A model generated the notes under the pieces. The model was not told the DNA's origin, did no database searches, and saw only the letters and a list, made by a program, of their open reading frames with translations. Of a DNA stretch of 53,113 nt, positions 1 to 53,113 are shown one piece after another. Made by a program: the position numbers and the translations under genes. Every line of letters starts with the position of its first letter. Positions within the stretch are counted from its first letter, which is position 1. The DNA comes from a virus: positions 1 through 53,113 of IMG/VR virus record IMGVR_UViG_3300017989_000146. The stretch is one strand, 5' to 3'.

Positions 1-1
1 A

Positions 2-1654
2 GTTTTCGGTCCACCGGGGACCGGCAAGACGACATATTTATCGAAGCAAATAGCCAGGGCAGCGAAGAAAGTCGGGTCTGATGCAATCATGGCCGCATCA
101 TTTACGAGAGCAGCAGCGACTGAGCTGGTCAGGAGGAGACTGCCGATCAGCCCTGAGAATGTCGGGACACTACACGCACTCTGTTATCGCCACCTCGGCC
201 GACCGACCATTGCTGAGACTCGCGTGAATGAGTGGAATGAGAGACACCCGAGCCTGGCGGTGACTGCGACCAAGAGGTCATCGTCAATCGATGAGCCGTT
301 CAATGATGAGGGTGGTGAAGTCGGATTCGGTAGGACGAAGGGGGACGAGCTGCTTGGAGAAATGCAGCTTGAACGGGCGATGATGAGACCGCGCGAACTC
401 TGGCGCCGAGGGGTCTTGGAGTTCGGTGAGCACTGGGACGAATGGTTGAAGCGGACAGGCTACGTTGATTTTACCGGGATGATCGAGGAGGCCCTGAGAT
501 CATTCTTCGGGGCTCCGAATTCACCTGAGATCGGTTTCTTCGATGAGGTACAGGATTTCACCCCACTCGAGCTGGCTCTGGTTCGAAAGTGGGGAGAGGG
601 GATGGATCACTTTATTCTCGCCGGCGATGATGATCAGTGTATCTACAGTTTTAAGGGTGCGACTCCTGATGCGTTCCTTGATCCTGATGTCCCTGATGAG
701 CAGAAGCGGATTCTTCGTGTCTCGTATCGAGTCCCTCAGTTGATCAGGAACCGAGCGCAGGACTGGGTCGAGATGCTATCGAGGCGAGAGCAGAAGCATT
801 ACGGTGCACGACGTGAGGATCCAAATGATTCTGATAGTCCGATCGTACAGGGTGTCGTGAGAAACCTCGATGCTCCCTGGGCCTCTCCCGAGCAGGTTAT
901 TGAAGATGCTGTTGATCGGTATCTTCCAGAGGGAAAGACGGTGATGATTCTGGCGTCATGCTCGTACATGATCGAGCCGCTGAAACAGGCACTCCGCCGG
1001 GAAGCACTCCCATTCCACAATCCGCATCGCCGGCGGCGAGGGGACTGGAATCCTCTGATGAAACGGCGAGGGGTATCGAGTATCGATATCCTGAAATCAT
1101 TCCTGAGTTCGTCACCGGAAGACGGGGGCCCGATGTGGACATGGCCAGACTTTATTACCTGGACTCGTGATTTGAAGATCAGGGGAAATCTACAGCGTGG
1201 GGCGAAGGACCGGCTGAGAGAATATGCGAAGACACTTGAAGATGCGAGTGATGAAATCAAAAAGCTCACGGTATCCGATACGCAGCTTGCGAAAATGATG
1301 CTCCCCGAGGCAGCAGAGCTGGCGAAGAGACTCGACGTCAGTTGGCTCGTGGACAATCTGCTTTCGAATAGGCAGAAGACAATGGAATACCCGGCAGAGG
1401 TTTTCAGGCGACATGGGGTTGATGCGATAACGAAGGATCCTCAGATCGTGATCGGGACTGTCCACTCAGTGAAAGGTGCTGAGGCCGATGTCGTCTATCT
1501 CTGGCCGAGCCTGTCTCCATCGGGGATGGAGCAATGGGAAAAAGGTGGGCGGCACCGTGACCCGGTCATCAGGATGTTTTACGTCGGAATGACGAGAGCG
1601 ATTGATGAGCTGGTCCTGCTTTCAAAGGGCGATGCAATGGGCGTTGAATTTTAA
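2..1654 (+). CDS. SF1 (UvrD/PcrA/Rep-like) DNA helicase, 5' partial
   Basis: ATP-driven 3'-5' DNA unwinding enzyme of superfamily 1A, expected to act in phage replication, repair or recombination. The reading frame is open from base 2, so the true start lies outside the window; 550 residues are visible. The first complete codons already give the Walker A motif GPPGTGKT (residues 3-10). Then come motif Ia (SFTRAAA), the TLHAL motif, Walker B DEVQD (about residue 181), motif III GDDDQ followed by IYSFKGA (about 209), SYR of motif IV, TVHSVKG of motif V and YVGMTRA of motif VI (about 527). All core motifs are present, so it looks functional. A small gene follows after 19 bases. The family is certain; the exact role is inferred. 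With the nearby VRR-NUC and Cas4-like nucleases it could be part of an end-processing or recombination set. Confidence 0.95.
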   Translation, partial: VFGPPGTGKTTYLSKQIARAAKKVGSDAIMAASFTRAAATELVRRRLPISPENVGTLHALCYRHLGRPTIAETRVNEWNERHPSLAVTATKRSSSIDEPFNDEGGEVGFGRTKGDELLGEMQLERAMMRPRELWRRGVLEFGEHWDEWLKRTGYVDFTGMIEEALRSFFGAPNSPEIGFFDEVQDFTPLELALVRKWGEGMDHFILAGDDDQCIYSFKGATPDAFLDPDVPDEQKRILRVSYRVPQLIRNRAQDWVEMLSRREQKHYGARREDPNDSDSPIVQGVVRNLDAPWASPEQVIEDAVDRYLPEGKTVMILASCSYMIEPLKQALRREALPFHNPHRRRRGDWNPLMKRRGVSSIDILKSFLSSSPEDGGPMWTWPDFITWTRDLKIRGNLQRGAKDRLREYAKTLEDASDEIKKLTVSDTQLAKMMLPEAAELAKRLDVSWLVDNLLSNRQKTMEYPAEVFRRHGVDAITKDPQIVIGTVHSVKGAEADVVYLWPSLSPSGMEQWEKGGRHRDPVIRMFYVGMTRAIDELVLLSKGDAMGVEF

Positions 1655-1673
1655 TAAACGGAGGGGTAGAGAG

Positions 1674-1967
1674 ATGAATAATCAGCCGGTAAAATTTAAA
1701 ATTGAGAAAACGGGACGAGGTTTTGAGATTGCTGAGTTTAAAGATGCCTATGGGAAATACTGCTCACTACAGCAGAGTAGTATTGCCGGTTATGAAATTC
1801 CAGGTATTACCGCTATATGGCTCGGGAAAGAAGGGGCACGAATGCATCTGAATCATTATCAGGTTCAAGAAGTGATCCATCGTTTAACGAATTGGTTAAA
1901 TACCGGTTCATTTGAAGATGGTCATTCTATAATTGAACGAGAGGAGATTGAGGCTGATGAAGAATAG
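1674..1967 (+). CDS. Small conserved phage protein (CSLQ...IWLG...RMHL type)
   Basis: A 97-residue protein of unknown function. The start ATG at 1674 has GGAGGGG 7-13 bases upstream. The internal pattern CSLQQSS, IWLG and RMHL, followed by a helix QVQEVIHRLTNWL, resembles a small protein family I recall as common in phages; this is recollection, not a search. The C-terminus is acidic. It ends in TAG, which matters because it shows that amber is an ordinary stop in this genome. It overlaps the next start by 11 bases, so the two are probably co-translated. Confidence 0.8.
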   Translation: MNNQPVKFKIEKTGRGFEIAEFKDAYGKYCSLQQSSIAGYEIPGITAIWLGKEGARMHLNHYQVQEVIHRLTNWLNTGSFEDGHSIIEREEIEADEE

Positions 1968-2697
1968 GCCGAAACAGGTACCAGGGGTTACTACGGTGGT
2001 CAAGACACCATGCGGGAAGATGTACGTTACGGTAAATCACGATGATGATGGCCGGGCATTCGAGGTGTTCACCAGGATCGGGAAAGCCGGCGGGTGTGCA
2101 TCAGCACAGGCTGAGGCAATCGGGAGGCTCGTGTCGATCGCGCTGAGGTCTGGTATCAGTCCTGACCGACTGGCGAAGCAGCTTATCGGGATTCAGTGCC
2201 ATCTCGGAAGTGACGCGACCAAGTCGTGCGCTGATGGGGTGGGTCAGATCATGGCCGACGTCGCCGGCGGTGGTGAGGTGATTGAGTTGGAAATTCCTTT
2301 AACTGAGCCGTTCACGGACCAGATCCGATCAGACCTGAGTGGGACACCTGGACTGAGTGTCGAGATCATTCCCCAGGAACCCTTCCAGGTATGCGGTGAC
2401 TGCATGGTATTCGCGATCGTCGATGCTGGTACCCCGCCCGGTGAAAAAAAGGTTTCATCGATAGAGTGTGCAAAGCGCGGCGGGCCGGCGGTATGGAGGG
2501 GAACCGATGCCTGTGCAGCATTTGAGAATGCCAATCAGACTGGTCGGCTCACCTGCGGAGACTGCTTTCAGTTTACGATTGTTGATCCCGACGTCGCAGT
2601 GATCCGATGCGAAAAAGCGACGAGACTATATGAAGCGGATAGGCAGGTCGGCAGAACATCGAAAGCCTGTGATGGATTCATCGATCCGAAGGAGTGA
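1957..2697 (+). CDS. Orphan TSCPD-domain protein (class II ribonucleotide reductase C-terminal-like) with Cys-rich tail
   Basis: Residues about 8-90 (VPGVTTVVKTPCGKMYVTVN onward, through GKAGGCASAQAEAIGRL to SGISPDRL and IQCH) match the TSCPD domain normally found at the C-terminus of B12-dependent (class II, NrdJ) ribonucleotide reductases. Here it stands alone, without the catalytic reductase barrel. Residues about 140-246 form a second region with paired cysteines (CGDC repeated at two places, plus ECAKRG and RCEKA), which looks like a metal-binding duplicated module. ATG 1957 is preferred over TTG 1933 because GAGGAG lies 10 bases upstream. A partner reductase may be encoded outside the window. 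Domain assignment is by motif; the role in dNTP supply is inferred. Confidence 0.75.
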   Translation: MKNRPKQVPGVTTVVKTPCGKMYVTVNHDDDGRAFEVFTRIGKAGGCASAQAEAIGRLVSIALRSGISPDRLAKQLIGIQCHLGSDATKSCADGVGQIMADVAGGGEVIELEIPLTEPFTDQIRSDLSGTPGLSVEIIPQEPFQVCGDCMVFAIVDAGTPPGEKKVSSIECAKRGGPAVWRGTDACAAFENANQTGRLTCGDCFQFTIVDPDVAVIRCEKATRLYEADRQVGRTSKACDGFIDPKE

Positions 2698-2698
2698 C

Positions 2699-3004
2699 AT
2701 GGGAGCAAGGGTGACAGAGGGCCAGGTGGTGGCGGCGATCATCAGGCGACTGCGGAAAATTCCGGGCCTGAAGGTTGAAAAGACTCACGGCGGGACATAC
2801 GGGAAATCCGGTACGCCTGACTTGACTGGATGCTATCGAGGCCAGAGATTCGATATCGAAGTGAAAGCACCTGGGGCGAATGGTCCGACGAGGCAACAGC
2901 AGAGAGAGCTTGATGCGTGGGCTGCAGCAGGAGCGATCGTCGGGTGTGCGTGGTCAGCAGATGACGCAGTTCAAATCCTTGGGCCGATTCTGAAAGGAGA
3001 CTGA
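2699..3004 (+). CDS. VRR-NUC domain nuclease
   Basis: A 101-residue standalone VRR-NUC endonuclease of the PD-(D/E)XK fold. The diagnostic signature is GGTYGKSGTPDLTGCYRG followed by FDIEVKAPG (catalytic D, E and K) and the Q-rich helix RQQQRELDAWAAAG. Homologues in phages are structure-selective nucleases that act on flaps or Holliday junctions. ATG 2699 is chosen because AAGGAG lies 4-9 bases upstream and the domain starts just after; the longer upstream extension overlaps the previous gene. It lies in the same run as the Cas4-like nuclease and SF1 helicase, consistent with recombination or DNA-end processing. Confidence 0.9.
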   Translation: MGARVTEGQVVAAIIRRLRKIPGLKVEKTHGGTYGKSGTPDLTGCYRGQRFDIEVKAPGANGPTRQQQRELDAWAAAGAIVGCAWSADDAVQILGPILKGD

Positions 3005-3005
3005 G

Positions 3006-3533
3006 ATGGAAGAGTGGGTTGATGTGACAGTCGAGTTTCGGTATGAGCAGGGACAGAAGATCAGGGTGTTCGACGGGGTCAAGAAAATCTGGCTACCGAC
3101 GTCACAGATCAAGGTTGACGATGAGCTCCCGAACTGGAATGCCTATTCGAATGGCGATGTCGTTGAGATTCAGATTCCGCGGTGGCTCGCTGAAGAAAGA
3201 GAAATGGTGCAATTCAAGGAAAGGGGAAATCAGACCATGATGATTTTCGAGCAGAGAACAATGGCAATCCCGGTCCCGTTCGCTGAGGTGATCTGGACCG
3301 ACATGAGAATGGACGATGTCCTTCTCAAACTTCCGTACGCGGAGGGGCAGCTGGCGTCACCGATGGGCGATCCCTTTATGAAGTACCTTCCGACCGGGCA
3401 GTCAACCACGCTGGCTGGCCAGGCTCAGGTCTGGGAGTATCGGTTCGCAGGAATCAAACTGATTACCGAAGATGAGATGAAGGAAGGAGGTAATGAATTA
3501 TGTGCAAGCGGGAAAGCGGGAGTTCCGCACTGA
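3006..3533 (+). CDS. Phage protein of unknown function with WLPTSQI-type N-terminus
   Basis: A 175-residue soluble protein with no domain I can name. The N-terminal third has a beta-rich pattern ending in KIWLPTSQI, resembling small phage proteins with a W(L/I)P.SQI motif, possibly an OB-like or nucleic-acid-associated strand set. The middle is helical and acidic (EEREMVQF). It starts one base after the VRR-NUC stop region. Its 3' end overlaps the next gene by 34 bases in another frame, a long overlap for this genome. Confidence 0.7.
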   Translation: MEEWVDVTVEFRYEQGQKIRVFDGVKKIWLPTSQIKVDDELPNWNAYSNGDVVEIQIPRWLAEEREMVQFKERGNQTMMIFEQRTMAIPVPFAEVIWTDMRMDDVLLKLPYAEGQLASPMGDPFMKYLPTGQSTTLAGQAQVWEYRFAGIKLITEDEMKEGGNELCASGKAGVPH

Positions 3534-4012
3534 GGCTGAAGTCGACCTGGTTACTGATCGGGTCTGTCGTCGTTGCGGCATTGTTGGTGGCTGCCGTTGC
3601 GATGTCCGGGTGTAGCGAAGTCATTGACCGGATCATCGATCCGCCGGCACCGGAGTCGGTTTCTGGTGATTATGAGATTCGGTGGTCACTCGGCAATTTC
3701 GAGTTTCCTGATACGCTTTACATCTGCCAGGATCCTGTGCCGGCATTCGGTGAAGACGGAGACATCCGATATCCTACACAGATATGGGATGAGCTTGGGA
3801 GAACCTGGGTCGGAGAATACAGGCTGGTATCCGAGAACGACGATGACGTTCACGGAGTGTTGACGGCATCCAGGCTGTTCTCGGTCATGGTGTTCAAAGC
3901 AAGCAAGCGCTTCGGACGGATTCGTCTGATCGGCGGCGTCGTCGGGGTGAACGAGATCGGTGGTTTTTCGGCGGGGAGCGGGACGGCGAAGTATCGATCA
4001 ATCAACGAGTGA
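3500..4012 (+). CDS. Putative phage lipoprotein
   Basis: A 170-residue protein with a short basic N-terminus, a hydrophobic stretch (WLLIGSVVVAALLVAAVA) and a lipobox ending MSGC with the cysteine near residue 38, as expected for signal peptidase II processing. The mature part (about 130 residues) looks beta-rich (DYEIRWSLGNFEF, TASRLFSVMVF). It would be anchored in the cell envelope; superinfection exclusion or envelope modification is possible but not shown. The start ATG 3500 has AAGGAGG upstream, inside the previous gene. Confidence 0.75.
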   Translation: MCKRESGSSALRLKSTWLLIGSVVVAALLVAAVAMSGCSEVIDRIIDPPAPESVSGDYEIRWSLGNFEFPDTLYICQDPVPAFGEDGDIRYPTQIWDELGRTWVGEYRLVSENDDDVHGVLTASRLFSVMVFKASKRFGRIRLIGGVVGVNEIGGFSAGSGTAKYRSINE

Positions 4013-4047
4013 ATGCCGAGAGTGCTCGGCGGAAAGGGGCAGCCAGG

Positions 4048-4974
4048 ATGGGAAAGGTATTAAAAAATGAGTTCGCTTGGTCGAAGTCGAGGATGGATAC
4101 ATTTGACGGGTGCCGGCGAAGATACTGGTTCAATTATTACGGCTCGTGGAACGGCTGGCTCAGGACGGCGCCGAAGAGAGCCAGGGACATCTACATCTTG
4201 AAACAGCTCCAGAACCGGTGGGGCTGGCCCGGGGCGAGAGTCCATGAGGCGATCGAGCGAGTCATCAAGGCTCTGAAATCATCCTCTCAGATTCCGAAAG
4301 TCGGTGATGAGATTCAGTCGCTCACGAAGCAGATGCGGCAGGATTTCCGATTTTCTCGCGACAAGTGTTACTGGACGGCGCCGAAGGGTGGGGTGGCGCT
4401 GGCCGAGCATGAATACGGTCCTGACCCCGGCAGTGATACCTGGGCCTTCGTGGTGAGCGAGGCCTGTCGGTGTCTTGAGGCATTTTTCGATTCTACGGTC
4501 TATCCTGATATCGTCGAGCTGTCGCCTGACCGATTCCTCGAGATCGAGGATTTTTCTCACTTCTACCTGGACGGGCTGAAAGTCTGGGTTGTCATGGACC
4601 TCTGCTTCCGCCGCCCTGATGACAAGGTGGTCATCGTCGACTGGAAAACCGGGAAAGCGAAGGACCCCGACCCTGTTCAGCTTTCCTGCTATGCGCTGTA
4701 TGCGAAGGAAAAATGGGGGCTCAGGCCAGGTGACATTGAGGTGTGCGAGTACAACCTGAAAGAAGGTCGGCCGGCGACGTCGACTATTACCGAGGGAATG
4801 CTGCTCGACGTCAGGCGGATAATCGAGACGAGCGCAGAAGGGATGACCAGGTACGTCGTCGACGGTGACCGCGCCAAGAATACCCCACTTCCCGAGGATG
4901 ACTTCGAGGCCATCGATACCGGTGACTGTCGGCGGTGCAATTTCAGGCGACTCTGCCCTGTCCAGGGAGGCTGA
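4048..4974 (+). CDS. Cas4/RecB-like PD-(D/E)XK exonuclease with Fe-S cluster cysteines
   Basis: A 308-residue nuclease. The N-terminal cysteine in TFDGCRRRYWF (about residue 21) and a C-terminal cluster GDCRRCNFRRLCP (about 292-303) give the four cysteines that bind a 4Fe-4S cluster in Cas4, AddB and Dna2-type nucleases. The catalytic core is seen as VVIVDWKTGK (about 198) with the helix PVQLSCYALYA. The family degrades or trims DNA ends with single-strand preference. GTG 4009 is in frame upstream, but ATG 4048 has GGAAAGGGG at good spacing and the conserved part starts right after. No cas1 or cas2 is nearby, so a CRISPR role is not supported; recombination is more likely. Confidence 0.88.
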   Translation: MGKVLKNEFAWSKSRMDTFDGCRRRYWFNYYGSWNGWLRTAPKRARDIYILKQLQNRWGWPGARVHEAIERVIKALKSSSQIPKVGDEIQSLTKQMRQDFRFSRDKCYWTAPKGGVALAEHEYGPDPGSDTWAFVVSEACRCLEAFFDSTVYPDIVELSPDRFLEIEDFSHFYLDGLKVWVVMDLCFRRPDDKVVIVDWKTGKAKDPDPVQLSCYALYAKEKWGLRPGDIEVCEYNLKEGRPATSTITEGMLLDVRRIIETSAEGMTRYVVDGDRAKNTPLPEDDFEAIDTGDCRRCNFRRLCPVQGG

Positions 4975-4978
4975 TGAA

Positions 4979-5827
4979 ATGAAGCCGAAGAAACCAGGGC
5001 AGTATTGGGATATCATGATGAGCCCGATTACCGTGACTGGCTGTCATGTTTCACGAGGATGTGATCGGTGCTGGCATCATGCGATGGCTCGGAGGTTCTA
5101 CGATATTCATGAACGAGGAAAGTTGGTCGGGATAGATGATGGAATCGAGGTCCGGTGGCACGAGGATCGGCTGATGACGGTCAGAGGAGACTTGACGAGG
5201 CGAGTCGTCGCAGTTGGATGGCTCGGTGATATGTTCCATCCTCTCGTCCCAAGGGAATACATCAACAGGATACTCGATGCCGTTCTCGCCAATGGGCTGC
5301 ATATATACCTATTTCTCACGAAACACCCTGGCAGGATGGCGCAGGTCGTCAATGAGCACCTGGCGCAGTCCGAGCGATATGTCGACGAGGCGAGGCGGGA
5401 AAACCTGAATCTCTGGTTCGGTACGTCGGTCGAAGATCAGCCTACAGCAGAGGCCAGAATAAATGCCCTTTCACATGTCTGGCATGGTCGTCGATGGGTT
5501 TCCTATGAGCCGGCAAAAGGCCCGATGCTTTTGCCGAGGTCAGGGGTGAGGAGTACACTCAGAAACGGCCCACCCCTGAAAACCACCGTGGAGCTCGTGG
5601 TCGCCGGCGGGGAGACGGGGGCTGGAGCGAGTCAGGTCAATATCGAGTGGTTCATGAATCTTCGAGATCAGTGCCGAGAAACCGGCGTGACTTTCTACCT
5701 GAAGACTCTCGGGGATGCTCGGAAGAAAGAGCTGAAAGGATTCAGTGATGCTGCTGAGAGGGCAAGGATGATCGCCGGCAAAACCTATGACGACCTTCCG
5801 TGGGTCGGGGAGGTATTCGAAGGATGA
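4979..5827 (+). CDS. DUF5131 (Gp37/Gp68-like) three-Cys phage protein
   Basis: A 282-residue member of the DUF5131 family. The family hallmark is an N-terminal three-cysteine motif resembling a radical-SAM-type cluster site; here it is TGCHVSRGCDRCW (C-x5-C-x2-C). Further family features are VGWLGDMFHP, HIYLFLTKHPGRM, LWFGTSVEDQ, WVSYEPAKGP and ELVVAGGETG, a barrel-like alternation of strands and helices. The reaction is unknown; iron-sulphur binding is inferred from the cysteines. ATG 4979 has AGGGAGG upstream. No gene recognisable as the three-Cys-motif partner TcmP follows. Confidence 0.88.
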   Translation: MKPKKPGQYWDIMMSPITVTGCHVSRGCDRCWHHAMARRFYDIHERGKLVGIDDGIEVRWHEDRLMTVRGDLTRRVVAVGWLGDMFHPLVPREYINRILDAVLANGLHIYLFLTKHPGRMAQVVNEHLAQSERYVDEARRENLNLWFGTSVEDQPTAEARINALSHVWHGRRWVSYEPAKGPMLLPRSGVRSTLRNGPPLKTTVELVVAGGETGAGASQVNIEWFMNLRDQCRETGVTFYLKTLGDARKKELKGFSDAAERARMIAGKTYDDLPWVGEVFEG

Positions 5828-6069
5828 ACCTGGCCGACATGACTTATGACAATGCGACGCACCGACTCAGGTGTACGCATGCAACCGGAGTCACGAGAAA
5901 ATATTATACGATGCGCTGTCACCTGATTAGGATAACAAAGGCAGGGATGTGCAAGATCCTGGTCTTCGGTGATCGATACTGGCCTGGGCGGAATCATCGA
6001 AGCAGGGTCAGGTATGTGACTCGTGATCGATTGACGAAAATAAGAGAGGAGGAGTTGCGATGCCGGTGA
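5824..6069 (+). CDS. Small basic protein of unknown function
   Basis: An 81-residue basic protein (many Arg and Lys, three Cys) starting at an ATGA overlap with DUF5131 and ending inside the start of the NlpC/P60 gene. The order suggests translational coupling. There is no recognisable domain; the C-terminus is rich in RxxR patterns, which may mean nucleic-acid contact, but this is only composition. Confidence 0.6.
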   Translation: MNLADMTYDNATHRLRCTHATGVTRKYYTMRCHLIRITKAGMCKILVFGDRYWPGRNHRSRVRYVTRDRLTKIREEELRCR

Positions 6070-6641
6070 CGAGATTGATTGACGCGGTCGGTGGTGGGAC
6101 TCCTGGGGTGATGTTCCAGGTTCCGGTCGGGGAGGCTGAAAATATCGTAGCGCTGAGGATGCTCGCGGCGACGGTCCTGTTCAAGACCTGGGGTGATCCG
6201 TACTTCTGGGGTGGTGATGATCCGTCTGGGTGGGACTGCTCTGGGAACATCATCGAGGGGCTGAAATCCGCCGGTCTACTTCCGACGTCTGGAGACTGGA
6301 CCGCAGAGGGACTCAGGCGGAGGTTCCTTGAATATGAGATCACCGGGGACCCTTATCTCGGGGTGCTGGTTCTGTGGGTGGCCAACTATAAGGCGTCGCA
6401 TGTCGAGTTCTGCCTGAATGCTACACACTCGATCGGGGCCGGAGGCGGTGGGTCTGAGCTGGCTGTCTGCCCTGCTCCTGGTATCTTGGATCGAGTCGCT
6501 GCGATGATCAGTGGCCGAGCGAGAGCGGCGGAGCTGGCCTGGCAACGGAATGCCTACGTCAAGATTCGGCAGATCCGGGAGCGCGTCGGGGAGCAGCGGT
6601 CAGTCGTTTTCATCGACCCGTTCCTCGAGGTATCCCAATGA
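6060..6641 (+). CDS. NlpC/P60-type peptidase (cell-wall hydrolase)
   Basis: A 193-residue protein with the NlpC/P60 papain-like core: PYFWGGDDPSGWDCSGNIIEGLKSAG, with the catalytic Cys in DCSG (about residue 60), and the histidine in ASHVEFCL (about 114). The family cleaves peptide bonds in peptidoglycan stems. There is no signal peptide or membrane segment. It may be the endolysin or a virion-associated hydrolase; its position before small membrane and exported proteins, away from the tail genes, favours lysis. The start ATG 6060 has GAGGAGG upstream. Confidence 0.85.
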   Translation: MPVTRLIDAVGGGTPGVMFQVPVGEAENIVALRMLAATVLFKTWGDPYFWGGDDPSGWDCSGNIIEGLKSAGLLPTSGDWTAEGLRRRFLEYEITGDPYLGVLVLWVANYKASHVEFCLNATHSIGAGGGGSELAVCPAPGILDRVAAMISGRARAAELAWQRNAYVKIRQIRERVGEQRSVVFIDPFLEVSQ

Positions 6642-7489
6642 CAACACTTTACGATCAGACGACAGCACTTCTTGAACGATGCTCAGGGGCCGAGGTTGAG
6701 CCGGTAGAGCAGATCGTGTCTATCAAGAAAAATCGAAAGTGGTGGGGAAAGAGGCCGGCGAGTCCGAAGTTGTCAATGGGATTTTTCTATGAGCTGGTGA
6801 CTGCGATGCTTCACGGCGGGACGCTGTCGGGGCACCTGATAACTGCTGGCGATCCTGGGGTTGATCATGTCTGTCCTGATGTGGTTTCAGAGGGTGCGGT
6901 GATCGAGGCGAAGGCATGCCTGGCTGGACACTCGATATTGTTGTGGGATGAGCAGGTCGCCGGCTATGAGGCGAGACAGGCTGATGCTCCCTGGGCCGAC
7001 GTCAGGTTCGTCATCTACAGGCACCGGTTCAGGGGGATCGGAAAATTCCGGGGGACGGAACGTCGAATCTTCGAGAGACTGGCAGTCGAAACATATGCTG
7101 CGATCAGTTTACCGATTGCGCTGGTGAGCAGGCTGCATGGGCCTGATATTTATGACGGCTGGACGAGGCGCTACGATGAAGGCCACTCGTCATACTCGGG
7201 ATGCACGATACTCAATTCATCATTGATGAATGCGCTGCTATTCGATCCTGAAAAAACGATTGCAGAAATCGGATGTCTCGGGGTACAGTTTAAGGCGAAG
7301 ACGCTGGCAGTCCCGTCACTATCGATCGACGGAATCAAGACAGAACCGTTCCCGATGACCATCATCAAGGAGGTATCTGCGAATGAGATTTCTAAAGAGG
7401 AAGCTGAAGAAAAGACGACGTCGGCGCCGACTTCGCATTATCAAGGCGGCCGGCAGGATTGCGTCGGCGCTGTTCTGGATGGCCTTTGA
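6638..7489 (+). CDS. Putative PD-(D/E)XK-like protein
   Basis: A 283-residue protein starting at an ATGA overlap. The segment CPDVVSEGAVIEAKA (D...E-x-K spacing) followed by the helix WDEQVAGYEARQADAP and then DVRFVIYRH has the order expected of a restriction-endonuclease-like fold, so a nuclease or nuclease-derived fold is possible. No family is identified. The C-terminal 50 residues are hydrophilic and overlap the next small gene in another frame. The function is uncertain; a structural comparison would settle it. Confidence 0.55.
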   Translation: MTTLYDQTTALLERCSGAEVEPVEQIVSIKKNRKWWGKRPASPKLSMGFFYELVTAMLHGGTLSGHLITAGDPGVDHVCPDVVSEGAVIEAKACLAGHSILLWDEQVAGYEARQADAPWADVRFVIYRHRFRGIGKFRGTERRIFERLAVETYAAISLPIALVSRLHGPDIYDGWTRRYDEGHSSYSGCTILNSSLMNALLFDPEKTIAEIGCLGVQFKAKTLAVPSLSIDGIKTEPFPMTIIKEVSANEISKEEAEEKTTSAPTSHYQGGRQDCVGAVLDGL

Positions 7490-7556
7490 TGAGGTCGCCG
7501 GGGCGATAGCTGACCGAGTCGACCAGAAGGAGGACGGCGATGCCAAGAAGGGATGA
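7383..7556 (+). CDS. Small Arg-rich amphipathic protein (57 aa)
   Basis: A reading frame with ATG 7383 preceded by AAGGAGG at 7-base spacing. The product begins with an extremely basic stretch (KRKLKKRRRRRRLR), then a hydrophobic amphipathic helix (AAGRIASALFWMAFDEVAGAIA) and an acidic/lysine tail. It lies inside the 3' end of the 6638 gene in another frame and overlaps the following start by 17 bases. The perfect ribosome site supports translation. Membrane association or nucleic-acid binding is possible; neither is shown. Confidence 0.55.
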   Translation: MRFLKRKLKKRRRRRRLRIIKAAGRIASALFWMAFDEVAGAIADRVDQKEDGDAKKG

Positions 7557-7827
7557 TGAAGTCTTTCGCCGGATGCATATGAATCGCCCGGCGACGGACA
7601 TCGAGAAATTCGCCAGCACTTTACTGCAGGACCCGATACCTCAGCAGGCGGCTGCTCTGTGGCCGCGATGTACTCCAACATCTATCGAAGTCGATGAGCT
7701 GAAACGTAGACTCAACAGGCTTGAAGCTGCAGTCCTATATCGGGATGGTGGTGATCCTCTCCGAGTCGTCGTCGCGACATCCGAAGAGGTCGGACGGTTC
7801 GTACTGTCAGGGAGGTTCGTACGATGA
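7540..7827 (+). CDS. Hypothetical phage protein, 95 aa
   Basis: ATG 7540 follows AAGGAGG by 6 bases. It is a soluble protein with a central helix VDELKRRLNRLEAAVL that could form a short coiled coil. There is no recognised domain. Its end overlaps the next, very short membrane gene by four bases (ATGA), so it belongs to the same translational chain. Confidence 0.65.
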   Translation: MPRRDDEVFRRMHMNRPATDIEKFASTLLQDPIPQQAAALWPRCTPTSIEVDELKRRLNRLEAAVLYRDGGDPLRVVVATSEEVGRFVLSGRFVR

Positions 7828-7922
7828 AAAAGTGGATCCGATGTATCAACTGGTGGTATGTGCTGCCGAGACTGGCGGCAATCCTGATCATGCTCGGCGT
7901 CATGATATGGGCGTCGTGCTGA
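7824..7922 (+). CDS. 32-aa single-pass membrane protein
   Basis: A tiny frame starting at ATGA with GGGAGG 8 bases upstream. The product is basic at the N-terminus (MKKWIRC), then Trp-rich and hydrophobic (VLPRLAAILIMLGVMIW), ending SC. This is a typical one-pass membrane peptide with an N-terminus likely in the cytoplasm. It sits between hypothetical and exported proteins a short distance after the NlpC/P60 gene, so a holin-like or envelope role is possible but unproven. Confidence 0.55.
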   Translation: MKKWIRCINWWYVLPRLAAILIMLGVMIWASC

Positions 7923-7939
7923 CGAGAGAGGAGATCGTC

Positions 7940-8467
7940 ATGAAGAGAAGCGGTTTATTCGGATGGATGTTCTGGGGTGCAATCGTCGTGTCTCTGGCCT
8001 GGTCTTCGCTGTTCATGGCCTTCGTGCCTGAGGCGTTTGCCGGTCATACGACCGTCGAAGGTCGTGGCCCACACCACGTCGGATGGCATCATGATCTGAT
8101 TCCCTATGACCAGTACCAGCTCGATCGTCTTTACTTCAGAGTCTATTTCCTGAGAGAGACGGCCGACCCGGCGACTGAAAAAATCTGCGTCGCCGATGGT
8201 CACTATGCTCTCTGGGCTCATGACGGGCCAGGGTGTCCAGGGGATGATGACCCCGCTTACCGAAGCCCCGAGTTGCTCATCCCTGAAAAGGGAAAGTGGC
8301 TGGTCGGGTGCTCGACCTATTTCCAGCTTGATTCAGGAGACATCTATGAATCGGCGATCGCCTGGTCTGAAGACTCGTCGATGACATGCCAGGGGATGAC
8401 CTGGGATTACCTCTGGATCGGAACGATCGGATGTATCTCGAATTTCATGATCAGTCCTTCACCATGA
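7940..8467 (+). CDS. Exported protein with signal peptide
   Basis: A 175-residue product. The N-terminus MKRSGLFGWMFWGAIVVSL... ends in PEAFAG, a good signal peptidase I site (AFA-G) near residue 34. The mature region is acidic with several cysteines (EKICVADG, GPGCPG, VGCSTYF, MTCQG, IGCIS) that could form disulphides in an oxidising compartment. ATG 7940 is chosen because GAGAGGAG precedes it and the signal starts there. The function is unknown; secretion is inferred. Confidence 0.7.
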   Translation: MKRSGLFGWMFWGAIVVSLAWSSLFMAFVPEAFAGHTTVEGRGPHHVGWHHDLIPYDQYQLDRLYFRVYFLRETADPATEKICVADGHYALWAHDGPGCPGDDDPAYRSPELLIPEKGKWLVGCSTYFQLDSGDIYESAIAWSEDSSMTCQGMTWDYLWIGTIGCISNFMISPSP

Positions 8468-8721
8468 GCGGCTGGCGATTCGGGGACAAGGGACAGGCTG
8501 CCATCCTGACGGCAGTCGAAGAACATCGGGCATACCTGCGTGGGAGCAAGCATATCAGTGATGCGTTCATCAAAGACGATGCGACGCCAGAGGATCTGAT
8601 GGCCGGTCTGCTCGGGGTGCTCGCTCATCCAAGGACGAGGCCGAGACAGCCGTTCAAAGAGTCAGTCGCAAAGGCCGCGGCATTCATGTATCGAGGATAC
8701 GGAAAGGGAGGGAGACGATGA
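8464..8721 (+). CDS. Hypothetical alpha-helical phage protein
   Basis: An 85-residue all-helical protein (KGQAAILTAVEEHRAYL, ATPEDLMAGLLGVLAH, FKESVAKAAAFMYRGYG). ATG 8464 forms an ATGA overlap with the exported protein; an in-frame ATG at 8431 is the alternative and would add 11 residues. There is no clear ribosome site for either, so coupling is assumed. No family is recognised. Confidence 0.6.
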   Translation: MSGWRFGDKGQAAILTAVEEHRAYLRGSKHISDAFIKDDATPEDLMAGLLGVLAHPRTRPRQPFKESVAKAAAFMYRGYGKGGRR

Positions 8722-9020
8722 TGATCGAATCGATCGACATCGGAAACCTGACGCATAAACTCAGGATGATTGAGCGGACTCACCATATGACAGCGGTGCT
8801 GGTCGTGCTGCCCGATAGTACGGTACGGGTATTGACCAGCCACGGGAAGACGGGAAGGATCCGAAGTGACACGGCGCTGAGCTGGGCGCTCACCGACTTG
8901 CTGGCCTATGGGCCGGCGTCGAAGACACTCAGTGCGGCAGACGTGGTTCCGATAACGGCAGACGCTCCACGACGGCCGGGGGCCGAAAGACAAGGGGCAG
9001 ATGGGAGGCAGACTTCATGA
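8718..9020 (+). CDS. Hypothetical protein, 100 aa
   Basis: Starts ATGATG with GGGAGG upstream and overlaps the previous stop by four bases. The N-terminal 70 residues look like a compact alpha/beta unit (HMTAVLVVLPDSTVRVLTSHG); the C-terminal 30 are Pro/Arg-rich and probably disordered. No function is recognised. Confidence 0.6.
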   Translation: MMIESIDIGNLTHKLRMIERTHHMTAVLVVLPDSTVRVLTSHGKTGRIRSDTALSWALTDLLAYGPASKTLSAADVVPITADAPRRPGAERQGADGRQTS

Positions 9021-9175
9021 GGTCGTTCCACGATTTTTTCAAGAATGGAAAGCCGACGCCGAGGAAGATCCTGGGGTCGAAGCATCTCGGAAGCAAACCG
9101 AGGAAATTGAGTGCGGTGCCCCGCCGGCGAAGGCGGAACCGCATCGCTCGGCTCTCGCGCAGGAAAAACAGATAA
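9017..9175 (+). CDS. Very basic 52-aa protein
   Basis: ATG 9017 overlaps the previous stop (ATGA) and has GGGAGG 8 bases upstream. The product is strongly basic (KPRK, PRRRRRNRIARLSRRKNR) after a short aromatic N-terminus RSFHDFFKNG. It is likely a nucleic-acid-binding or otherwise charged accessory protein. A competing frame 9001-9195 covers the same DNA, but it lacks a ribosome site and its composition reads as a shadow. Confidence 0.55.
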   Translation: MRSFHDFFKNGKPTPRKILGSKHLGSKPRKLSAVPRRRRRNRIARLSRRKNR

Positions 9176-9222
9176 CTGTCGACCGGTGCATGTGAAAGTG
9201 GTAGCATGTACTGGTCATAGCA

Positions 9223-9275
9223 GCTTCGATGTGATGGGCTGGCATCGAAGCAAACCCCGGGAGGGGCTGACGCCC
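9223..9275 (+). promoter_or_regulatory. Hairpin-rich 5' leader of the 9301 gene
   Basis: In the 125-base gap before the 9301 gene there is a perfect 9-bp inverted repeat (GCTTCGATG at 9223-9231 with CATCGAAGC at 9243-9251, 11-base loop). Two mutually exclusive short hairpins follow: CCCC 9255-9258 with GGGG 9263-9266, or GGGC 9264-9267 with GCCC 9272-9275. The ribosome site AGAAGGAG (9286-9293) comes just after. Upstream, TCGACC 17 bases before TAGCAT is only a weak promoter match. This may be a processed or stabilising leader. Confidence 0.5.
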
Positions 9276-9300
9276 ACAACCTAAGAGAAGGAGCAAAACC

Positions 9301-9738
9301 ATGGCAGGAGCAAACCAGCACACGAAAAAGAAGAAGCAGAAGGAAGGCATGGACGCGCTGCGTGACCTGCTCGCCGGCAAGGATGCCGGTCGCACCGGCC
9401 CGGCTGAGCTGTTCGAATTCTTCGACGGCATGACCGCGGCAAACGCGAAGCGGACGTACGACGAGTATCAGCATGAGTCGCTCGCCGATATCCGCGCCAA
9501 TCGGCAGAAAGCCGATGACCTGCACGAGCTCTCCGTCCAGGCCATGCAGAACGCCATCGAGACGGCGAACCTGGTCGGCAAGAATGCGACGATCGCGTCC
9601 AATCTCATCAATACCCAGGCCGTCAGGCATGGGGATCTCTCGATCGACCGGCAGTGGAACGTCGACGAGGTGGCGGCGATGCTGACCGTCATCCTGAAGA
9701 CCTTCGCCGGCATGGCATCGGACGACGACGACGACTAG
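9301..9738 (+). CDS. Highly expressed helical protein of unknown function
   Basis: A 145-residue protein with basic N-terminus (HTKKKKQKEG), long helices (ANAKRTYDEYQHESLADIRANRQKADDL as a pattern, then ELSVQAMQNAIETANLVGKNATIASNL), a segment AVRHGDLSIDRQWN and an acidic tail of five Asp. Its codons end mostly in C or G, as in the capsid, sheath and tube genes and unlike its neighbours, which suggests strong expression. It has its own structured leader and a long downstream hairpin, so it is probably a separate high-level transcript. It ends in TAG. No family is recognised; a virion, internal or DNA-condensing protein is possible. Confidence 0.75.
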   Translation: MAGANQHTKKKKQKEGMDALRDLLAGKDAGRTGPAELFEFFDGMTAANAKRTYDEYQHESLADIRANRQKADDLHELSVQAMQNAIETANLVGKNATIASNLINTQAVRHGDLSIDRQWNVDEVAAMLTVILKTFAGMASDDDDD

Positions 9739-9755
9739 TATTTCACATCAGGATG

Positions 9756-9802
9756 AGTGAAGAGCGCCTGCGGAGATCAGCCCTGCCCAGGCGTTCTTCG
9801 CT
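9756..9802 (+). terminator. Long hairpin after the 9301 gene
   Basis: A 15-bp inverted repeat (9756-9770 with 9788-9802, two G-U pairs, 17-base loop) lies directly downstream of the 9301 gene. It has no T tract, so it may act as a transcript 3'-end stabiliser or a Rho-assisted terminator rather than a classic intrinsic terminator. Confidence 0.5.
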
Positions 9803-9832
9803 GAGGTTCGACAAGCAGCGGAGGTTTCTGTT

Positions 9833-9928
9833 ATGATCACATCCAGGTCGGTAATCGACCTCCTGCTCGGGTCATCGATGGTTATCCAGCTGCTCAACGA
9901 TTCGGCTCATAATAGACGGAGGTTGTGA
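9833..9928 (+). CDS. Possible 31-aa hydrophobic peptide
   Basis: A small frame with ATG 9833 and CGGAGG 8 bases upstream. The product has a hydrophobic middle (VIDLLLGSSMVIQLL) and a basic end (NRRRL). The last base overlaps the ParB-fold start. It is supported only by the ribosome site and position, so it could be a chance frame or a leader peptide for the downstream operon. Confidence 0.35.
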   Translation: MITSRSVIDLLLGSSMVIQLLNDSAHNRRRL

Positions 9929-10689
9929 TGGCAAAGAAAACAGGTCGGCGCCGGCCCCGCCTTCCGGCACCGAAGACCGTTCCTATCTCGTCACTGACTC
10001 CACACCCGAAGAATTACTGCCAGCACCCCGAAGACCAGATCGAGCACATCAAGGAAAGTATCCTCGAGCATGGGCTTTACAGGAACATCGTCGTCGCGAA
10101 TGACTTGACGATCCTGGCTGGCCACGGCGTTGTGGAAGCAGCGAAGCTTCTCGGTATCAAGCAGGTGCCGATCATCAAAGTGAAAGTCGGCCCCAATGAT
10201 CCTCGTGCGCTGAAGCTGCTCGCCGGCGACAACGAGATCAGTCACCTCAGAGAAATCGATGATAGGATGCTCACGTCGATCTTGAAGGAGATCAAGGAGC
10301 ACGACGAAGAGGGGCTGCTTGGGACGGGGTTCGATGATGCGATGCTGGCGAACCTGCTATTCGTGACGAAGCCGGCGTCAGAGGTGCAGGATTTCGATGA
10401 GGCTGCTCACTGGGTCGGGATGCCCGAGTACAACAAGGAAACTCGACCCCTGCAGATGAACGTCAGCTTCAGGAATATGAAAGACCGCGCTGAGTTCGTG
10501 AAGCTGCTCGGTCTGGATGTGACGGACGCGACGAAGGCGGTCTGGTTCCCACAGCAGGAGCGACGTGACATAGTCTCAGTCAAGTTTCTCGGAGAGGGTT
10601 ACGAGAAGGAATCCCCGACCGGACTGAGTGCGACGCTTGCAGGTGAGCCGCCCGATATTCCTGGGTGGAAGGAGACGAAGAAAAAATGA
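9928..10689 (+). CDS. ParB/Srx-fold N-terminal domain protein
   Basis: A 253-residue protein. Residues about 15-110 carry the ParB/sulfiredoxin fold pattern: PISSLTPHPKNYCQHPEDQIEHI, ILEHGLYRNIVV, TILAGHGVVEAAKLLG (the GHG/R nucleotide-binding loop) and VPIIKV. A C-terminal region (LQMNVSFRNMKDRAEFVKLLG) is typical of phage versions of this family found just before terminase genes. The ParB fold binds nucleotides (CTP in true ParB) and in phages is often linked to DNA modification or packaging. ATG 9928 has GGAGG close upstream. It is followed by two TAGT glycosyltransferase genes, a context described for base-hypermodifying phages. Confidence 0.88.
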   Translation: MAKKTGRRRPRLPAPKTVPISSLTPHPKNYCQHPEDQIEHIKESILEHGLYRNIVVANDLTILAGHGVVEAAKLLGIKQVPIIKVKVGPNDPRALKLLAGDNEISHLREIDDRMLTSILKEIKEHDEEGLLGTGFDDAMLANLLFVTKPASEVQDFDEAAHWVGMPEYNKETRPLQMNVSFRNMKDRAEFVKLLGLDVTDATKAVWFPQQERRDIVSVKFLGEGYEKESPTGLSATLAGEPPDIPGWKETKKK

Positions 10690-11440
10690 GCAAGCTGCCG
10701 AAGCACCCCGTATTCGTTCCGACCAAGGCCAGGGCCGAGAATGCTACGACCCCGACCGTCTTGGCCAATGAGGGGATTCAGACGACTCTGTTCGTTGAAT
10801 CTCTGGATGTCGAGCCATACTCGAAGGCATTTCCTGAATGTCCGATAGTCGAACTCCCGGACAAGGACAGGGGAGTCGCCTACGCTCGGCAGTTCGTTTT
10901 GGACTACGCTCGCTCTCAGGGTATCGAGAGGTTCTGCAGGGTATCGAGAGGTTCTGGGAGTTGGACGACGATATCACCGGATTCGGCCGAGTGGAGAACA
11001 TGAAAGTCAATAACGCCACGGCAGCCGAAGTCTTGACGCGGATCGAGGATCTGGTTGATGACTCGCCTCGGATCGCTATGGCTGGCCCCGAGTTTCCGGT
11101 GTGGGCGAGGATGCACCAGAAAGCCTGGAAGATGCACACCCGCGTCGTCTGCTGCATGTTGATGTCTTCGTATACCGGCGTTGACTATGACCTGAACATC
11201 GCATCCAGGGAAGACCTTGACTTCTGTATTGCGACACTCCTGGCTGGATGGGAAACCATTCTGGTGCAAGACTGCGTCATGAAAATCCCGAAGCCAGGAA
11301 ACCCAGGGGGGTGTGCGACTGTGATTTCCGATCGGGCGAAGTCCGACGCTGAGGGTGATGCTATGCTGATGGAAAAGTACCCAGGCTTGATCAGCCCGAG
11401 GAAAGGGAAAAAGGCGACCGTCAGGTGGGCGCGAATCTGA
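10686..11440 (+). pseudogene. TET-associated glycosyltransferase (TAGT), frame broken by 20-bp tandem duplication
   Basis: A GT-A-type glycosyltransferase of the TAGT family, predicted to add sugars to hydroxymethylated pyrimidines in phage DNA. The first frame (10686-11003) has the family start (HPVFVPTKARAENATTPTVL, VEPYSKAFP, VELPDKDRGVAYARQFVLDYA). The second frame resumes at IERFWELDDDITGF, then HTRVVCCMLM, SREDLDFCIATLLAGWETILVQD and GGCATVISDRAKSDAE. The break is an exact 20-bp direct duplication (10917-10936 and 10937-10956). Removing one copy restores a single 244-residue protein with the acidic motif ELDDD immediately after the repeat. As given, the product is out of frame before the active-site aspartates. 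It may be an assembly or sequencing error, a mutation, or a slippage-controlled switch. Confidence 0.85.
10917..10956 (+). repeat. Perfect 20-bp tandem duplication inside TAGT
   Basis: Two identical adjacent copies of a 20-base unit beginning CAGGGTATCG and ending GGTTCTG (10917-10936, 10937-10956). Twenty is not a multiple of three, so the copy number sets the reading frame: one copy is in frame, two are out of frame. There are no mismatches between copies, which points to a very recent event or an artefact. Confidence 0.95.
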
Positions 11441-11452
11441 GGAGGCTATGAC

Positions 11453-12340
11453 ATGCCGGCTTCGATACTTCCACGATATCCGATTTACATTCCTTCGAAG
11501 GGACGAGCGAATAAATGCTTCACAGCTCAGTTCCTCATGGCTGACGGGGTCTCGTTCCGACTCGTCGTAGAGGAGACCGAGCAAGATGATTACGCGAATC
11601 GGTTCGGCGCCGAGCGGTTACTGGTGCTCCCCTTCAAGGATCAAGGGTCTGTCATCCCGACAAGAAACTGGATAAAGGCCCACTCTGCTGAAGAGGGATA
11701 CGAACGTCATTGGCAGCTCGATGATAACATCCGGCACATCATGAGATGGAATGATGGCTGGCGAATTCGGTGTGAGGCTGGCCCTGCGATAGCCGCCGTG
11801 GAGGATTTCACGGACAGGTATGAGAATGTCGCAATCTCGGGGATGAACTATGTCATGTTCGGAGTCGGCCCGGCGAAGCCCTTCATCCTGAATTGCCGTG
11901 TCTACTCGTGCAGCCTCATCCTGAACAGTATCCCTCATGAGTGGCGTGTAAGGTATAACGAGGATGCTGATATCTGCCTACAGGTTCTTGCGGACGGATG
12001 GTGCACCGTCCTGGTCAATGCGTTCCTCGTTAAGAAAATCAAGACGATGGTGATCAAGGGCGGGAACACCGACGAGATCTACCAGGGAGACGGGCGCGCG
12101 AAGATGGCTCGTTCGCTTGAGAGGATGTGGCCTGGGGTTGTGAAGACGAAGCGTCGCTTCGGTCGTCCTCAGCATCACATCTTCGATGGGTGGAAGAGAT
12201 TCGATACGCCATTGAAACTGAAACCCGAGGTCGACTTGTCGAAGATGCCGGCAGTTGATGACTATGGGTTGAAGCTGAAGCAGGTTGCCCCGAAGGTGCG
12301 GAGCAAGGAATTGAAAAAGCTGCTGAGGAAAAATGGCTGA
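11453..12340 (+). CDS. TET-associated glycosyltransferase (TAGT), intact copy
   Basis: A 295-residue paralogue of the broken gene just upstream. It has the N-terminal YPIYIPSKGRANKCFTAQFL, LPFKDQGSVIPTRNW, the acidic metal-binding motif WQLDDNI (about residues 88-94), a central FILNCRVYSCSLILNS and the second acidic motif YNEDADICLQVLADGWCTVLV, then a Lys-rich tail. These are GT-A glycosyltransferase features specific to the TAGT family, proposed to modify oxidised or hydroxymethylated bases in DNA. The sugar donor and the base are unknown, and no TET/JBP oxygenase or dNMP hydroxymethylase is visible in the window. It lies between the ParB-fold and terminase genes. Confidence 0.88.
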   Translation: MPASILPRYPIYIPSKGRANKCFTAQFLMADGVSFRLVVEETEQDDYANRFGAERLLVLPFKDQGSVIPTRNWIKAHSAEEGYERHWQLDDNIRHIMRWNDGWRIRCEAGPAIAAVEDFTDRYENVAISGMNYVMFGVGPAKPFILNCRVYSCSLILNSIPHEWRVRYNEDADICLQVLADGWCTVLVNAFLVKKIKTMVIKGGNTDEIYQGDGRAKMARSLERMWPGVVKTKRRFGRPQHHIFDGWKRFDTPLKLKPEVDLSKMPAVDDYGLKLKQVAPKVRSKELKKLLRKNG

Positions 12341-13049
12341 GCAGGTGAACAGTTGGGATCGTCAGGCAGATGAGCGGGATAAGCCTTGGGCCGCGTTCGT
12401 GGTATTCAGGGATATGGGGAAGGATCGGAATCTTCTCCAAGCATACCGCGACACCTACGGTCGCCAGAATGCCAAGAAGGCTCCCGGGTGGTATGCTGCT
12501 TGGGCGAAGAAGCATGACTGGCGTCGTCGTGCTGCTGCCTGGGATGCGCATCTCGATCAGATCGCGCAGGATGGCGTCGAGGATGGTGTCGAGGAACAGG
12601 GGCGACGTCTTGGGGTCGAGTGGAGGGTTCGGCGTTCCGAGTTGATGGAAGTCAGTGCGCGACTACTCCGCAAAGCAGAGCAGATGCTTGACTTCCCGAT
12701 CGCTAGACAAGAGCGCACGACGCAGACCGATGAAGATGGGAACGCGACTGAGATCGTGATCGTCAATCCAGCCAGGTTCACATTCTCGACTGCAGCGAAA
12801 CTGGCCGAGGCCTCGGCCAAGCTCGGAGCTATCGCGGCTGAGAAGTCACTGGATCCGCATCGGTTCGGGATGAATGATGATGCTGATATCGCGGCGATAA
12901 ATTCCGAGAAGCAGAAAGCGATGCAGCGTCTTCTTGCTGACCCTGAAAGCCGGGCCGCTCTCGATGTCCTCGCCAAGAAAACCCCGACTCCGAATTATGC
13001 CAATGGAGTCCAGCCAGAACCCGATGATGATGAGGGGGGTGAAGTCTGA
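12333..13049 (+). CDS. terS: Terminase small subunit (putative)
   Basis: A 238-residue protein that overlaps TAGT by 8 bases and abuts the large terminase (TGATG). The N-terminal part has the layout of a terminase small-subunit DNA-binding region (WAAFVVFRDMGKDRNLLQAYRDTYG, then WYAAWAKKHDWRRRAAAWDAHLD). The middle is a long helix (VEWRVRRSELMEVSARLLRKAEQML) suited to oligomerisation, and the C-terminus is Asp/Glu-rich and disordered. The role is recognition of viral DNA for packaging and recruitment of TerL. The assignment rests on position and layout more than on a strict motif. Confidence 0.75.
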   Translation: MAEQVNSWDRQADERDKPWAAFVVFRDMGKDRNLLQAYRDTYGRQNAKKAPGWYAAWAKKHDWRRRAAAWDAHLDQIAQDGVEDGVEEQGRRLGVEWRVRRSELMEVSARLLRKAEQMLDFPIARQERTTQTDEDGNATEIVIVNPARFTFSTAAKLAEASAKLGAIAAEKSLDPHRFGMNDDADIAAINSEKQKAMQRLLADPESRAALDVLAKKTPTPNYANGVQPEPDDDEGGEV

Positions 13050-14482
13050 TGCAAGCGACTGCCCTGGACTATGGGAACGATAGCTGGAAATGCTCCATAG
13101 ATGACTATGCCCGAATCGCGTCTGGCGGTGAGTGGTTTCCATACCACTATCTTGAACGCCTCGCTACTAAAATCCGAGATACAATCTTGACTGGCGGCGG
13201 TCGCCTGATTATCGGGATGCCGCCTCAGAACGGGAAATCTCAGCTCATCTCGCGATGGACGACGACGTGGTTTCTCGATACGTTCCCTGATCGGTGGGTA
13301 TTGAATACCAGCTATGAGGCATCGAAGGCGGTCAGGTGGGGTCGTGTCGTCCGTAATTATTTCATGACTGCTTCGAATCCGTGGACGAGGGTACTCCCTG
13401 GACACGCGGCTGCGAATAACTGGGGAACCACGGCTGGCGGGGGGATGGTCTGCGCTGGTGTGAATGGGCCCCTCGCCGGCGAGCCTGGTGATCTGCTCCT
13501 GATTGATGATCCCTATAAAAACTGGCTACAGGCTCATTCCAGGGCATATGAGAAATCGCTATTCGGAGGTGGTGACGCTGAAGAGGCTGGCTGGTTCGAC
13601 TCGACTTTTTATACGAGGCAGAGGCCAGGGGCGACTATCATTCTCATCATGCACCGATGGTCAAAGCATGATCTCGCTGCGTGGCTGCTCAAGGACCATT
13701 CTGATAATTGGGAATTTGTCGCGTGTCCTGCAATCGCTACGAAGAACGATTGGCTCGGTCGGCCCCTCGGGACTCCCCTTTGTCCGCAACGCTATCCCCT
13801 GGACGTTCTCAAAAAAATAAAAGCCGGTGTGTCTCCGCTCGTCTGGGCGGGGCTGTTTCAGCAGGACCCGGTCGCTGAGGGTGGAACGGTTATCCAGCGC
13901 GACTGGCTCAAGCAGTATTGGGATGTGTTACCACCATACTTCGATGAAATCCTCTGTTCCTGGGATATGGCATTCAAGAACAAGGCGACTTCAAGTTTCG
14001 TCTGCGGTCAGGTCTGGGGTCGTTATGCCGGCAAGTTTTTTCTGATCGGCCAGGTTCATGCTCGGATGTCATATACCCAGACCAGGGCAGCCACTGTCCA
14101 GCTCGCCTCCGACTATGAGCATATCGGCGCACACCGGAAGGTGCTGATTGAGGACAAGGCGAACGGGCCGGCGATCATGGATGATCTGTCCGAGGTACTT
14201 CCTGGATTGATCCCGTTCAGCCCTGAGAAATACGGGAGTAAGGAGGCCAGGCTACACGCCACGAGTCCGATATTTCAGGCGAAGAACGTCATCATTCCGA
14301 ACCCGAAAATATATCCGTGGGTGAGTGCCTGGATCGATGATATGACTGCTGCGCCGAATGCTGAATATATGGATAAAGTTGACACGACGACCCAGGCGTT
14401 GATAGAGTTGTCGAAGACGACGGGAGTCGTCGTCGTTCCGAAGATCGAGGGGCTCACGCGGACGAGCCCGTGGAGGAGTTGA
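13049..14482 (+). CDS. terL: Terminase large subunit
   Basis: The 477-residue packaging motor. The ATPase domain has the Walker A-type motif GMPPQNGKS (about residues 56-64), and Walker B LLIDDPYKN (about 150) with a following helix. The C-terminal RNase H-like nuclease shows SWDMAFKN (about 303), VLIEDKANG (about 370) and a late acidic site in WIDDMTAAPN...DKVDTTTQAL. Complete length and motifs suggest it is functional. It powers DNA entry through the portal and cuts concatemers. The start is coupled to TerS by TGATG. Confidence 0.95.
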   Translation: MQATALDYGNDSWKCSIDDYARIASGGEWFPYHYLERLATKIRDTILTGGGRLIIGMPPQNGKSQLISRWTTTWFLDTFPDRWVLNTSYEASKAVRWGRVVRNYFMTASNPWTRVLPGHAAANNWGTTAGGGMVCAGVNGPLAGEPGDLLLIDDPYKNWLQAHSRAYEKSLFGGGDAEEAGWFDSTFYTRQRPGATIILIMHRWSKHDLAAWLLKDHSDNWEFVACPAIATKNDWLGRPLGTPLCPQRYPLDVLKKIKAGVSPLVWAGLFQQDPVAEGGTVIQRDWLKQYWDVLPPYFDEILCSWDMAFKNKATSSFVCGQVWGRYAGKFFLIGQVHARMSYTQTRAATVQLASDYEHIGAHRKVLIEDKANGPAIMDDLSEVLPGLIPFSPEKYGSKEARLHATSPIFQAKNVIIPNPKIYPWVSAWIDDMTAAPNAEYMDKVDTTTQALIELSKTTGVVVVPKIEGLTRTSPWRS

Positions 14483-14483
14483 G

Positions 14484-15800
14484 ATGCCTGATTTCGACCC
14501 GAAGAGATTGGCCGAGTTATCGATGAAACGTTCCCGTCCTGAGTTCAACGAGATCGGGTCAACCGGTCTGAAGAGGTACGGCAACACGCTATCCGAAGAA
14601 TTTTTGCCTCAGCTCAAAGGCGGGAAGGCGATGAAGACATTCGCCGAAATGGAGGCGAATGACCCGGCAGTCCGTTCCGGTCTCTTCGTCACGAACATGC
14701 TGCTGAAGCAGGTATCCTGGTATGTCGAGCCGGTGAGTCAGGACAACGTCGATCTTGCCGCGGCCAAGTTCGTCGAACAGTGTATGGAGGATATGTCGTC
14801 GACGTGGGATGATACGATCAGTGAAATACTGACCATGCTGCCATTCGGGTTTTCTCCACTTGAGCTGGTCTATAAACTTCGGAAGGGGGAGACGAACGAC
14901 CCGACGACGAGAAGTCGATTCACGGATGGTCGGATCGGGTGGCGTAAGATGCCGCTCCGGGCGCAGGATACTATCGTAGAGTGGCTGATCGGAGACGACG
15001 GTGGAATCAATGGGCTGAAGCAGACGCCCCCCCCATCCTACAACATGGTCGAGATCCCGATCGAGAAACTCCTTCTATTCAGAACAGACACGATCAAAAA
15101 CAATCCTGAGGGCCGGTCGATTCTTCGCGCTGCTTATCGCCCCTGGTATTTCAAAAAGCGGATCGAGGAAATCGAGGGGATCGGCATCGAGCGTGACCTG
15201 GCCGGGCTGCCTACGGTCTACGCCCCCGCTGAGTGGTTCGGGGAAAGTGCAACTGCGGACCAGAAGCAAGCTCTTGCCACGCTGAAGGATATCGTCATCA
15301 ACGTCAGGCGCGATGAGCAGGAGGGTGTTCTGATTCCCCTCATGTTCGACCGCGATAAAAACCAGCTCATCAAATTCGAGTTGCTATCGACTGGTGGAAA
15401 GCGCCAGCTCGATACAGACAAGGTGATTCGCCGTTACGATCAGCGCATCCTGATGACTGTCCTGTCTGATTTTCTCCTGCTCGGTCACGAGAAAGTCGGG
15501 AGTTACGCTCTGTCGTCCGACCGCACAAATCTTCATGCTGTTGCTATCGGTGGCTGGCTCAAGGTGATCAAGAATGTCTTCAATCGATATGCCATCCCGA
15601 GACTGTTTCACTATAACGATATGCCGGTGAAGGAATTGCCGACTATCGAGCATGGTGATGTAGAAAAGCCGAACGTTGATACGATCATCAGCGCCCTGAA
15701 GTCCATGTCTGACGCCGGTATGGAGTTGTTCCCCGACGAGAAACTCGAAGCATGGATCAGGTCACTCCTAGGAGCTCCCGAGAAAGAAGACGAAGAATGA
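14484..15800 (+). CDS. Portal protein (DUF935 / Mu gp29-like)
   Basis: A 438-residue portal of the DUF935 family. Family features include TFAEMEANDPAVRSGLFVTNMLLKQVSWYVEP near the N-terminus, ILTMLPFGFSPLELVYK, FRTDTIKNNPEGRSILRAAYRPWYFKK and GSYALSSDRTNLHAVAIGG. It forms the dodecameric ring at one vertex through which DNA is pumped. TGGAGGAG precedes ATG 14484. It directly follows TerL and precedes the head-assembly genes, the usual order. Confidence 0.93.
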   Translation: MPDFDPKRLAELSMKRSRPEFNEIGSTGLKRYGNTLSEEFLPQLKGGKAMKTFAEMEANDPAVRSGLFVTNMLLKQVSWYVEPVSQDNVDLAAAKFVEQCMEDMSSTWDDTISEILTMLPFGFSPLELVYKLRKGETNDPTTRSRFTDGRIGWRKMPLRAQDTIVEWLIGDDGGINGLKQTPPPSYNMVEIPIEKLLLFRTDTIKNNPEGRSILRAAYRPWYFKKRIEEIEGIGIERDLAGLPTVYAPAEWFGESATADQKQALATLKDIVINVRRDEQEGVLIPLMFDRDKNQLIKFELLSTGGKRQLDTDKVIRRYDQRILMTVLSDFLLLGHEKVGSYALSSDRTNLHAVAIGGWLKVIKNVFNRYAIPRLFHYNDMPVKELPTIEHGDVEKPNVDTIISALKSMSDAGMELFPDEKLEAWIRSLLGAPEKEDEE

Positions 15801-16120
15801 GCGACGATGTAATGAAAATTACCAACCCGGCGAAGTTCATTCAAGACACCGGCATCCTCGGTGAAATTAACCGGACGATTCTCCATCCTCTCGGTCTTGC
15901 GTTGGCTGTCAATGTTGACGCTGAAGAGGGAGACGTCCAGCCATTCTCGATCTTGGAAACAGCAGACCCTGAGGGGTTTGTTTTCGATGAAGTTGACTCC
16001 ATCGTTCTTCGGTTTAAGGCGTTTTCGATGTCGCGCGCCGATCGTGTCCGCGCACGCGGCCAGGGTCTCGGTCACCTGATTCAGAAACCAGGGGGCGCTC
16101 ACGGTGAGTCCGTCAAGTAA
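15797..16120 (+). CDS. Conserved head-region protein (INR..LHPLGLAL type)
   Basis: A 107-residue protein starting at an ATGA overlap with the portal. The conserved part FIQDTGILGEINRTILHPLGLALAVN followed by ETADPEGFVF matches small proteins that I recall lying between portal and Mu F-like genes in many phages (DUF7415-like, from memory). The function is unknown; its place in the head operon is constant, suggesting an assembly or virion role. The 3' end overlaps the next gene by 17 bases. Confidence 0.8.
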   Translation: MSDDVMKITNPAKFIQDTGILGEINRTILHPLGLALAVNVDAEEGDVQPFSILETADPEGFVFDEVDSIVLRFKAFSMSRADRVRARGQGLGHLIQKPGGAHGESVK

Positions 16121-17072
16121 CGACTATGAAGTCTGGAAGGCTTCTGCTGACGCTGAGGCCAGAAAAGTTTTTCGAGAGATGACCAAGCTCGAGCCGAGAG
16201 CCGCTCGGGCATACATGGTTGCTGTTCGAGAAGCGAAAGGCGGGATTGATGTCGTCGCTCTGAGAGAGGCTCTCGCGTCTGGAAACCTGACTGCGGCTGA
16301 GGCAGCGCTTCACCTTGAACGATTTGAATCTACCGCCGGCTCTGTAACTACGGTTTTCAGGGATGGCTTCGACCGTGGAGCTGAGTCAGGTGCAACTGCA
16401 GCGAAGCCCCTCGTTGTCCCTGGCGCTGTCGCCATCTATGATCCTCTCGATCCATTTATCCAGGCACAACTTCGCCGGCACACGGCTGAGCTGGTTTCTG
16501 GTATCACGAACACGACGAAAGACGGGATCAGGGCCGTCATGGGTCGGGCATACGAGCGTGGGATGCATCCGTCCGCGACTGCCGGTTATATCCAAGACCT
16601 CGTCGGACTCACGAAGCGACAGGCTCTCGCCGTTGATAATCTACACCGCCGATTAATTGATGAAGGGGTGTCGGAAGTAAAGGCGACGGCGAGGGTGAAG
16701 AAATATTCAGCCAAACTCCACAAGCAAAGAGCGATGAACATCGCCAGGACCGAGTCATCTCGGATGGTGAATGCTGGTCGTCACTCGATGTGGAAAAAAC
16801 TAGAACAGGACGGGTCGTTCGGGGATCACGCCAATCGCATTGAACGAGTATGGATAACGAATCCCGATGAGCGCCTCTGTGAACAGTGTGAGCCGCTTGA
16901 CGGAGAGGCTGTCGGGCTGGATGAATCCTTCCCCGGCGGCGTCATGTACCCCCCGCTTCATCCTCAGTGCCGGTGTACGGTAGTCTTGAGGCTGAGGCGT
17001 GAAAAAGCCTGGAAGGTTGGTGTTGGGAATCTGAGAGTCTGTCGGTGCCGGCATCACCGGATGGCTGCCTAA
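16104..17072 (+). CDS. Mu gpF-like minor head / head morphogenesis protein
   Basis: A 322-residue protein. The C-terminal half has the SPP1 gp7/Mu F family signature: RAMNIARTESSRMVNAGR, then RVWITNPDERLCEQCEPLDGE and PPLHPQCRCTVVL, with cysteine and histidine pairs typical of the family. The N-terminal half is helical and variable. The family acts in procapsid assembly and may be ejected or line the portal. The start is GTG 16104, preceded by a G-rich ribosome site; no better ATG fits the overlap with the previous gene. Confidence 0.9.
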   Translation: MSPSSNDYEVWKASADAEARKVFREMTKLEPRAARAYMVAVREAKGGIDVVALREALASGNLTAAEAALHLERFESTAGSVTTVFRDGFDRGAESGATAAKPLVVPGAVAIYDPLDPFIQAQLRRHTAELVSGITNTTKDGIRAVMGRAYERGMHPSATAGYIQDLVGLTKRQALAVDNLHRRLIDEGVSEVKATARVKKYSAKLHKQRAMNIARTESSRMVNAGRHSMWKKLEQDGSFGDHANRIERVWITNPDERLCEQCEPLDGEAVGLDESFPGGVMYPPLHPQCRCTVVLRLRREKAWKVGVGNLRVCRCRHHRMAA

Positions 17073-17085
17073 CAGGAGGAGCGTC

Positions 17086-19098
17086 ATGGCAGGTCGAGAC
17101 TACCTCGAATCCTTAATGGAAGAAGTCAAGCATTGGCTCCCAACAGAGACGTATCGCCGCCTTCACGCGCGTGCGTTTCCGAGGTCAGGCGCACGCGCTC
17201 GGTGGCGTTCTCCGTCTGGCCCTGGGTTTTTCGAGCGGCAGGTCATCGGGCAGATCGATAAGAAAATGTTCGATGGAGTTGATGACGGTGACGTCAAGGC
17301 TGCGTGGTCGTCATTGGCGTCGTGGCATAAGGCCGCGAAGAAAAAAGGCGACGACGACCTCGTCGGGAAGGTGGAGGCTGGTGCGAAGATCGTTGCCGGC
17401 GTTCTGCGGTCGAGGGATATCGATGTCGAGACGAAAAGCGGGTTGCTGTCGTCGATCGAGAAAGCGGCTGTCTCGAAAAAGTGGGAAGATGAGGACGACT
17501 GGAAACAGGTTCGTTATCGAGTCCGCAATCCTGACCTGTTCGTCGAGGGAAGTCTTCGGACCACTCCGATCGGGAAGGAAAAAGGAGTCGGCGCGATCAT
17601 GGGAAAGCTGGTCGACGGAGGGAAGTGGGCTATCCAGTCACTCCGCTTCGACAAGGATCACGGATGGACTCTTGAGAAAGCGAAGACGTGGGTCGGGGAT
17701 CACCCTGATGTCAACAAGGCAGAGGATCCGGATCGAGCGAAGCTGCTCGGCGGACTCCTTGGACGCGATGAGCCGGCTGTCGTCCAGGCATACTGGGACG
17801 CATGCTATCGTGACCATCCGAAAGAACCCGTCCCCTATGACAGCGTCGTACCGATCAAGATTACCGGTGGGTCAGATCGTTCATTGTGGCGTATCAATGA
17901 TGGATGGGGTGGGCGATATTTCCTCTACGACGATGGCAAGGCTGAGCCAGTTGCAATCAAGATGCCCGACGTCAAGGCATTCAGCTTCGAAGGCCCACTG
18001 AAACGATTCAGCGGTGACAAGGCCCTGGTCAACGCTCTCGGGTGGAGCGATAAAGCCTGGGACCGGTTTCTCGTAAAGTGGTTCACGGGGGACGGGGATG
18101 ATACTACGAAGTCCGCGTGGGCTGAGCAGTGGCAAGAGCTTCTGCCTGAGAGTGGCAACGGCAAGTTCACATGCCAGGCTAGGTTCAGAGACATCCCCGA
18201 AGAACACGTCGGGAAAAGCGCCGAAGAGCTTGCCGGCGCCGACCTCGGATTCAGTTCTGATTACGAGCTTCTTTTCACGGGTGGCGAAGCCCCGTGGGGA
18301 ATCATCGGCCATGCCTTGAATCCGACAGTCGAGAAACTCGCCGGCTGCGATGTCGAGGATGTGTACGTGGTCGTCGATGACGGTATCGTGGTCGCAGACT
18401 CGAAACCTCGTGCGCAGAAAACAGACGCTGGCTTTGACGTCATCTTCCCCCTTGACTCAGGAAATTATGACGTCGGTGTCTGCACGAAAGACGCCTTTGA
18501 AATATTCCTCGACGGAGATCACCTGGCCGGGCGACATCGTATTCTCCTGTCTGATGACGGAACATCCTGGGATATGGAAAGACCCGAGGATCAAGAGCCT
18601 ACCGCGAAGACCATGACCCTCCCTGATGTGATCGATGACGTCAAGACAGTCGGGCAGAAGCACCTGGTATGGAGCGCCCCTGGTGAAAAAGCCGAGGTCG
18701 TGGATGTTGACGAAGACCGCGTCAGGATTGGGCGATACTGCGAAATCATGAAAGCCGATGATGAGAAGCAGATCGTCTACGGTGTTGTCATGGAGCCGGA
18801 TAGCATCGATACTCAGGGGGAAGCTGCGCGAGCGGAAGAAATCGAAAAGACGGCGCATCGGTTCATGGAAATGTACCGTACTGTCGGAGATCAGCATCGA
18901 ACGAAATTCAAGGGTGGCGTCATTGTCGAGTCATGGATCACCCCAGAGGCGATGTCCTGGAACGGCCAGCAGATCAAGAAAGGCTCGTGGCTCATGGGAG
19001 TTCACATTAAAGATGCAGCAAAGTGGGCTGAGGTCAAGGACGGAAAATACACCGGGTTCAGCATCGGCGGTTGGGCTGCCAGAGAAAATAGGGGTTGA
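17086..19098 (+). CDS. Large capsid maturation protease fusion (C-terminal XkdF-like domain)
   Basis: A 670-residue multidomain protein. Residues about 554-670 match the XkdF putative serine protease of PBSX-like phages (EIMKADDEKQIVYGVVMEP, DTQG, then DQHRTKFKGGVIVESWITPE and GSWLMGVHI, ending GKYTGFSIGGWA). Residues about 140-215 (YRVRNPDLF, SLRTTPIG, GVGAIMGKLVDGGKWAIQSLRF, WTLEKAKTWVGDH) form a domain often found in front of such proteases. Residues about 340-400 (FTCQARFRDIPEEHV, DYELLFTGGEAPWGII) recall the strand pattern of LigD phosphoesterase-like domains but lack the histidine and aspartate expected there. The usual role is scaffold and capsid processing. It is far longer than a normal prohead protease. 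Confidence 0.85.
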   Translation: MAGRDYLESLMEEVKHWLPTETYRRLHARAFPRSGARARWRSPSGPGFFERQVIGQIDKKMFDGVDDGDVKAAWSSLASWHKAAKKKGDDDLVGKVEAGAKIVAGVLRSRDIDVETKSGLLSSIEKAAVSKKWEDEDDWKQVRYRVRNPDLFVEGSLRTTPIGKEKGVGAIMGKLVDGGKWAIQSLRFDKDHGWTLEKAKTWVGDHPDVNKAEDPDRAKLLGGLLGRDEPAVVQAYWDACYRDHPKEPVPYDSVVPIKITGGSDRSLWRINDGWGGRYFLYDDGKAEPVAIKMPDVKAFSFEGPLKRFSGDKALVNALGWSDKAWDRFLVKWFTGDGDDTTKSAWAEQWQELLPESGNGKFTCQARFRDIPEEHVGKSAEELAGADLGFSSDYELLFTGGEAPWGIIGHALNPTVEKLAGCDVEDVYVVVDDGIVVADSKPRAQKTDAGFDVIFPLDSGNYDVGVCTKDAFEIFLDGDHLAGRHRILLSDDGTSWDMERPEDQEPTAKTMTLPDVIDDVKTVGQKHLVWSAPGEKAEVVDVDEDRVRIGRYCEIMKADDEKQIVYGVVMEPDSIDTQGEAARAEEIEKTAHRFMEMYRTVGDQHRTKFKGGVIVESWITPEAMSWNGQQIKKGSWLMGVHIKDAAKWAEVKDGKYTGFSIGGWAARENRG

Positions 19099-19164
19099 CA
19101 CGAAGTCCGTCGTCGTGCGATCATTTTCATCGCGAAGCATAGAGACGATTGATGGAGGTTGCTC

Positions 19165-20043
19165 GTGAAACCCGCCTGGATGGTCGATATCGATACACAA
19201 GAAGTCAGCCTGGTCGACCGGGCAGCCAACAAACGAAAGTTTATCCTGTTCAAAAGCGAAGGAGGCGTCATGAAAATCGACGAGATGGTACTGAAAGCGA
19301 TCCTCGAAGGAGACCTTCCCCTCGCCGAGAAGCTCAAGTCGGTCTTCGAAGGGTGGTCCGAGAAAGCGGTCGGGGCGTTCCAGGCCGTCATGAAGCTGCT
19401 CGGTTCGTACAAGGACGAGCTGCCGGCGGACGCGCTCACGAAGTCGGCGGAGGTTCTGAAAGAGATGGGCTTCGAGCTTCCCACGGTCGAGAAGGTCGTG
19501 ACCAAGGAGGTCGAGAAGGGTGCGAAGCCGACCTGGCTGCCGGTGAAGAAAGACGACGGCAGTTACGACCTGAGCTCCATCCCGGAGGAATCCAGGCCGA
19601 TGGTCGAGATGCTCCTGAAGTCGTACGACGGGAGCGAGGACGAGATTAAGAAGCTCAACGAGAAACTCGAGAAAGCCGCGGACGAACAGGCCACCAAGGA
19701 GGCCGTCGCGAAAGCCGCCACGTTCACCCACATCCCCGAACTGTCCGCCGAGGAATTCGCGCCCGTCATCAAGGCGCTGAGCGGCGCCGACTTCGAGGCC
19801 TGGGCCAAGGTCGAATCGATCTTGAAGGCCGCGAACAAGGTGATCGAGGACGGTGAGCTGCTCAAGCAGTTCGGCAAGGATGGCATCGGGGAATCCGAGG
19901 CCGAGCGGAAGCTGGACTCGATGGCCAAGGAGCGCGTCACCAAGAGCGCCGGCGAGAAATCCTACGAGCAGGCGTACACCGAGATCCTGGACGAGAATCC
20001 GGACCTCTACGCCCAGGCGAAGAGGGAGTCGGCGTCGGCTTGA
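19165..20043 (+). CDS. Scaffold-like protein
   Basis: A 292-residue, highly charged helical protein. The N-terminus (DIDTQEVSLVDRAANKRKF, then LFKS) is the conserved segment that in related phages follows the XkdF protease, probably a processing or docking site. The rest is helical with coiled-coil stretches (YDGSEDEIKKLNEKLEKAADEQ) and a Lys-rich end, as in internal scaffolds. GTG 19165 is chosen because GGAGG lies 6 bases upstream; TTG 19159 is worse spaced. C/G-ending codons indicate high expression, as expected of a scaffold needed in hundreds of copies. Confidence 0.82.
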   Translation: MKPAWMVDIDTQEVSLVDRAANKRKFILFKSEGGVMKIDEMVLKAILEGDLPLAEKLKSVFEGWSEKAVGAFQAVMKLLGSYKDELPADALTKSAEVLKEMGFELPTVEKVVTKEVEKGAKPTWLPVKKDDGSYDLSSIPEESRPMVEMLLKSYDGSEDEIKKLNEKLEKAADEQATKEAVAKAATFTHIPELSAEEFAPVIKALSGADFEAWAKVESILKAANKVIEDGELLKQFGKDGIGESEAERKLDSMAKERVTKSAGEKSYEQAYTEILDENPDLYAQAKRESASA

Positions 20044-20110
20044 TGATCGTCACCGCTACGGTGGCGTTCTCGCAGTAACCGAACGAACCTGAAAGAAGGA
20101 GGATCCGAAA

Positions 20111-20860
20111 ATGGCTTACGAGGATCTTGGAAAATGCATCAGCATGCCGGTCGCGGCCGATTCCTCGGCCTTGCAGTTTCACTTCATGAAAGCCAGTACC
20201 GACAGCCCGTCGAAGCTGGCCGTCTGCGGGGATGGTGAGCGTGGCCTCGGCATCCTGCAGAACAACCCCGACGCCGCCGACAAGATCGGAAATGCGATGA
20301 TCGGGGCCGGAATCTCGAAGGTCGTCTACGGCGGTTCCATCACGGCTGGCGATGACCTGGCATGTGACGCCAATGGTCACGCGGTCACGGCGACCGGAAG
20401 CGACGCGGTCCTTGCGATTGCCCTGGTCACCGGCACCTCAGGAGACATCCACCCCTGCATCCTGCTCCCGAAGACGGCGGAAGGGTATCAGCAGTCCTTC
20501 TTCGTCTACCGGACGACCCTGGCCAGCCTCGCCAGCGCCGACCTCATCACCGCCATGACCCCCGGCTTCGCCGGTCGCATCCTGAAGATGTATGCCATCA
20601 CGAAGGTGGTCACCACCGACGCCGACGCCGAGGCTGCCATCAATCTCGAAATCGGGACCACCGACCTGACCGGAGGTGTCCTGACGATCGGTGATACCGC
20701 CGATGGTGACGCGGCCCCCGACGCGGTCGGGAAGGTCATCGAGGCGACGGCGATCACGGCCGCGAATACCTTCACGGCCACCGACACCATCTCGATGGAA
20801 TGCGTCGTCACCGATGCGCACTCCGACGGTGAGGTCGACATCGTGATCGTGTTCGGCTGA
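20111..20860 (+). CDS. Capsid decoration protein with extra C-terminal beta domain
   Basis: A 249-residue protein. Residues 1 to about 125 resemble the DUF2190 head decoration family (VVYGGSITAGDDLACDANGHAV, AIALVTGTSGDIHPCIL). Residues about 130-249 form a second beta-rich domain (FFVYRTTLASLASADLI, AINLEIGTTDLTGGVLTIG, ISMECVVTDAHSDGEVDI) that could be displayed on the capsid surface. A strong AAGGAGG site and C/G-ending codons indicate high copy number. It lies just upstream of the major capsid gene, where decoration proteins commonly lie. Confidence 0.82.
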   Translation: MAYEDLGKCISMPVAADSSALQFHFMKASTDSPSKLAVCGDGERGLGILQNNPDAADKIGNAMIGAGISKVVYGGSITAGDDLACDANGHAVTATGSDAVLAIALVTGTSGDIHPCILLPKTAEGYQQSFFVYRTTLASLASADLITAMTPGFAGRILKMYAITKVVTTDADAEAAINLEIGTTDLTGGVLTIGDTADGDAAPDAVGKVIEATAITAANTFTATDTISMECVVTDAHSDGEVDIVIVFG

Positions 20861-20918
20861 TCCGGTTCATTGAACCAGATCGTCGGCTTAATATATTGAC
20901 GAAAAGGAGGATCGAAAA

Positions 20919-21905
20919 ATGCCTCAGCCTACCGCAAGTGACGTCCACTACAGCAGGCCGCTGACGAACATCAGCGTCGCGTACCTGCAGTCGCTGGACA
21001 CGTTCATCGCCTCGAAGGTGTTCCCCGTCGTACCGGTTTCGAAACAGGGCAACCGCTACACGACCTACGAGAAGTCGTACTGGAATCGGATCGTCGCGCA
21101 GAAACGCACCCCCGCCACCGCGTCTGCCGGCGGAGGGTACGGGGTCAACAATGACAACTCGTATTACTGCGACGTCTGGGCGCTCCACAAGGACGTCGAC
21201 GACGAAACCCGGGCCAACTCCGACGACCAGATCAACCCCGACCGGGATGCGACCGAGTACGTCTCCCGAAACCTGATGCTCGCGAAGGAGAACGACTGGA
21301 CGTCGGCCTACTTCACCACGGGCATCTGGACCGGAGATCAGACTGGCGTCTCCTCCGGTCCGAGCACGAACGAGTTTCTCCAGTGGAACGACGCCAGCTC
21401 GACGCCGATCAAGAACATCCAGGATCAGCTCGACATCGTCCAGCAGCGTACCGGTTTCCGCCCGAACAAGCTCGTCCTCGGCCCCCAGGTCTTCACGGCC
21501 CTGAAGGACAATCCTGACATCCTCGACCGGATCAAGTACTCGCAGCGTGGCGTCATCACGCGCGATATCCTGGCCATGCTCTTCGAGGTCGATGAGGTCC
21601 TGGTGCCGTACGGCATCTACACCACGACCGACGAAGGCGTCGTCGAGGCCTCCCAGGAGTATTCATTCTTCTTCGGGAAAGCCGCCCTCCTGATCTATGC
21701 CGCGCCGAACCCCGGACTGCTCATCCCGTCCGGTGGATACACCTTCGCGTGGACCGGTCTGCTCGGTGCCTCGGCCATGGGTCACCGGATGACCACCTTC
21801 CGCATGAAGGAGCTGAAGGCGGATCGCGTCGAGGGTGAGATGGCGTTCGATCAGAAGGTCATCGCCGCCGATCTCGGTGTGTTCTTCGTGAGTGCCGTGG
21901 CCTGA
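20919..21905 (+). CDS. Major capsid protein
   Basis: A 328-residue HK97-fold capsid protein. The N-terminal arm (YSRPLTNISVAYLQSLDTFIASKVFPVVPVSKQ) and the pattern DQLDIVQQRTGFRPNKLVLGPQVFTAL, followed by ILAMLFEVDEVLVPYG and FFFGKAALLIYA, are characteristic of this capsid type. The gene has the most biased codons of the window, an AAAAGGAGG site and a large hairpin downstream, all fitting the most abundant virion protein. It builds the icosahedral shell together with the decoration protein encoded upstream. Confidence 0.92.
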   Translation: MPQPTASDVHYSRPLTNISVAYLQSLDTFIASKVFPVVPVSKQGNRYTTYEKSYWNRIVAQKRTPATASAGGGYGVNNDNSYYCDVWALHKDVDDETRANSDDQINPDRDATEYVSRNLMLAKENDWTSAYFTTGIWTGDQTGVSSGPSTNEFLQWNDASSTPIKNIQDQLDIVQQRTGFRPNKLVLGPQVFTALKDNPDILDRIKYSQRGVITRDILAMLFEVDEVLVPYGIYTTTDEGVVEASQEYSFFFGKAALLIYAAPNPGLLIPSGGYTFAWTGLLGASAMGHRMTTFRMKELKADRVEGEMAFDQKVIAADLGVFFVSAVA

Positions 21906-21924
21906 TCGGCCTGAAAGGAAACCC

Positions 21925-21985
21925 GGGCGACAAGGCCGGTGTTCTCGGTGGTGGCTGCCCCTCCGCCGAGACGCCGGCCTCGCCC
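21925..21985 (+). terminator. Large hairpin after the major capsid gene
   Basis: Three nested stems: GGGCG 21925-21929 with CGCCC 21981-21985, GGCCGG 21934-21939 with CCGGCC 21974-21979, and CTCGG 21944-21948 with CCGAG 21966-21970. It lies in the 114-base gap after the capsid gene and has no T tract. It probably attenuates read-through or protects the capsid mRNA 3' end. Confidence 0.6.
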
Positions 21986-22020
21986 ACATAAGTCAACCAT
22001 GAATGGGAGGGGCATCAGCC

Positions 22021-22437
22021 ATGCCTTGGTATGCACGAAGGGAAATGACGCTGAACGGCGAAAAGGTTCACGGACCATCGCCCGACAATCCACTCGGTAC
22101 TCTCATTCCTGATGCCGAGAAGCTGCCTACCTTCCGCGCCTTGAAGGGGTCCAACTTCATCGTGTTCCATGAAGGGGATCCTCCGAAGGTAGAGGCTCCC
22201 AAGGTCGATCCCCCGGCACCGCCTCCCGAGGAAAAGCCCCCGGCACCGCCTCCCGAGGAAAAGCCCCTGGCACCGCCTCCCGAGGAAAAACCCCCGGCGG
22301 AATCGGACGGAGCGAAAGACAAGTCGCCGGCAGCCAAGAAAGAGCCGGCTGAGAAAGCTCCCCAAAGGTCGTCGAAGAAAAAGACGGTCAAGAAAACCGG
22401 CGGCAGAGGTCGAAAGGCCGGGAGCAAGACGAAGTGA
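22021..22437 (+). CDS. Head protein with Pro/Glu/Lys repeat and basic tail
   Basis: A 138-residue protein. The first 55 residues form a compact domain (NGEKVHGPSPDNPLGTLIPDAEKLPTF). They are followed by three copies of a nine-residue repeat (APPPEEKPP type) and a Lys-rich tail (KKKTVKKTGGRGRKAGSKTK). The tail is surely disordered and may bind DNA or other virion parts. ATG 22021 is preferred over 22003 because GGGAGG lies 10 bases before it. It is located between capsid and connector genes. Confidence 0.72.
   Translation: MPWYARREMTLNGEKVHGPSPDNPLGTLIPDAEKLPTFRALKGSNFIVFHEGDPPKVEAPKVDPPAPPPEEKPPAPPPEEKPLAPPPEEKPPAESDGAKDKSPAAKKEPAEKAPQRSSKKKTVKKTGGRGRKAGSKTK
22215..22295 (+). repeat. Three 27-bp coding direct repeats
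   Basis: Three near-identical 27-base units starting at 22215, 22242 and 22269 (each beginning GGCACCGCCTCCCGAGG). They encode the nine-residue Pro-Glu-Lys repeats. The length is a multiple of three, so copy changes by slippage would keep the frame. Confidence 0.9.
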
Positions 22438-22449
22438 TCGAGGAGTGCG

Positions 22450-22902
22450 ATGTCTTGGACTTATACCGGAAACCCTGGCGCGTCGACGAAGGACGAGCTA
22501 CGATTCATCGTCGGCGACACGGACTCGACGAGGCAGCTCCTCCAAGACGCTGAGGTGTGGTTCCTCCTCAGCCAGCATAACGACTCTCCGAAGGCCGCGG
22601 CGATCTCCGCCGTCCGGGCCATTCTCTCGAAGCTGTCTAGGCGTGTCGATCAGACGACGGGCAAGGTCAGCGTCAAGCTGTCCCAGGCACACAAACACTA
22701 TACTGACATGCTCGACGAGATGCAGCGCCAGCTCGGACTTTCCGGGGTGGATGCTATCGCCGGTGGTATCAGCATCAGCGACAAGGATGGGGTGGAGGTG
22801 GATAGCGACCGCGTCCCCCCGATCTTTGAGAAAAAGATGCATGACAATGACCGTGAGGGTGATCTGAAAGAACGGCCATCCTGGGGTGCGTGTGATGAAT
22901 AA
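22450..22902 (+). CDS. Head-tail connector / adaptor (gp6-like)
   Basis: A 150-residue helical protein with the adaptor pattern STKDELRFIVGDTDSTRQLLQDAEVWFLLSQ followed by AAAISAVRAILSKLSRRVDQ and SQAHKHYTDMLDEMQRQLG. Such proteins form the ring that closes the portal in the HK97 gp6/SPP1 gp15 group. The acidic C-terminal end overlaps the next start. Position after the capsid genes and before the tail completion protein supports the call. Confidence 0.82.
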   Translation: MSWTYTGNPGASTKDELRFIVGDTDSTRQLLQDAEVWFLLSQHNDSPKAAAISAVRAILSKLSRRVDQTTGKVSVKLSQAHKHYTDMLDEMQRQLGLSGVDAIAGGISISDKDGVEVDSDRVPPIFEKKMHDNDREGDLKERPSWGACDE

Positions 22903-23347
22903 AACCGAGGATAAAGATCGAGGCCGAAAGCGAATCCTCAAAGACCTGGACGTCATTGACAACGCCCATGTTCTTGTTGGGCTGTTCGCTGATGCGCAGT
23001 ATGATGACGGGCTGTCAGTCGCTGAAATCATGGCGGTTCATGAATACGGTTCGAAGGATGGGAAAATTCCAGAGCGTTCGTTCATTCGGTCAACTGACGC
23101 TGAGAAAGATACAGTGTTCGAGCAGACTCGGAAGGAAATGCTCAGCGATGTTTTGCGTGGAGTGACGGGGGTCAGAGGGGCCCTCATGATCATCGGAGAG
23201 GAAGTCAGGGCAGCCTACGTTGAAAAAATCAAATCAGGTGTCGAGCCAGAGCTGGCCGAGGTCACGAAGGAGCGCAAGGGATCCAGCTTGCCGCTCGTCG
23301 ATACCGGGACTGCGCTGAATAGCATCAAGCAGCGCGTGGTGATGTGA
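22895..23347 (+). CDS. Neck / tail completion protein (HK97 gp10-like)
   Basis: A 150-residue protein. The N-terminal AHVLVGLFADAQYDDGLSVAEIMAVHEYGSKDGKIPERSFIRST is the typical signature of gp10-like and virion-morphogenesis proteins (VHEYG...IPERSF). The C-terminus PLVDTGTALNSIKQRV also fits. It is needed for tail attachment or termination. ATG 22895 is chosen, with GTG 22886 in frame as an alternative; the start overlaps the previous stop. Confidence 0.82.
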   Translation: MNKTEDKDRGRKRILKDLDVIDNAHVLVGLFADAQYDDGLSVAEIMAVHEYGSKDGKIPERSFIRSTDAEKDTVFEQTRKEMLSDVLRGVTGVRGALMIIGEEVRAAYVEKIKSGVEPELAEVTKERKGSSLPLVDTGTALNSIKQRVVM

Positions 23348-23709
23348 TGGCCAGCCTGATTCAGGAAATAGAGGATTGGTTCGGGGACGTTACGCTGAAA
23401 AGGGCGACCGTCGCAGAGGGATATACTGATGGAAGACGAAATGCACGAACGCGGTCAGACGTCCCCATCACAGCTTGCGTTCAGCAGCCGAATCCTGAAG
23501 ACCTGCTCCAGTTTCCCGAGGGGCTGAGAACGAAGAAGTGGATTCTCGTTATCAGTGAAGATGAAATTCGCGGTCAGGATGACGAAAATGATATGCCGGC
23601 GGATCTGGTTTCTTGGGAGGGTGAAGACTACGAAGTCCAGCGAGTCGAAGACTGGCTTCATGTTGATATCGATCATTACGAAGCCTACGCCGTGAGAAAA
23701 CAGGAGTGA
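23347..23709 (+). CDS. Head-closure / neck protein (putative)
   Basis: A 120-residue protein starting at the A of the previous stop (TGATG). The layout is LIQEIEDWFGDVTLKRATVAEGYTDGRR, then ITACVQQPNPEDLLQFPEGLRTKKWILVIS and DLVSWEGEDYEVQRVEDW, a beta-barrel-like pattern seen in stopper or head-closure proteins. No strict motif; the call depends on position between gp10-like and tail genes. Confidence 0.65.
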   Translation: MASLIQEIEDWFGDVTLKRATVAEGYTDGRRNARTRSDVPITACVQQPNPEDLLQFPEGLRTKKWILVISEDEIRGQDDENDMPADLVSWEGEDYEVQRVEDWLHVDIDHYEAYAVRKQE

Positions 23710-23713
23710 ATCG

Positions 23714-24196
23714 ATGCGGAAACGATTAGGAATTGACTGGAAAGAGGATCTGGCCAGGCGCGGACAACAGTTTTTCTTTCACTTCATGGATTCCATCGCC
23801 GCCGAGGGCGACTCCATTCTTCAGTTGAAAAATCCCAACGGGAAAAGCATCTTCGTCGAGGTCCCGGTGATTCTCTCGGCCGGCGCCGATATCACAGCGG
23901 CCTTCGCGGCACTATCAGCGATCATCGATGGTGATGCAATCGAGGACCCTCCATTCAACACCGCTCCCGCCAAAAGCGTGACGAGTCCATTGACGATGCT
24001 GGAAAGCCCGACCATCTCAGAGGACGATATCACGATGGTGATGGAAGAGCTGCCGGCCGTGGCGAATGCCGAAGCCTATCCAGGAATCTACCTCGACCCG
24101 GATGCCAACTACATCATCTCTGCTGAGAATGGAAACGAGTCCGAGGAACAGGATGTCAGTATCCTGGTCATTTACTATCTTCTTGACGACGAGTGA
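23714..24196 (+). CDS. Structural-region protein of unknown function
   Basis: A 160-residue protein between the neck genes and the tail terminator. It has a hydrophobic central part (VPVILSAGADITAAFAALSAIIDG) and an acidic C-terminus (NESEEQDVSILVIYYLLDDE). No family is recognised. Synteny suggests a neck or tail assembly role. Confidence 0.65.
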   Translation: MRKRLGIDWKEDLARRGQQFFFHFMDSIAAEGDSILQLKNPNGKSIFVEVPVILSAGADITAAFAALSAIIDGDAIEDPPFNTAPAKSVTSPLTMLESPTISEDDITMVMEELPAVANAEAYPGIYLDPDANYIISAENGNESEEQDVSILVIYYLLDDE

Positions 24197-24209
24197 AAGG
24201 AAAATCGCA

Positions 24210-24497
24210 ATGGTGATTGTCAGAAAAAAGACGCCTGGCGCCGATCAGTATGATGTTGATGGAGAAAGCATCGTTATCAGCGGTCGTGTCAGGATCAAGA
24301 ACGAGACGTGGAACAGGTTGCGCGAACTGTATTCCGACAGAATCAATCCGTTCATCAAGGAAAGGGAATACATCGTGTCTGTTGAAAAATCCCGGTTCCT
24401 GAAACCTTCTCCGCTGGCAGAGCCTGGGGGGAATGAATCCTCTGGGGATGATACTGTGAGCGCCGACGAGGCCAAAGAGGATGGTAATCAGGACTGA
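24210..24497 (+). CDS. Small hypothetical protein, 95 aa
   Basis: ATG 24210 follows GAAAGGAA. The N-terminal 70 residues are a compact alpha/beta unit (YDVDGESIVISGRVRI, INPFIKEREYIV); the last 30 are acidic and probably disordered. It resembles small virion-operon proteins of unknown function. It overlaps the neck terminator start by 17 bases. Confidence 0.65.
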   Translation: MVIVRKKTPGADQYDVDGESIVISGRVRIKNETWNRLRELYSDRINPFIKEREYIVSVEKSRFLKPSPLAEPGGNESSGDDTVSADEAKEDGNQD

Positions 24498-25296
24498 CAT
24501 AGAGAACGTTCTGCGAGCCTGGTTCGTTTCGGTCACAGGACTCTCGAGAGTCATCTTCGCTGATCAGGGTGGAGCGCGGCCAGATAAACCGTATGGCACC
24601 CTGAAGGTAATGACGGGCCTTGTCCGTCTGTCTTCTCATGATGATCGGAGAATGCCGAAAGAAGATGATGACAGTCGGCAGATGCAAGTCACCGGGCTTC
24701 GCAACGTCTCTCTTTCATGCCAGGTTTTCGGTGATGGGGCCGTTGATTATCTGAACCAGGCCCAAGCGTCATTCGGGAAACCGAGTGTCTTCGAATCTCT
24801 TTTTTGGCGAAGTCATGAAGCCGTCCTCTCTGTCGATGATGTGCAGGATTCGACGGTATATATGATCACGGTGAATGGGGCTGCTATCTCAATCACCTCG
24901 GGTATCGGGGCTACGGCTGGCTCAATCAGGACAGCGCTCCTGGCCGAGTTCGCTAATGTCACGATTCCTCATGCTGTTGTTGAAATGGAAGAGGATGGGA
25001 CGACGCTGGTCGTAACATCCAAGAAAGAAATCGACGTTGCTGTTACAGCGAACCTGTCGATCGATAGTGAAACGACGGGCGTCAGGCTGGCCTATATCGA
25101 AGATACTGGCGTGAATGACTTGACGGCCCTTCTTGAAGTCGGATATGAAGCGAGAGCGCAGATGGATGCGACGTTCCACGTGACCTCGATGGTTACTGAT
25201 GATCCGAGCACCATCGACACCGTAAATGTCCAGCAGACGATTCTCGATCCATCAGGGTCGACAGTCGAGCAGGACACATTCGAAGTGACCGTTTAA
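24481..25296 (+). CDS. Phage neck terminator protein (LIC_12616-like) with inserted beta domain
   Basis: A 271-residue protein. The first 110 residues (DIENVLRAWFVSVTG, RVIFADQGGARPDKPYGTLKVMTG) and the last 60 (TALLEVGYEARAQMDATFHVTSM) match a tail-terminator protein that caps the contractile tail tube. Between them, residues about 122-203 hold a foreign-looking domain (STVYMITVNGAAISI, GSIRTALLAEFAN, TTLVVTSKKE) that also occurs in the sheath, baseplate J and DUF2612 genes here. The start overlaps the previous gene, and the sheath gene follows. Confidence 0.8.
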   Translation: MVIRTDIENVLRAWFVSVTGLSRVIFADQGGARPDKPYGTLKVMTGLVRLSSHDDRRMPKEDDDSRQMQVTGLRNVSLSCQVFGDGAVDYLNQAQASFGKPSVFESLFWRSHEAVLSVDDVQDSTVYMITVNGAAISITSGIGATAGSIRTALLAEFANVTIPHAVVEMEEDGTTLVVTSKKEIDVAVTANLSIDSETTGVRLAYIEDTGVNDLTALLEVGYEARAQMDATFHVTSMVTDDPSTIDTVNVQQTILDPSGSTVEQDTFEVTV

Positions 25297-25311
25297 CCGG
25301 GAGGTATGACC

Positions 25312-26709
25312 ATGGCAGGAATCGATGACATCGTGAGCGTTTCGATCACCAGAGAAACGATCGGCGTGTCCAGGGCCGGTTTCGGAACGATGCTCATTCT
25401 GGACAGCCATTTCAAGTTCGCAGAGCCGGTGAGATCGTATACCGACATGACCGGCGTGGCTGAGGATTTCAGCTCGTCTGACGTCGCCTACGCGGCTGCC
25501 CAGGCTGCGTTCGGGGCGTCTCCGAGGGTAACGTCTCTCAAGGTCGCCAATCGCGGCCATCAGGGCGCGAATGTCGAGGTGACGACGAACACTGTCGGGG
25601 CCACCTACACCTTGAAGATATTCGCGGACGGAACCCTTTACACCGTTACCGCGACCGGGGCCGCGTCTGCCGCACTCACCGTCGACGCCATCATCACGGC
25701 GATCGGGCTGGTATCAGGGTTGTCGTCTCTCGTCTCGACCACGGACAATGGGAGCGACTTCGATATTGATATCGACGGGAGCTGCGTGGGATTCACGCTT
25801 TACGCCGATTCGAAGATGACCTGTACCCACGGATCCGCGACTTACACCGACGAGCCGGATGGCGCCGATCCTGCGCCGATGCCCATCTCCGACTCACTCG
25901 ACATGATCAAGCTCTACGATCCCGACTGGTACGTCCTGGCCCTCACGAGCCGATATCCGGATGACCAGGAAAACGCGGCGACGTGGACGGAGTCCGAGTA
26001 CAGGATGTGCATCCTGGCCACCGCCGACGCGAATGTCCTCGACGCGTCCGACACGAGTGATATCGCCTATATCCTCAGCGCGGCCTCTCGGACGCGGACA
26101 TTCGTCATCTACCAGAGTCAGACCGACTCGGGAGACTCGTACATCAATGACGGGGCCGATGAAGAGTGGCCCGACGTCGCATGGCTCGGGAAGTGTCTGC
26201 CCTACGACCTCGATACCGAGACGATCACCTGGAAATTCAAGACCCTCTCTGGCGTCACGGCAGACTCGCTCACCGCGACCGAGAAGGCGGCGGCCGAGGG
26301 GAAATCGTGCAACATTTACATCGAGGTCGGCGGTGTCAACATCACGACCGAAGGGGTCGTTGCCGAGGGCGAATACATCGACGTCATTCATGGCATCGAC
26401 TGGTTGCGCGCGCGCCTGCAGGAGGACGTCTACGAGACCCTCGTGAACAAGCAGAAGGTCCCCTATACGAATGCCGGCATTTCGATGGTCGAGAACCGTG
26501 TCCGGGCGCGGTTGAACTACGCGATCGGAACGGGATTCCTGGCGTTCGATTCTACCCTCGGTGAACTCGGCTATCGCGTCGAGACGCCTGATATCACCGA
26601 CGTCCCGTCCGCGGACAAGATCTCCCGGACGCTGAACAACGTGAAATTCTCGGGAACTCTCGCCGGCGCGATCCACGCCGTCACGATAACCGGTTCCGTC
26701 GCGGTGTGA
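25312..26709 (+). CDS. Tail sheath protein (DUF3383-like)
   Basis: A 465-residue contractile sheath subunit. The N-terminus (IVSVSITRETIGVSRAGFG, VRSYTDMTGVAEDF, AYAAAQAAFGASPRV) and C-terminus (IDWLRARLQEDVYETLVN, KVPYTNAGISMVENRVRARL) match DUF3383 sheath proteins. Residues about 97-170 contain an inserted beta domain (YTLKIFADGTLYTVTATG, then TVDAIITAIG) similar to those in three other tail genes. ATG 25312 is chosen over 25306 because GGGAGG is then 7 bases away. Strong C/G-ending codons indicate high expression. The sheath forms a contractile sleeve around the tube. Confidence 0.92.
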   Translation: MAGIDDIVSVSITRETIGVSRAGFGTMLILDSHFKFAEPVRSYTDMTGVAEDFSSSDVAYAAAQAAFGASPRVTSLKVANRGHQGANVEVTTNTVGATYTLKIFADGTLYTVTATGAASAALTVDAIITAIGLVSGLSSLVSTTDNGSDFDIDIDGSCVGFTLYADSKMTCTHGSATYTDEPDGADPAPMPISDSLDMIKLYDPDWYVLALTSRYPDDQENAATWTESEYRMCILATADANVLDASDTSDIAYILSAASRTRTFVIYQSQTDSGDSYINDGADEEWPDVAWLGKCLPYDLDTETITWKFKTLSGVTADSLTATEKAAAEGKSCNIYIEVGGVNITTEGVVAEGEYIDVIHGIDWLRARLQEDVYETLVNKQKVPYTNAGISMVENRVRARLNYAIGTGFLAFDSTLGELGYRVETPDITDVPSADKISRTLNNVKFSGTLAGAIHAVTITGSVAV

Positions 26710-26741
26710 CGGTGACCCTTTAAGGAAGAGGAGGAACAGCT

Positions 26742-27170
26742 ATGGAAAACGGGTTCGCCACTTACGATCCGTCGCAGGTCTCCGTCACGCTCGGCGAGAT
26801 CCTCATGAGCGGCTTCGCCGAAGACTCGATGATCGAGGCCGAGCGGCCCGAGCCTACGTACGCTGACGTCGCCGGCGCTGACGGGCAGGTGACTCGCGCG
26901 AAGACCAGTGACAAGCGCGGTACGGTCACCATTCACCTGATGCAGTCGAGCGACACGAACGACCTCTTGTCTGCCCTTCACATCGCAGACGAGCAGTCGA
27001 ATGCCGGTGTCCGACCCCTCATGATCAAGGATATGTCGGGGACGACGGTGCTGAGTGCATCACACGCATGGATCGAACGACCTGCCGCCGCCAACTTCGC
27101 CAAGGGAGCTGGTGAGCGCGTCTGGGTGATCAAATGTGCCAGGCTCGAATTCTTCGTCGGAGGCAATTAA
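26742..27170 (+). CDS. Tail tube protein (DUF3277-like)
   Basis: A 142-residue tube subunit. The pattern FATYDPSQVSVTLGEILMSGFAEDSMIEAERPE, DGQVTRAKTSDKRGTVTIHLMQSSDTNDLLSAL and GTTVLSASHAWIERPA is characteristic of DUF3277 tube proteins paired with DUF3383 sheaths. GAGGAGGAA precedes ATG 26742, and codons are strongly biased like those of the sheath. It stacks as hexameric rings to make the DNA channel. Confidence 0.9.
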   Translation: MENGFATYDPSQVSVTLGEILMSGFAEDSMIEAERPEPTYADVAGADGQVTRAKTSDKRGTVTIHLMQSSDTNDLLSALHIADEQSNAGVRPLMIKDMSGTTVLSASHAWIERPAAANFAKGAGERVWVIKCARLEFFVGGN

Positions 27171-27202
27171 AGACGAAGCAACTGTAAACCGTGGAGGGGC
27201 AG

Positions 27203-27703
27203 ATGGAAAAAATCGAAAAAGAGATTGACGGAATTCAGTATGCCGTCACGCAGTACAGCTACCCGAAAGGACTTCGCATCTGGGCGAAGCTGAGAAACGT
27301 CCTCGCAGCCCCCCTGGCCATGTCGGTCAAGGGGGTTTTTGACGAAGCTGCCGGCGTCGGAGACATCATGTCGAAAGACATCGACGTCGGTGCAATTCTC
27401 GATGGCGTGGTATCGGCCTTGCAGGACTTGGGCGGGAAGATGACACCCGACGAGGAATTCGCCCTGATGGAAGAGATCCTCGAAAACGTCCACGCTGACG
27501 GGACTCCGCTCACCAAGGAACGCCGGGTTTCTCATTTCGCCGGCAGAATCGGGCATCTGTATAAAGTCGTGTGGTTCGTGTTGGAGGCGAACTATCGAGA
27601 TTTTTTGTCCGAGATTACAGCCGCCGGCAGGAAAGCCTGGTCGGCTGTGTCGGAGAAACAGCCCGGAGACGACTCAGAGGGATCGACTTCCCCGAGTGGA
27701 TGA
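27203..27703 (+). CDS. Tail assembly chaperone
   Basis: A 166-residue protein between tube and tape measure, the position of tail chaperones (lambda G-like). The N-terminal EIDGIQYAVTQYSYPKGLRIWAKL is typical, and the rest is helical. At 27601-27607 it contains the slippery heptamer T TTT TTG in the correct phase. A -1 shift there would fuse it to the downstream frame ending at 27855, as in lambda G/GT. ATG 27203 follows GGAGGGG; GTG 27191 lies ahead of that site and is not used. Confidence 0.8.
   Translation: MEKIEKEIDGIQYAVTQYSYPKGLRIWAKLRNVLAAPLAMSVKGVFDEAAGVGDIMSKDIDVGAILDGVVSALQDLGGKMTPDEEFALMEEILENVHADGTPLTKERRVSHFAGRIGHLYKVVWFVLEANYRDFLSEITAAGRKAWSAVSEKQPGDDSEGSTSPSG
27601..27607 (+). 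promoter_or_regulatory. Candidate -1 programmed frameshift site T TTT TTG
   Basis: A canonical X XXY YYZ heptamer in the zero frame (GAT TTT TTG). The -1 frame is open from before this site to 27855 and encodes the conserved-looking second chaperone part. Frameshifting is inferred from phase, position and the known behaviour of tail chaperone genes. Confidence 0.55.
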
Positions 27704-27855
27704 ATGCAGCAGAATGGCGAGTGTGGTCTGCAGGTCGAGAAAATCTGATGGTCATGCGGTCAACTTGGTCTATCACAGACCTCCTGGATGCAAACCTGGC
27801 CCTGTCGATCGAGGCAGAAGTCGGGCGGAGAATGGCTGAAGATGATAGTCCGTGA
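27700..27855 (+). CDS. Second tail chaperone frame (DUF6889-like, GT-type extension)
   Basis: The frame from ATG 27700 (ATGA overlap) gives 51 residues: MNAAEWRVWSAGREN, then a helix MRSTWSITDLLDANLALSIEAEVGRRMAED. This pattern resembles short proteins that follow tail chaperones in similar myoviruses. It may be made separately by coupling or as a C-terminal extension through the slippery site at 27601, giving about 219 residues. It overlaps the tape measure start by 14 bases. Confidence 0.7.
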   Translation: MNAAEWRVWSAGRENLMVMRSTWSITDLLDANLALSIEAEVGRRMAEDDSP

Positions 27856-29260
27856 GCTTCTTACAAAATGGGGATTCAAGGTCGATGATAAGGCCCTGAA
27901 ATCCTTTGAGGAGCGCCTTGGTGGGATACAGAAAACCGTCAAGGCTGTCGGCGCTGCTGCGACTGTCGCGGCGGCGGGGATGTTCGGGCTTGCCAGGTCG
28001 ACCGCCAAGGCTGGTGACTGGATCGCCAAGACGGCTCGGGGGGCCGGTCTCACGGCAGAGGCTCTTCAAGAGCTGATGCATGCAGCTAATATCGGCGGAG
28101 TCTCGAACGACGAGTTCGCCAAGACGGTGCAGAAACTCTCGCGCACGATGAAAGATGCGCGCGACGGGCTCACCTCGTACCAGGAGGCTTTCGACGAGCT
28201 TGGAGTATCAGTCGTTGATTCAGAGGGGAATCTTCGGGCGACTGACGCCGTTCTGGAAGACATGGCAGAAGCATTTCAGAGGATGCCTGACGGCCCGACG
28301 AAGACCGCTCTTGCGATGGAGCTCCTCGGTCGTGGTGGCGCGAAGATGATCCCGTTTCTGAATGCCGGTAAAAAGTCAATGCGGGCGCTGAGGGTCGAGG
28401 CACACGAACTTGGTGGGGTTCTCGATAAAGAGACACTCGACTCCAGCGAAGCCTGGATAGATGCAATGGCTCGGATGAAAATGTCGCTGAACGGGATCAA
28501 GAATATCGTTGCGATGGCTCTCATGCCTACCATTATTAATTTCATGGATGGATTTCGGATGCGCCTGGTGATGGTCAGGAAATTCCTTGAACGATTCGAT
28601 GAGCGAACGAGGAACGTCATCAGGGGTCTGTTTATCTTCGTGTCAATTCTCGGGCCGATCGCCCTCGGGTTTGCTGTCATGCTCGGGCTCTTGGCCAAGC
28701 TGACAATCGCGTGGAGACTTCTCGGGACAACGGCCCTGATCGCCTATGCGAAGATGTTACTGATCCCTGCGCTGATCCTGGCGGCAGCCGCCGCTGTCGC
28801 GCTGTTCATTGATGACCTGGTGAATTTCGCCAAGGGAAATAAATCGGTTATCGGTGAGATCATTGAAAAGTGGAAATCCTGGGGGAAATGGACGAAGCTG
28901 GTGACGTTCTCGATCATGAACGCCCTGGCACCGGTTCATGCCCTCCTGATCAATATCGCCGGCAAGTGGGAAAGTATCAAAGGAATGGGATCGAGGGTCG
29001 CCGGGTTTTTTAAAAGCAACCCGATGGAAGGGACTGGTCGATTCGGACACATGGTCGGTCCTCCTGCTGCTCTGGCTGGTGCCGGCGCCGGTGGAAGGAG
29101 TGTCGATGTCAAGGCTGAAATCAATATAACAGTACCCCCCGGGACTCCCGATTCACAGGCTCAGTTTGCTGCTGATGCCGCTGAGGCTGCTGCCCGTAGG
29201 GTTCTTACTGAAGAGAATCGAGCAGTGGTGAATGCGTTCCCTGACAAGGAGGTACCGTAA
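27842..29260 (+). CDS. Tail tape measure protein
   Basis: A 472-residue protein with the features of a short tape measure: N-terminal MIVRELLTKWGFKVDDKALKSFE, a tape-measure-type region (ATVAAAGMFGLARSTAKAGDWIAKTARGAGL, TAEALQELMHAANIGGV), hydrophobic segments in the middle (LFIFVSILGPIALGFAVMLGLL and LLIPALILAAAAAVALF) and an Ala/Gly-rich C-terminus. It sets tail length and is ejected during infection. At about 1.5 angstrom per residue it suggests a tail near 70 nm. ATG 27842 begins the conserved part. Confidence 0.88.
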   Translation: MIVRELLTKWGFKVDDKALKSFEERLGGIQKTVKAVGAAATVAAAGMFGLARSTAKAGDWIAKTARGAGLTAEALQELMHAANIGGVSNDEFAKTVQKLSRTMKDARDGLTSYQEAFDELGVSVVDSEGNLRATDAVLEDMAEAFQRMPDGPTKTALAMELLGRGGAKMIPFLNAGKKSMRALRVEAHELGGVLDKETLDSSEAWIDAMARMKMSLNGIKNIVAMALMPTIINFMDGFRMRLVMVRKFLERFDERTRNVIRGLFIFVSILGPIALGFAVMLGLLAKLTIAWRLLGTTALIAYAKMLLIPALILAAAAAVALFIDDLVNFAKGNKSVIGEIIEKWKSWGKWTKLVTFSIMNALAPVHALLINIAGKWESIKGMGSRVAGFFKSNPMEGTGRFGHMVGPPAALAGAGAGGRSVDVKAEINITVPPGTPDSQAQFAADAAEAAARRVLTEENRAVVNAFPDKEVP

Positions 29261-29261
29261 C

Positions 29262-29864
29262 ATGGCGTTGCTGTCCCTTCTATTCTCAGATCCGCAAATC
29301 AAAACCATCGTCGGAAGCATTACGCTTGACGCTTCGATCAGGGAATTTCATGAGCTGAGTTCGGATGCGACCGATAATCCAGTCGAGAGCGGGTCATATG
29401 TTTCAGATCATATTTTCAACCGACCCCCGTCATTGACTATCGAGGGAATCATCTCAGATTCTCCCATCGGTGGAGTCAGCCCGGTTTCTCTTTTTGGAGT
29501 CGACGCCGTAATCGAGGGGAGTGCGCTGAAGTCCCTCGGTGCATGGCTGGCACTCAGGAAACTCTGGGAAGATCGGCAGTTATTCTCGGTCGTCACCGGG
29601 CTGCAGAATTACCAGAACATGAGGATTTCTCGGCTATCTGTCCCCAGGAATACAGGAACGGTCAACGCTCTTCGCTTTACGATCGACCTGATGTATATTG
29701 AGATTGTGAAATCTCAGGTCGTCCTGATCCCGAAGGATGACATGGCTGAGGATGAAAATCATCATGCCAGCTCCCAGGACGTCGGAAATCAGCCGACGTC
29801 TGGACCTGACGCTGATCAGACTGAGGCCGCCTCGGTAGCATACCGGGCCATCTATGGGAATTGA
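29262..29864 (+). CDS. Dit-like baseplate protein
   Basis: A 200-residue protein. The N-terminal ITLDASIREFHELSSDATDNPVESGSYVSDHIFNRPPSLTIEG pattern is the Dit-like domain of myovirus baseplates, with AWLALRKLWEDRQLFSVVTGLQNYQNMRIS also typical. It probably forms a ring linking tube to hub. The C-terminal 40 residues are acidic and flexible. AAGGAGG lies 9 bases before ATG 29262. Confidence 0.85.
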   Translation: MALLSLLFSDPQIKTIVGSITLDASIREFHELSSDATDNPVESGSYVSDHIFNRPPSLTIEGIISDSPIGGVSPVSLFGVDAVIEGSALKSLGAWLALRKLWEDRQLFSVVTGLQNYQNMRISRLSVPRNTGTVNALRFTIDLMYIEIVKSQVVLIPKDDMAEDENHHASSQDVGNQPTSGPDADQTEAASVAYRAIYGN

Positions 29865-29867
29865 CCG

Positions 29868-30200
29868 ATGCAGATTATCCCGGCAAGACAAGACTTCCCT
29901 GCTTATGAGGAACGGGTTGTCATTGATGGCACTCCGTACCGACTCAGGTTTCGATGGAATTCTCGAGAGGAATCTTGGGCATTCGATATCCTGACCACGG
30001 CTGGCGTCGTTCTCCGAGCCGGCATAAAGGTGCAGGTTGACTGGGCCCTTCTGAAACGGAGTCATCGAGGCGACCTCCCTGATGGTGACATTCTTTCAAT
30101 CGATACCTCTGGGGCAGGATCCCCGCCAGGTGTCGATGAACTCGGGGACCGGGTCATCCTGGTCTACACAACGGAGGCTGACGCGGAGGCAGCGGCATGA
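29868..30200 (+). CDS. Baseplate plug protein (Pam3 gp18-like)
   Basis: A 110-residue protein starting three bases after the Dit-like gene. The pattern DGTPYRLRFRWNSREESWAFDILT, GVVLRAGIKVQVDWALL matches the small baseplate plug of cyanophage Pam3-like simple myoviruses. It is thought to close the tube at the baseplate. It overlaps the hub gene by four bases. Confidence 0.82.
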   Translation: MQIIPARQDFPAYEERVVIDGTPYRLRFRWNSREESWAFDILTTAGVVLRAGIKVQVDWALLKRSHRGDLPDGDILSIDTSGAGSPPGVDELGDRVILVYTTEADAEAAA

Positions 30201-31000
30201 GTCGCCTATTCGACAGAGAGGCGGCGATGATCGTCGGACCGCGTGGTGAACTCGGTACCAGGGTCACGGATCTTCGGTTTAATTTCCGCGTCGAAAAAAA
30301 CCTCTCCTCAGAGCCGAACGCCCTCTCGCTCTCGGTCTATAATCTCAATGATCGTTCAATCGGATTTATCCAGAGTGAGGATGCTGTCATCACTCTTCAG
30401 GCTGGCTATCGAGGGATGATCGAGAACATCTTCTCAGGTGACGTTGATCACACCGAAGTCACCAGGCAGGGACCAGACCGAGTAACGAAAATCGAATCTG
30501 GTGACGGCAGCCGAGCGATTGAATCTCGGGTAGCATTCAGCTTTGATTCCGGGACCACCGTGGCTGAGGTCGTTGAAAAAGTCATGGCTTCGATGTCTGC
30601 GAAGTCCGTAATTGGTGAAATCAAAGGGGCGATGACAGATCAGTTTGCGAACGGATTCTCTGCCTCTGGGCTGGCGAAAGATGTGATGGACCGGCTTGCG
30701 GCGAAGATGGATTTCAGCTGGTCGATTCAGGATAATGAGATCACAGTTATCCCGAAGACCGAGGCCTCGGATGATGTTGCGATTTTCGTATCTCCCCAAA
30801 CAGGTCTTCTTGGATCCCCGTCACCGACTGAGGGTGGACTGGTGCTGAATACTCTCATGCTGCCGAAGGCGAGGCCAGGGAAAAAAATAAACCTTTCCAG
30901 CCGAGATTATGTCGGGATTTACAAGATTTCACGAGTCATTCACTCTGGGGATACGAGGGGGCCTCAGTGGGGGTCTGAGATGGAGGTGGCTGAATTATGA
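30197..31000 (+). CDS. Baseplate hub protein (gp27/gpD-like)
   Basis: A 267-residue hub. It shows DLRFNFRVEKNLSSEPNALSLSVYNLN, VITLQAGYRG...IFSGDV, SGDGSRAIESRVAFSFDSGTTVAEVV and KMDFSWSIQDNEITVIPK, the usual order of a gp27-like hub. It forms the trimer that holds the spike and adapts it to the tube. It overlaps the spike gene by four bases. Confidence 0.87.
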   Translation: MSRLFDREAAMIVGPRGELGTRVTDLRFNFRVEKNLSSEPNALSLSVYNLNDRSIGFIQSEDAVITLQAGYRGMIENIFSGDVDHTEVTRQGPDRVTKIESGDGSRAIESRVAFSFDSGTTVAEVVEKVMASMSAKSVIGEIKGAMTDQFANGFSASGLAKDVMDRLAAKMDFSWSIQDNEITVIPKTEASDDVAIFVSPQTGLLGSPSPTEGGLVLNTLMLPKARPGKKINLSSRDYVGIYKISRVIHSGDTRGPQWGSEMEVAEL

Positions 31001-31632
31001 CGTCGAAACGAGAGGGTAGGACCCCATCATTCCCTGAAACCATCAAGCATGCTGTCTCTGCCCTCCTAAGCGCCGTTCACACAGCGATCCCAGGCTACGT
31101 CGTCAGTTACAATGCCGAGCTGAGAAAAGCCACCGTGCAGCCTTATTTGAAGCGTAATACCGAGGATGGTGAAGAACGACTGCCGGCAATCACGAACGTT
31201 CCGATTATTTTCCCTGGCGGTGGTGGTGGGACACTGACATTCCCGATCACCACCGGCGATACTGTCCTGATATTGTTCTCGGAACGGTCACTCGACAACT
31301 GGCTTACATCAGGGCGAGAGGGGACCCCTGGGGATGTTCGGAAATTCGACTTGACTGACGCCATCGCAATCCCAGGTCTTCAGGATTTCAAGAACGCAGT
31401 TGCGGCGGACTCTGGTGACGTGGTACTCTATCACGGAGGGTCGAAGGTAGCGATTGATTCCAGCGGAAATGTAGAAATCGGCGCTGGCTCTTTCCAGGCT
31501 CTCGTAAATAAAGCCGGGATGGATCAGTATAATGACCACGACCATCCATACGGCTCTGGTGGAACAACGGGGAAACCGAATCAGCTTATGGTAGACGGGA
31601 CTCATACGACAGAGGACACGAAGGCTACCTGA
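30997..31632 (+). CDS. Baseplate spike protein (Gp138 N-terminal domain-like)
   Basis: A 211-residue protein. The N-terminal OB-like domain (AIPGYVVSYNAELRKATVQPYLK, ITNVPIIFPGGGGGTLTFPITTGDTVLILFSERSLDNW) is the Gp138_N module. The region HGGSKVAIDSSGNVEIG starts a beta-prism, and the end carries NDHDHPYG and DGTHTT. Histidine pairs of this kind bind a metal ion at the tip of other phage spikes. It pierces the outer envelope. Confidence 0.88.
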   Translation: MTSKREGRTPSFPETIKHAVSALLSAVHTAIPGYVVSYNAELRKATVQPYLKRNTEDGEERLPAITNVPIIFPGGGGGTLTFPITTGDTVLILFSERSLDNWLTSGREGTPGDVRKFDLTDAIAIPGLQDFKNAVAADSGDVVLYHGGSKVAIDSSGNVEIGAGSFQALVNKAGMDQYNDHDHPYGSGGTTGKPNQLMVDGTHTTEDTKAT

Positions 31633-32009
31633 TGGATTTGAAACTCGAAGACAGCGGGGCATCGATTTATTATGGCGACCTGGCCATCGATGAAGGTGAC
31701 CTCGTTTCAGTAACCGATATGGAGGCGACACGACAGCGTCTCTGGATCACACTCAGGACGTTCCTGGGTGAATGGTACCTGGATATCACAGAGGGGGTCC
31801 CCTATTACGAGAATGTTCTGGTAAAAAATCCAAATCCGGCTGATCTCGATGCTGTTTTCAAAGACGCTATTTTGAGTGATCCGAAGGTCGAATCTCTCGA
31901 ATCGTTCACCCTGACCATTGATAGCCAGAATCGGCAGTTGACTCTATCATTCCGGGCGCTGTGCGAAGACGGAGAGGTTATCGAATTGTCTGAGGAGTTG
32001 ATCCCGTGA
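31632..32009 (+). CDS. Baseplate wedge protein (gp25/gpW-like)
   Basis: A 125-residue wedge component. The motif ATRQRLWITLRTFLGEWYLDITEGVPYYENVLVKNP is the classic gp25-like core (gene starts one base into the previous stop). It initiates sheath assembly at the baseplate together with baseplate J. Confidence 0.9.
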   Translation: MDLKLEDSGASIYYGDLAIDEGDLVSVTDMEATRQRLWITLRTFLGEWYLDITEGVPYYENVLVKNPNPADLDAVFKDAILSDPKVESLESFTLTIDSQNRQLTLSFRALCEDGEVIELSEELIP

Positions 32010-33508
32010 GCGCTACCGAGTATGGACTGACGAGTACCGGTTTCGTAAGAAAAAGGCTTGAGACCATCATCGACGAAATCTATGCTGCGCTTCGCGTAGC
32101 AGACGGCTTCGGCGCCACTGCAAGTTCGAGGACGAGCGCCCTGCTGAAAATTCTCGTCGGGGTGTTCGCGAATCGCGAAGCCTCTCTCTGGGAGCTGGCA
32201 GAGGCTGCGTACAATGCGCAGAATCCCGACGAAAGCGAAGAGGCAGCCCAGGATGGAAACTATGCCCTGGTCGGCGTTGAGCGCCTTGAAGCGAGGACGT
32301 CGACGGTTACAGTCACTTGTTTCGGTACTCCAACGACACTACTCGCCGCAGGACAGGTCGTAAGTGTAGCCGGAACAGGGGCTCGATTCGTATCGACGGC
32401 GAATGCTACGATCGGGGTTGGCGGATCAATAGACGTCGCCTTTGAGTCCGAGGATGACGGACCGATAGAAGCCCCCGCCGGTACTCTCACCGAGATTGAG
32501 ACGACCGTGGCCGGGTGGGATTCTGCCGTTAACTCGGCTGACGCTGAGCTTGGACGTCTCGAAGAAACCGACGCCGAGTTCAGAATTCGCCGGGAACAGT
32601 CTCTTCAAATCCCGGGTGCCGGCACCGTCGAAGCGATGAGAGCCAGGATGATCGCTGAGGTAGATGGGCTGGATGATTGCCTGGTCTTCGAGAATGATGG
32701 AGACGTCGCAGATGGGGATGGACGACCACCGCACTCTGATCACTTCATCGTCGATGGCGGGACAGACGCCGACGTCGCTGAGAAAATCTGGGAAGTCAAA
32801 GGTGGAGGCATCCAGCTTCACGGGGGAGAGTCGGTCAACATAATGGACAGCCAAGGTCGGACTCAGGCCATCAACTTCGATCGCGTAGACTCAGTGAATT
32901 GCTTCTTGCATGCCGAGATCATTGTCGGAAGTGAATTCGACCAGGGCGTGAAACAGGTCGGGACAGTTGAGATTCTCAATGCTGCGACGGGAAACAAATA
33001 CACCGTTACAGTGAACGGCATCCAGTTTTCGTATATTGTCGGCGTCGGAGAAACTGTCGCCGATATCGCGAATGCACTGACGGCCTTGATCAACGGCGTC
33101 GTTCCTCAGTGGGTCCCCGTCATCGCTGATGATTCTGCCGCAGACGGAACATTTACCCTGACGTCAGACTACGAGGGGAATGAATTCAGCGTCGCCGTGA
33201 TAGCAACTTCATCCCCGTCCGACATCACCTATACCGAAGACGTTCCGAATAGCGGAGATCAGCAGGCTCTTCGAGAGGCGATGGAAACGTTCGCGGATAC
33301 AGAGCAGACCATCGGCCACAATGTTTTCAGAGCCAGGTATTATACTCCGATGAACAACGCCAATGACGATATTCAGGAAATCGATATCTCGGCTCGGAAG
33401 ACAGACCCAGGAACCGGACCGGCTTCATACTCGAATGCCGATATTGACATTGACTATGATGAAAAAGCCAATGTCGCTACTTATCACATCACTATTGCGC
33501 TTGTCTGA
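32006..33508 (+). CDS. Baseplate protein J with inserted beta domain
   Basis: A 500-residue baseplate J (P2 gpJ/T4 gp6-like). The N-terminus YGLTSTGFVRKRLETIIDEIYAALR, the middle SVAGTGARFVSTANATIGVGGSIDVAFESEDDGPIEAPAGTLTEI and EETDAEFRIRREQSLQIPGAGTVEAMRARMIAEVDGL are diagnostic. Residues about 323-411 (TGNKYTVTVNGIQFSYIVG, VADIANALTALING, GTFTLTSDYEGNEFSV) form an extra domain also found in other tail genes of this phage. J proteins form the wedge triangle that opens on contact. Confidence 0.9.
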   Translation: MSATEYGLTSTGFVRKRLETIIDEIYAALRVADGFGATASSRTSALLKILVGVFANREASLWELAEAAYNAQNPDESEEAAQDGNYALVGVERLEARTSTVTVTCFGTPTTLLAAGQVVSVAGTGARFVSTANATIGVGGSIDVAFESEDDGPIEAPAGTLTEIETTVAGWDSAVNSADAELGRLEETDAEFRIRREQSLQIPGAGTVEAMRARMIAEVDGLDDCLVFENDGDVADGDGRPPHSDHFIVDGGTDADVAEKIWEVKGGGIQLHGGESVNIMDSQGRTQAINFDRVDSVNCFLHAEIIVGSEFDQGVKQVGTVEILNAATGNKYTVTVNGIQFSYIVGVGETVADIANALTALINGVVPQWVPVIADDSAADGTFTLTSDYEGNEFSVAVIATSSPSDITYTEDVPNSGDQQALREAMETFADTEQTIGHNVFRARYYTPMNNANDDIQEIDISARKTDPGTGPASYSNADIDIDYDEKANVATYHITIALV

Positions 33509-34443
33509 TGACGACACCGGCGAAGATTACCGATCACTTTGAGAAAGCGCGGGCATTGCTGCTCGGGCAGTTCAAGGGGAAGGTGCGGATCGAGAACCTC
33601 CTGGCATCTTTGATTGACCCTACTCAGCTCACTACCGACCTCGGGATGCTCACCCAGGCTGGCGCAGTCCGAGTAAATACAGCGATCGATGCGACGACAT
33701 ACACGGCGACCGTGAATGGCTTTGATTACTCGTATGAGGCGACTGTCCCTGGGGATACTATTATCACCATCGCAACTGCGATCGCAGCCCTGATCGGCGC
33801 TGGTACTCCCCAGGCCGTACCTGTTACCGTCACCGACAACCTGGATGGATCATTCCTGATTAAGACATCAGACGGGACGAACTTCGCGCTCGCCGTCACC
33901 CCGACGATCATGCAATACACCGAGACAGATGCAGCCGCGGTGAAAGCACTTCAGGAGCTCGAGGATGTTTTCTATGAGCTGATGACAGTCCGGTTCATCT
34001 CGAATGCTACCGGGGACCAGCTTGATATCATCGGAAAAATCCTCGGTCGCCGGCGACTCGTTTCATGGAGTGACGTGACTTATCGGGCAGTCCTTTATGG
34101 AATCGTTTGGCACAACATCTCGAACGGAGAACCGGAGGCGGTTATCGAATGCGCCCTGGCAATTACGGAGTCGGATTTTGTACAATACCAGGAGATCTAT
34201 CCGGGTCGGATCAAATTGACCTGGGATGGCGAGCCGGAGTTGTTGGATGCGTTGATTAATCAATTGACCGACGAGGCGGCCCTCGGCGGTGTGCGCGTTG
34301 AGAACATCCAGGCGCACCCGACAAAGCCGTTTACGTTGGCGTCCGGGAGTAGTCCAGAGGCGGAATCATCGACCGAGGGCGGTTGGGGAAATTGGCCCGA
34401 GGATTCGACAGGCGGATATCTATCGCGACTCGTAGGGGGATGA
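33508..34443 (+). CDS. DUF2612 / gpI-like baseplate wedge protein with inserted beta domain
   Basis: A 311-residue protein. The pattern RFISNATGDQLDIIGKILGRRR followed by YRAVLYGIVWHNISNGEPEAVIE and PGRIKLTWDGEP matches the DUF2612 wedge family, which links J to tail fibres. Residues about 62-140 (TYTATVNGFDYSYEATV, TIATAIAALIG, GSFLIKTSDGTNFALAV) are another copy of the recurrent beta domain. It begins at TGATG after J and ends with a Gly/Ser/Glu-rich tail. Confidence 0.87.
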   Translation: MTTPAKITDHFEKARALLLGQFKGKVRIENLLASLIDPTQLTTDLGMLTQAGAVRVNTAIDATTYTATVNGFDYSYEATVPGDTIITIATAIAALIGAGTPQAVPVTVTDNLDGSFLIKTSDGTNFALAVTPTIMQYTETDAAAVKALQELEDVFYELMTVRFISNATGDQLDIIGKILGRRRLVSWSDVTYRAVLYGIVWHNISNGEPEAVIECALAITESDFVQYQEIYPGRIKLTWDGEPELLDALINQLTDEAALGGVRVENIQAHPTKPFTLASGSSPEAESSTEGGWGNWPEDSTGGYLSRLVGG

Positions 34444-34444
34444 T

Positions 34445-35293
34445 ATGGCAGCACCGACTAGCAGTGTTGATTGGGCGACCGATGGCGGCGCGGAGGTTTC
34501 TGAACCATCGGCCCCGCAAAAGGCGACGGGGTTCGTCCATGCCGAAAAACCGCCGGCGCACTGGATAAATTGGATCCTGAAAAACCTCGATGAGTGGATC
34601 AAGTGGATCATGGAATTGATCGGCCTGTCCCACGACGTCCTGACCGGTGAACACCTTACCGATGGGACGACGATCGAGAATTATACGGATACCGGAAAAG
34701 AGAAGTTACGGGTCGCCGCGACGGCGGCCGGTGATGGCCTTATCGGTGGTGGTGCATCCGGCGCCCTCGACGTCAATCCCGACGACATCGGAATCGAGAT
34801 CAATGGGAGTAGTGAGGTTGCATTGAAGGAGCGCGTCGCCGTGGTCTATAGCGACAATGACGGCGACTCCGTCGGGTCCGGTTCTACCGTCCTGGATTTT
34901 GACGACCAAGAGGTCGAGAAGGGTTCAGGATACACGATCGACAATACCGGTGATTGGGGGTTTACGGCAAACCGCGACATGGAAGTCCGTGTCTCCGTGA
35001 ATTGTACCCTGGTTGCCACGAACGCGGCGGACCTTGAGGCTAACGACAACCTCGAGTTGTGGGTGTTGATTGATGGCGTGCAACACCGAATGCTCGACCA
35101 CTATGTTTTTCAAAATTCGGCCGGCGGATCGGGGTCGAGAAAAATCCCCTTCGGTCGTGGAGCGTCGACGATTGTTGAAATGTCGAGCGGAGAAAAGTTG
35201 TCCCTTGCTATTTCCTACACGTACACCGGCACGCCGACGGTGACCTGTGACACAAGTGCCGGCCGGGTGTGGGTGGCAATCGAGGAGGTATGA
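34445..35293 (+). CDS. Tail fibre protein with C-terminal C1q-like jelly roll (putative)
   Basis: A 282-residue protein. The N-terminal region (KATGFVHAEKPPAHWINWILKNLDEWIKWI) is a common attachment module of phage tail fibres. Residues about 130-282 have the alternating strand pattern of C1q/TNF-like trimeric heads (STVLDFDDQEVEKGSGYTI, WGFTANRDMEVRVSVNCTLVA, LELWVLIDGVQH, LSLAISYTYTG). It is a likely receptor-binding protein. AGGGGG precedes ATG 34445. The fold is inferred from pattern only. Confidence 0.72.
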   Translation: MAAPTSSVDWATDGGAEVSEPSAPQKATGFVHAEKPPAHWINWILKNLDEWIKWIMELIGLSHDVLTGEHLTDGTTIENYTDTGKEKLRVAATAAGDGLIGGGASGALDVNPDDIGIEINGSSEVALKERVAVVYSDNDGDSVGSGSTVLDFDDQEVEKGSGYTIDNTGDWGFTANRDMEVRVSVNCTLVATNAADLEANDNLELWVLIDGVQHRMLDHYVFQNSAGGSGSRKIPFGRGASTIVEMSSGEKLSLAISYTYTGTPTVTCDTSAGRVWVAIEEV

Positions 35294-35295
35294 TC

Positions 35296-36849
35296 ATGGG
35301 TTTTTGTTTCTTGCAGAATTTTCTAAAACTAGATTGTTCGAACGGTCCATTGACGGGCGACCTTGAGGTCGAAGGGGATTTCTCTGCCGCGCCGGCGTCT
35401 GTCTACGCGATGAGCAACTCGCCTCTTCAGAACAATGGACATGATTATGATGGCATCCCGGGAATATTCCCGGACACCGCATTTTTATACAGCAACGACG
35501 ACTTACAAGACCTGGGCGGTTCTCCTAACACGTCCGTCATCGATGGGGACACCGACATCGACGTGATGCTTGTCGATGCAACCGCCGTCGTCCCTGGCGC
35601 CTATGTGACAATTTATTACATGAACGGGGATCGGGCGGCCGTGATCGCATGGATGAATTCGGCCCTTGGTGGCGCCCAGGTCATCGACGTCGAGGATACG
35701 TCCGTGTTTTCGGCGAATGGTGCGGGGAACGCATACACTTGGAATGAGCCGGCGGGCGGTGATTGGCAGGGGATAGTGTCCGGGTACACCGACCCTGCTA
35801 CGTGCGCCATTGGCGCCGGCATCCCTCTTATCGTAACCGACCAGGACAACAATACTGTCACCTTTGCATACGGCCTGACGGCCGGGGCGGATGTGACAAT
35901 CTCGGGGACCGTCTATGCAGCGGAGTATGACGGGAATGGTCCTGGCGCCGGATCCCTAAGCCTTGCATCTGCGATCCCCGGACATCCTGTGTCGGTGGGT
36001 GGTGGAAGTCTCTATGTTGCCGAAGGCGGCATTACCCTGGCGAATGGCGGTATTTCCACAACCGGCGCCTCCTCGTTCTCCGGACAGGTGTTGATGGGTG
36101 CGTCCGGGGCGGTCGAAACCGTTTTGCGGATTTATGAGGAGTATACCAATCCCGACGTTGGCGCCCTGGGTGGTCCTCCTCGTGCGTTTTCTGCATCGAC
36201 CCTGGTCACCGAAAACGAGAACACCATCGATTACGGATGCTCCGGGATGCGTGGCGAGGCGGAATTCCTCGGTGATCAGGATGGCGGGGGCGCGTGTATT
36301 ATTACCGGCTGCTCCTTTGAGGCACGATGGGGGTCGTCGGGAACGTTGTCTGGTCAATTGATCGCAAATGAACTTTACTTCGGCACATCCTCCGGGTCCG
36401 GTACGGCGGCCGACGCAACCGGATTACAATTGACTACCAAGGTTGACGGCGGCAATATTACCGGTGTTGCTCGCGGTGTGTATTGTAATCCTCTGACCGG
36501 CGATGGATCGATTGCAACCCTCGTCGGTTTTGATTTCTCTGACATCGATCCCGACGACTATATCACGACCCTGTACGGCATTCGGATTGCCGCACAGACG
36601 TCGGCCGCAACGACCCGCGAAATCATGCTCGAGGGTGCCGGTGGCATCTACTTCCGCGATAGCGATTTGTCGGTCCTCTCGAATGATGACGGCCGTCTCG
36701 ATATCAACGCCGACACGGCGATCGATCTCAACGCGGCCGTCTTTGCCGCATCGATGAAGTCGGGCGCCGGGCAGGGCGGCGCCGGCGCGGCCGCCGGCGA
36801 GTTGTACGTCGATACGTCTGACGGAAACACGGTCAAGAGGGGGGTGTGA
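35296..36849 (+). CDS. Large tail fibre / appendage protein
   Basis: A 517-residue protein rich in Gly, Ala, Thr and Asp with low-complexity beta patterns (GGGSLYVAEGGITLANGGISTTGASSFSGQ; GIYFRDSDLSVLSNDDGRLDINADTAIDLNA), as in trimeric beta-helical fibres. Near the C-terminus, GAAAGELYVDTSDGNTVKRGV is a typical fibre ending. ATG 35296 is chosen because GAGGAGG then sits 7 bases upstream; ATG 35290 is too close. No enzymatic motif was seen. Confidence 0.7.
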   Translation: MGFCFLQNFLKLDCSNGPLTGDLEVEGDFSAAPASVYAMSNSPLQNNGHDYDGIPGIFPDTAFLYSNDDLQDLGGSPNTSVIDGDTDIDVMLVDATAVVPGAYVTIYYMNGDRAAVIAWMNSALGGAQVIDVEDTSVFSANGAGNAYTWNEPAGGDWQGIVSGYTDPATCAIGAGIPLIVTDQDNNTVTFAYGLTAGADVTISGTVYAAEYDGNGPGAGSLSLASAIPGHPVSVGGGSLYVAEGGITLANGGISTTGASSFSGQVLMGASGAVETVLRIYEEYTNPDVGALGGPPRAFSASTLVTENENTIDYGCSGMRGEAEFLGDQDGGGACIITGCSFEARWGSSGTLSGQLIANELYFGTSSGSGTAADATGLQLTTKVDGGNITGVARGVYCNPLTGDGSIATLVGFDFSDIDPDDYITTLYGIRIAAQTSAATTREIMLEGAGGIYFRDSDLSVLSNDDGRLDINADTAIDLNAAVFAASMKSGAGQGGAGAAAGELYVDTSDGNTVKRGV

Positions 36850-37133
36850 TGAAACGAGATCTCACATTACACGAGCGGGCAACCCTCGTCGGCCTATTTG
36901 ATCCGAAGGCTATTCGGGTCACGACGATCGCCGATATGAAAATTGTCGTTTCGATCGTCGAGAAGGTGTCACTGTCACCGGACGAAAAGATGACATTGAA
37001 ATCCGGGAAGGCCGGCACGAAAAAGAAAATTATCTTCACCGAACCCGAAGGGCGCCTTCTTGCGAGTGCGATGAAACAATTCGACATGGTGGTTGCCCTG
37101 CATGGGAAATTGGCGATGGAGAAAAAATCATGA
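36849..37133 (+). CDS. Small tail-region protein of unknown function
   Basis: A 94-residue basic protein starting TGATG after the fibre gene. It is helical with a KAGTKKKIIF segment. Its location between fibre and appendage genes suggests a fibre assembly or attachment helper; no family is recognised. Confidence 0.65.
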   Translation: MKRDLTLHERATLVGLFDPKAIRVTTIADMKIVVSIVEKVSLSPDEKMTLKSGKAGTKKKIIFTEPEGRLLASAMKQFDMVVALHGKLAMEKKS

Positions 37134-38083
37134 GCATCCAGGTCGCCGTTGGTAGTGCGGTCCCCCTGACCCTGCAACTCCCTGACGGGGCAACGGACAA
37201 ATATGTCCAGGCCGTGGTGCGCGATCCGGCCGGCGACGAGCTCGACGATTCCCCCGTCAACCTCGCCCACGTCGGAGAGGGCCTCTACACGGACGACTCT
37301 GTGTCTATGACGTCTGACAACTTCGTCACCGTTACGTACCTGGTATATTCGGATGCCGGCTACACGACGCTTGACGACGACTACAGTCACGGATTCGATA
37401 TCGTGCAGAACCAGGCAGGCGGCGGTGGAGGCGGTGGTGATGTCATCATCCCGTCGATCCTGGTCCTTCGGAGCGATACGAATCTGTCGACGAACCGACT
37501 CATCATCAGGACGTATATTGGTGGTGTCCTGGCTGACGTCGACGGTGGAGTCTGGCTGCAGGACTCCGCCGATGTCTACGGGATCAAGGAAACCGTCTCC
37601 GGTGATTCTCTCGTCGCATCCGGGACTGCGTGTCCGAATACGGGGACTGGAACCTACGAGTACAACTTCGGCAACGAGGCCGGCTATGATCCTGAGCTGG
37701 CTTACACTTATGCAGTTCGAGTTCAGCATGATAGCCAGGACATCTACATCGATGATCAGTCGATCCCCGCGATCGTGAGTATCGGAGTCGATACCTGCGC
37801 TATCCGAATCGACACGACTATGCTGACGGGGATTCCTCGGAGCGGAGTCGAGGTCAAGGCCAACGTCTACACCCCGCCCGAGATTATCGATACCGGGTCT
37901 GGGAAAATCGGTGTCATGGTTGATGTGATCACAGACGAGACGGACGTCCTCGGAGTCGTGACGCTGAATCTGCTTCGCGGGGCTGAGGCCGTTATTTCAT
38001 GCGATGATCTGGATGGTGAGTGGCGAATCGAGGTCCCCGACCAGGACAGCGCGAATCTTTTCGACCTTGAGGAGATCACCTGA
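37130..38083 (+). CDS. Two-domain beta-rich virion accessory protein
   Basis: A 317-residue protein with two beta domains joined by a glycine linker (AGGGGGGGD, about residue 96-104). The first (YVQAVVRDPAGDELDDSPVNLAHVGEGLYT) resembles small Ig-like units of phage appendages. The second (STNRLIIRTYIGGVLADVDGG; YTYAVRVQHDSQDIYIDD) is similar in style. It probably decorates the tail or baseplate. It overlaps the previous gene by four bases. Confidence 0.68.
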   Translation: MSIQVAVGSAVPLTLQLPDGATDKYVQAVVRDPAGDELDDSPVNLAHVGEGLYTDDSVSMTSDNFVTVTYLVYSDAGYTTLDDDYSHGFDIVQNQAGGGGGGGDVIIPSILVLRSDTNLSTNRLIIRTYIGGVLADVDGGVWLQDSADVYGIKETVSGDSLVASGTACPNTGTGTYEYNFGNEAGYDPELAYTYAVRVQHDSQDIYIDDQSIPAIVSIGVDTCAIRIDTTMLTGIPRSGVEVKANVYTPPEIIDTGSGKIGVMVDVITDETDVLGVVTLNLLRGAEAVISCDDLDGEWRIEVPDQDSANLFDLEEIT

Positions 38084-38087
38084 CGCC

Positions 38088-38489
38088 ATGGATGATGAAA
38101 CCATTTTTGATCAACTGAATCGAATACACGACCGAATTGACCAGATCCCCCGTGACCTGTCTGCGCAGTTCACCGACCGGATCGGCACTCAGGTTGCTCA
38201 TTGCGGCACCGTAATGGAGCGCCTCATCAAGAATGACGATGACAAGGAGCAGCGACTTAGGAAAGTCGAAGCAGTCTCCATGCACGTCGGTGCTGGTTCC
38301 AGTAAAATCCCAAATGGGAACAAGCGCCACGTCGTAATGGTCTTGCCTGAGAAAATACCGACGAAAGGAATCATCGCTGTTGTCCTGGCAGTAGGGATAG
38401 CAGCGTCGCTTCTCGTCCTTGCTTTTACTGCTCCCGACCAGGCCGGCGAAATCATTTCGAGCGGGATTCCTTCCCCTCCTGGAATGTGA
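38088..38489 (+). CDS. Membrane protein with N-terminal coiled coil
   Basis: A 133-residue protein. Residues 1-65 are hydrophilic and helical (IFDQLNRIHDRIDQIPRDL; DDDKEQRLRKVEAVS). Residues about 92-115 (TKGIIAVVLAVGIAASLLVLAF) form one membrane segment followed by a short Pro/Ser tail. It is the last gene of the late block, a position often taken by lysis or envelope genes; a holin-like role is only a guess. GAGGAG lies about 13 bases upstream. Confidence 0.68.
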   Translation: MDDETIFDQLNRIHDRIDQIPRDLSAQFTDRIGTQVAHCGTVMERLIKNDDDKEQRLRKVEAVSMHVGAGSSKIPNGNKRHVVMVLPEKIPTKGIIAVVLAVGIAASLLVLAFTAPDQAGEIISSGIPSPPGM

Positions 38490-38612
38490 GAGGCCCGACC
38501 ATCACCAAGCATCCCTGATCGACCTCCCTGGCGCGACCCTGCGCTGATCCTCCGCCCCTCCGTGTTCCTGTCGCGCCCGATTCCTCTGGCCGGGCCTCTC
38601 ATCTTTATTTGA
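38488..38612 (+). terminator. Long nested hairpin with T-rich tail, end of the late operon
   Basis: Outer stem: GAGAGGCCCG 38488-38497 pairs perfectly with CGGGCCTCTC 38591-38600, followed by ATCTTTATTT. Inner stem: GGCGCGAC 38530-38537 with GTCGCGCC 38570-38577. The loop is much longer than in ordinary terminators, so besides ending the late transcript it could be a structured small RNA. Confidence 0.65.
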
Positions 38613-38660
38613 TTCACGAATCGTGCCAGCACCGGCGCGAAGCCACCCCGAAAAAATATT

Positions 38661-38712
38661 AAAATTTATCAAAAAAAGCCTGGAAACCTCTTGACAAATT
38701 TTGATAAATTTT
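38661..38712 (+). promoter_or_regulatory. 14-bp perfect inverted repeat (operator candidate)
   Basis: AAAATTTATCAAAA at 38661-38674 is the exact reverse complement of TTTTGATAAATTTT at 38699-38712. The right arm lies in the spacer of the consensus promoter. A third partial copy (TTTTGATATAAT, 38709-38720) merges with the -10 box. This arrangement suits a dimeric repressor or activator. Confidence 0.65.
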
Positions 38713-38720
38713 GATATAAT
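38691..38720 (+). promoter_or_regulatory. Perfect-consensus sigma70-type promoter P1
   Basis: TTGACA (38691-38696) and TATAAT (38715-38720) with an 18-base spacer, in an AT-rich island inside otherwise GC-rich DNA. Transcription should run rightward into the early gene block beginning at 38768. It is the best promoter in the window. Confidence 0.9.
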
Positions 38721-38767
38721 GTATCCAACAGATCAGGAGAGGTTAACCCAAAAGGAGGACGCGAAAG

Positions 38768-39145
38768 ATGAACAGGATCACAGAAAAAGAACGATAGGCT
38801 TTAAGAGCGACAATCGAAAGTGATTTCCACGACGGACGAGACGTCATCGACTATTGGGTCTGGGCCGACGACGTGGCGGACAATACGAGGATCGAGGCCG
38901 CGTCACGCGGCGGGGTCTTTACCAGCCTGCAGAAAAAGAAGTACGTCATCATCAGCGGTGAATGTATCTGCATCACTCAGGCAGGGTGGGACGCTTATCA
39001 CGGAATCTGGGACGTCTACCGCGACGACTTCGATCAGAAGATGCCTTGGCGAGTCAGAGGCCCGAGAGGGATTTTCCCCTTCTATTCTCAGACCGGCGCA
39101 GTCGAGTTCGCCCAGGCAAATATCGAACTCACCAAGGAGGGCTGA
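38768..39145 (+). CDS. First early gene, interrupted by in-frame TAG at codon 10
   Basis: AAGGAGG and ATG 38768 start a frame MNRITEKER, then TAG (38795-38797), then ALRATIESDFHDGRDVIDYW and on, with no other stop until 39145. The amber codon differs from CAG (Gln) by one base, and Gln would fit the helix. The remaining product could start at GTG 38873 (90 residues). The full product would be 125 residues, acidic, ending FPFYSQTGAVEFAQANIEL. No family is recognised. TAG ends other genes here, so genome-wide recoding is unlikely; a mutation, a read error or a regulatory leader peptide are the options. Confidence 0.65.
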
Positions 39146-39147
39146 GG

Positions 39148-39381
39148 ATGAAGCGGGTTACGAAAAAGATGATAGCTGAGCGACTGGCCGAGCGATTCGC
39201 ACCGCGCGACTGGATCGAGGATATCGATATCGAAGATGCCTACAACATCCTGCGCGACGAAGCCGGCAACCCGACCGGCTATTATTCAGATGACCCGCGC
39301 GGTCATCACACCCCGGAATGGAGAGACTCGATCCGCCACCTGGCGGTTGAAGTCTACGCCGAGAGGAGGTCTCAGGGATGA
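39148..39381 (+). CDS. Small early protein, 77 aa
   Basis: ATG 39148 has AAGGAGG at 7 bases. It is a helical protein with an acidic middle (WIEDIDIEDAYNIL) and charged ends. It overlaps the next gene by four bases. Function is unknown; in this promoter-proximal position host takeover proteins are common. Confidence 0.65.
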   Translation: MKRVTKKMIAERLAERFAPRDWIEDIDIEDAYNILRDEAGNPTGYYSDDPRGHHTPEWRDSIRHLAVEVYAERRSQG

Positions 39382-39623
39382 ATGAGCAAAGCGAAAGCAA
39401 CTACGAGCACGTAGCAGCGTGGTGCAGAGTCACACTGGCAGGGATGGGCGACTTCGTCCCTGCCCACATCGAAAAGCAGGTTGCAATCGCGAAGAGCGAT
39501 AGCGCCCCGGTCGATGCGACTTTTAAAGATGCGCAGGGCAGGTGGCACACCGTCCGTGAAATCGCCAGCGAGGAGCTTTTTACGAAGGTGGTCGAAGAGG
39601 CACAGCGACTCCGCGCACACTAA
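39378..39623 (+). CDS. Small early protein, 81 aa
   Basis: Starts ATGA with GAGAGGAGG upstream. It is helical (IEKQVAIAKSD; VREIASEELFTKVVEEAQRL). No family is recognised. A hairpin leader precedes the next gene. Confidence 0.65.
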   Translation: MNEQSESNYEHVAAWCRVTLAGMGDFVPAHIEKQVAIAKSDSAPVDATFKDAQGRWHTVREIASEELFTKVVEEAQRLRAH

Positions 39624-39638
39624 TCGACTCCTGCCCGG

Positions 39639-39707
39639 GTCCGCGACGACCAGCTGTCGCGGGTCCGATCGGAAAGCCGATCAACTTAAAACAGGAGGAC
39701 GCGAACG
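39639..39707 (+). promoter_or_regulatory. Leader RNA element (copy B)
   Basis: A gap of 84 bases with hairpin CCGCGAC/GTCGCGG (within 39641-39662), then GGGTCCGATCGG and a short CGG-AAAG-CCG hairpin, ending in the ribosome block AGGAGGACGCGAACG before ATG 39708. It is related to the longer copies at 40213 and 41396. Confidence 0.6.
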
Positions 39708-40181
39708 ATGATAAAAATCAGGATCGAAACAGAAGACGGAACCGAGGTCGAAACCTTCACAGACGGCACCGAATTCAACGCAAGCGGCATTATCAGGAAC
39801 GACGCAGAGTCCATTCACGAATTCATCAGGGCAATCGTCACCTCTCTCGAATCAGCGCGCGAGATGGACGCGGTTGAAGGGAACGGCGGTTTCCCCACTC
39901 ACGAGATCCTCTTCCCCGACGTCACGATTCCCGAAGACCTCCCCGAAGGATTCGAAGACTCATCCAGCTACATGGAAAACTGCCCGACCTTCTATCATCG
40001 GGACCTCCGCGTCACCCTCTACATCGATCACGAAGAGCGCGACCGGCGAGTCTACGCCACGAGCCGATTCACTCTCGAAGGTACGATAATCGATCCGAAA
40101 GGCGACGTCGAAAAAGTCGATCTCGGGAGTACCGATACCGTCGACGATCTCAAGAAGCTGGTCTCGATTCTCAGGGATTGA
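39708..40181 (+). CDS. Acidic early protein, 157 aa
   Basis: A very acidic protein (EDGTEVETFTDGTEF; DVTIPEDLPEGFEDSSSYMENC) with several strands (DLRVTLYIDHEERDRRVYATSRFTLEGT). Acidic early phage proteins are often DNA mimics or inhibitors; that is only a possibility here. Expression is set by the AGGAGGACGC ribosome block. Confidence 0.68.
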   Translation: MIKIRIETEDGTEVETFTDGTEFNASGIIRNDAESIHEFIRAIVTSLESAREMDAVEGNGGFPTHEILFPDVTIPEDLPEGFEDSSSYMENCPTFYHRDLRVTLYIDHEERDRRVYATSRFTLEGTIIDPKGDVEKVDLGSTDTVDDLKKLVSILRD

Positions 40182-40212
40182 ACACCGCCCAGACTTCCGA
40201 CCCTCAGGGGTC

Positions 40213-40271
40213 GGGGGTCGGATCGGTAGGTCAACCCCGACCGCCGAAAACCGAAAAGGAGGACGCGAACG
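40213..40271 (+). promoter_or_regulatory. Leader RNA element (copy C)
   Basis: GGGGGTCGGATCGGT, then a GGTC-AACCCC-GACC hairpin, CGCCGAAA, and the block AGGAGGACGCGAACG before ATG 40272. A CCGACCC...GGGTCGG hairpin lies just upstream. It closely matches copy D (41396), which keeps the GGTC/GACC stem but has a different loop. Confidence 0.65.
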
Positions 40272-40373
40272 ATGGAAGGCAGAACGACTCAGGATCTGGT
40301 GAGCATGATAGAGCAGGAGCGACGGGTGATCATGACAGAAGACGGCCCGAGGGTCATCGACGAAAGGCGATAA
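40272..40373 (+). CDS. 33-aa early peptide
   Basis: Short frame with the excellent AGGAGGACGC ribosome site; product MEGRTTQDLVSMIEQE... is charged and helical, ending VIDERR. It is probably translated. It may act as a leader that couples translation to the gene at 40376. Confidence 0.55.
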   Translation: MEGRTTQDLVSMIEQERRVIMTEDGPRVIDERR

Positions 40374-40375
40374 CG

Positions 40376-40894
40376 ATGGAGATGATGCAAGAAATCATCC
40401 AGCGTGACCCGGAAGTCGCCGATCTTATCCGCTCCGAGCGCCTCAGAATAGCGAAGGTCATCTATTATTCAACCGGAGCGAATGTGCGAGAAGACCTGAT
40501 AGAGCCTCTGGCCGCGGCATATGAATCAGTCGGCTGGACTCACTACGCAGACGGGCTCAGGGATGGTTCTCTCGCACCGATCGTCATCTATGACAACGGG
40601 TCAGGCAGAACACAGTCGGTCAAAAACCTGTTCATCAAAACCAGGGAGGGGCAAGCCATGCTGAAAACGAAACTCAAGGCAGGGCAGACGGCGAAGATTT
40701 TCCAGAAACCGCTCACGGGCGAAGACTACGAGGGTGACGCGGTCCTCGTCGATAAAGTCCGCGACGGGCAGAAACTCGGATTCAACAACAACTGCGAAGT
40801 CTGGAACGTCAAATTCGGTAACGACGGACCCTATGAACGAGTGGTTATGCTGAGAGACGTGATCACGGAGAGAGGTGGCGCAGATGGCCGGTGA
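40376..40894 (+). CDS. Early protein, paralogue of the next gene, with extra C-terminal domain
   Basis: A 172-residue protein. Residues 1-93 (LIRSERLRIAKVIYYSTGA; LIEPLAAAYESVGWTHYADGLRDGSLAPIVIY) are clearly related to the product at 40884. Residues about 95-172 form a separate unit (LKAGQTAKIFQKPLTGEDYEGDAVLVDKV; EVWNVKFGNDGPYERVV) that could once have been its own gene: an internal ATG near 40660 has GGGAGGGG upstream. Function is unknown. Confidence 0.68.
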   Translation: MEMMQEIIQRDPEVADLIRSERLRIAKVIYYSTGANVREDLIEPLAAAYESVGWTHYADGLRDGSLAPIVIYDNGSGRTQSVKNLFIKTREGQAMLKTKLKAGQTAKIFQKPLTGEDYEGDAVLVDKVRDGQKLGFNNNCEVWNVKFGNDGPYERVVMLRDVITERGGADGR

Positions 40895-41165
40895 ATACAG
40901 GACATCCGAGGCACTCGCACAGATCGACCAGGAAATCGCAGAGCAGATCAGGGCCGGCAAACTCAGAATCGCCAAGGCCGACCAGCCGATGACGGGGGTG
41001 CAGCGCCGCCCCGACCTCTCTGAAACACTCGCCGTCGAATACGAGCGCATCGGCATGACGAGCTATTCGAAGGGACTCCGCGACGGCACGAGTATCCCGA
41101 TCTTCATCACGACTGGCGGGGACGACCACTACTGGACCCCTGGCGAGTTGTTTTTCCGAAGCTGA
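40884..41165 (+). CDS. Early protein, paralogue of the 40376 product
   Basis: A 93-residue protein. IRAGKLRIAKAD, LSETLAVEYERIGMTSYSKGLRDGTSIPIFI aligns with the N-terminal domain of the preceding gene, so the pair arose by duplication. ATG 40884 has GAGAGG 8 bases upstream and overlaps the previous stop. Unknown function, possibly a host-directed early protein. Confidence 0.68.
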   Translation: MAGEYRTSEALAQIDQEIAEQIRAGKLRIAKADQPMTGVQRRPDLSETLAVEYERIGMTSYSKGLRDGTSIPIFITTGGDDHYWTPGELFFRS

Positions 41166-41176
41166 AAGGAGGCGAT

Positions 41177-41368
41177 ATGTTCCAGGCATGGTTTCTCGAA
41201 CAGCTGAACATCGGGGGATTCCCCATTGAAGGTGTGACAGAGCAGACGACCAAGATTCTCTTCGGGATGTTTTTCCACCCCTGGAAAATCGCCGCATATT
41301 GCGGCGCCGACCAGGATGTCACCAATATCAGGCCGTTCACGGTGAGCAGGATTTATCGGCAGGGTTGA
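41177..41368 (+). CDS. Small early protein, 63 aa
   Basis: ATG 41177 follows AAAGGAGG. The protein is hydrophobic and aromatic (FQAWFLEQLNIGGFPI; ILFGMFFHPWKIAAY) without a clear membrane segment. No family is recognised. Confidence 0.62.
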   Translation: MFQAWFLEQLNIGGFPIEGVTEQTTKILFGMFFHPWKIAAYCGADQDVTNIRPFTVSRIYRQG

Positions 41369-41450
41369 CCCCCGCCTCGGTCCCCGTCTCAGGACGGGGG
41401 TCGGATCGGTTGGTCAATTCAGACCGCCGAAACTAGATAGGAGGACGCAA
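41367..41450 (+). promoter_or_regulatory. Leader RNA element (copy D)
   Basis: Two competing hairpins: GACCCCC 41367-41373 with GGGGGTC 41396-41402, or CCCCGTC with GACGGGG inside it. Then GGATCGGT, a GGTC-AATTCA-GACC hairpin, CGCCGAAA, and AGGAGGACGC before ATG 41451. The choice of stem could expose or hide the following segment. Confidence 0.62.
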
Positions 41451-42551
41451 ATGAAAACGGGAATGAATTTAACGGAACTGAGAGACGAGATTGCCAGGAT
41501 CGAGCGCGAGAAGGCCGACTACACCGCCCCGTCGCGACGGCTGTCGATGGAGCTGCACACCCCGGTCTTCGGTGAAGAGGGGGCCGAGAACGACTCCCCT
41601 CCGATACCGGTCATCGACATGGAGGGGGTCAGAACCTTCGGCATCAAGGATCACGCACACGCCCAGCTGGCAGACAAGCTCGGCATCCCGAAGCGCTATT
41701 ACGACAAGATGCGCGACGAGACCCCGGAGCTGCTCCGCACGAACGTCAACCACTGGTTTCAGACCGCCCCCGAGGATGAGGTCAGGCTGGTTCGCACTCT
41801 CGACGGCGACGTCCGCGCATTCCTCACGAACGCCTATCGGCCGATCGACAACATCGTCGTCGCGAAAGCCGCTGTCCCGGCCTTGGCCGACATGGAGGTG
41901 AGGGTCATGTCATGCCAGGTCACCGAACGCCGGCTCTACTTGCAGGCGGTCCTCCCGAAACTCGAGGGTGAGATCCGCGTCGGTGAGGTCGTCCAGGCTG
42001 GCGTCGTCATCTCGAATTCCGAGGTCGGGTGCGGGGCCTTCAACATCCAGACGATGATCTACACGCTGGCATGCACGAACGGTATGATCCGGTCGAGTCT
42101 CCTGAACAAGTATCACGTCGGTCGGCGCTTCGGTGATGCCGAGTCCGCCGGGATGATCACCTTCGCTGACGATACGAGGAAAGCCGAGAACGAGGCACTC
42201 ACTCTCCAGACTCGCGACCTGGTCCAGCAGGCGCTCAGCGAGGCCCACTTCCAGGGCGAGTTGAAGCAGCTTCAGGTCGCAGCCGGAATGGAGCTCCCCG
42301 CCGCGTCGAGCGTCCCGATCATCGAAGAGGTCACACGCCGGATCGACCTCTCGAAAGACGAGCAGAAAGACGTCCTCGGCCGCTTCATCGAGGCCGGCGA
42401 TTTCACCAAGCTCGGTATCGCGAACGCAGTCACCAATCTCGCCAACGACGTTGACTCCTATGACCGGGCCGTCGATCTCGAAGCCGCCGGCTCGAAGGTC
42501 ATCGACATCCCCGATGGTGAGTGGTCGAAGCTGATGAGGCTGGCCGCATAG
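41451..42551 (+). CDS. DUF932 phage/plasmid protein
   Basis: A 366-residue DUF932 family member. Family features: FGIKDHAHAQLADKLGIPKRYYDKM, VRTLDGDVRAFLTNAYRPIDN, VISNSEVGCGAFNIQTMIYTLACTNGMI and HVGRRFG. Codons are strongly C/G-ending, so it is probably abundant early in infection. The biochemical role of DUF932 is not established; it is common in phages and plasmids and may counter host defence or bind DNA. The structured leader copy D controls it. Confidence 0.9.
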   Translation: MKTGMNLTELRDEIARIEREKADYTAPSRRLSMELHTPVFGEEGAENDSPPIPVIDMEGVRTFGIKDHAHAQLADKLGIPKRYYDKMRDETPELLRTNVNHWFQTAPEDEVRLVRTLDGDVRAFLTNAYRPIDNIVVAKAAVPALADMEVRVMSCQVTERRLYLQAVLPKLEGEIRVGEVVQAGVVISNSEVGCGAFNIQTMIYTLACTNGMIRSSLLNKYHVGRRFGDAESAGMITFADDTRKAENEALTLQTRDLVQQALSEAHFQGELKQLQVAAGMELPAASSVPIIEEVTRRIDLSKDEQKDVLGRFIEAGDFTKLGIANAVTNLANDVDSYDRAVDLEAAGSKVIDIPDGEWSKLMRLAA

Positions 42552-42564
42552 GTAGTCGCCGCTT

Positions 42565-42601
42565 CCTCCGGTCCCCGGTCTACCCGGGGGCCGCGTGGAG
42601 G
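42565..42601 (+). promoter_or_regulatory. Hairpin after DUF932
   Basis: GGTCCCCGG 42570-42578 pairs with CCGGGGGCC 42584-42592 (one G-U pair), extended by CCTCC 42565-42569 with GGAGG 42597-42601. No T tract. Likely a 3'-end stabiliser or attenuator between DUF932 and the next small frames. Confidence 0.5.
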
Positions 42602-42628
42602 TTACGACCACAATGAAAGGAGACGAGG

Positions 42629-42897
42629 ATGCCATGGGATGACTACGACATAGCTGAACTGTTGGGGAAACCCCGGTCGAATGGGAAGGCACCTTCAGCC
42701 AGCTGGCGCCGACTGACCGTAAATCCCTCCGAAAATTCATGGAGGCCGTTTCGGAAAAAGCCGTGATGATCGTCGGCTATATCGACCAGTACGATCGAAG
42801 GCCATACCAGCGCCGTTAGTCGGGCGAACATGATCGGACGAATTATCTGGTGCGGGGTCTTCGGGTACAACGATTTCCACGACATCAGCTTCTGAGG
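42629..42897 (+). pseudogene. Apparently frameshifted small early gene
   Basis: ATG 42629 has AAAGGAG at 6 bases and begins MPWDDYDIAELLG, but that frame then turns low-quality and stops at 42766. The -1 frame from about 42665 reads ETPVEWEGTFSQLAPTDRKS, KFMEAVSEKAVMIVGYIDQYDRR to a stop at 42819. The original frame resumes as TSAVSRANMIGRIIWCGVFGYNDFHDISF to 42897 with no start codon. Joined, these make one plausible protein of about 90 residues, suggesting two compensating indels or read errors. Alternatively there is a 45-aa gene (42629-42766) and unrelated DNA. Confidence 0.4.
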
Positions 42898-42904
42898 AGG
42901 GGAT

Positions 42905-43357
42905 ATGATGAGCAAGAAAACGCTCTACGACGATTATATCGTCACGCTGCATCTGGTCAGGGAGGGGAACCCTGAGAAGGCTCCGCAAATCATGTGCTCT
43001 AACGACGTCGCCAAGTTTCTTAAAAGCCGTCTCAGGGATGAATCGCGCGAGATATACATCGCGATTTATCTGAATCCTCAGCACAGGGTCGTTGGGGTCG
43101 ATGAAGTATCGAAGGGAAGTTCCGACGCCGCCATCATCCACCCCAGGGAAGTTTTCAAGGGGGCACTCCTTGCTAATGCAACCTGCGTCATCACAGCCCA
43201 CAATCATCCATCCGGGAATCCGACGCCGAGTCCAGATGATAGGATGATTCACGAGCGACTGAAAAAGGCCGGCGAGCTTCTCGGAGTGAAGCTGCTGGAC
43301 GAGCTGGTCATCGGAGACGGTGACCGATTTTATTCCTATGCCGATAATGGCGAATGA
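42905..43357 (+). CDS. radC: RadC-like JAB/JAMM-domain protein
   Basis: A 150-residue RadC family protein. The JAMM metal site is seen as AHNHPSGNPTPSPDD (about residues 98-112; H-x-H-P-S-G then D), with the supporting glutamate in DESREIYIAIYLN (about 50). The N-terminal helix-hairpin-helix found in cellular RadC is missing, as in many phage and mobile-element copies. A link to DNA repair is traditional but unproven. GAGGAGGGG lies ahead of ATG 42905. Confidence 0.92.
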   Translation: MMSKKTLYDDYIVTLHLVREGNPEKAPQIMCSNDVAKFLKSRLRDESREIYIAIYLNPQHRVVGVDEVSKGSSDAAIIHPREVFKGALLANATCVITAHNHPSGNPTPSPDDRMIHERLKKAGELLGVKLLDELVIGDGDRFYSYADNGE

Positions 43358-43370
43358 GAGGAGGCCTGAG

Positions 43371-43790
43371 ATGGGAACGTACGTAAGAGCGCATTTCGAG
43401 GTATTCATCGAAGGGTACGGATGGCAGCACTATTCCGAAGCCGGGATCGAGCAGAATTACGAGCTGTTCGAGAAACTCGGCCTTGATGACGGGCATTGTG
43501 AAAACCCGATCCATGACCCGATTGCCGCGGTCAAAGGATTCCCCGAAGACGCTCACATCATTACGCGACTCTGCTATGACGAGCACTCTGACTTCTACGC
43601 TTCGTGGTTCGATGCGGTCGAGATTCGGGAGCTGGTCGAGTGGCACTCCAGGCACCTGCGCCGAGACACGAGCGACTTGAATCTCAACCAGTACGGCTAC
43701 GCATTCGGCCATGCCTGGAAGGACTTCGTCAAGTACAAGGACACCTGGCCGGTCGACGACGTCCGGATGGTTTTCTGGTTCGACTGTTGA
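43371..43790 (+). CDS. Early phage protein, 139 aa, unknown function
   Basis: ATG 43371 has GAGAGGAGG at 6 bases. The protein is acidic and aromatic (AHFEVFIEGYGWQHYSEAGIEQNYELF; HSDFYASWFDAVEIRELVEWHSRH). It resembles proteins I recall as widespread hypothetical early phage products; no activity is known. It ends just before a strong terminator. Confidence 0.7.
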   Translation: MGTYVRAHFEVFIEGYGWQHYSEAGIEQNYELFEKLGLDDGHCENPIHDPIAAVKGFPEDAHIITRLCYDEHSDFYASWFDAVEIRELVEWHSRHLRRDTSDLNLNQYGYAFGHAWKDFVKYKDTWPVDDVRMVFWFDC

Positions 43791-43796
43791 TATCAC

Positions 43797-43866
43797 GGTC
43801 GGGCGACCGCACCCCCGTCAGGGGTGGAAGAGTCGCGTCCTCCGGCGGTCGCCCGACCCTCTTTTT
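43797..43866 (+). terminator. Strong intrinsic terminator
   Basis: GGTCGGGCGACCGC (43797-43810) pairs perfectly with GCGGTCGCCCGACC (43845-43858), with an inner ACCCC/GGGGT hairpin (43811-43825), and is followed by CTCTTTTT. This is the clearest Rho-independent terminator in the window and likely ends the transcript from P1. Confidence 0.88.
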
Positions 43867-43879
43867 ATAGGAGACTTTA

Positions 43880-44086
43880 ATGGCAAAGCCGAAATGGGAA
43901 TACATTGAAACCGAGGATGGGTCGGGTCTTAACCGGATGCGCGTCCCCGGCGGCTGGCTCGTGAAGGTGTGTGAATACGTCTATCAGGCGTCGCTCGTCA
44001 TGGCTGGCCAGGGTGAGCCGTTCGGGTATGACTGGCGCACCTCTATGACGTTTCTCCCCGACCCTGAGCACTCATGGGAGGTATGA
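43880..44086 (+). CDS. Small phage protein, 68 aa
   Basis: Starts after TAGGAGA. The pattern NRMRVPGGWLVKV is typical of a tiny phage protein group that I know only from recollection. Function is unknown. The stop overlaps the next gene's ribosome site region. Confidence 0.65.
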   Translation: MAKPKWEYIETEDGSGLNRMRVPGGWLVKVCEYVYQASLVMAGQGEPFGYDWRTSMTFLPDPEHSWEV

Positions 44087-44088
44087 CG

Positions 44089-44532
44089 ATGACCGTTCAA
44101 GAATTCGAAGAGATGGCCAACATCCTGAGATTCAAATACAGGATGGCCAGCACCGGCAGCCCGTCGTGGAGGCGGGCCTTCATTCTCAGGAGTGACGGCG
44201 CGAGCGTGGGGAGGTTCAGTTTCAAGGATGGCCGAGTCGCCTTTATCAAGAATTACAAGCGGTCGCATTTCGAGGGGCTCGACGAGACGGACTTCATATT
44301 CCTGCGAATCCATCGATACATGAAAGACGGCGTGGCGATCTCGGCCGACTTGTATTCCGACCTGATCATCACCGCGAAGCACCACCGGCAGCAGGATCTC
44401 GAAGAGAAGGAAGCCTGGCGACGAGCACACCCGAAACGCAACCCCGATGGAACCGAGAAACGACGGAAGCGACTGCATGGCCGGAATCTTCGGCACGTTC
44501 TTGCCGAGCTGGTCATGGAGGCGAGGCCATGA
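44089..44532 (+). CDS. Hypothetical protein, 147 aa
   Basis: ATG 44089 is chosen because GGGAGG lies 7 bases upstream; ATGs at 44074 and 44083 are less well placed. N-terminal alpha/beta region (AFILRSDGASVGRFSFKDGRVAFIKNYKR) and a basic C-terminal helix (KRNPDGTEKRRKRLHGRNLRHVL) that could bind nucleic acid. No family is known to me. Confidence 0.65.
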   Translation: MTVQEFEEMANILRFKYRMASTGSPSWRRAFILRSDGASVGRFSFKDGRVAFIKNYKRSHFEGLDETDFIFLRIHRYMKDGVAISADLYSDLIITAKHHRQQDLEEKEAWRRAHPKRNPDGTEKRRKRLHGRNLRHVLAELVMEARP

Positions 44533-44891
44533 GAATACGAATCCGAGACAATGCCGGCGCTCATTATTTCAGCCGGTGCCACGTTCCACCACTATTAGGT
44601 CTTCAATATAGCCCGGAGTACCGAGCCATGCTGGACGCAGTCGCCGGCAAATGGATTGACGTCGAAACCGATCACCTATTCAAAGACCAGTTCAACACAC
44701 CGCCGATCCCAGGCGTCACCGAGAACGGGCTGAGGGTCATGCTATCTGAGGTGGCCGAGATCAAGGACGATATCCGAGAGGGCGTCGTGAAGTTCTCATG
44801 GTGTTTCGGATATGATCACAACCATGACGGACATTGTGATACATGCGGACGATCAGATTATTTGGAGCCGCTGAGAGCGTGCAAACCGTAG
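44529..44891 (+). CDS. Small protein with Cys/His cluster
   Basis: A 120-residue protein starting ATGA. Near the C-terminus FSWCFGYDHNHDGHCDTCGRSDY contains C and H residues with C-x2-C spacing that could bind zinc. The rest is alpha/beta. Unknown function, possibly DNA-associated. Confidence 0.62.
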   Translation: MRIRIRDNAGAHYFSRCHVPPLLGLQYSPEYRAMLDAVAGKWIDVETDHLFKDQFNTPPIPGVTENGLRVMLSEVAEIKDDIREGVVKFSWCFGYDHNHDGHCDTCGRSDYLEPLRACKP

Positions 44892-44930
44892 GTGCTACCA
44901 GTCGGGCCGATGTCGGAACGACCGGTACAC

Positions 44931-44954
44931 GCCGGCTCTTGAGGCCGGATTTTT
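44931..44954 (+). terminator. Weak intrinsic terminator or attenuator
   Basis: A GCCGGCTC-TT-GAGGCCGG hairpin with one bulge, followed by ATTTTT, lies in the 88-base gap before the SMC-like gene. It may reduce read-through into it. Confidence 0.5.
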
Positions 44955-44979
44955 GGAAACCCGAACGTAGGAGACGGAC

Positions 44980-46518
44980 ATGGCGAAGAAAGAGGCAGCA
45001 ACGAAGAAAAAACCGGTGAAGACGAAGGGGGGCGGTGGGCCGAAGCTGGTCATCATCGATCTCTTCGTCGAAAATTACGGGAACATCAGGGCCTTGCAGG
45101 TCAGGCCGAAACCGGATCGCCGCATGGTCAAGGTGTCCGGTGCGAACGCCGCCGGCAAGTCCAATACGATCAACTCCTTCTGGGCGGCGATCGGCGGGGC
45201 GAAGGCCAGGCCGAAGGTACCGCTCCGCGCCGGGGCGAGGTCGGGGAAGGTTCGTGCCGAGCTTGGCATGATCGACAGCATGGAGGTGGCCGAGTTCGTC
45301 GTCGAGTGGCGGTTCAACGATCGCGGTCGCGATGAGCTGTCTATCAGGGGACAGGATGGCAAGGATGTCCCCGGCGGACCCAGGACATTCATCGACCGGA
45401 TGCTCCAGGTCGCCAACGGCTCAGATCCAAAGGCAGCCCGTTATGCGACCGACCCCATGACGTTCGCCGCCGAGTGCGAGCACAATCCGAAACGGGCGAT
45501 GGAAACCCTCCTGGAAGTCCTGGGTGACCAGCTCCCGAAAGGGTGGTCCCTGGCCGCGGTGAACGCGAAGCGTGACGATATCTTCGAACAGCGCACCGTC
45601 GTCAATAGGGAAGTGAAGCGCCTGAAGACCCTTCTCGAGACAATGCCGCGCAAGAAAGTCGAACGCGTCGACGTTACCGACCTCGTCAACAGGCAGCAGG
45701 AAATCCGCCAGAGGCAGACCGAGATCCAGGAAATCATCAACGACGCCGACCGCGCCGAGACCGCCGTCACGACTGCACAGGACCGCGTGACCGCCGCGAA
45801 GGAGAATGTCACCGAGGCCGAGGCCTTGGTCGAGGATCTGAAACGGCAGCTCGAAGAGGCTGAAACGGGTCTTCTGGCGAAGAAAGGAATCGTCGACACC
45901 GAGACGAAGCAGCGTGCATTCAACCAGAAATTGGCGAATACCGCCGCAAGCAAGGCCAAGGCTGTCGCCCGGGAATCCGACGACCTCGCCTCCGAAACCG
46001 AGGAAATCGACGTCAAGCTCACCGACGCCGCCGAGATGAACGAGGCCGCTTCGAGATGGGATGAGCGCGTCAGGACGCACAAAGAGCTGCGCGTGGCGGA
46101 AGAGAAGGCTCAGGGCATGACCAACGAAATCCAGGCGATCGACGACGAGAAAGCCGAAATCTTCGGAGCCCTTGAAATGCCGGTCAAGGGGATGGGCCTC
46201 GACGAAGAGGTCGGAGTCACGTTCAAGAGCCTCCCGGTCGAGCAGGCATCCGAGTCTCAGAAGATGATGATCGGCGTCGGTGTCCTGGCCGCGCGGAATC
46301 CCGAGATCCGCGTCATCAGGTTCGAACACGCGAGCCTCCTCGACTCGAAGATGGAAAAATATCTCGAATCTCTCTGCTTCGACCACGACCTCTACGTCTG
46401 GTGTGAGAAGGTCGACGACTCGGAAGGAGTACAGGGCATCAAGATCATCGACGGTGAGATCGCCGGTGATGAAGACGGCATCTCTGTCCCGGTTACGCCT
46501 GACGACGAAGCCGAGTAA
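44980..46518 (+). CDS. SMC/RecF/SbcC-like ABC ATPase
   Basis: A 512-residue ATPase. Walker A is GANAAGKSNTI (about residues 55-63) after FVENYGNIRAL. A long coiled coil follows (about 215-390; EIRQRQTEIQEIINDADRAETAV, EALVEDLKRQLEEAET). The C-terminal half has the signature-like SESQKMMIGVGVLAARNPEIRVIRFEHASLLDS, where the Walker B region is diverged (RFEHASLLD). Such compact SMC-like ATPases act on DNA ends in replication or recombination. C/G-rich codons suggest good expression. A basic N-terminal extension (KKEAATKKKPVKTK) may help DNA binding. A nuclease partner of the SbcD type is not in the window. Confidence 0.85.
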   Translation: MAKKEAATKKKPVKTKGGGGPKLVIIDLFVENYGNIRALQVRPKPDRRMVKVSGANAAGKSNTINSFWAAIGGAKARPKVPLRAGARSGKVRAELGMIDSMEVAEFVVEWRFNDRGRDELSIRGQDGKDVPGGPRTFIDRMLQVANGSDPKAARYATDPMTFAAECEHNPKRAMETLLEVLGDQLPKGWSLAAVNAKRDDIFEQRTVVNREVKRLKTLLETMPRKKVERVDVTDLVNRQQEIRQRQTEIQEIINDADRAETAVTTAQDRVTAAKENVTEAEALVEDLKRQLEEAETGLLAKKGIVDTETKQRAFNQKLANTAASKAKAVARESDDLASETEEIDVKLTDAAEMNEAASRWDERVRTHKELRVAEEKAQGMTNEIQAIDDEKAEIFGALEMPVKGMGLDEEVGVTFKSLPVEQASESQKMMIGVGVLAARNPEIRVIRFEHASLLDSKMEKYLESLCFDHDLYVWCEKVDDSEGVQGIKIIDGEIAGDEDGISVPVTPDDEAE

Positions 46519-46561
46519 CACGGTGACTGCTCACGAAGCGTGCCGCCGGGGAGCGCGGGAA

Positions 46562-46762
46562 ATGGAAGCAATGGCGAAGATCAGGTTCGGAGACGACATC
46601 GTGGCGAGTGCTACGGTGCTTCGATACCCTGCCGATCTCGGCTTTGAGCTCCTGGTCCCGAAGAGCGCCATGCTCCCCGACGGCTTCGCGTGGTACGCCC
46701 GAGCGTGCTGCAAGTGGGATATGCGCCGGCGAGGCTGGCGCCGATTACTACAGGAGAAATAA
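46562..46762 (+). CDS. Small protein, 66 aa
   Basis: ATG 46562 (or 46571) follows GGGGAG. Alpha/beta N-terminus (IRFGDDIVASATVLRYPADLGFELLVP) and a basic C-terminus (WDMRRRGWRRLLQEK). No family is recognised. It has close coupling with the next gene. Confidence 0.6.
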   Translation: MEAMAKIRFGDDIVASATVLRYPADLGFELLVPKSAMLPDGFAWYARACCKWDMRRRGWRRLLQEK

Positions 46763-46763
46763 A

Positions 46764-47225
46764 ATGGCCATCAAAATTTCAGACAGATCATATAATGATC
46801 TTGAAAAAGACGAGGAATACATGGATGCAATCAGGGCAGCCGCGTTCCTCGGTGATGGATGGAAACCTCAAGATGTCATCAGCCTGTTCTATCGCCAGCA
46901 TGTTTCCGGGGTGAAGTGTTCACCCCCGTACGGACCAATGGGCCTCAGGGTATTCATCAAAGTCGATTCACTGATCACGTTCAAGAAGGCAAGCCCGAAC
47001 CCTCCGAAAAGAAGAAAAACCCCCGCGAAAAGTGTTCAGGGCCGACTCTCCAAGACCCAGCGTTTGATAAATCCTGAAGTGACAGATGTCGTACTCAGTA
47101 TCAAGAAAGACCTCTGGGAACAGGTCGTCGCCGCCGGCGACCTCGTTGGAATAGATCCGAATGACGTCGTCGTCGGGGTCTTGAAGAAAAAATTCTCTGG
47201 GCGCGTTGTCATCACCAAGGGGTAA
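46764..47225 (+). CDS. Hypothetical two-part protein, 153 aa
   Basis: ATG 46764 follows AGGAG. The N-terminal 75 residues (YNDLEKDEEYMDAIRAAAFLGDGWKPQDVISLF) and the C-terminal 50 (LINPEVTDVVLSIKKDLWEQVVAAGDLVGIDPNDVVVGVLKKK) are joined by a basic linker (PKRRKTPAKS). The C-terminal helix pair could be a small DNA-binding or dimerisation unit. Unknown function. Confidence 0.65.
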   Translation: MAIKISDRSYNDLEKDEEYMDAIRAAAFLGDGWKPQDVISLFYRQHVSGVKCSPPYGPMGLRVFIKVDSLITFKKASPNPPKRRKTPAKSVQGRLSKTQRLINPEVTDVVLSIKKDLWEQVVAAGDLVGIDPNDVVVGVLKKKFSGRVVITKG

Positions 47226-47228
47226 TCG

Positions 47229-47396
47229 ATGGACCCGCGAGACAAGGCGATCACTGCATACTGTAATCACTACTGTGAATGGGGAGGGTCATTCGACCCT
47301 GCTCAATGCCCGGTCTGCCCTCTCTTCAGGTGGTCACCATGGAAAGACGAAATGACTGCTGCTATGGCCAGGCTACAGGCGAGGTGTAAAAAATGA
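47229..47396 (+). CDS. 55-aa Cys-rich phage protein
   Basis: A frame with AAGGGG upstream and ATGA overlap with the next gene. KAITAYCNHYCEWGG and AQCPVCPLF give a C-x3-C ... C-x2-C cluster, the pattern of small phage proteins (usually KAIRA.C..C.GG....C....CPL). It is likely zinc-binding. The function of the family is unknown. Confidence 0.65.
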   Translation: MDPRDKAITAYCNHYCEWGGSFDPAQCPVCPLFRWSPWKDEMTAAMARLQARCKK

Positions 47397-47695
47397 AAGC
47401 GACTTTGTACCGAAGCTGCGTGACGTGGCCGAAGAATGACGTTGACGCTTTGACTGACATGGTTCAGGGGGCCGAGCAGGTGACTAGGAAAACATTCCTG
47501 CGCCACGTCGATCGGGATTCCCTGGCGTCGGTCGAGAAAGCTCTCGGCTATGCCGACCATCCGGCTCGGGGTCTCACCATGGGGAGAGATCAGTGCGTCA
47601 CATACCTCCGTGGTGTGATCCGGGGGAAGACGGGTTACTTCTTCGACTGGTCATGCATCGAGCATGTTTTTACAGATGGAGGCGCCCGACCATGA
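47393..47695 (+). CDS. Conserved phage protein, 100 aa
   Basis: VTRKTFLRHVDRDSLASVEKALGYADHP...GLTMGRDQCVTYLRGVIRGKTGYFFDWSCIEHVF follows a pattern I recognise from many phage early regions (TF..HV...L..LGY...IE.VF). Biochemical function is not known. Coupled to both neighbours by four-base overlaps. Confidence 0.78.
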   Translation: MKATLYRSCVTWPKNDVDALTDMVQGAEQVTRKTFLRHVDRDSLASVEKALGYADHPARGLTMGRDQCVTYLRGVIRGKTGYFFDWSCIEHVFTDGGARP

Positions 47696-47901
47696 TGGCC
47701 AAGCTCATCAATCCTCAGACCGACCTTGAAAAACATATGGTCAGGATCGGGATCATAGACGTTGAGTTCATCGCTCACGTCTGGTCTGCCGGGACTCAGT
47801 TCGCGCGAGTGAAGGACCCCGAGGTCGGTGTGACGTATCTTGTCAGACCAGGGTCTCTCACAATCGAAGGAGGTCAGAATCCATTATCGGGAAGGGGGTG
47901 A
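47692..47901 (+). CDS. Small protein, 69 aa
   Basis: ATG 47692 overlaps the previous stop; GGAGG lies 9 bases upstream. A compact strand-rich protein (MVRIGIIDVEFIAHVWSAGTQFARV). No family is recognised. Confidence 0.62.
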   Translation: MMAKLINPQTDLEKHMVRIGIIDVEFIAHVWSAGTQFARVKDPEVGVTYLVRPGSLTIEGGQNPLSGRG

Positions 47902-47908
47902 GTTGATC

Positions 47909-48109
47909 ATGAAGGAAAAGAAAAAGCGCTCCGTTTCATTCTCAACGAAGGAGCTGGCAGTTATCGTCGATGCATCTCCGGATGAGATCGGAGAGGCTGC
48001 CAGGAAAAATCTCTTCGGGGCAAACGCTTTCAAACATGGTCGCCGGTGGCGCTTCCGTACTGCGGCGATCAAGCAGTTCAACGATTGGAGGGATTCTAAG
48101 GATGTCTGA
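47909..48109 (+). CDS. Small winged-helix (excisionase/MerR-like) DNA-binding protein
   Basis: A 66-residue basic protein. FSTKELAVIVDASPDEIGEAARKNLFGANAFKHGRRWRFRTAAIKQFND follows the HTH_17/excisionase pattern: recognition helix, wing (GRRWRF) and a final helix. It may regulate nearby promoters or assist replication. Start ATG 47909 after GGGGGTGAG. Confidence 0.7.
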   Translation: MKEKKKRSVSFSTKELAVIVDASPDEIGEAARKNLFGANAFKHGRRWRFRTAAIKQFNDWRDSKDV

Positions 48110-48320
48110 GAAAGCCTGGATCATCTACGACGGCCGAGCACATTCAGGTGATACCGATGACGCCTGTATCTATGTTTCATTTTCGAGTATCGAGGGATTC
48201 ACGCGACGGAAGGTGAAACGGTATCGGTGGAAGCACTTCAGAGACGGCGCCATTTATGAGTATGATGTCATCAAAAAACCAGACGTCGATGAACTCGTGA
48301 ACGAGACGTACATCAGTTAA
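48102..48320 (+). CDS. Hypothetical protein, 72 aa
   Basis: Overlaps the DNA-binding gene by 8 bases. Strand-rich (AWIIYDGRAHSGDTDDACIYVSFSS) with a basic KRYRWKHF segment. The layout resembles a small phage protein with a beta-sandwich. No known function. Confidence 0.62.
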   Translation: MSEKAWIIYDGRAHSGDTDDACIYVSFSSIEGFTRRKVKRYRWKHFRDGAIYEYDVIKKPDVDELVNETYIS

Positions 48321-48343
48321 CGACAGCCAGGAGGAACAGAGAG

Positions 48344-48784
48344 ATGGAGAAAAAGGATCTTCAGAGATTCGCAGAGCTGAGCGTCAAGAAAAAAGAGCTG
48401 AAAGATGCGCTAGATGCGGTCAAGACCGAGATCTATTTGCTCGGGGGCCCGATCAGTCGCGGTGACGGGACCCTCCTCGATCAGTTCGTCGATGAAGGTA
48501 TCCAGACGATTCGCACCACCGGCAAGAACGCTCGCACGATCTACGTCCACAGGACGATCCTGTCCAGACCGGCGAATGGACTCAAGCGCCACGAGACGGT
48601 CGAGGGTGTCCGCGCTGCCGGCTTCGGAGACCTGATCAAAGAGGATTACTCAACGCAGTCGCTTGACGCGGCGGTCAGGGATATGCTGAAAGAGGATGAG
48701 GAGCTGGAACCGAACATCGTCGAACAGCGCTTCGACGGGAAGATCGAGGTATTCGAGGAAATTTCTCTTCGCGCCCGGAAATAA
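48344..48784 (+). CDS. Conserved phage protein, 146 aa
   Basis: ATG 48344 has a CAGGAGG site. The pattern FAELSVKKKELKDALDAVKTEI, FVDEGIQTIRTTGKNARTIYVHRTIL, AAGFGDLIKEDYSTQSLDAAVRDML resembles a family I have seen in replication regions of many phages (GIQSI...G.T.YL... SLSA). It probably binds DNA or a replication protein, but this is not established. Confidence 0.75.
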   Translation: MEKKDLQRFAELSVKKKELKDALDAVKTEIYLLGGPISRGDGTLLDQFVDEGIQTIRTTGKNARTIYVHRTILSRPANGLKRHETVEGVRAAGFGDLIKEDYSTQSLDAAVRDMLKEDEELEPNIVEQRFDGKIEVFEEISLRARK

Positions 48785-48798
48785 ACCTGATTTTGGGG

Positions 48799-48828
48799 TT
48801 GACGAAATTTAACATCTTTTGATAAATT
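48799..48828 (+). promoter_or_regulatory. Sigma70-type promoter P2 with TTTTGATA box
   Basis: TTGACG 48799-48804, an 18-base spacer and TAAATT 48823-48828. The box TTTTGATAAATT (48817-48828) sits at the same distance from the -35 element as its counterpart in P1 (38709-38720), showing a shared regulator or shared origin. Directs transcription into the small RHH-like gene and the helicase operon. Confidence 0.7.
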
Positions 48829-48872
48829 AGACTTTAGCCAACCTCAGTGAATCACTACCACTGGAGAACAAG

Positions 48873-49052
48873 ATGCCGACACCCCGAACTCGCAGACCCT
48901 ACAAAGGAGACCGCTCTGAGCAGGTCAACTTCCAATGCCCGTCAGACCTCTGGGCGAAAGTCATGAAGGGCCGTCGCGCTGGCATGACGAAGACCGACGT
49001 GTATGTCGAGATGTTCCGCCTTGGTGTCCAGGCCAGGGACGCTCGCAAATGA
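48873..49052 (+). CDS. Small ribbon-helix-helix-like protein (candidate regulator)
   Basis: A 59-residue basic protein with TGGAGAA before ATG 48873. EQVNFQCPSDLWAKVMKGRRAGMTKTDVYVEMFRLGVQ has the strand (VNFQCP), first helix and second helix (TKTDVYVEMFRLG) of Arc/MetJ-like repressors. It lies immediately behind promoter P2 and could be the protein that binds the AT-rich boxes at P1 and P2. That link is an inference from position. It overlaps the helicase start by four bases. Confidence 0.65.
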   Translation: MPTPRTRRPYKGDRSEQVNFQCPSDLWAKVMKGRRAGMTKTDVYVEMFRLGVQARDARK

Positions 49053-50863
49053 CTCACGCCGGCTGGATGGAGGCGAAGGCCGGCAGGATCAACCTCAAAC
49101 TCCCCTATGCGATGCGCGACGTCTGCAAGGCTACACCGGCAGCGACGTGGGATAAGCATGCGAAGGTGTGGACCTACCCGGCGACTCCGAACACCGCAAG
49201 GACGATGATCCGCGTGTTCAAACAGGCTGGCGTGGCAGTCCACGATCGGGAGGGGTCGGTCGCCGCGATAGTCGAGAGTGAACGACTAGCATACCTGGCG
49301 ATCGACCCCGACCACGAACCCCCGCCGATTCCTCAGACGTGGGGTGAAGACCCTCCAAGAGAATGCCAGATTCGATCATTCTGGTTCGCCACTCACCTAC
49401 GAGGTGCTCAACTCGGTCACGAGATGGGAGTCGGAAAATCAAGGGTAGTGGTCGACCTCACCGGGAACCACGATGATATTCAGACGGCCTTGATTATCTG
49501 TCCGCATGGAGTTGTCGACGTCTGGCCAGAGCAGTTCGCAAAACACGGACCAGGCGGTGATGACATCATGGTCGTCCCTCTTGTAAAGGGGACCGTCGTC
49601 AAGAAAACCGAGTTGGCGGAAGAGGCGATCGAGCGAGCTGCGACACGAGGACAAAAGCTGATCCTCGTGATCAACTTCGAGTCAGTGTGGCGACCACCAT
49701 TCGGCCCTGACTATGACGATCGCAACAGGATGATCAGGCGAGGATTCGCAATCGAGCGTACCTGGGATATGGTGGTGCTCGATGAGGCCCACAGAATCAA
49801 AGCCCCCGGTGGTAGAGCATCGTGGTTCTGCTCCAGGCTCAGGGACAGGGCCGCGCGCCGAATCGGATTGACGGGGACCCCGCTTCATCATTCGAAGCTG
49901 GATATCTATGCTCAATACCGATTCCTCGATCCGTCAATTTACGGGACGAACTATACCCTATTCAAAAGACGCTATGCTGTCCTCGGGGGGAAGTCAGGCC
50001 ATCAAGTCATGCGTGACAGCCGAGGGCGAGAACGATGGCTCAACGAAGATGAGTTCAACGAACGATTCCACCGAATCAGCTATCGTGTCGAGGCCGATGA
50101 GGTTCTCGATTTACCACCCTTCACGCACATCATGAGAACATGCGATCTCAGCCCCAAGGCCAGGAGGATCTACGAGGGGCTTGCCGATGAATTCTGGGCA
50201 GAGCTGGACGGCGGGTCAGAGTTGACGCCGGCGAACAGTCTCGTTCGAAGCCTTCGATTCAGTCAGATCACATCAGGTCACGTCTGTGATGACGACGGCA
50301 GGCTGGTGACTGTAGACGACGCGAAACTCAAACTGCTTGAAGATGTCATGCAGGAAATCGCCCAGGATGAGCCGATCGTCGTGTTCTGTCGGTTCAGGCC
50401 CGATCTCGAGAGAGTCCACGCCGTCGCTGAGAAACTCGGTCGGACGTCATGCGAATTATCGGGGTCGAGAAAAGAGAAGGAGCTGTTCACCGGAAAGAGG
50501 ACGGTTCCTGATGGAAAGGGAGGGACTACGGTTGAAACATTTACTCCGAGCGCCGACGTCATCGCTGTTCAGGTGAAGTCAGGCGGACTTGGTATCGACC
50601 TGACCCGCTCTCGATACTGTATCTGTTTCTCAATCGGATGGTCACTCGGGGATTACGAGCAGCTCCTGAGGCGTGTCCTACGTCCTGGGCAGACTCGCTC
50701 TGGATTTTTCATCCACCTGGTAGCCAACAATACTGTCGACGTAGCGGTCTATCGTGGGCTGGCCGCAGGAAAGGAGGTGACAGAAGAAGTCTACGATTAT
50801 TTCAGGGGCAGGAGCGCTGAGCGGCGAATCGCTGCTGCAGAGGCGCACAACGAGACAATCTAA
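49049..50863 (+). CDS. SF2 (SNF2/DEAD-like) DNA helicase
   Basis: A 604-residue helicase. Motif I is GHEMGVGKSRVVVDL (about residue 126), motif II DEAH in VLDEAHRIKAPGG (about 244), motif III LTGTPLHHS, and the second lobe has QVKSGGLGIDLT and QLLRRVLRPGQTR (about 545), typical of SNF2-like enzymes. It moves on DNA using ATP and probably supports replication, near the primase. ATG 49049 is chosen for the overlap with the RHH gene. The first 75 residues (AGWMEAKAGRINLKLPYAMRDVCKA...W) form a small HARP-like domain. Confidence 0.92.
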   Translation: MTHAGWMEAKAGRINLKLPYAMRDVCKATPAATWDKHAKVWTYPATPNTARTMIRVFKQAGVAVHDREGSVAAIVESERLAYLAIDPDHEPPPIPQTWGEDPPRECQIRSFWFATHLRGAQLGHEMGVGKSRVVVDLTGNHDDIQTALIICPHGVVDVWPEQFAKHGPGGDDIMVVPLVKGTVVKKTELAEEAIERAATRGQKLILVINFESVWRPPFGPDYDDRNRMIRRGFAIERTWDMVVLDEAHRIKAPGGRASWFCSRLRDRAARRIGLTGTPLHHSKLDIYAQYRFLDPSIYGTNYTLFKRRYAVLGGKSGHQVMRDSRGRERWLNEDEFNERFHRISYRVEADEVLDLPPFTHIMRTCDLSPKARRIYEGLADEFWAELDGGSELTPANSLVRSLRFSQITSGHVCDDDGRLVTVDDAKLKLLEDVMQEIAQDEPIVVFCRFRPDLERVHAVAEKLGRTSCELSGSRKEKELFTGKRTVPDGKGGTTVETFTPSADVIAVQVKSGGLGIDLTRSRYCICFSIGWSLGDYEQLLRRVLRPGQTRSGFFIHLVANNTVDVAVYRGLAAGKEVTEEVYDYFRGRSAERRIAAAEAHNETI

Positions 50864-50887
50864 TGAAAGACGAAAGGACTGAAACCA

Positions 50888-51649
50888 ATGTCAAAGAAGA
50901 ATGGAACGAAGAACGGGAGCAGCACGGCACTCGTGAAGGCCGGCGAATTCACGATCATCAAGACCGACGCCGAGGAGCTGATGGAGCTGATCGAAGAAAA
51001 CCTGGCAGACGGGTCGATCGGCCCGATGTCGATGGACAGGATCAGAGTCCCGGCTGGTGGTGGGTCGACCTTTTCTGTCCCGGCCCTGGCCGAAGGCGAT
51101 GAGACGAAAGTCGAGACGATCGACTGCATCATCGTCGGCAAGAAGAAGCATCGGGCCAGGTGGGCGAAGTCGATCGACGAGTCCCCCGGGGGCAGTCCGC
51201 CCGACTGCTTCTCGCCTGACGGGAAGAACGGGATCGGTGACCCCGGCGGTGTCTGCGCCGACTGTCCCTATGACGAGTTCAAGCAGGTCGGGGACAACGA
51301 AGCTTACAAGAAGAAGGGCTGCAAAGAGATGCTGTTCATCATCGCGGTCCGCCCGGACGAGCGACTGCCGATCGCCATCGTCGCCCCGCCGGGATCCCTT
51401 CGCAACGCGGATGATTACCTGAAGAGGCTCACCGCGAAGGGGATCTTCTACTACGGCGCGGTCACCAGGATCGGGCTTGAGCAGGACAAGAACAAGCTCG
51501 GTCGTGAATACTCGAAACTCACCTTCGCCATGGGGCAGAAAATCGAGGGTGCGGACTTCGAGGCCGTGAAGGCATTCCAGAAAACGTTCAAGGGTATCCT
51601 CGAAGGCCGGGCGTTCGACGTCACCGACGATGAGGCCGCATTGACCTAG
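50888..51649 (+). CDS. Cys-rich protein, probable replication accessory (ssDNA-binding-like)
   Basis: A 253-residue protein. Conserved cysteines in PPDCFSPDGKNG, GGVCADCPYDEF and KKGCKEM, followed by hydrophobic strands (LFIIAVRPDERLPIAIVAPPGSLRNADDYLKRL), make a zinc-site arrangement that in memory is shared by many phage proteins next to helicase and primase genes. A T4 gp32-like or SSB-like role is possible because of location and Cys layout, but is not proven. High C/G-ending codons suggest abundance, which suits an SSB. It ends TAG. Confidence 0.72.
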   Translation: MSKKNGTKNGSSTALVKAGEFTIIKTDAEELMELIEENLADGSIGPMSMDRIRVPAGGGSTFSVPALAEGDETKVETIDCIIVGKKKHRARWAKSIDESPGGSPPDCFSPDGKNGIGDPGGVCADCPYDEFKQVGDNEAYKKKGCKEMLFIIAVRPDERLPIAIVAPPGSLRNADDYLKRLTAKGIFYYGAVTRIGLEQDKNKLGREYSKLTFAMGQKIEGADFEAVKAFQKTFKGILEGRAFDVTDDEAALT

Positions 51650-51667
51650 CAACACCGCGGAGGGGCA

Positions 51668-51708
51668 GCCGGCGACCTCGCGCAGTATTCGGGCGCGGGG
51701 TCGCCGGT
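51668..51708 (+). terminator. 16-bp hairpin between the Cys-rich gene and PrimPol
   Basis: 51668-51683 pairs with 51693-51708 over 16 bases with two G-U pairs and a nine-base loop. No T tract. Likely a 3'-end stabiliser of the abundant upstream mRNA and an attenuator for the primase gene. Confidence 0.6.
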
Positions 51709-51736
51709 GATACCCGCAACGACTTCGGGGGCCGAC

Positions 51737-53113
51737 ATGGCTAAGAAAAAATCAACAGGCGACGAACGAGTCGCCACCATAGAACAGTTCCTCCGAACAC
51801 TCTTTTCAGAAAAACCAGACTCAGAATATATTCTCATCTGGACGTTGAAAGGAAAGCGGTCAGCCTGGTTCAGTGATATCGACAAGGCTGTTGCTCATGT
51901 AATAAAAGCCAAGGGGGATGTATATGTCGGCGTCGGGACATCTCCGAAGAGCATGGGGCCGGCGAAGAGATGTCCTGCTTCACAGATCAGTACTTTTCCA
52001 GGCCTATTCGCTGATATTGATGTAGCCGGCCCGGCTCATAAAAGCCCACGACTACCGAAGTCGAGGGGCCAGGCCATGGCGATCGTCGAAGCCCTTGGGG
52101 TCCCGCCGTCGATTATCGTCAATTCAGGACACGGTATCCAGGCGTGGTGGTTATTCAAGGAGCCGTGGACGTTCGATGATGCAGACGAGCGACGTCGGGC
52201 GCAGACTCTTTCACGAGCTTGGGTTCGGGCCCTTTCCAGAGAGGCTGAGGCGATGGGCGCCGGAATCGATATCAGCGTCAACGACCTCGCTCGTGTCCTT
52301 CGCATCCCAGGGACGACGAACTGTAAACTGGACCCCGTCCCCGTCACCCTCGTCCGAGAAAGCGCCGTAAGGTCCGACCCGTCTGATCTCGAAGAGCTGG
52401 TTGATTGGGCGATTGAGCAGGATGACGGGCGAGGGAAACCTGGGCAACATGTTGAATCTGACGACGATGAGCTCATCTTGGATTCTGGCGCGAACCCACC
52501 TTTCATGAAACACGACGTCAGCCTTGAAAATTCCGATAAATATGCAGCGACGTGGGCGCGGACTCGGAAGGATTTAAAAGACCTGAGTGCCTCAGGCTAC
52601 GATATGGCTCTGGCGTGTCTCTGTGCGATCCACGGGTACACTGATCAGGAAATCGCTGATACCCTGATCGCCTGCCGGCGGAAGCATAGCGATGATCTCA
52701 AGCTCAGGGTCGACTATTACCGATCGACTATCAATCGAGCGAAAAAATTCATCAAGCAGCGTGACGCACAAGACCGGCTGGAAGAGGAAAGTGGAAAAGA
52801 CGACGGGCCGGTTCCTGATGATGATAAACCATCCCTGCTTGAAACCCTCTCAGATGTTCTCGGAATTAGGGTCACCCGGATCGTTAAATTTTTATCAGAC
52901 CCTCCGACTTATCGGCTGGAAACATCAAGAGGGAAAGTCGTCCTCGGTGAAGTACAGAATCTCATTCAGCAAGCCCAATTTCGAAACCACGTCGCAGCAG
53001 CGACTAACGTCTACATCCAGGGATTCAAGCCTCCTGCGTGGGCGGTCATCGCTCAGAAGCTCCTCGATGTTCTCGATGAAGAAAGTGTCGGGGACGATAA
53101 TACCGAAGAGGGC
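51737..53113 (+). CDS. Primase-polymerase (AEP/PrimPol family), 3' partial
   Basis: 459 residues are visible and the frame is open at the right edge. Residues about 60-220 carry the archaeo-eukaryotic primase core: GLFADIDV (metal-binding DxD, about 91), VNSGHGIQAWWLF (the sxH motif, about 131) and DLARVLRIPGTTNCK (about 195). A C-terminal region (DLKDLSASGYDMALACLCAIHGYTDQEIADTLIACRR) is a primase C-terminal helical domain often followed by a helicase domain outside the window. It makes primers and may extend them. Confidence 0.9.
   Translation, partial: MAKKKSTGDERVATIEQFLRTLFSEKPDSEYILIWTLKGKRSAWFSDIDKAVAHVIKAKGDVYVGVGTSPKSMGPAKRCPASQISTFPGLFADIDVAGPAHKSPRLPKSRGQAMAIVEALGVPPSIIVNSGHGIQAWWLFKEPWTFDDADERRRAQTLSRAWVRALSREAEAMGAGIDISVNDLARVLRIPGTTNCKLDPVPVTLVRESAVRSDPSDLEELVDWAIEQDDGRGKPGQHVESDDDELILDSGANPPFMKHDVSLENSDKYAATWARTRKDLKDLSASGYDMALACLCAIHGYTDQEIADTLIACRRKHSDDLKLRVDYYRSTINRAKKFIKQRDAQDRLEEESGKDDGPVPDDDKPSLLETLSDVLGIRVTRIVKFLSDPPTYRLETSRGKVVLGEVQNLIQQAQFRNHVAAATNVYIQGFKPPAWAVIAQKLLDVLDEESVGDDNTEEG

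Follow-up and report, generated by a model that had tools for sequence, protein, structure and literature searches.

The window analysed here, a stretch of 53,113 nt comprising positions 1 to 53,113 of IMG/VR virus record IMGVR_UViG_3300017989_000146, encodes two consecutive genes of the TAGT family downstream of a ParB-like gene, and the first of the two is interrupted by a tandem duplication of 20 bp (Table 1). Both fragments of the first gene (TAGT1) and the whole of the second (TAGT2) matched the TAGT profile, PF20691 / phrog_842 (beta-glucosyl-HMC-alpha-glucosyltransferase of T2/T6), above its cut-off; the TAGT1 fragments scored 39.1 and 45.4 bits against a curated cut-off of 27.5, which bears out the sequence-only reading of the locus as a TAGT gene. 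Judged by these matches, the target of the duplication is likely a DNA-modification enzyme, and glycosyl transfer onto modified DNA is the predicted role of the TAGTs in the window. An uninterrupted reading frame was found for gene 2 and not for gene 1. A DUF5131 gene (4865-5827) is also located upstream of the TAGT pair. At the contig ends, a UvrD-like helicase lacks its N-terminus (1-1654) and an open frame runs off the contig (51707-53113); both ends thus seem to lie inside genes, and the genome is probably an incomplete linear fragment.

Table 1. Features of the TAGT locus, in positions of the window.
Feature	Position	Strand	Remarks
ParB-like gene	9925..10689	+	Directly upstream of TAGT gene 1; its TGA overlaps the TAGT1 ATG
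TAGT gene 1, upstream fragment, 105 aa	10686..11003	+	Matches TAGT (PF20691) profile positions 2-83
TAGT gene 1, downstream fragment, -1 frame	10838..11440	+	Matches PF20691 profile positions 77-193
Copy 1 of 20-bp unit	10917..10936	+	Upstream frame reads QGIERF(C)
Copy 2 of 20-bp unit	10937..10956	+	-1 frame reads QGIERF, then W-E-L-D-D-D
TAGT gene 2, intact, 295 aa	11453..12340	+	146.9 bits, PF20691 positions 1-205

The duplication consists of two adjacent, identical copies of CAGGGTATCGAGAGGTTCTG, as seen both in the sequence itself and with TRF. The array spans 40 bp, exactly 2 x 20, with no partial unit, and the junction microhomology is zero: the unit's last base is not matched by the base 5' of copy 1, nor its first base by the base 3' of copy 2. 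No further copy of the unit with up to three mismatches was found in the window, and shuffled sequences gave 0. Exact tandem duplications with a period of at least 20 are expected by chance in the window at a frequency of ~1e-7, and none of 200 Markov-simulated windows contained an exact tandem duplication above period 13. A chance origin is excluded, and the perfect 20-base repeat that had been described at this position is both confirmed and non-random. TRF ranked it as the second-strongest array in the window. The strongest, at 22210-22298, is an in-frame array of a 27-bp unit (3.3 copies) that encodes PPAPPPEEK repeats within an ORF of 144 aa (22003-22437), and it is the same in a second record described below.

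The two fragments of TAGT1 are parts of one gene, split by a net 20 additional nucleotides directly 5' of its catalytic LDDD motif. The upstream frame runs from the ATG at 10686 to a TGA at 11001-11003 and is native-like to residue 83, with foreign residues thereafter; the downstream fragment is homologous to the family from about 10937 and retains the DDD, E-D-x-D, and GG residues. The profile matches of the two fragments overlap only in the duplicated QGIERF. Codon-usage log-odds passed from frame 0 before the repeat to frame -1 after it and remained positive to near the end of the gene, and in the printed alignments the excess of TAGT1 over the other loci is a net 20 nt. The residues of the catalytic half that are invariant in the family are present downstream of the repeat, and no decay of TAGT1 other than the duplication was seen. 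These results uphold the earlier claim that two copies disrupt the reading frame immediately ahead of the acidic motif, as well as its arithmetic for the one-copy gene, in which 755 - 20 = 735 nt correspond to 245 codons including the stop and hence to a protein of 244 residues. The acidic motif had also been placed directly after the repeat; it does lie beside it, but a W intervenes before ELDDD.

The second TAGT gene provides the intact counterpart. Its predicted structure (pLDDT 92) has a GT-A-like fold, and its best PDB matches were GT-A glycosyltransferases and nucleotidyltransferases of like fold, with a TM of only ~0.4. In this model, the strand that comes after the segment equivalent to the TAGT1 repeat ends in LDDN, which puts the HWxLDDN/D motif at a strand end in a GT-A fold, as is characteristic of a TAGT. 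In T2/T6, the TAGT attaches a second sugar to cytosine that is already glucosylated; TAGT homologues are also encoded by many phages for which no partner enzyme is known (PMC13216743). Unlike in T2/T6, the probably incomplete genome studied here yielded neither a glucosyltransferase partner nor a gene for hydroxymethylation. Comparison of the window with Tet_JBP and the T4 beta-glucosyltransferase yielded no match, yet the positive controls of that search were silent as well; a search of the window for the thymidylate-synthase family, with working controls, was empty.

Relatives of the two genes were collected from IMG/VR as 78 loci reached via TAGT2 and 80 reached via an alignment led by TAGT1 (contigs partly shared between the two sets), together with three bacterial loci. 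In all, 198 full-length and 23 partial TAGT frames, partly redundant, from 167 loci were compared. Tandem TAGT pairs like the one described here are common in the related viral contigs, and intact examples include those of L008, L013, L015, L019, L026, and L046. The closest relatives of TAGT1 are the two intact tandem TAGTs of locus L085, which are 43% identical upstream and 30% identical downstream, and which read straight through the segment without a 20-bp repeat. In contrast to the family, gene 1 here is split, its closest relatives are only ~30-43% identical to it, and it carries LDDD rather than LDDN. The HW and DD columns of the HWxLDDN/D motif were invariant in 42 homologues. No aligned homologue covering the repeat site contains an insertion there, the alignment being ungapped from the ARNW.. 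helix through HWQLDDN. A family that carried the duplicated segment would have undermined the sequence-only reading, and none of the homologues covering the site carries it; an insertion native to the family was accordingly rejected. Interior splits were seen in just two of the compared frames, TAGT1 and a TAGT of a tandem pair in IMGVR_UViG_3300009285_003700 (L136, 529-1392), in which a single in-frame TAA replaces the E of DRYENVA.

Several of these loci share further features with the window. A ParB-like gene or fusion is also encoded 5' of the TAGT in several relatives, and in L046, L056, L057, L103, and L141 the TAGT is apparently fused, within long ORFs, to an N-terminal part that is ParB-like, as judged from joint matches in a survey for split genes. 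In L085, an ORF at 1-1483 that by eye reads like a radical-SAM-type protein is located directly 5' of the two TAGTs, and an additional GT-like ORF is present at 3809-4726. Among named phages, neither a DNA match to the window nor a protein match to TAGT1 was found, and the relatives of TAGT2 were below 60% identity; the genome collection contained only three distant TAGT loci.

The accuracy of the record and the background rate of broken genes both bear on how the split is read. A second record, IMGVR_UViG_3300029258_000192, is identical to positions 11970-23352 of the window (0 mismatches over 11,383 bp, including the 27-bp array). The record of the window is accurate wherever this second record checks it; the second record begins 1 kb downstream of the duplication, and the site is outside the stretch that it covers. 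A search of IMG/VR with the 20-bp unit and two 30-mers from TAGT1 found no other contig, very near records possibly having been left out, and a terminase search found no near relative in IMG/VR other than the identical 11,383-bp fragment. Across 995 kb of loci, the exact tandem arrays (period 14-150) inside long open frames all had periods divisible by three, with the sole exception of that in TAGT1. Frame-breaking lesions or split genes of any cause were identified in ~1% of comparable frames in these metagenomic contigs by an all-against-all BLAST survey filtered for noise from antisense frames and ParB fusions; given this background, one broken gene in such a contig is unremarkable. An enrichment of lesions in TAGT genes (two in ~200 TAGT frames, compared with ~5-7 other candidate splits in ~600 frames) is not claimed.

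A frame-breaking exact duplication is an event that is normally purged by selection or that can be created by assembly, and its standing as the sole such in-gene array in 995 kb fits an event that is young, unpurged, or an error. Two readings, both already listed as alternatives in the sequence-only reading (a fresh null mutation and an assembly artefact), together take up nearly all of the probability. The one we favour, with slightly better than even confidence, is that TAGT gene 1 has recently become a loss-of-function allele. One exact duplication would have added 20 nt to a formerly intact gene, and translation would leave the native frame after residue 83 and stop 22 codons later, to give a truncated product without the catalytic strand, the LDDD motif, and the entire second half of the enzyme. 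We infer that the phage itself carries the mutation, that the fragment has no activity, and that the phage tolerates this because the adjacent second TAGT is intact. What speaks against this reading is that the reality of the duplication rests on one record of the site, and that zero junction microhomology removes the easiest mutational route. The null mutation is placed somewhat ahead of an assembly artefact, in which a 20-base overlap of two pieces was written twice, or a minority or chimeric read path was followed, and the real gene is intact. Such an artefact is a serious, if less probable, contender. A doubled overlap would yield just such an exact 2 x 20 array with no extra flanking base, the copies are identical and break an otherwise undecayed gene, no other frame-breaking in-gene array was found in the comparable loci, and some of the lesions that make up the background of ~1% are probably errors. 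A period of 20 is also near a common small k-mer size in assembly. A k-mer graph assembler, however, can write a junction only if some read contains its k-mers, which counts against an artefact, as do the absence of Ns at the site and the mismatch-free agreement with the separately listed record, possibly an independent sample, over a stretch that lies downstream of the site.

The sequence-only reading had given first place to a phase-variable switch, and the analysis gave this no positive support. A 20-bp unit gained and lost at a high rate would turn TAGT1 off and on, such that a mixed population could meet defences against both naked and glycosylated DNA. The geometry is right for this, as exact tandem units of a length not divisible by three are located inside a gene, the gene concerned likely encodes an enzyme that modifies DNA and has an intact partner, and glycosylase defences are known to select for loss of glycosyltransferases (PMC11078745, PMC13216743). 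There are, however, only two copies, and, with no microhomology at the junction, classical slippage is a poor account of the origin of the array. The relatives carry no repeat of any kind at the site, no length variant turned up in the IMG/VR search, in which no second record covers the site, and the true multi-copy array of the window is in frame and invariant between two records. Bacterial slipped-strand contingency loci likewise carry, within a reading frame, exact tandem units whose length is not a multiple of three. Contingency loci also have many short units, repeat tracts that are kept among relatives, and observed length variants, none of which was seen for the array in TAGT1: it is not a multi-unit slippage-prone tract, and the tract is not kept in relatives, L085 being intact. 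No direct precedent was found in the literature on tandem-repeat phase variation encoded by phages. A switch of this kind is accordingly considered improbable, and it is slightly more doubtful still that the two copies form an allele by which one of the two DNA glycosyltransferases of the phage is reversibly turned on and off, with both modification states kept in the population. Loss of one copy could in principle restore the frame, which would make a null allele revertible without its being an evolved switch. Least probable of all, and very unlikely, is that the two-copy gene still yields TAGT1, in full length or in two parts, by programmed -1 frameshifting or reinitiation. The -1 frame shares 166 nt with the upstream frame and contains an ATG at 10838, but the overlap contains no X-XXY-YYZ slippery heptamer, strict or relaxed, the -1 frame from 10838 to the repeat scores as non-coding, and a frameshift fusion would carry seven extra residues beside the catalytic strand that are absent from all relatives. 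A target-site duplication left by an excised element was also rejected, as nothing lies between the copies and 20 bp would be an unusual length.

If TAGT1 is a null allele, selection by host defences against glycosylated phage DNA is a possible reason. The Brig1 glycosylase selects for loss of one DNA glycosyltransferase in T4 and T6 (PMC11078745), null mutants of T4 a-gt escape Brig1 (PMC11078745, PMC13216743), and a second glycosyltransferase lets mutants that have lost one survive restriction (PMC13216743). The window resembles these T4 escapers in that a frame-breaking lesion is found in one of two DNA glycosyltransferase genes and the other is intact. It differs in that the T4 escapers carry small changes in a GT-B enzyme and arose under laboratory selection, with 0 of 29 showing a size change at the locus (PMC13216743), whereas here the gene is of GT-A type, belongs to an uncultured phage, and carries a 20-bp duplication on which any selection is hypothetical. 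By analogy, the logic of escape from Brig1 may extend to this phage.

Should the duplication be an artefact, the annotation of TAGT1 in the record deserves a flag. A phage DNA modification that could truly be switched on and off would be of considerable interest, and only the geometry of the repeat points that way. If the lesion is real, it would show a phage other than laboratory T4 that has lost one of its two DNA glycosyltransferases in nature, and the pattern of one lost and one kept is what glycosylase-type defences would select.
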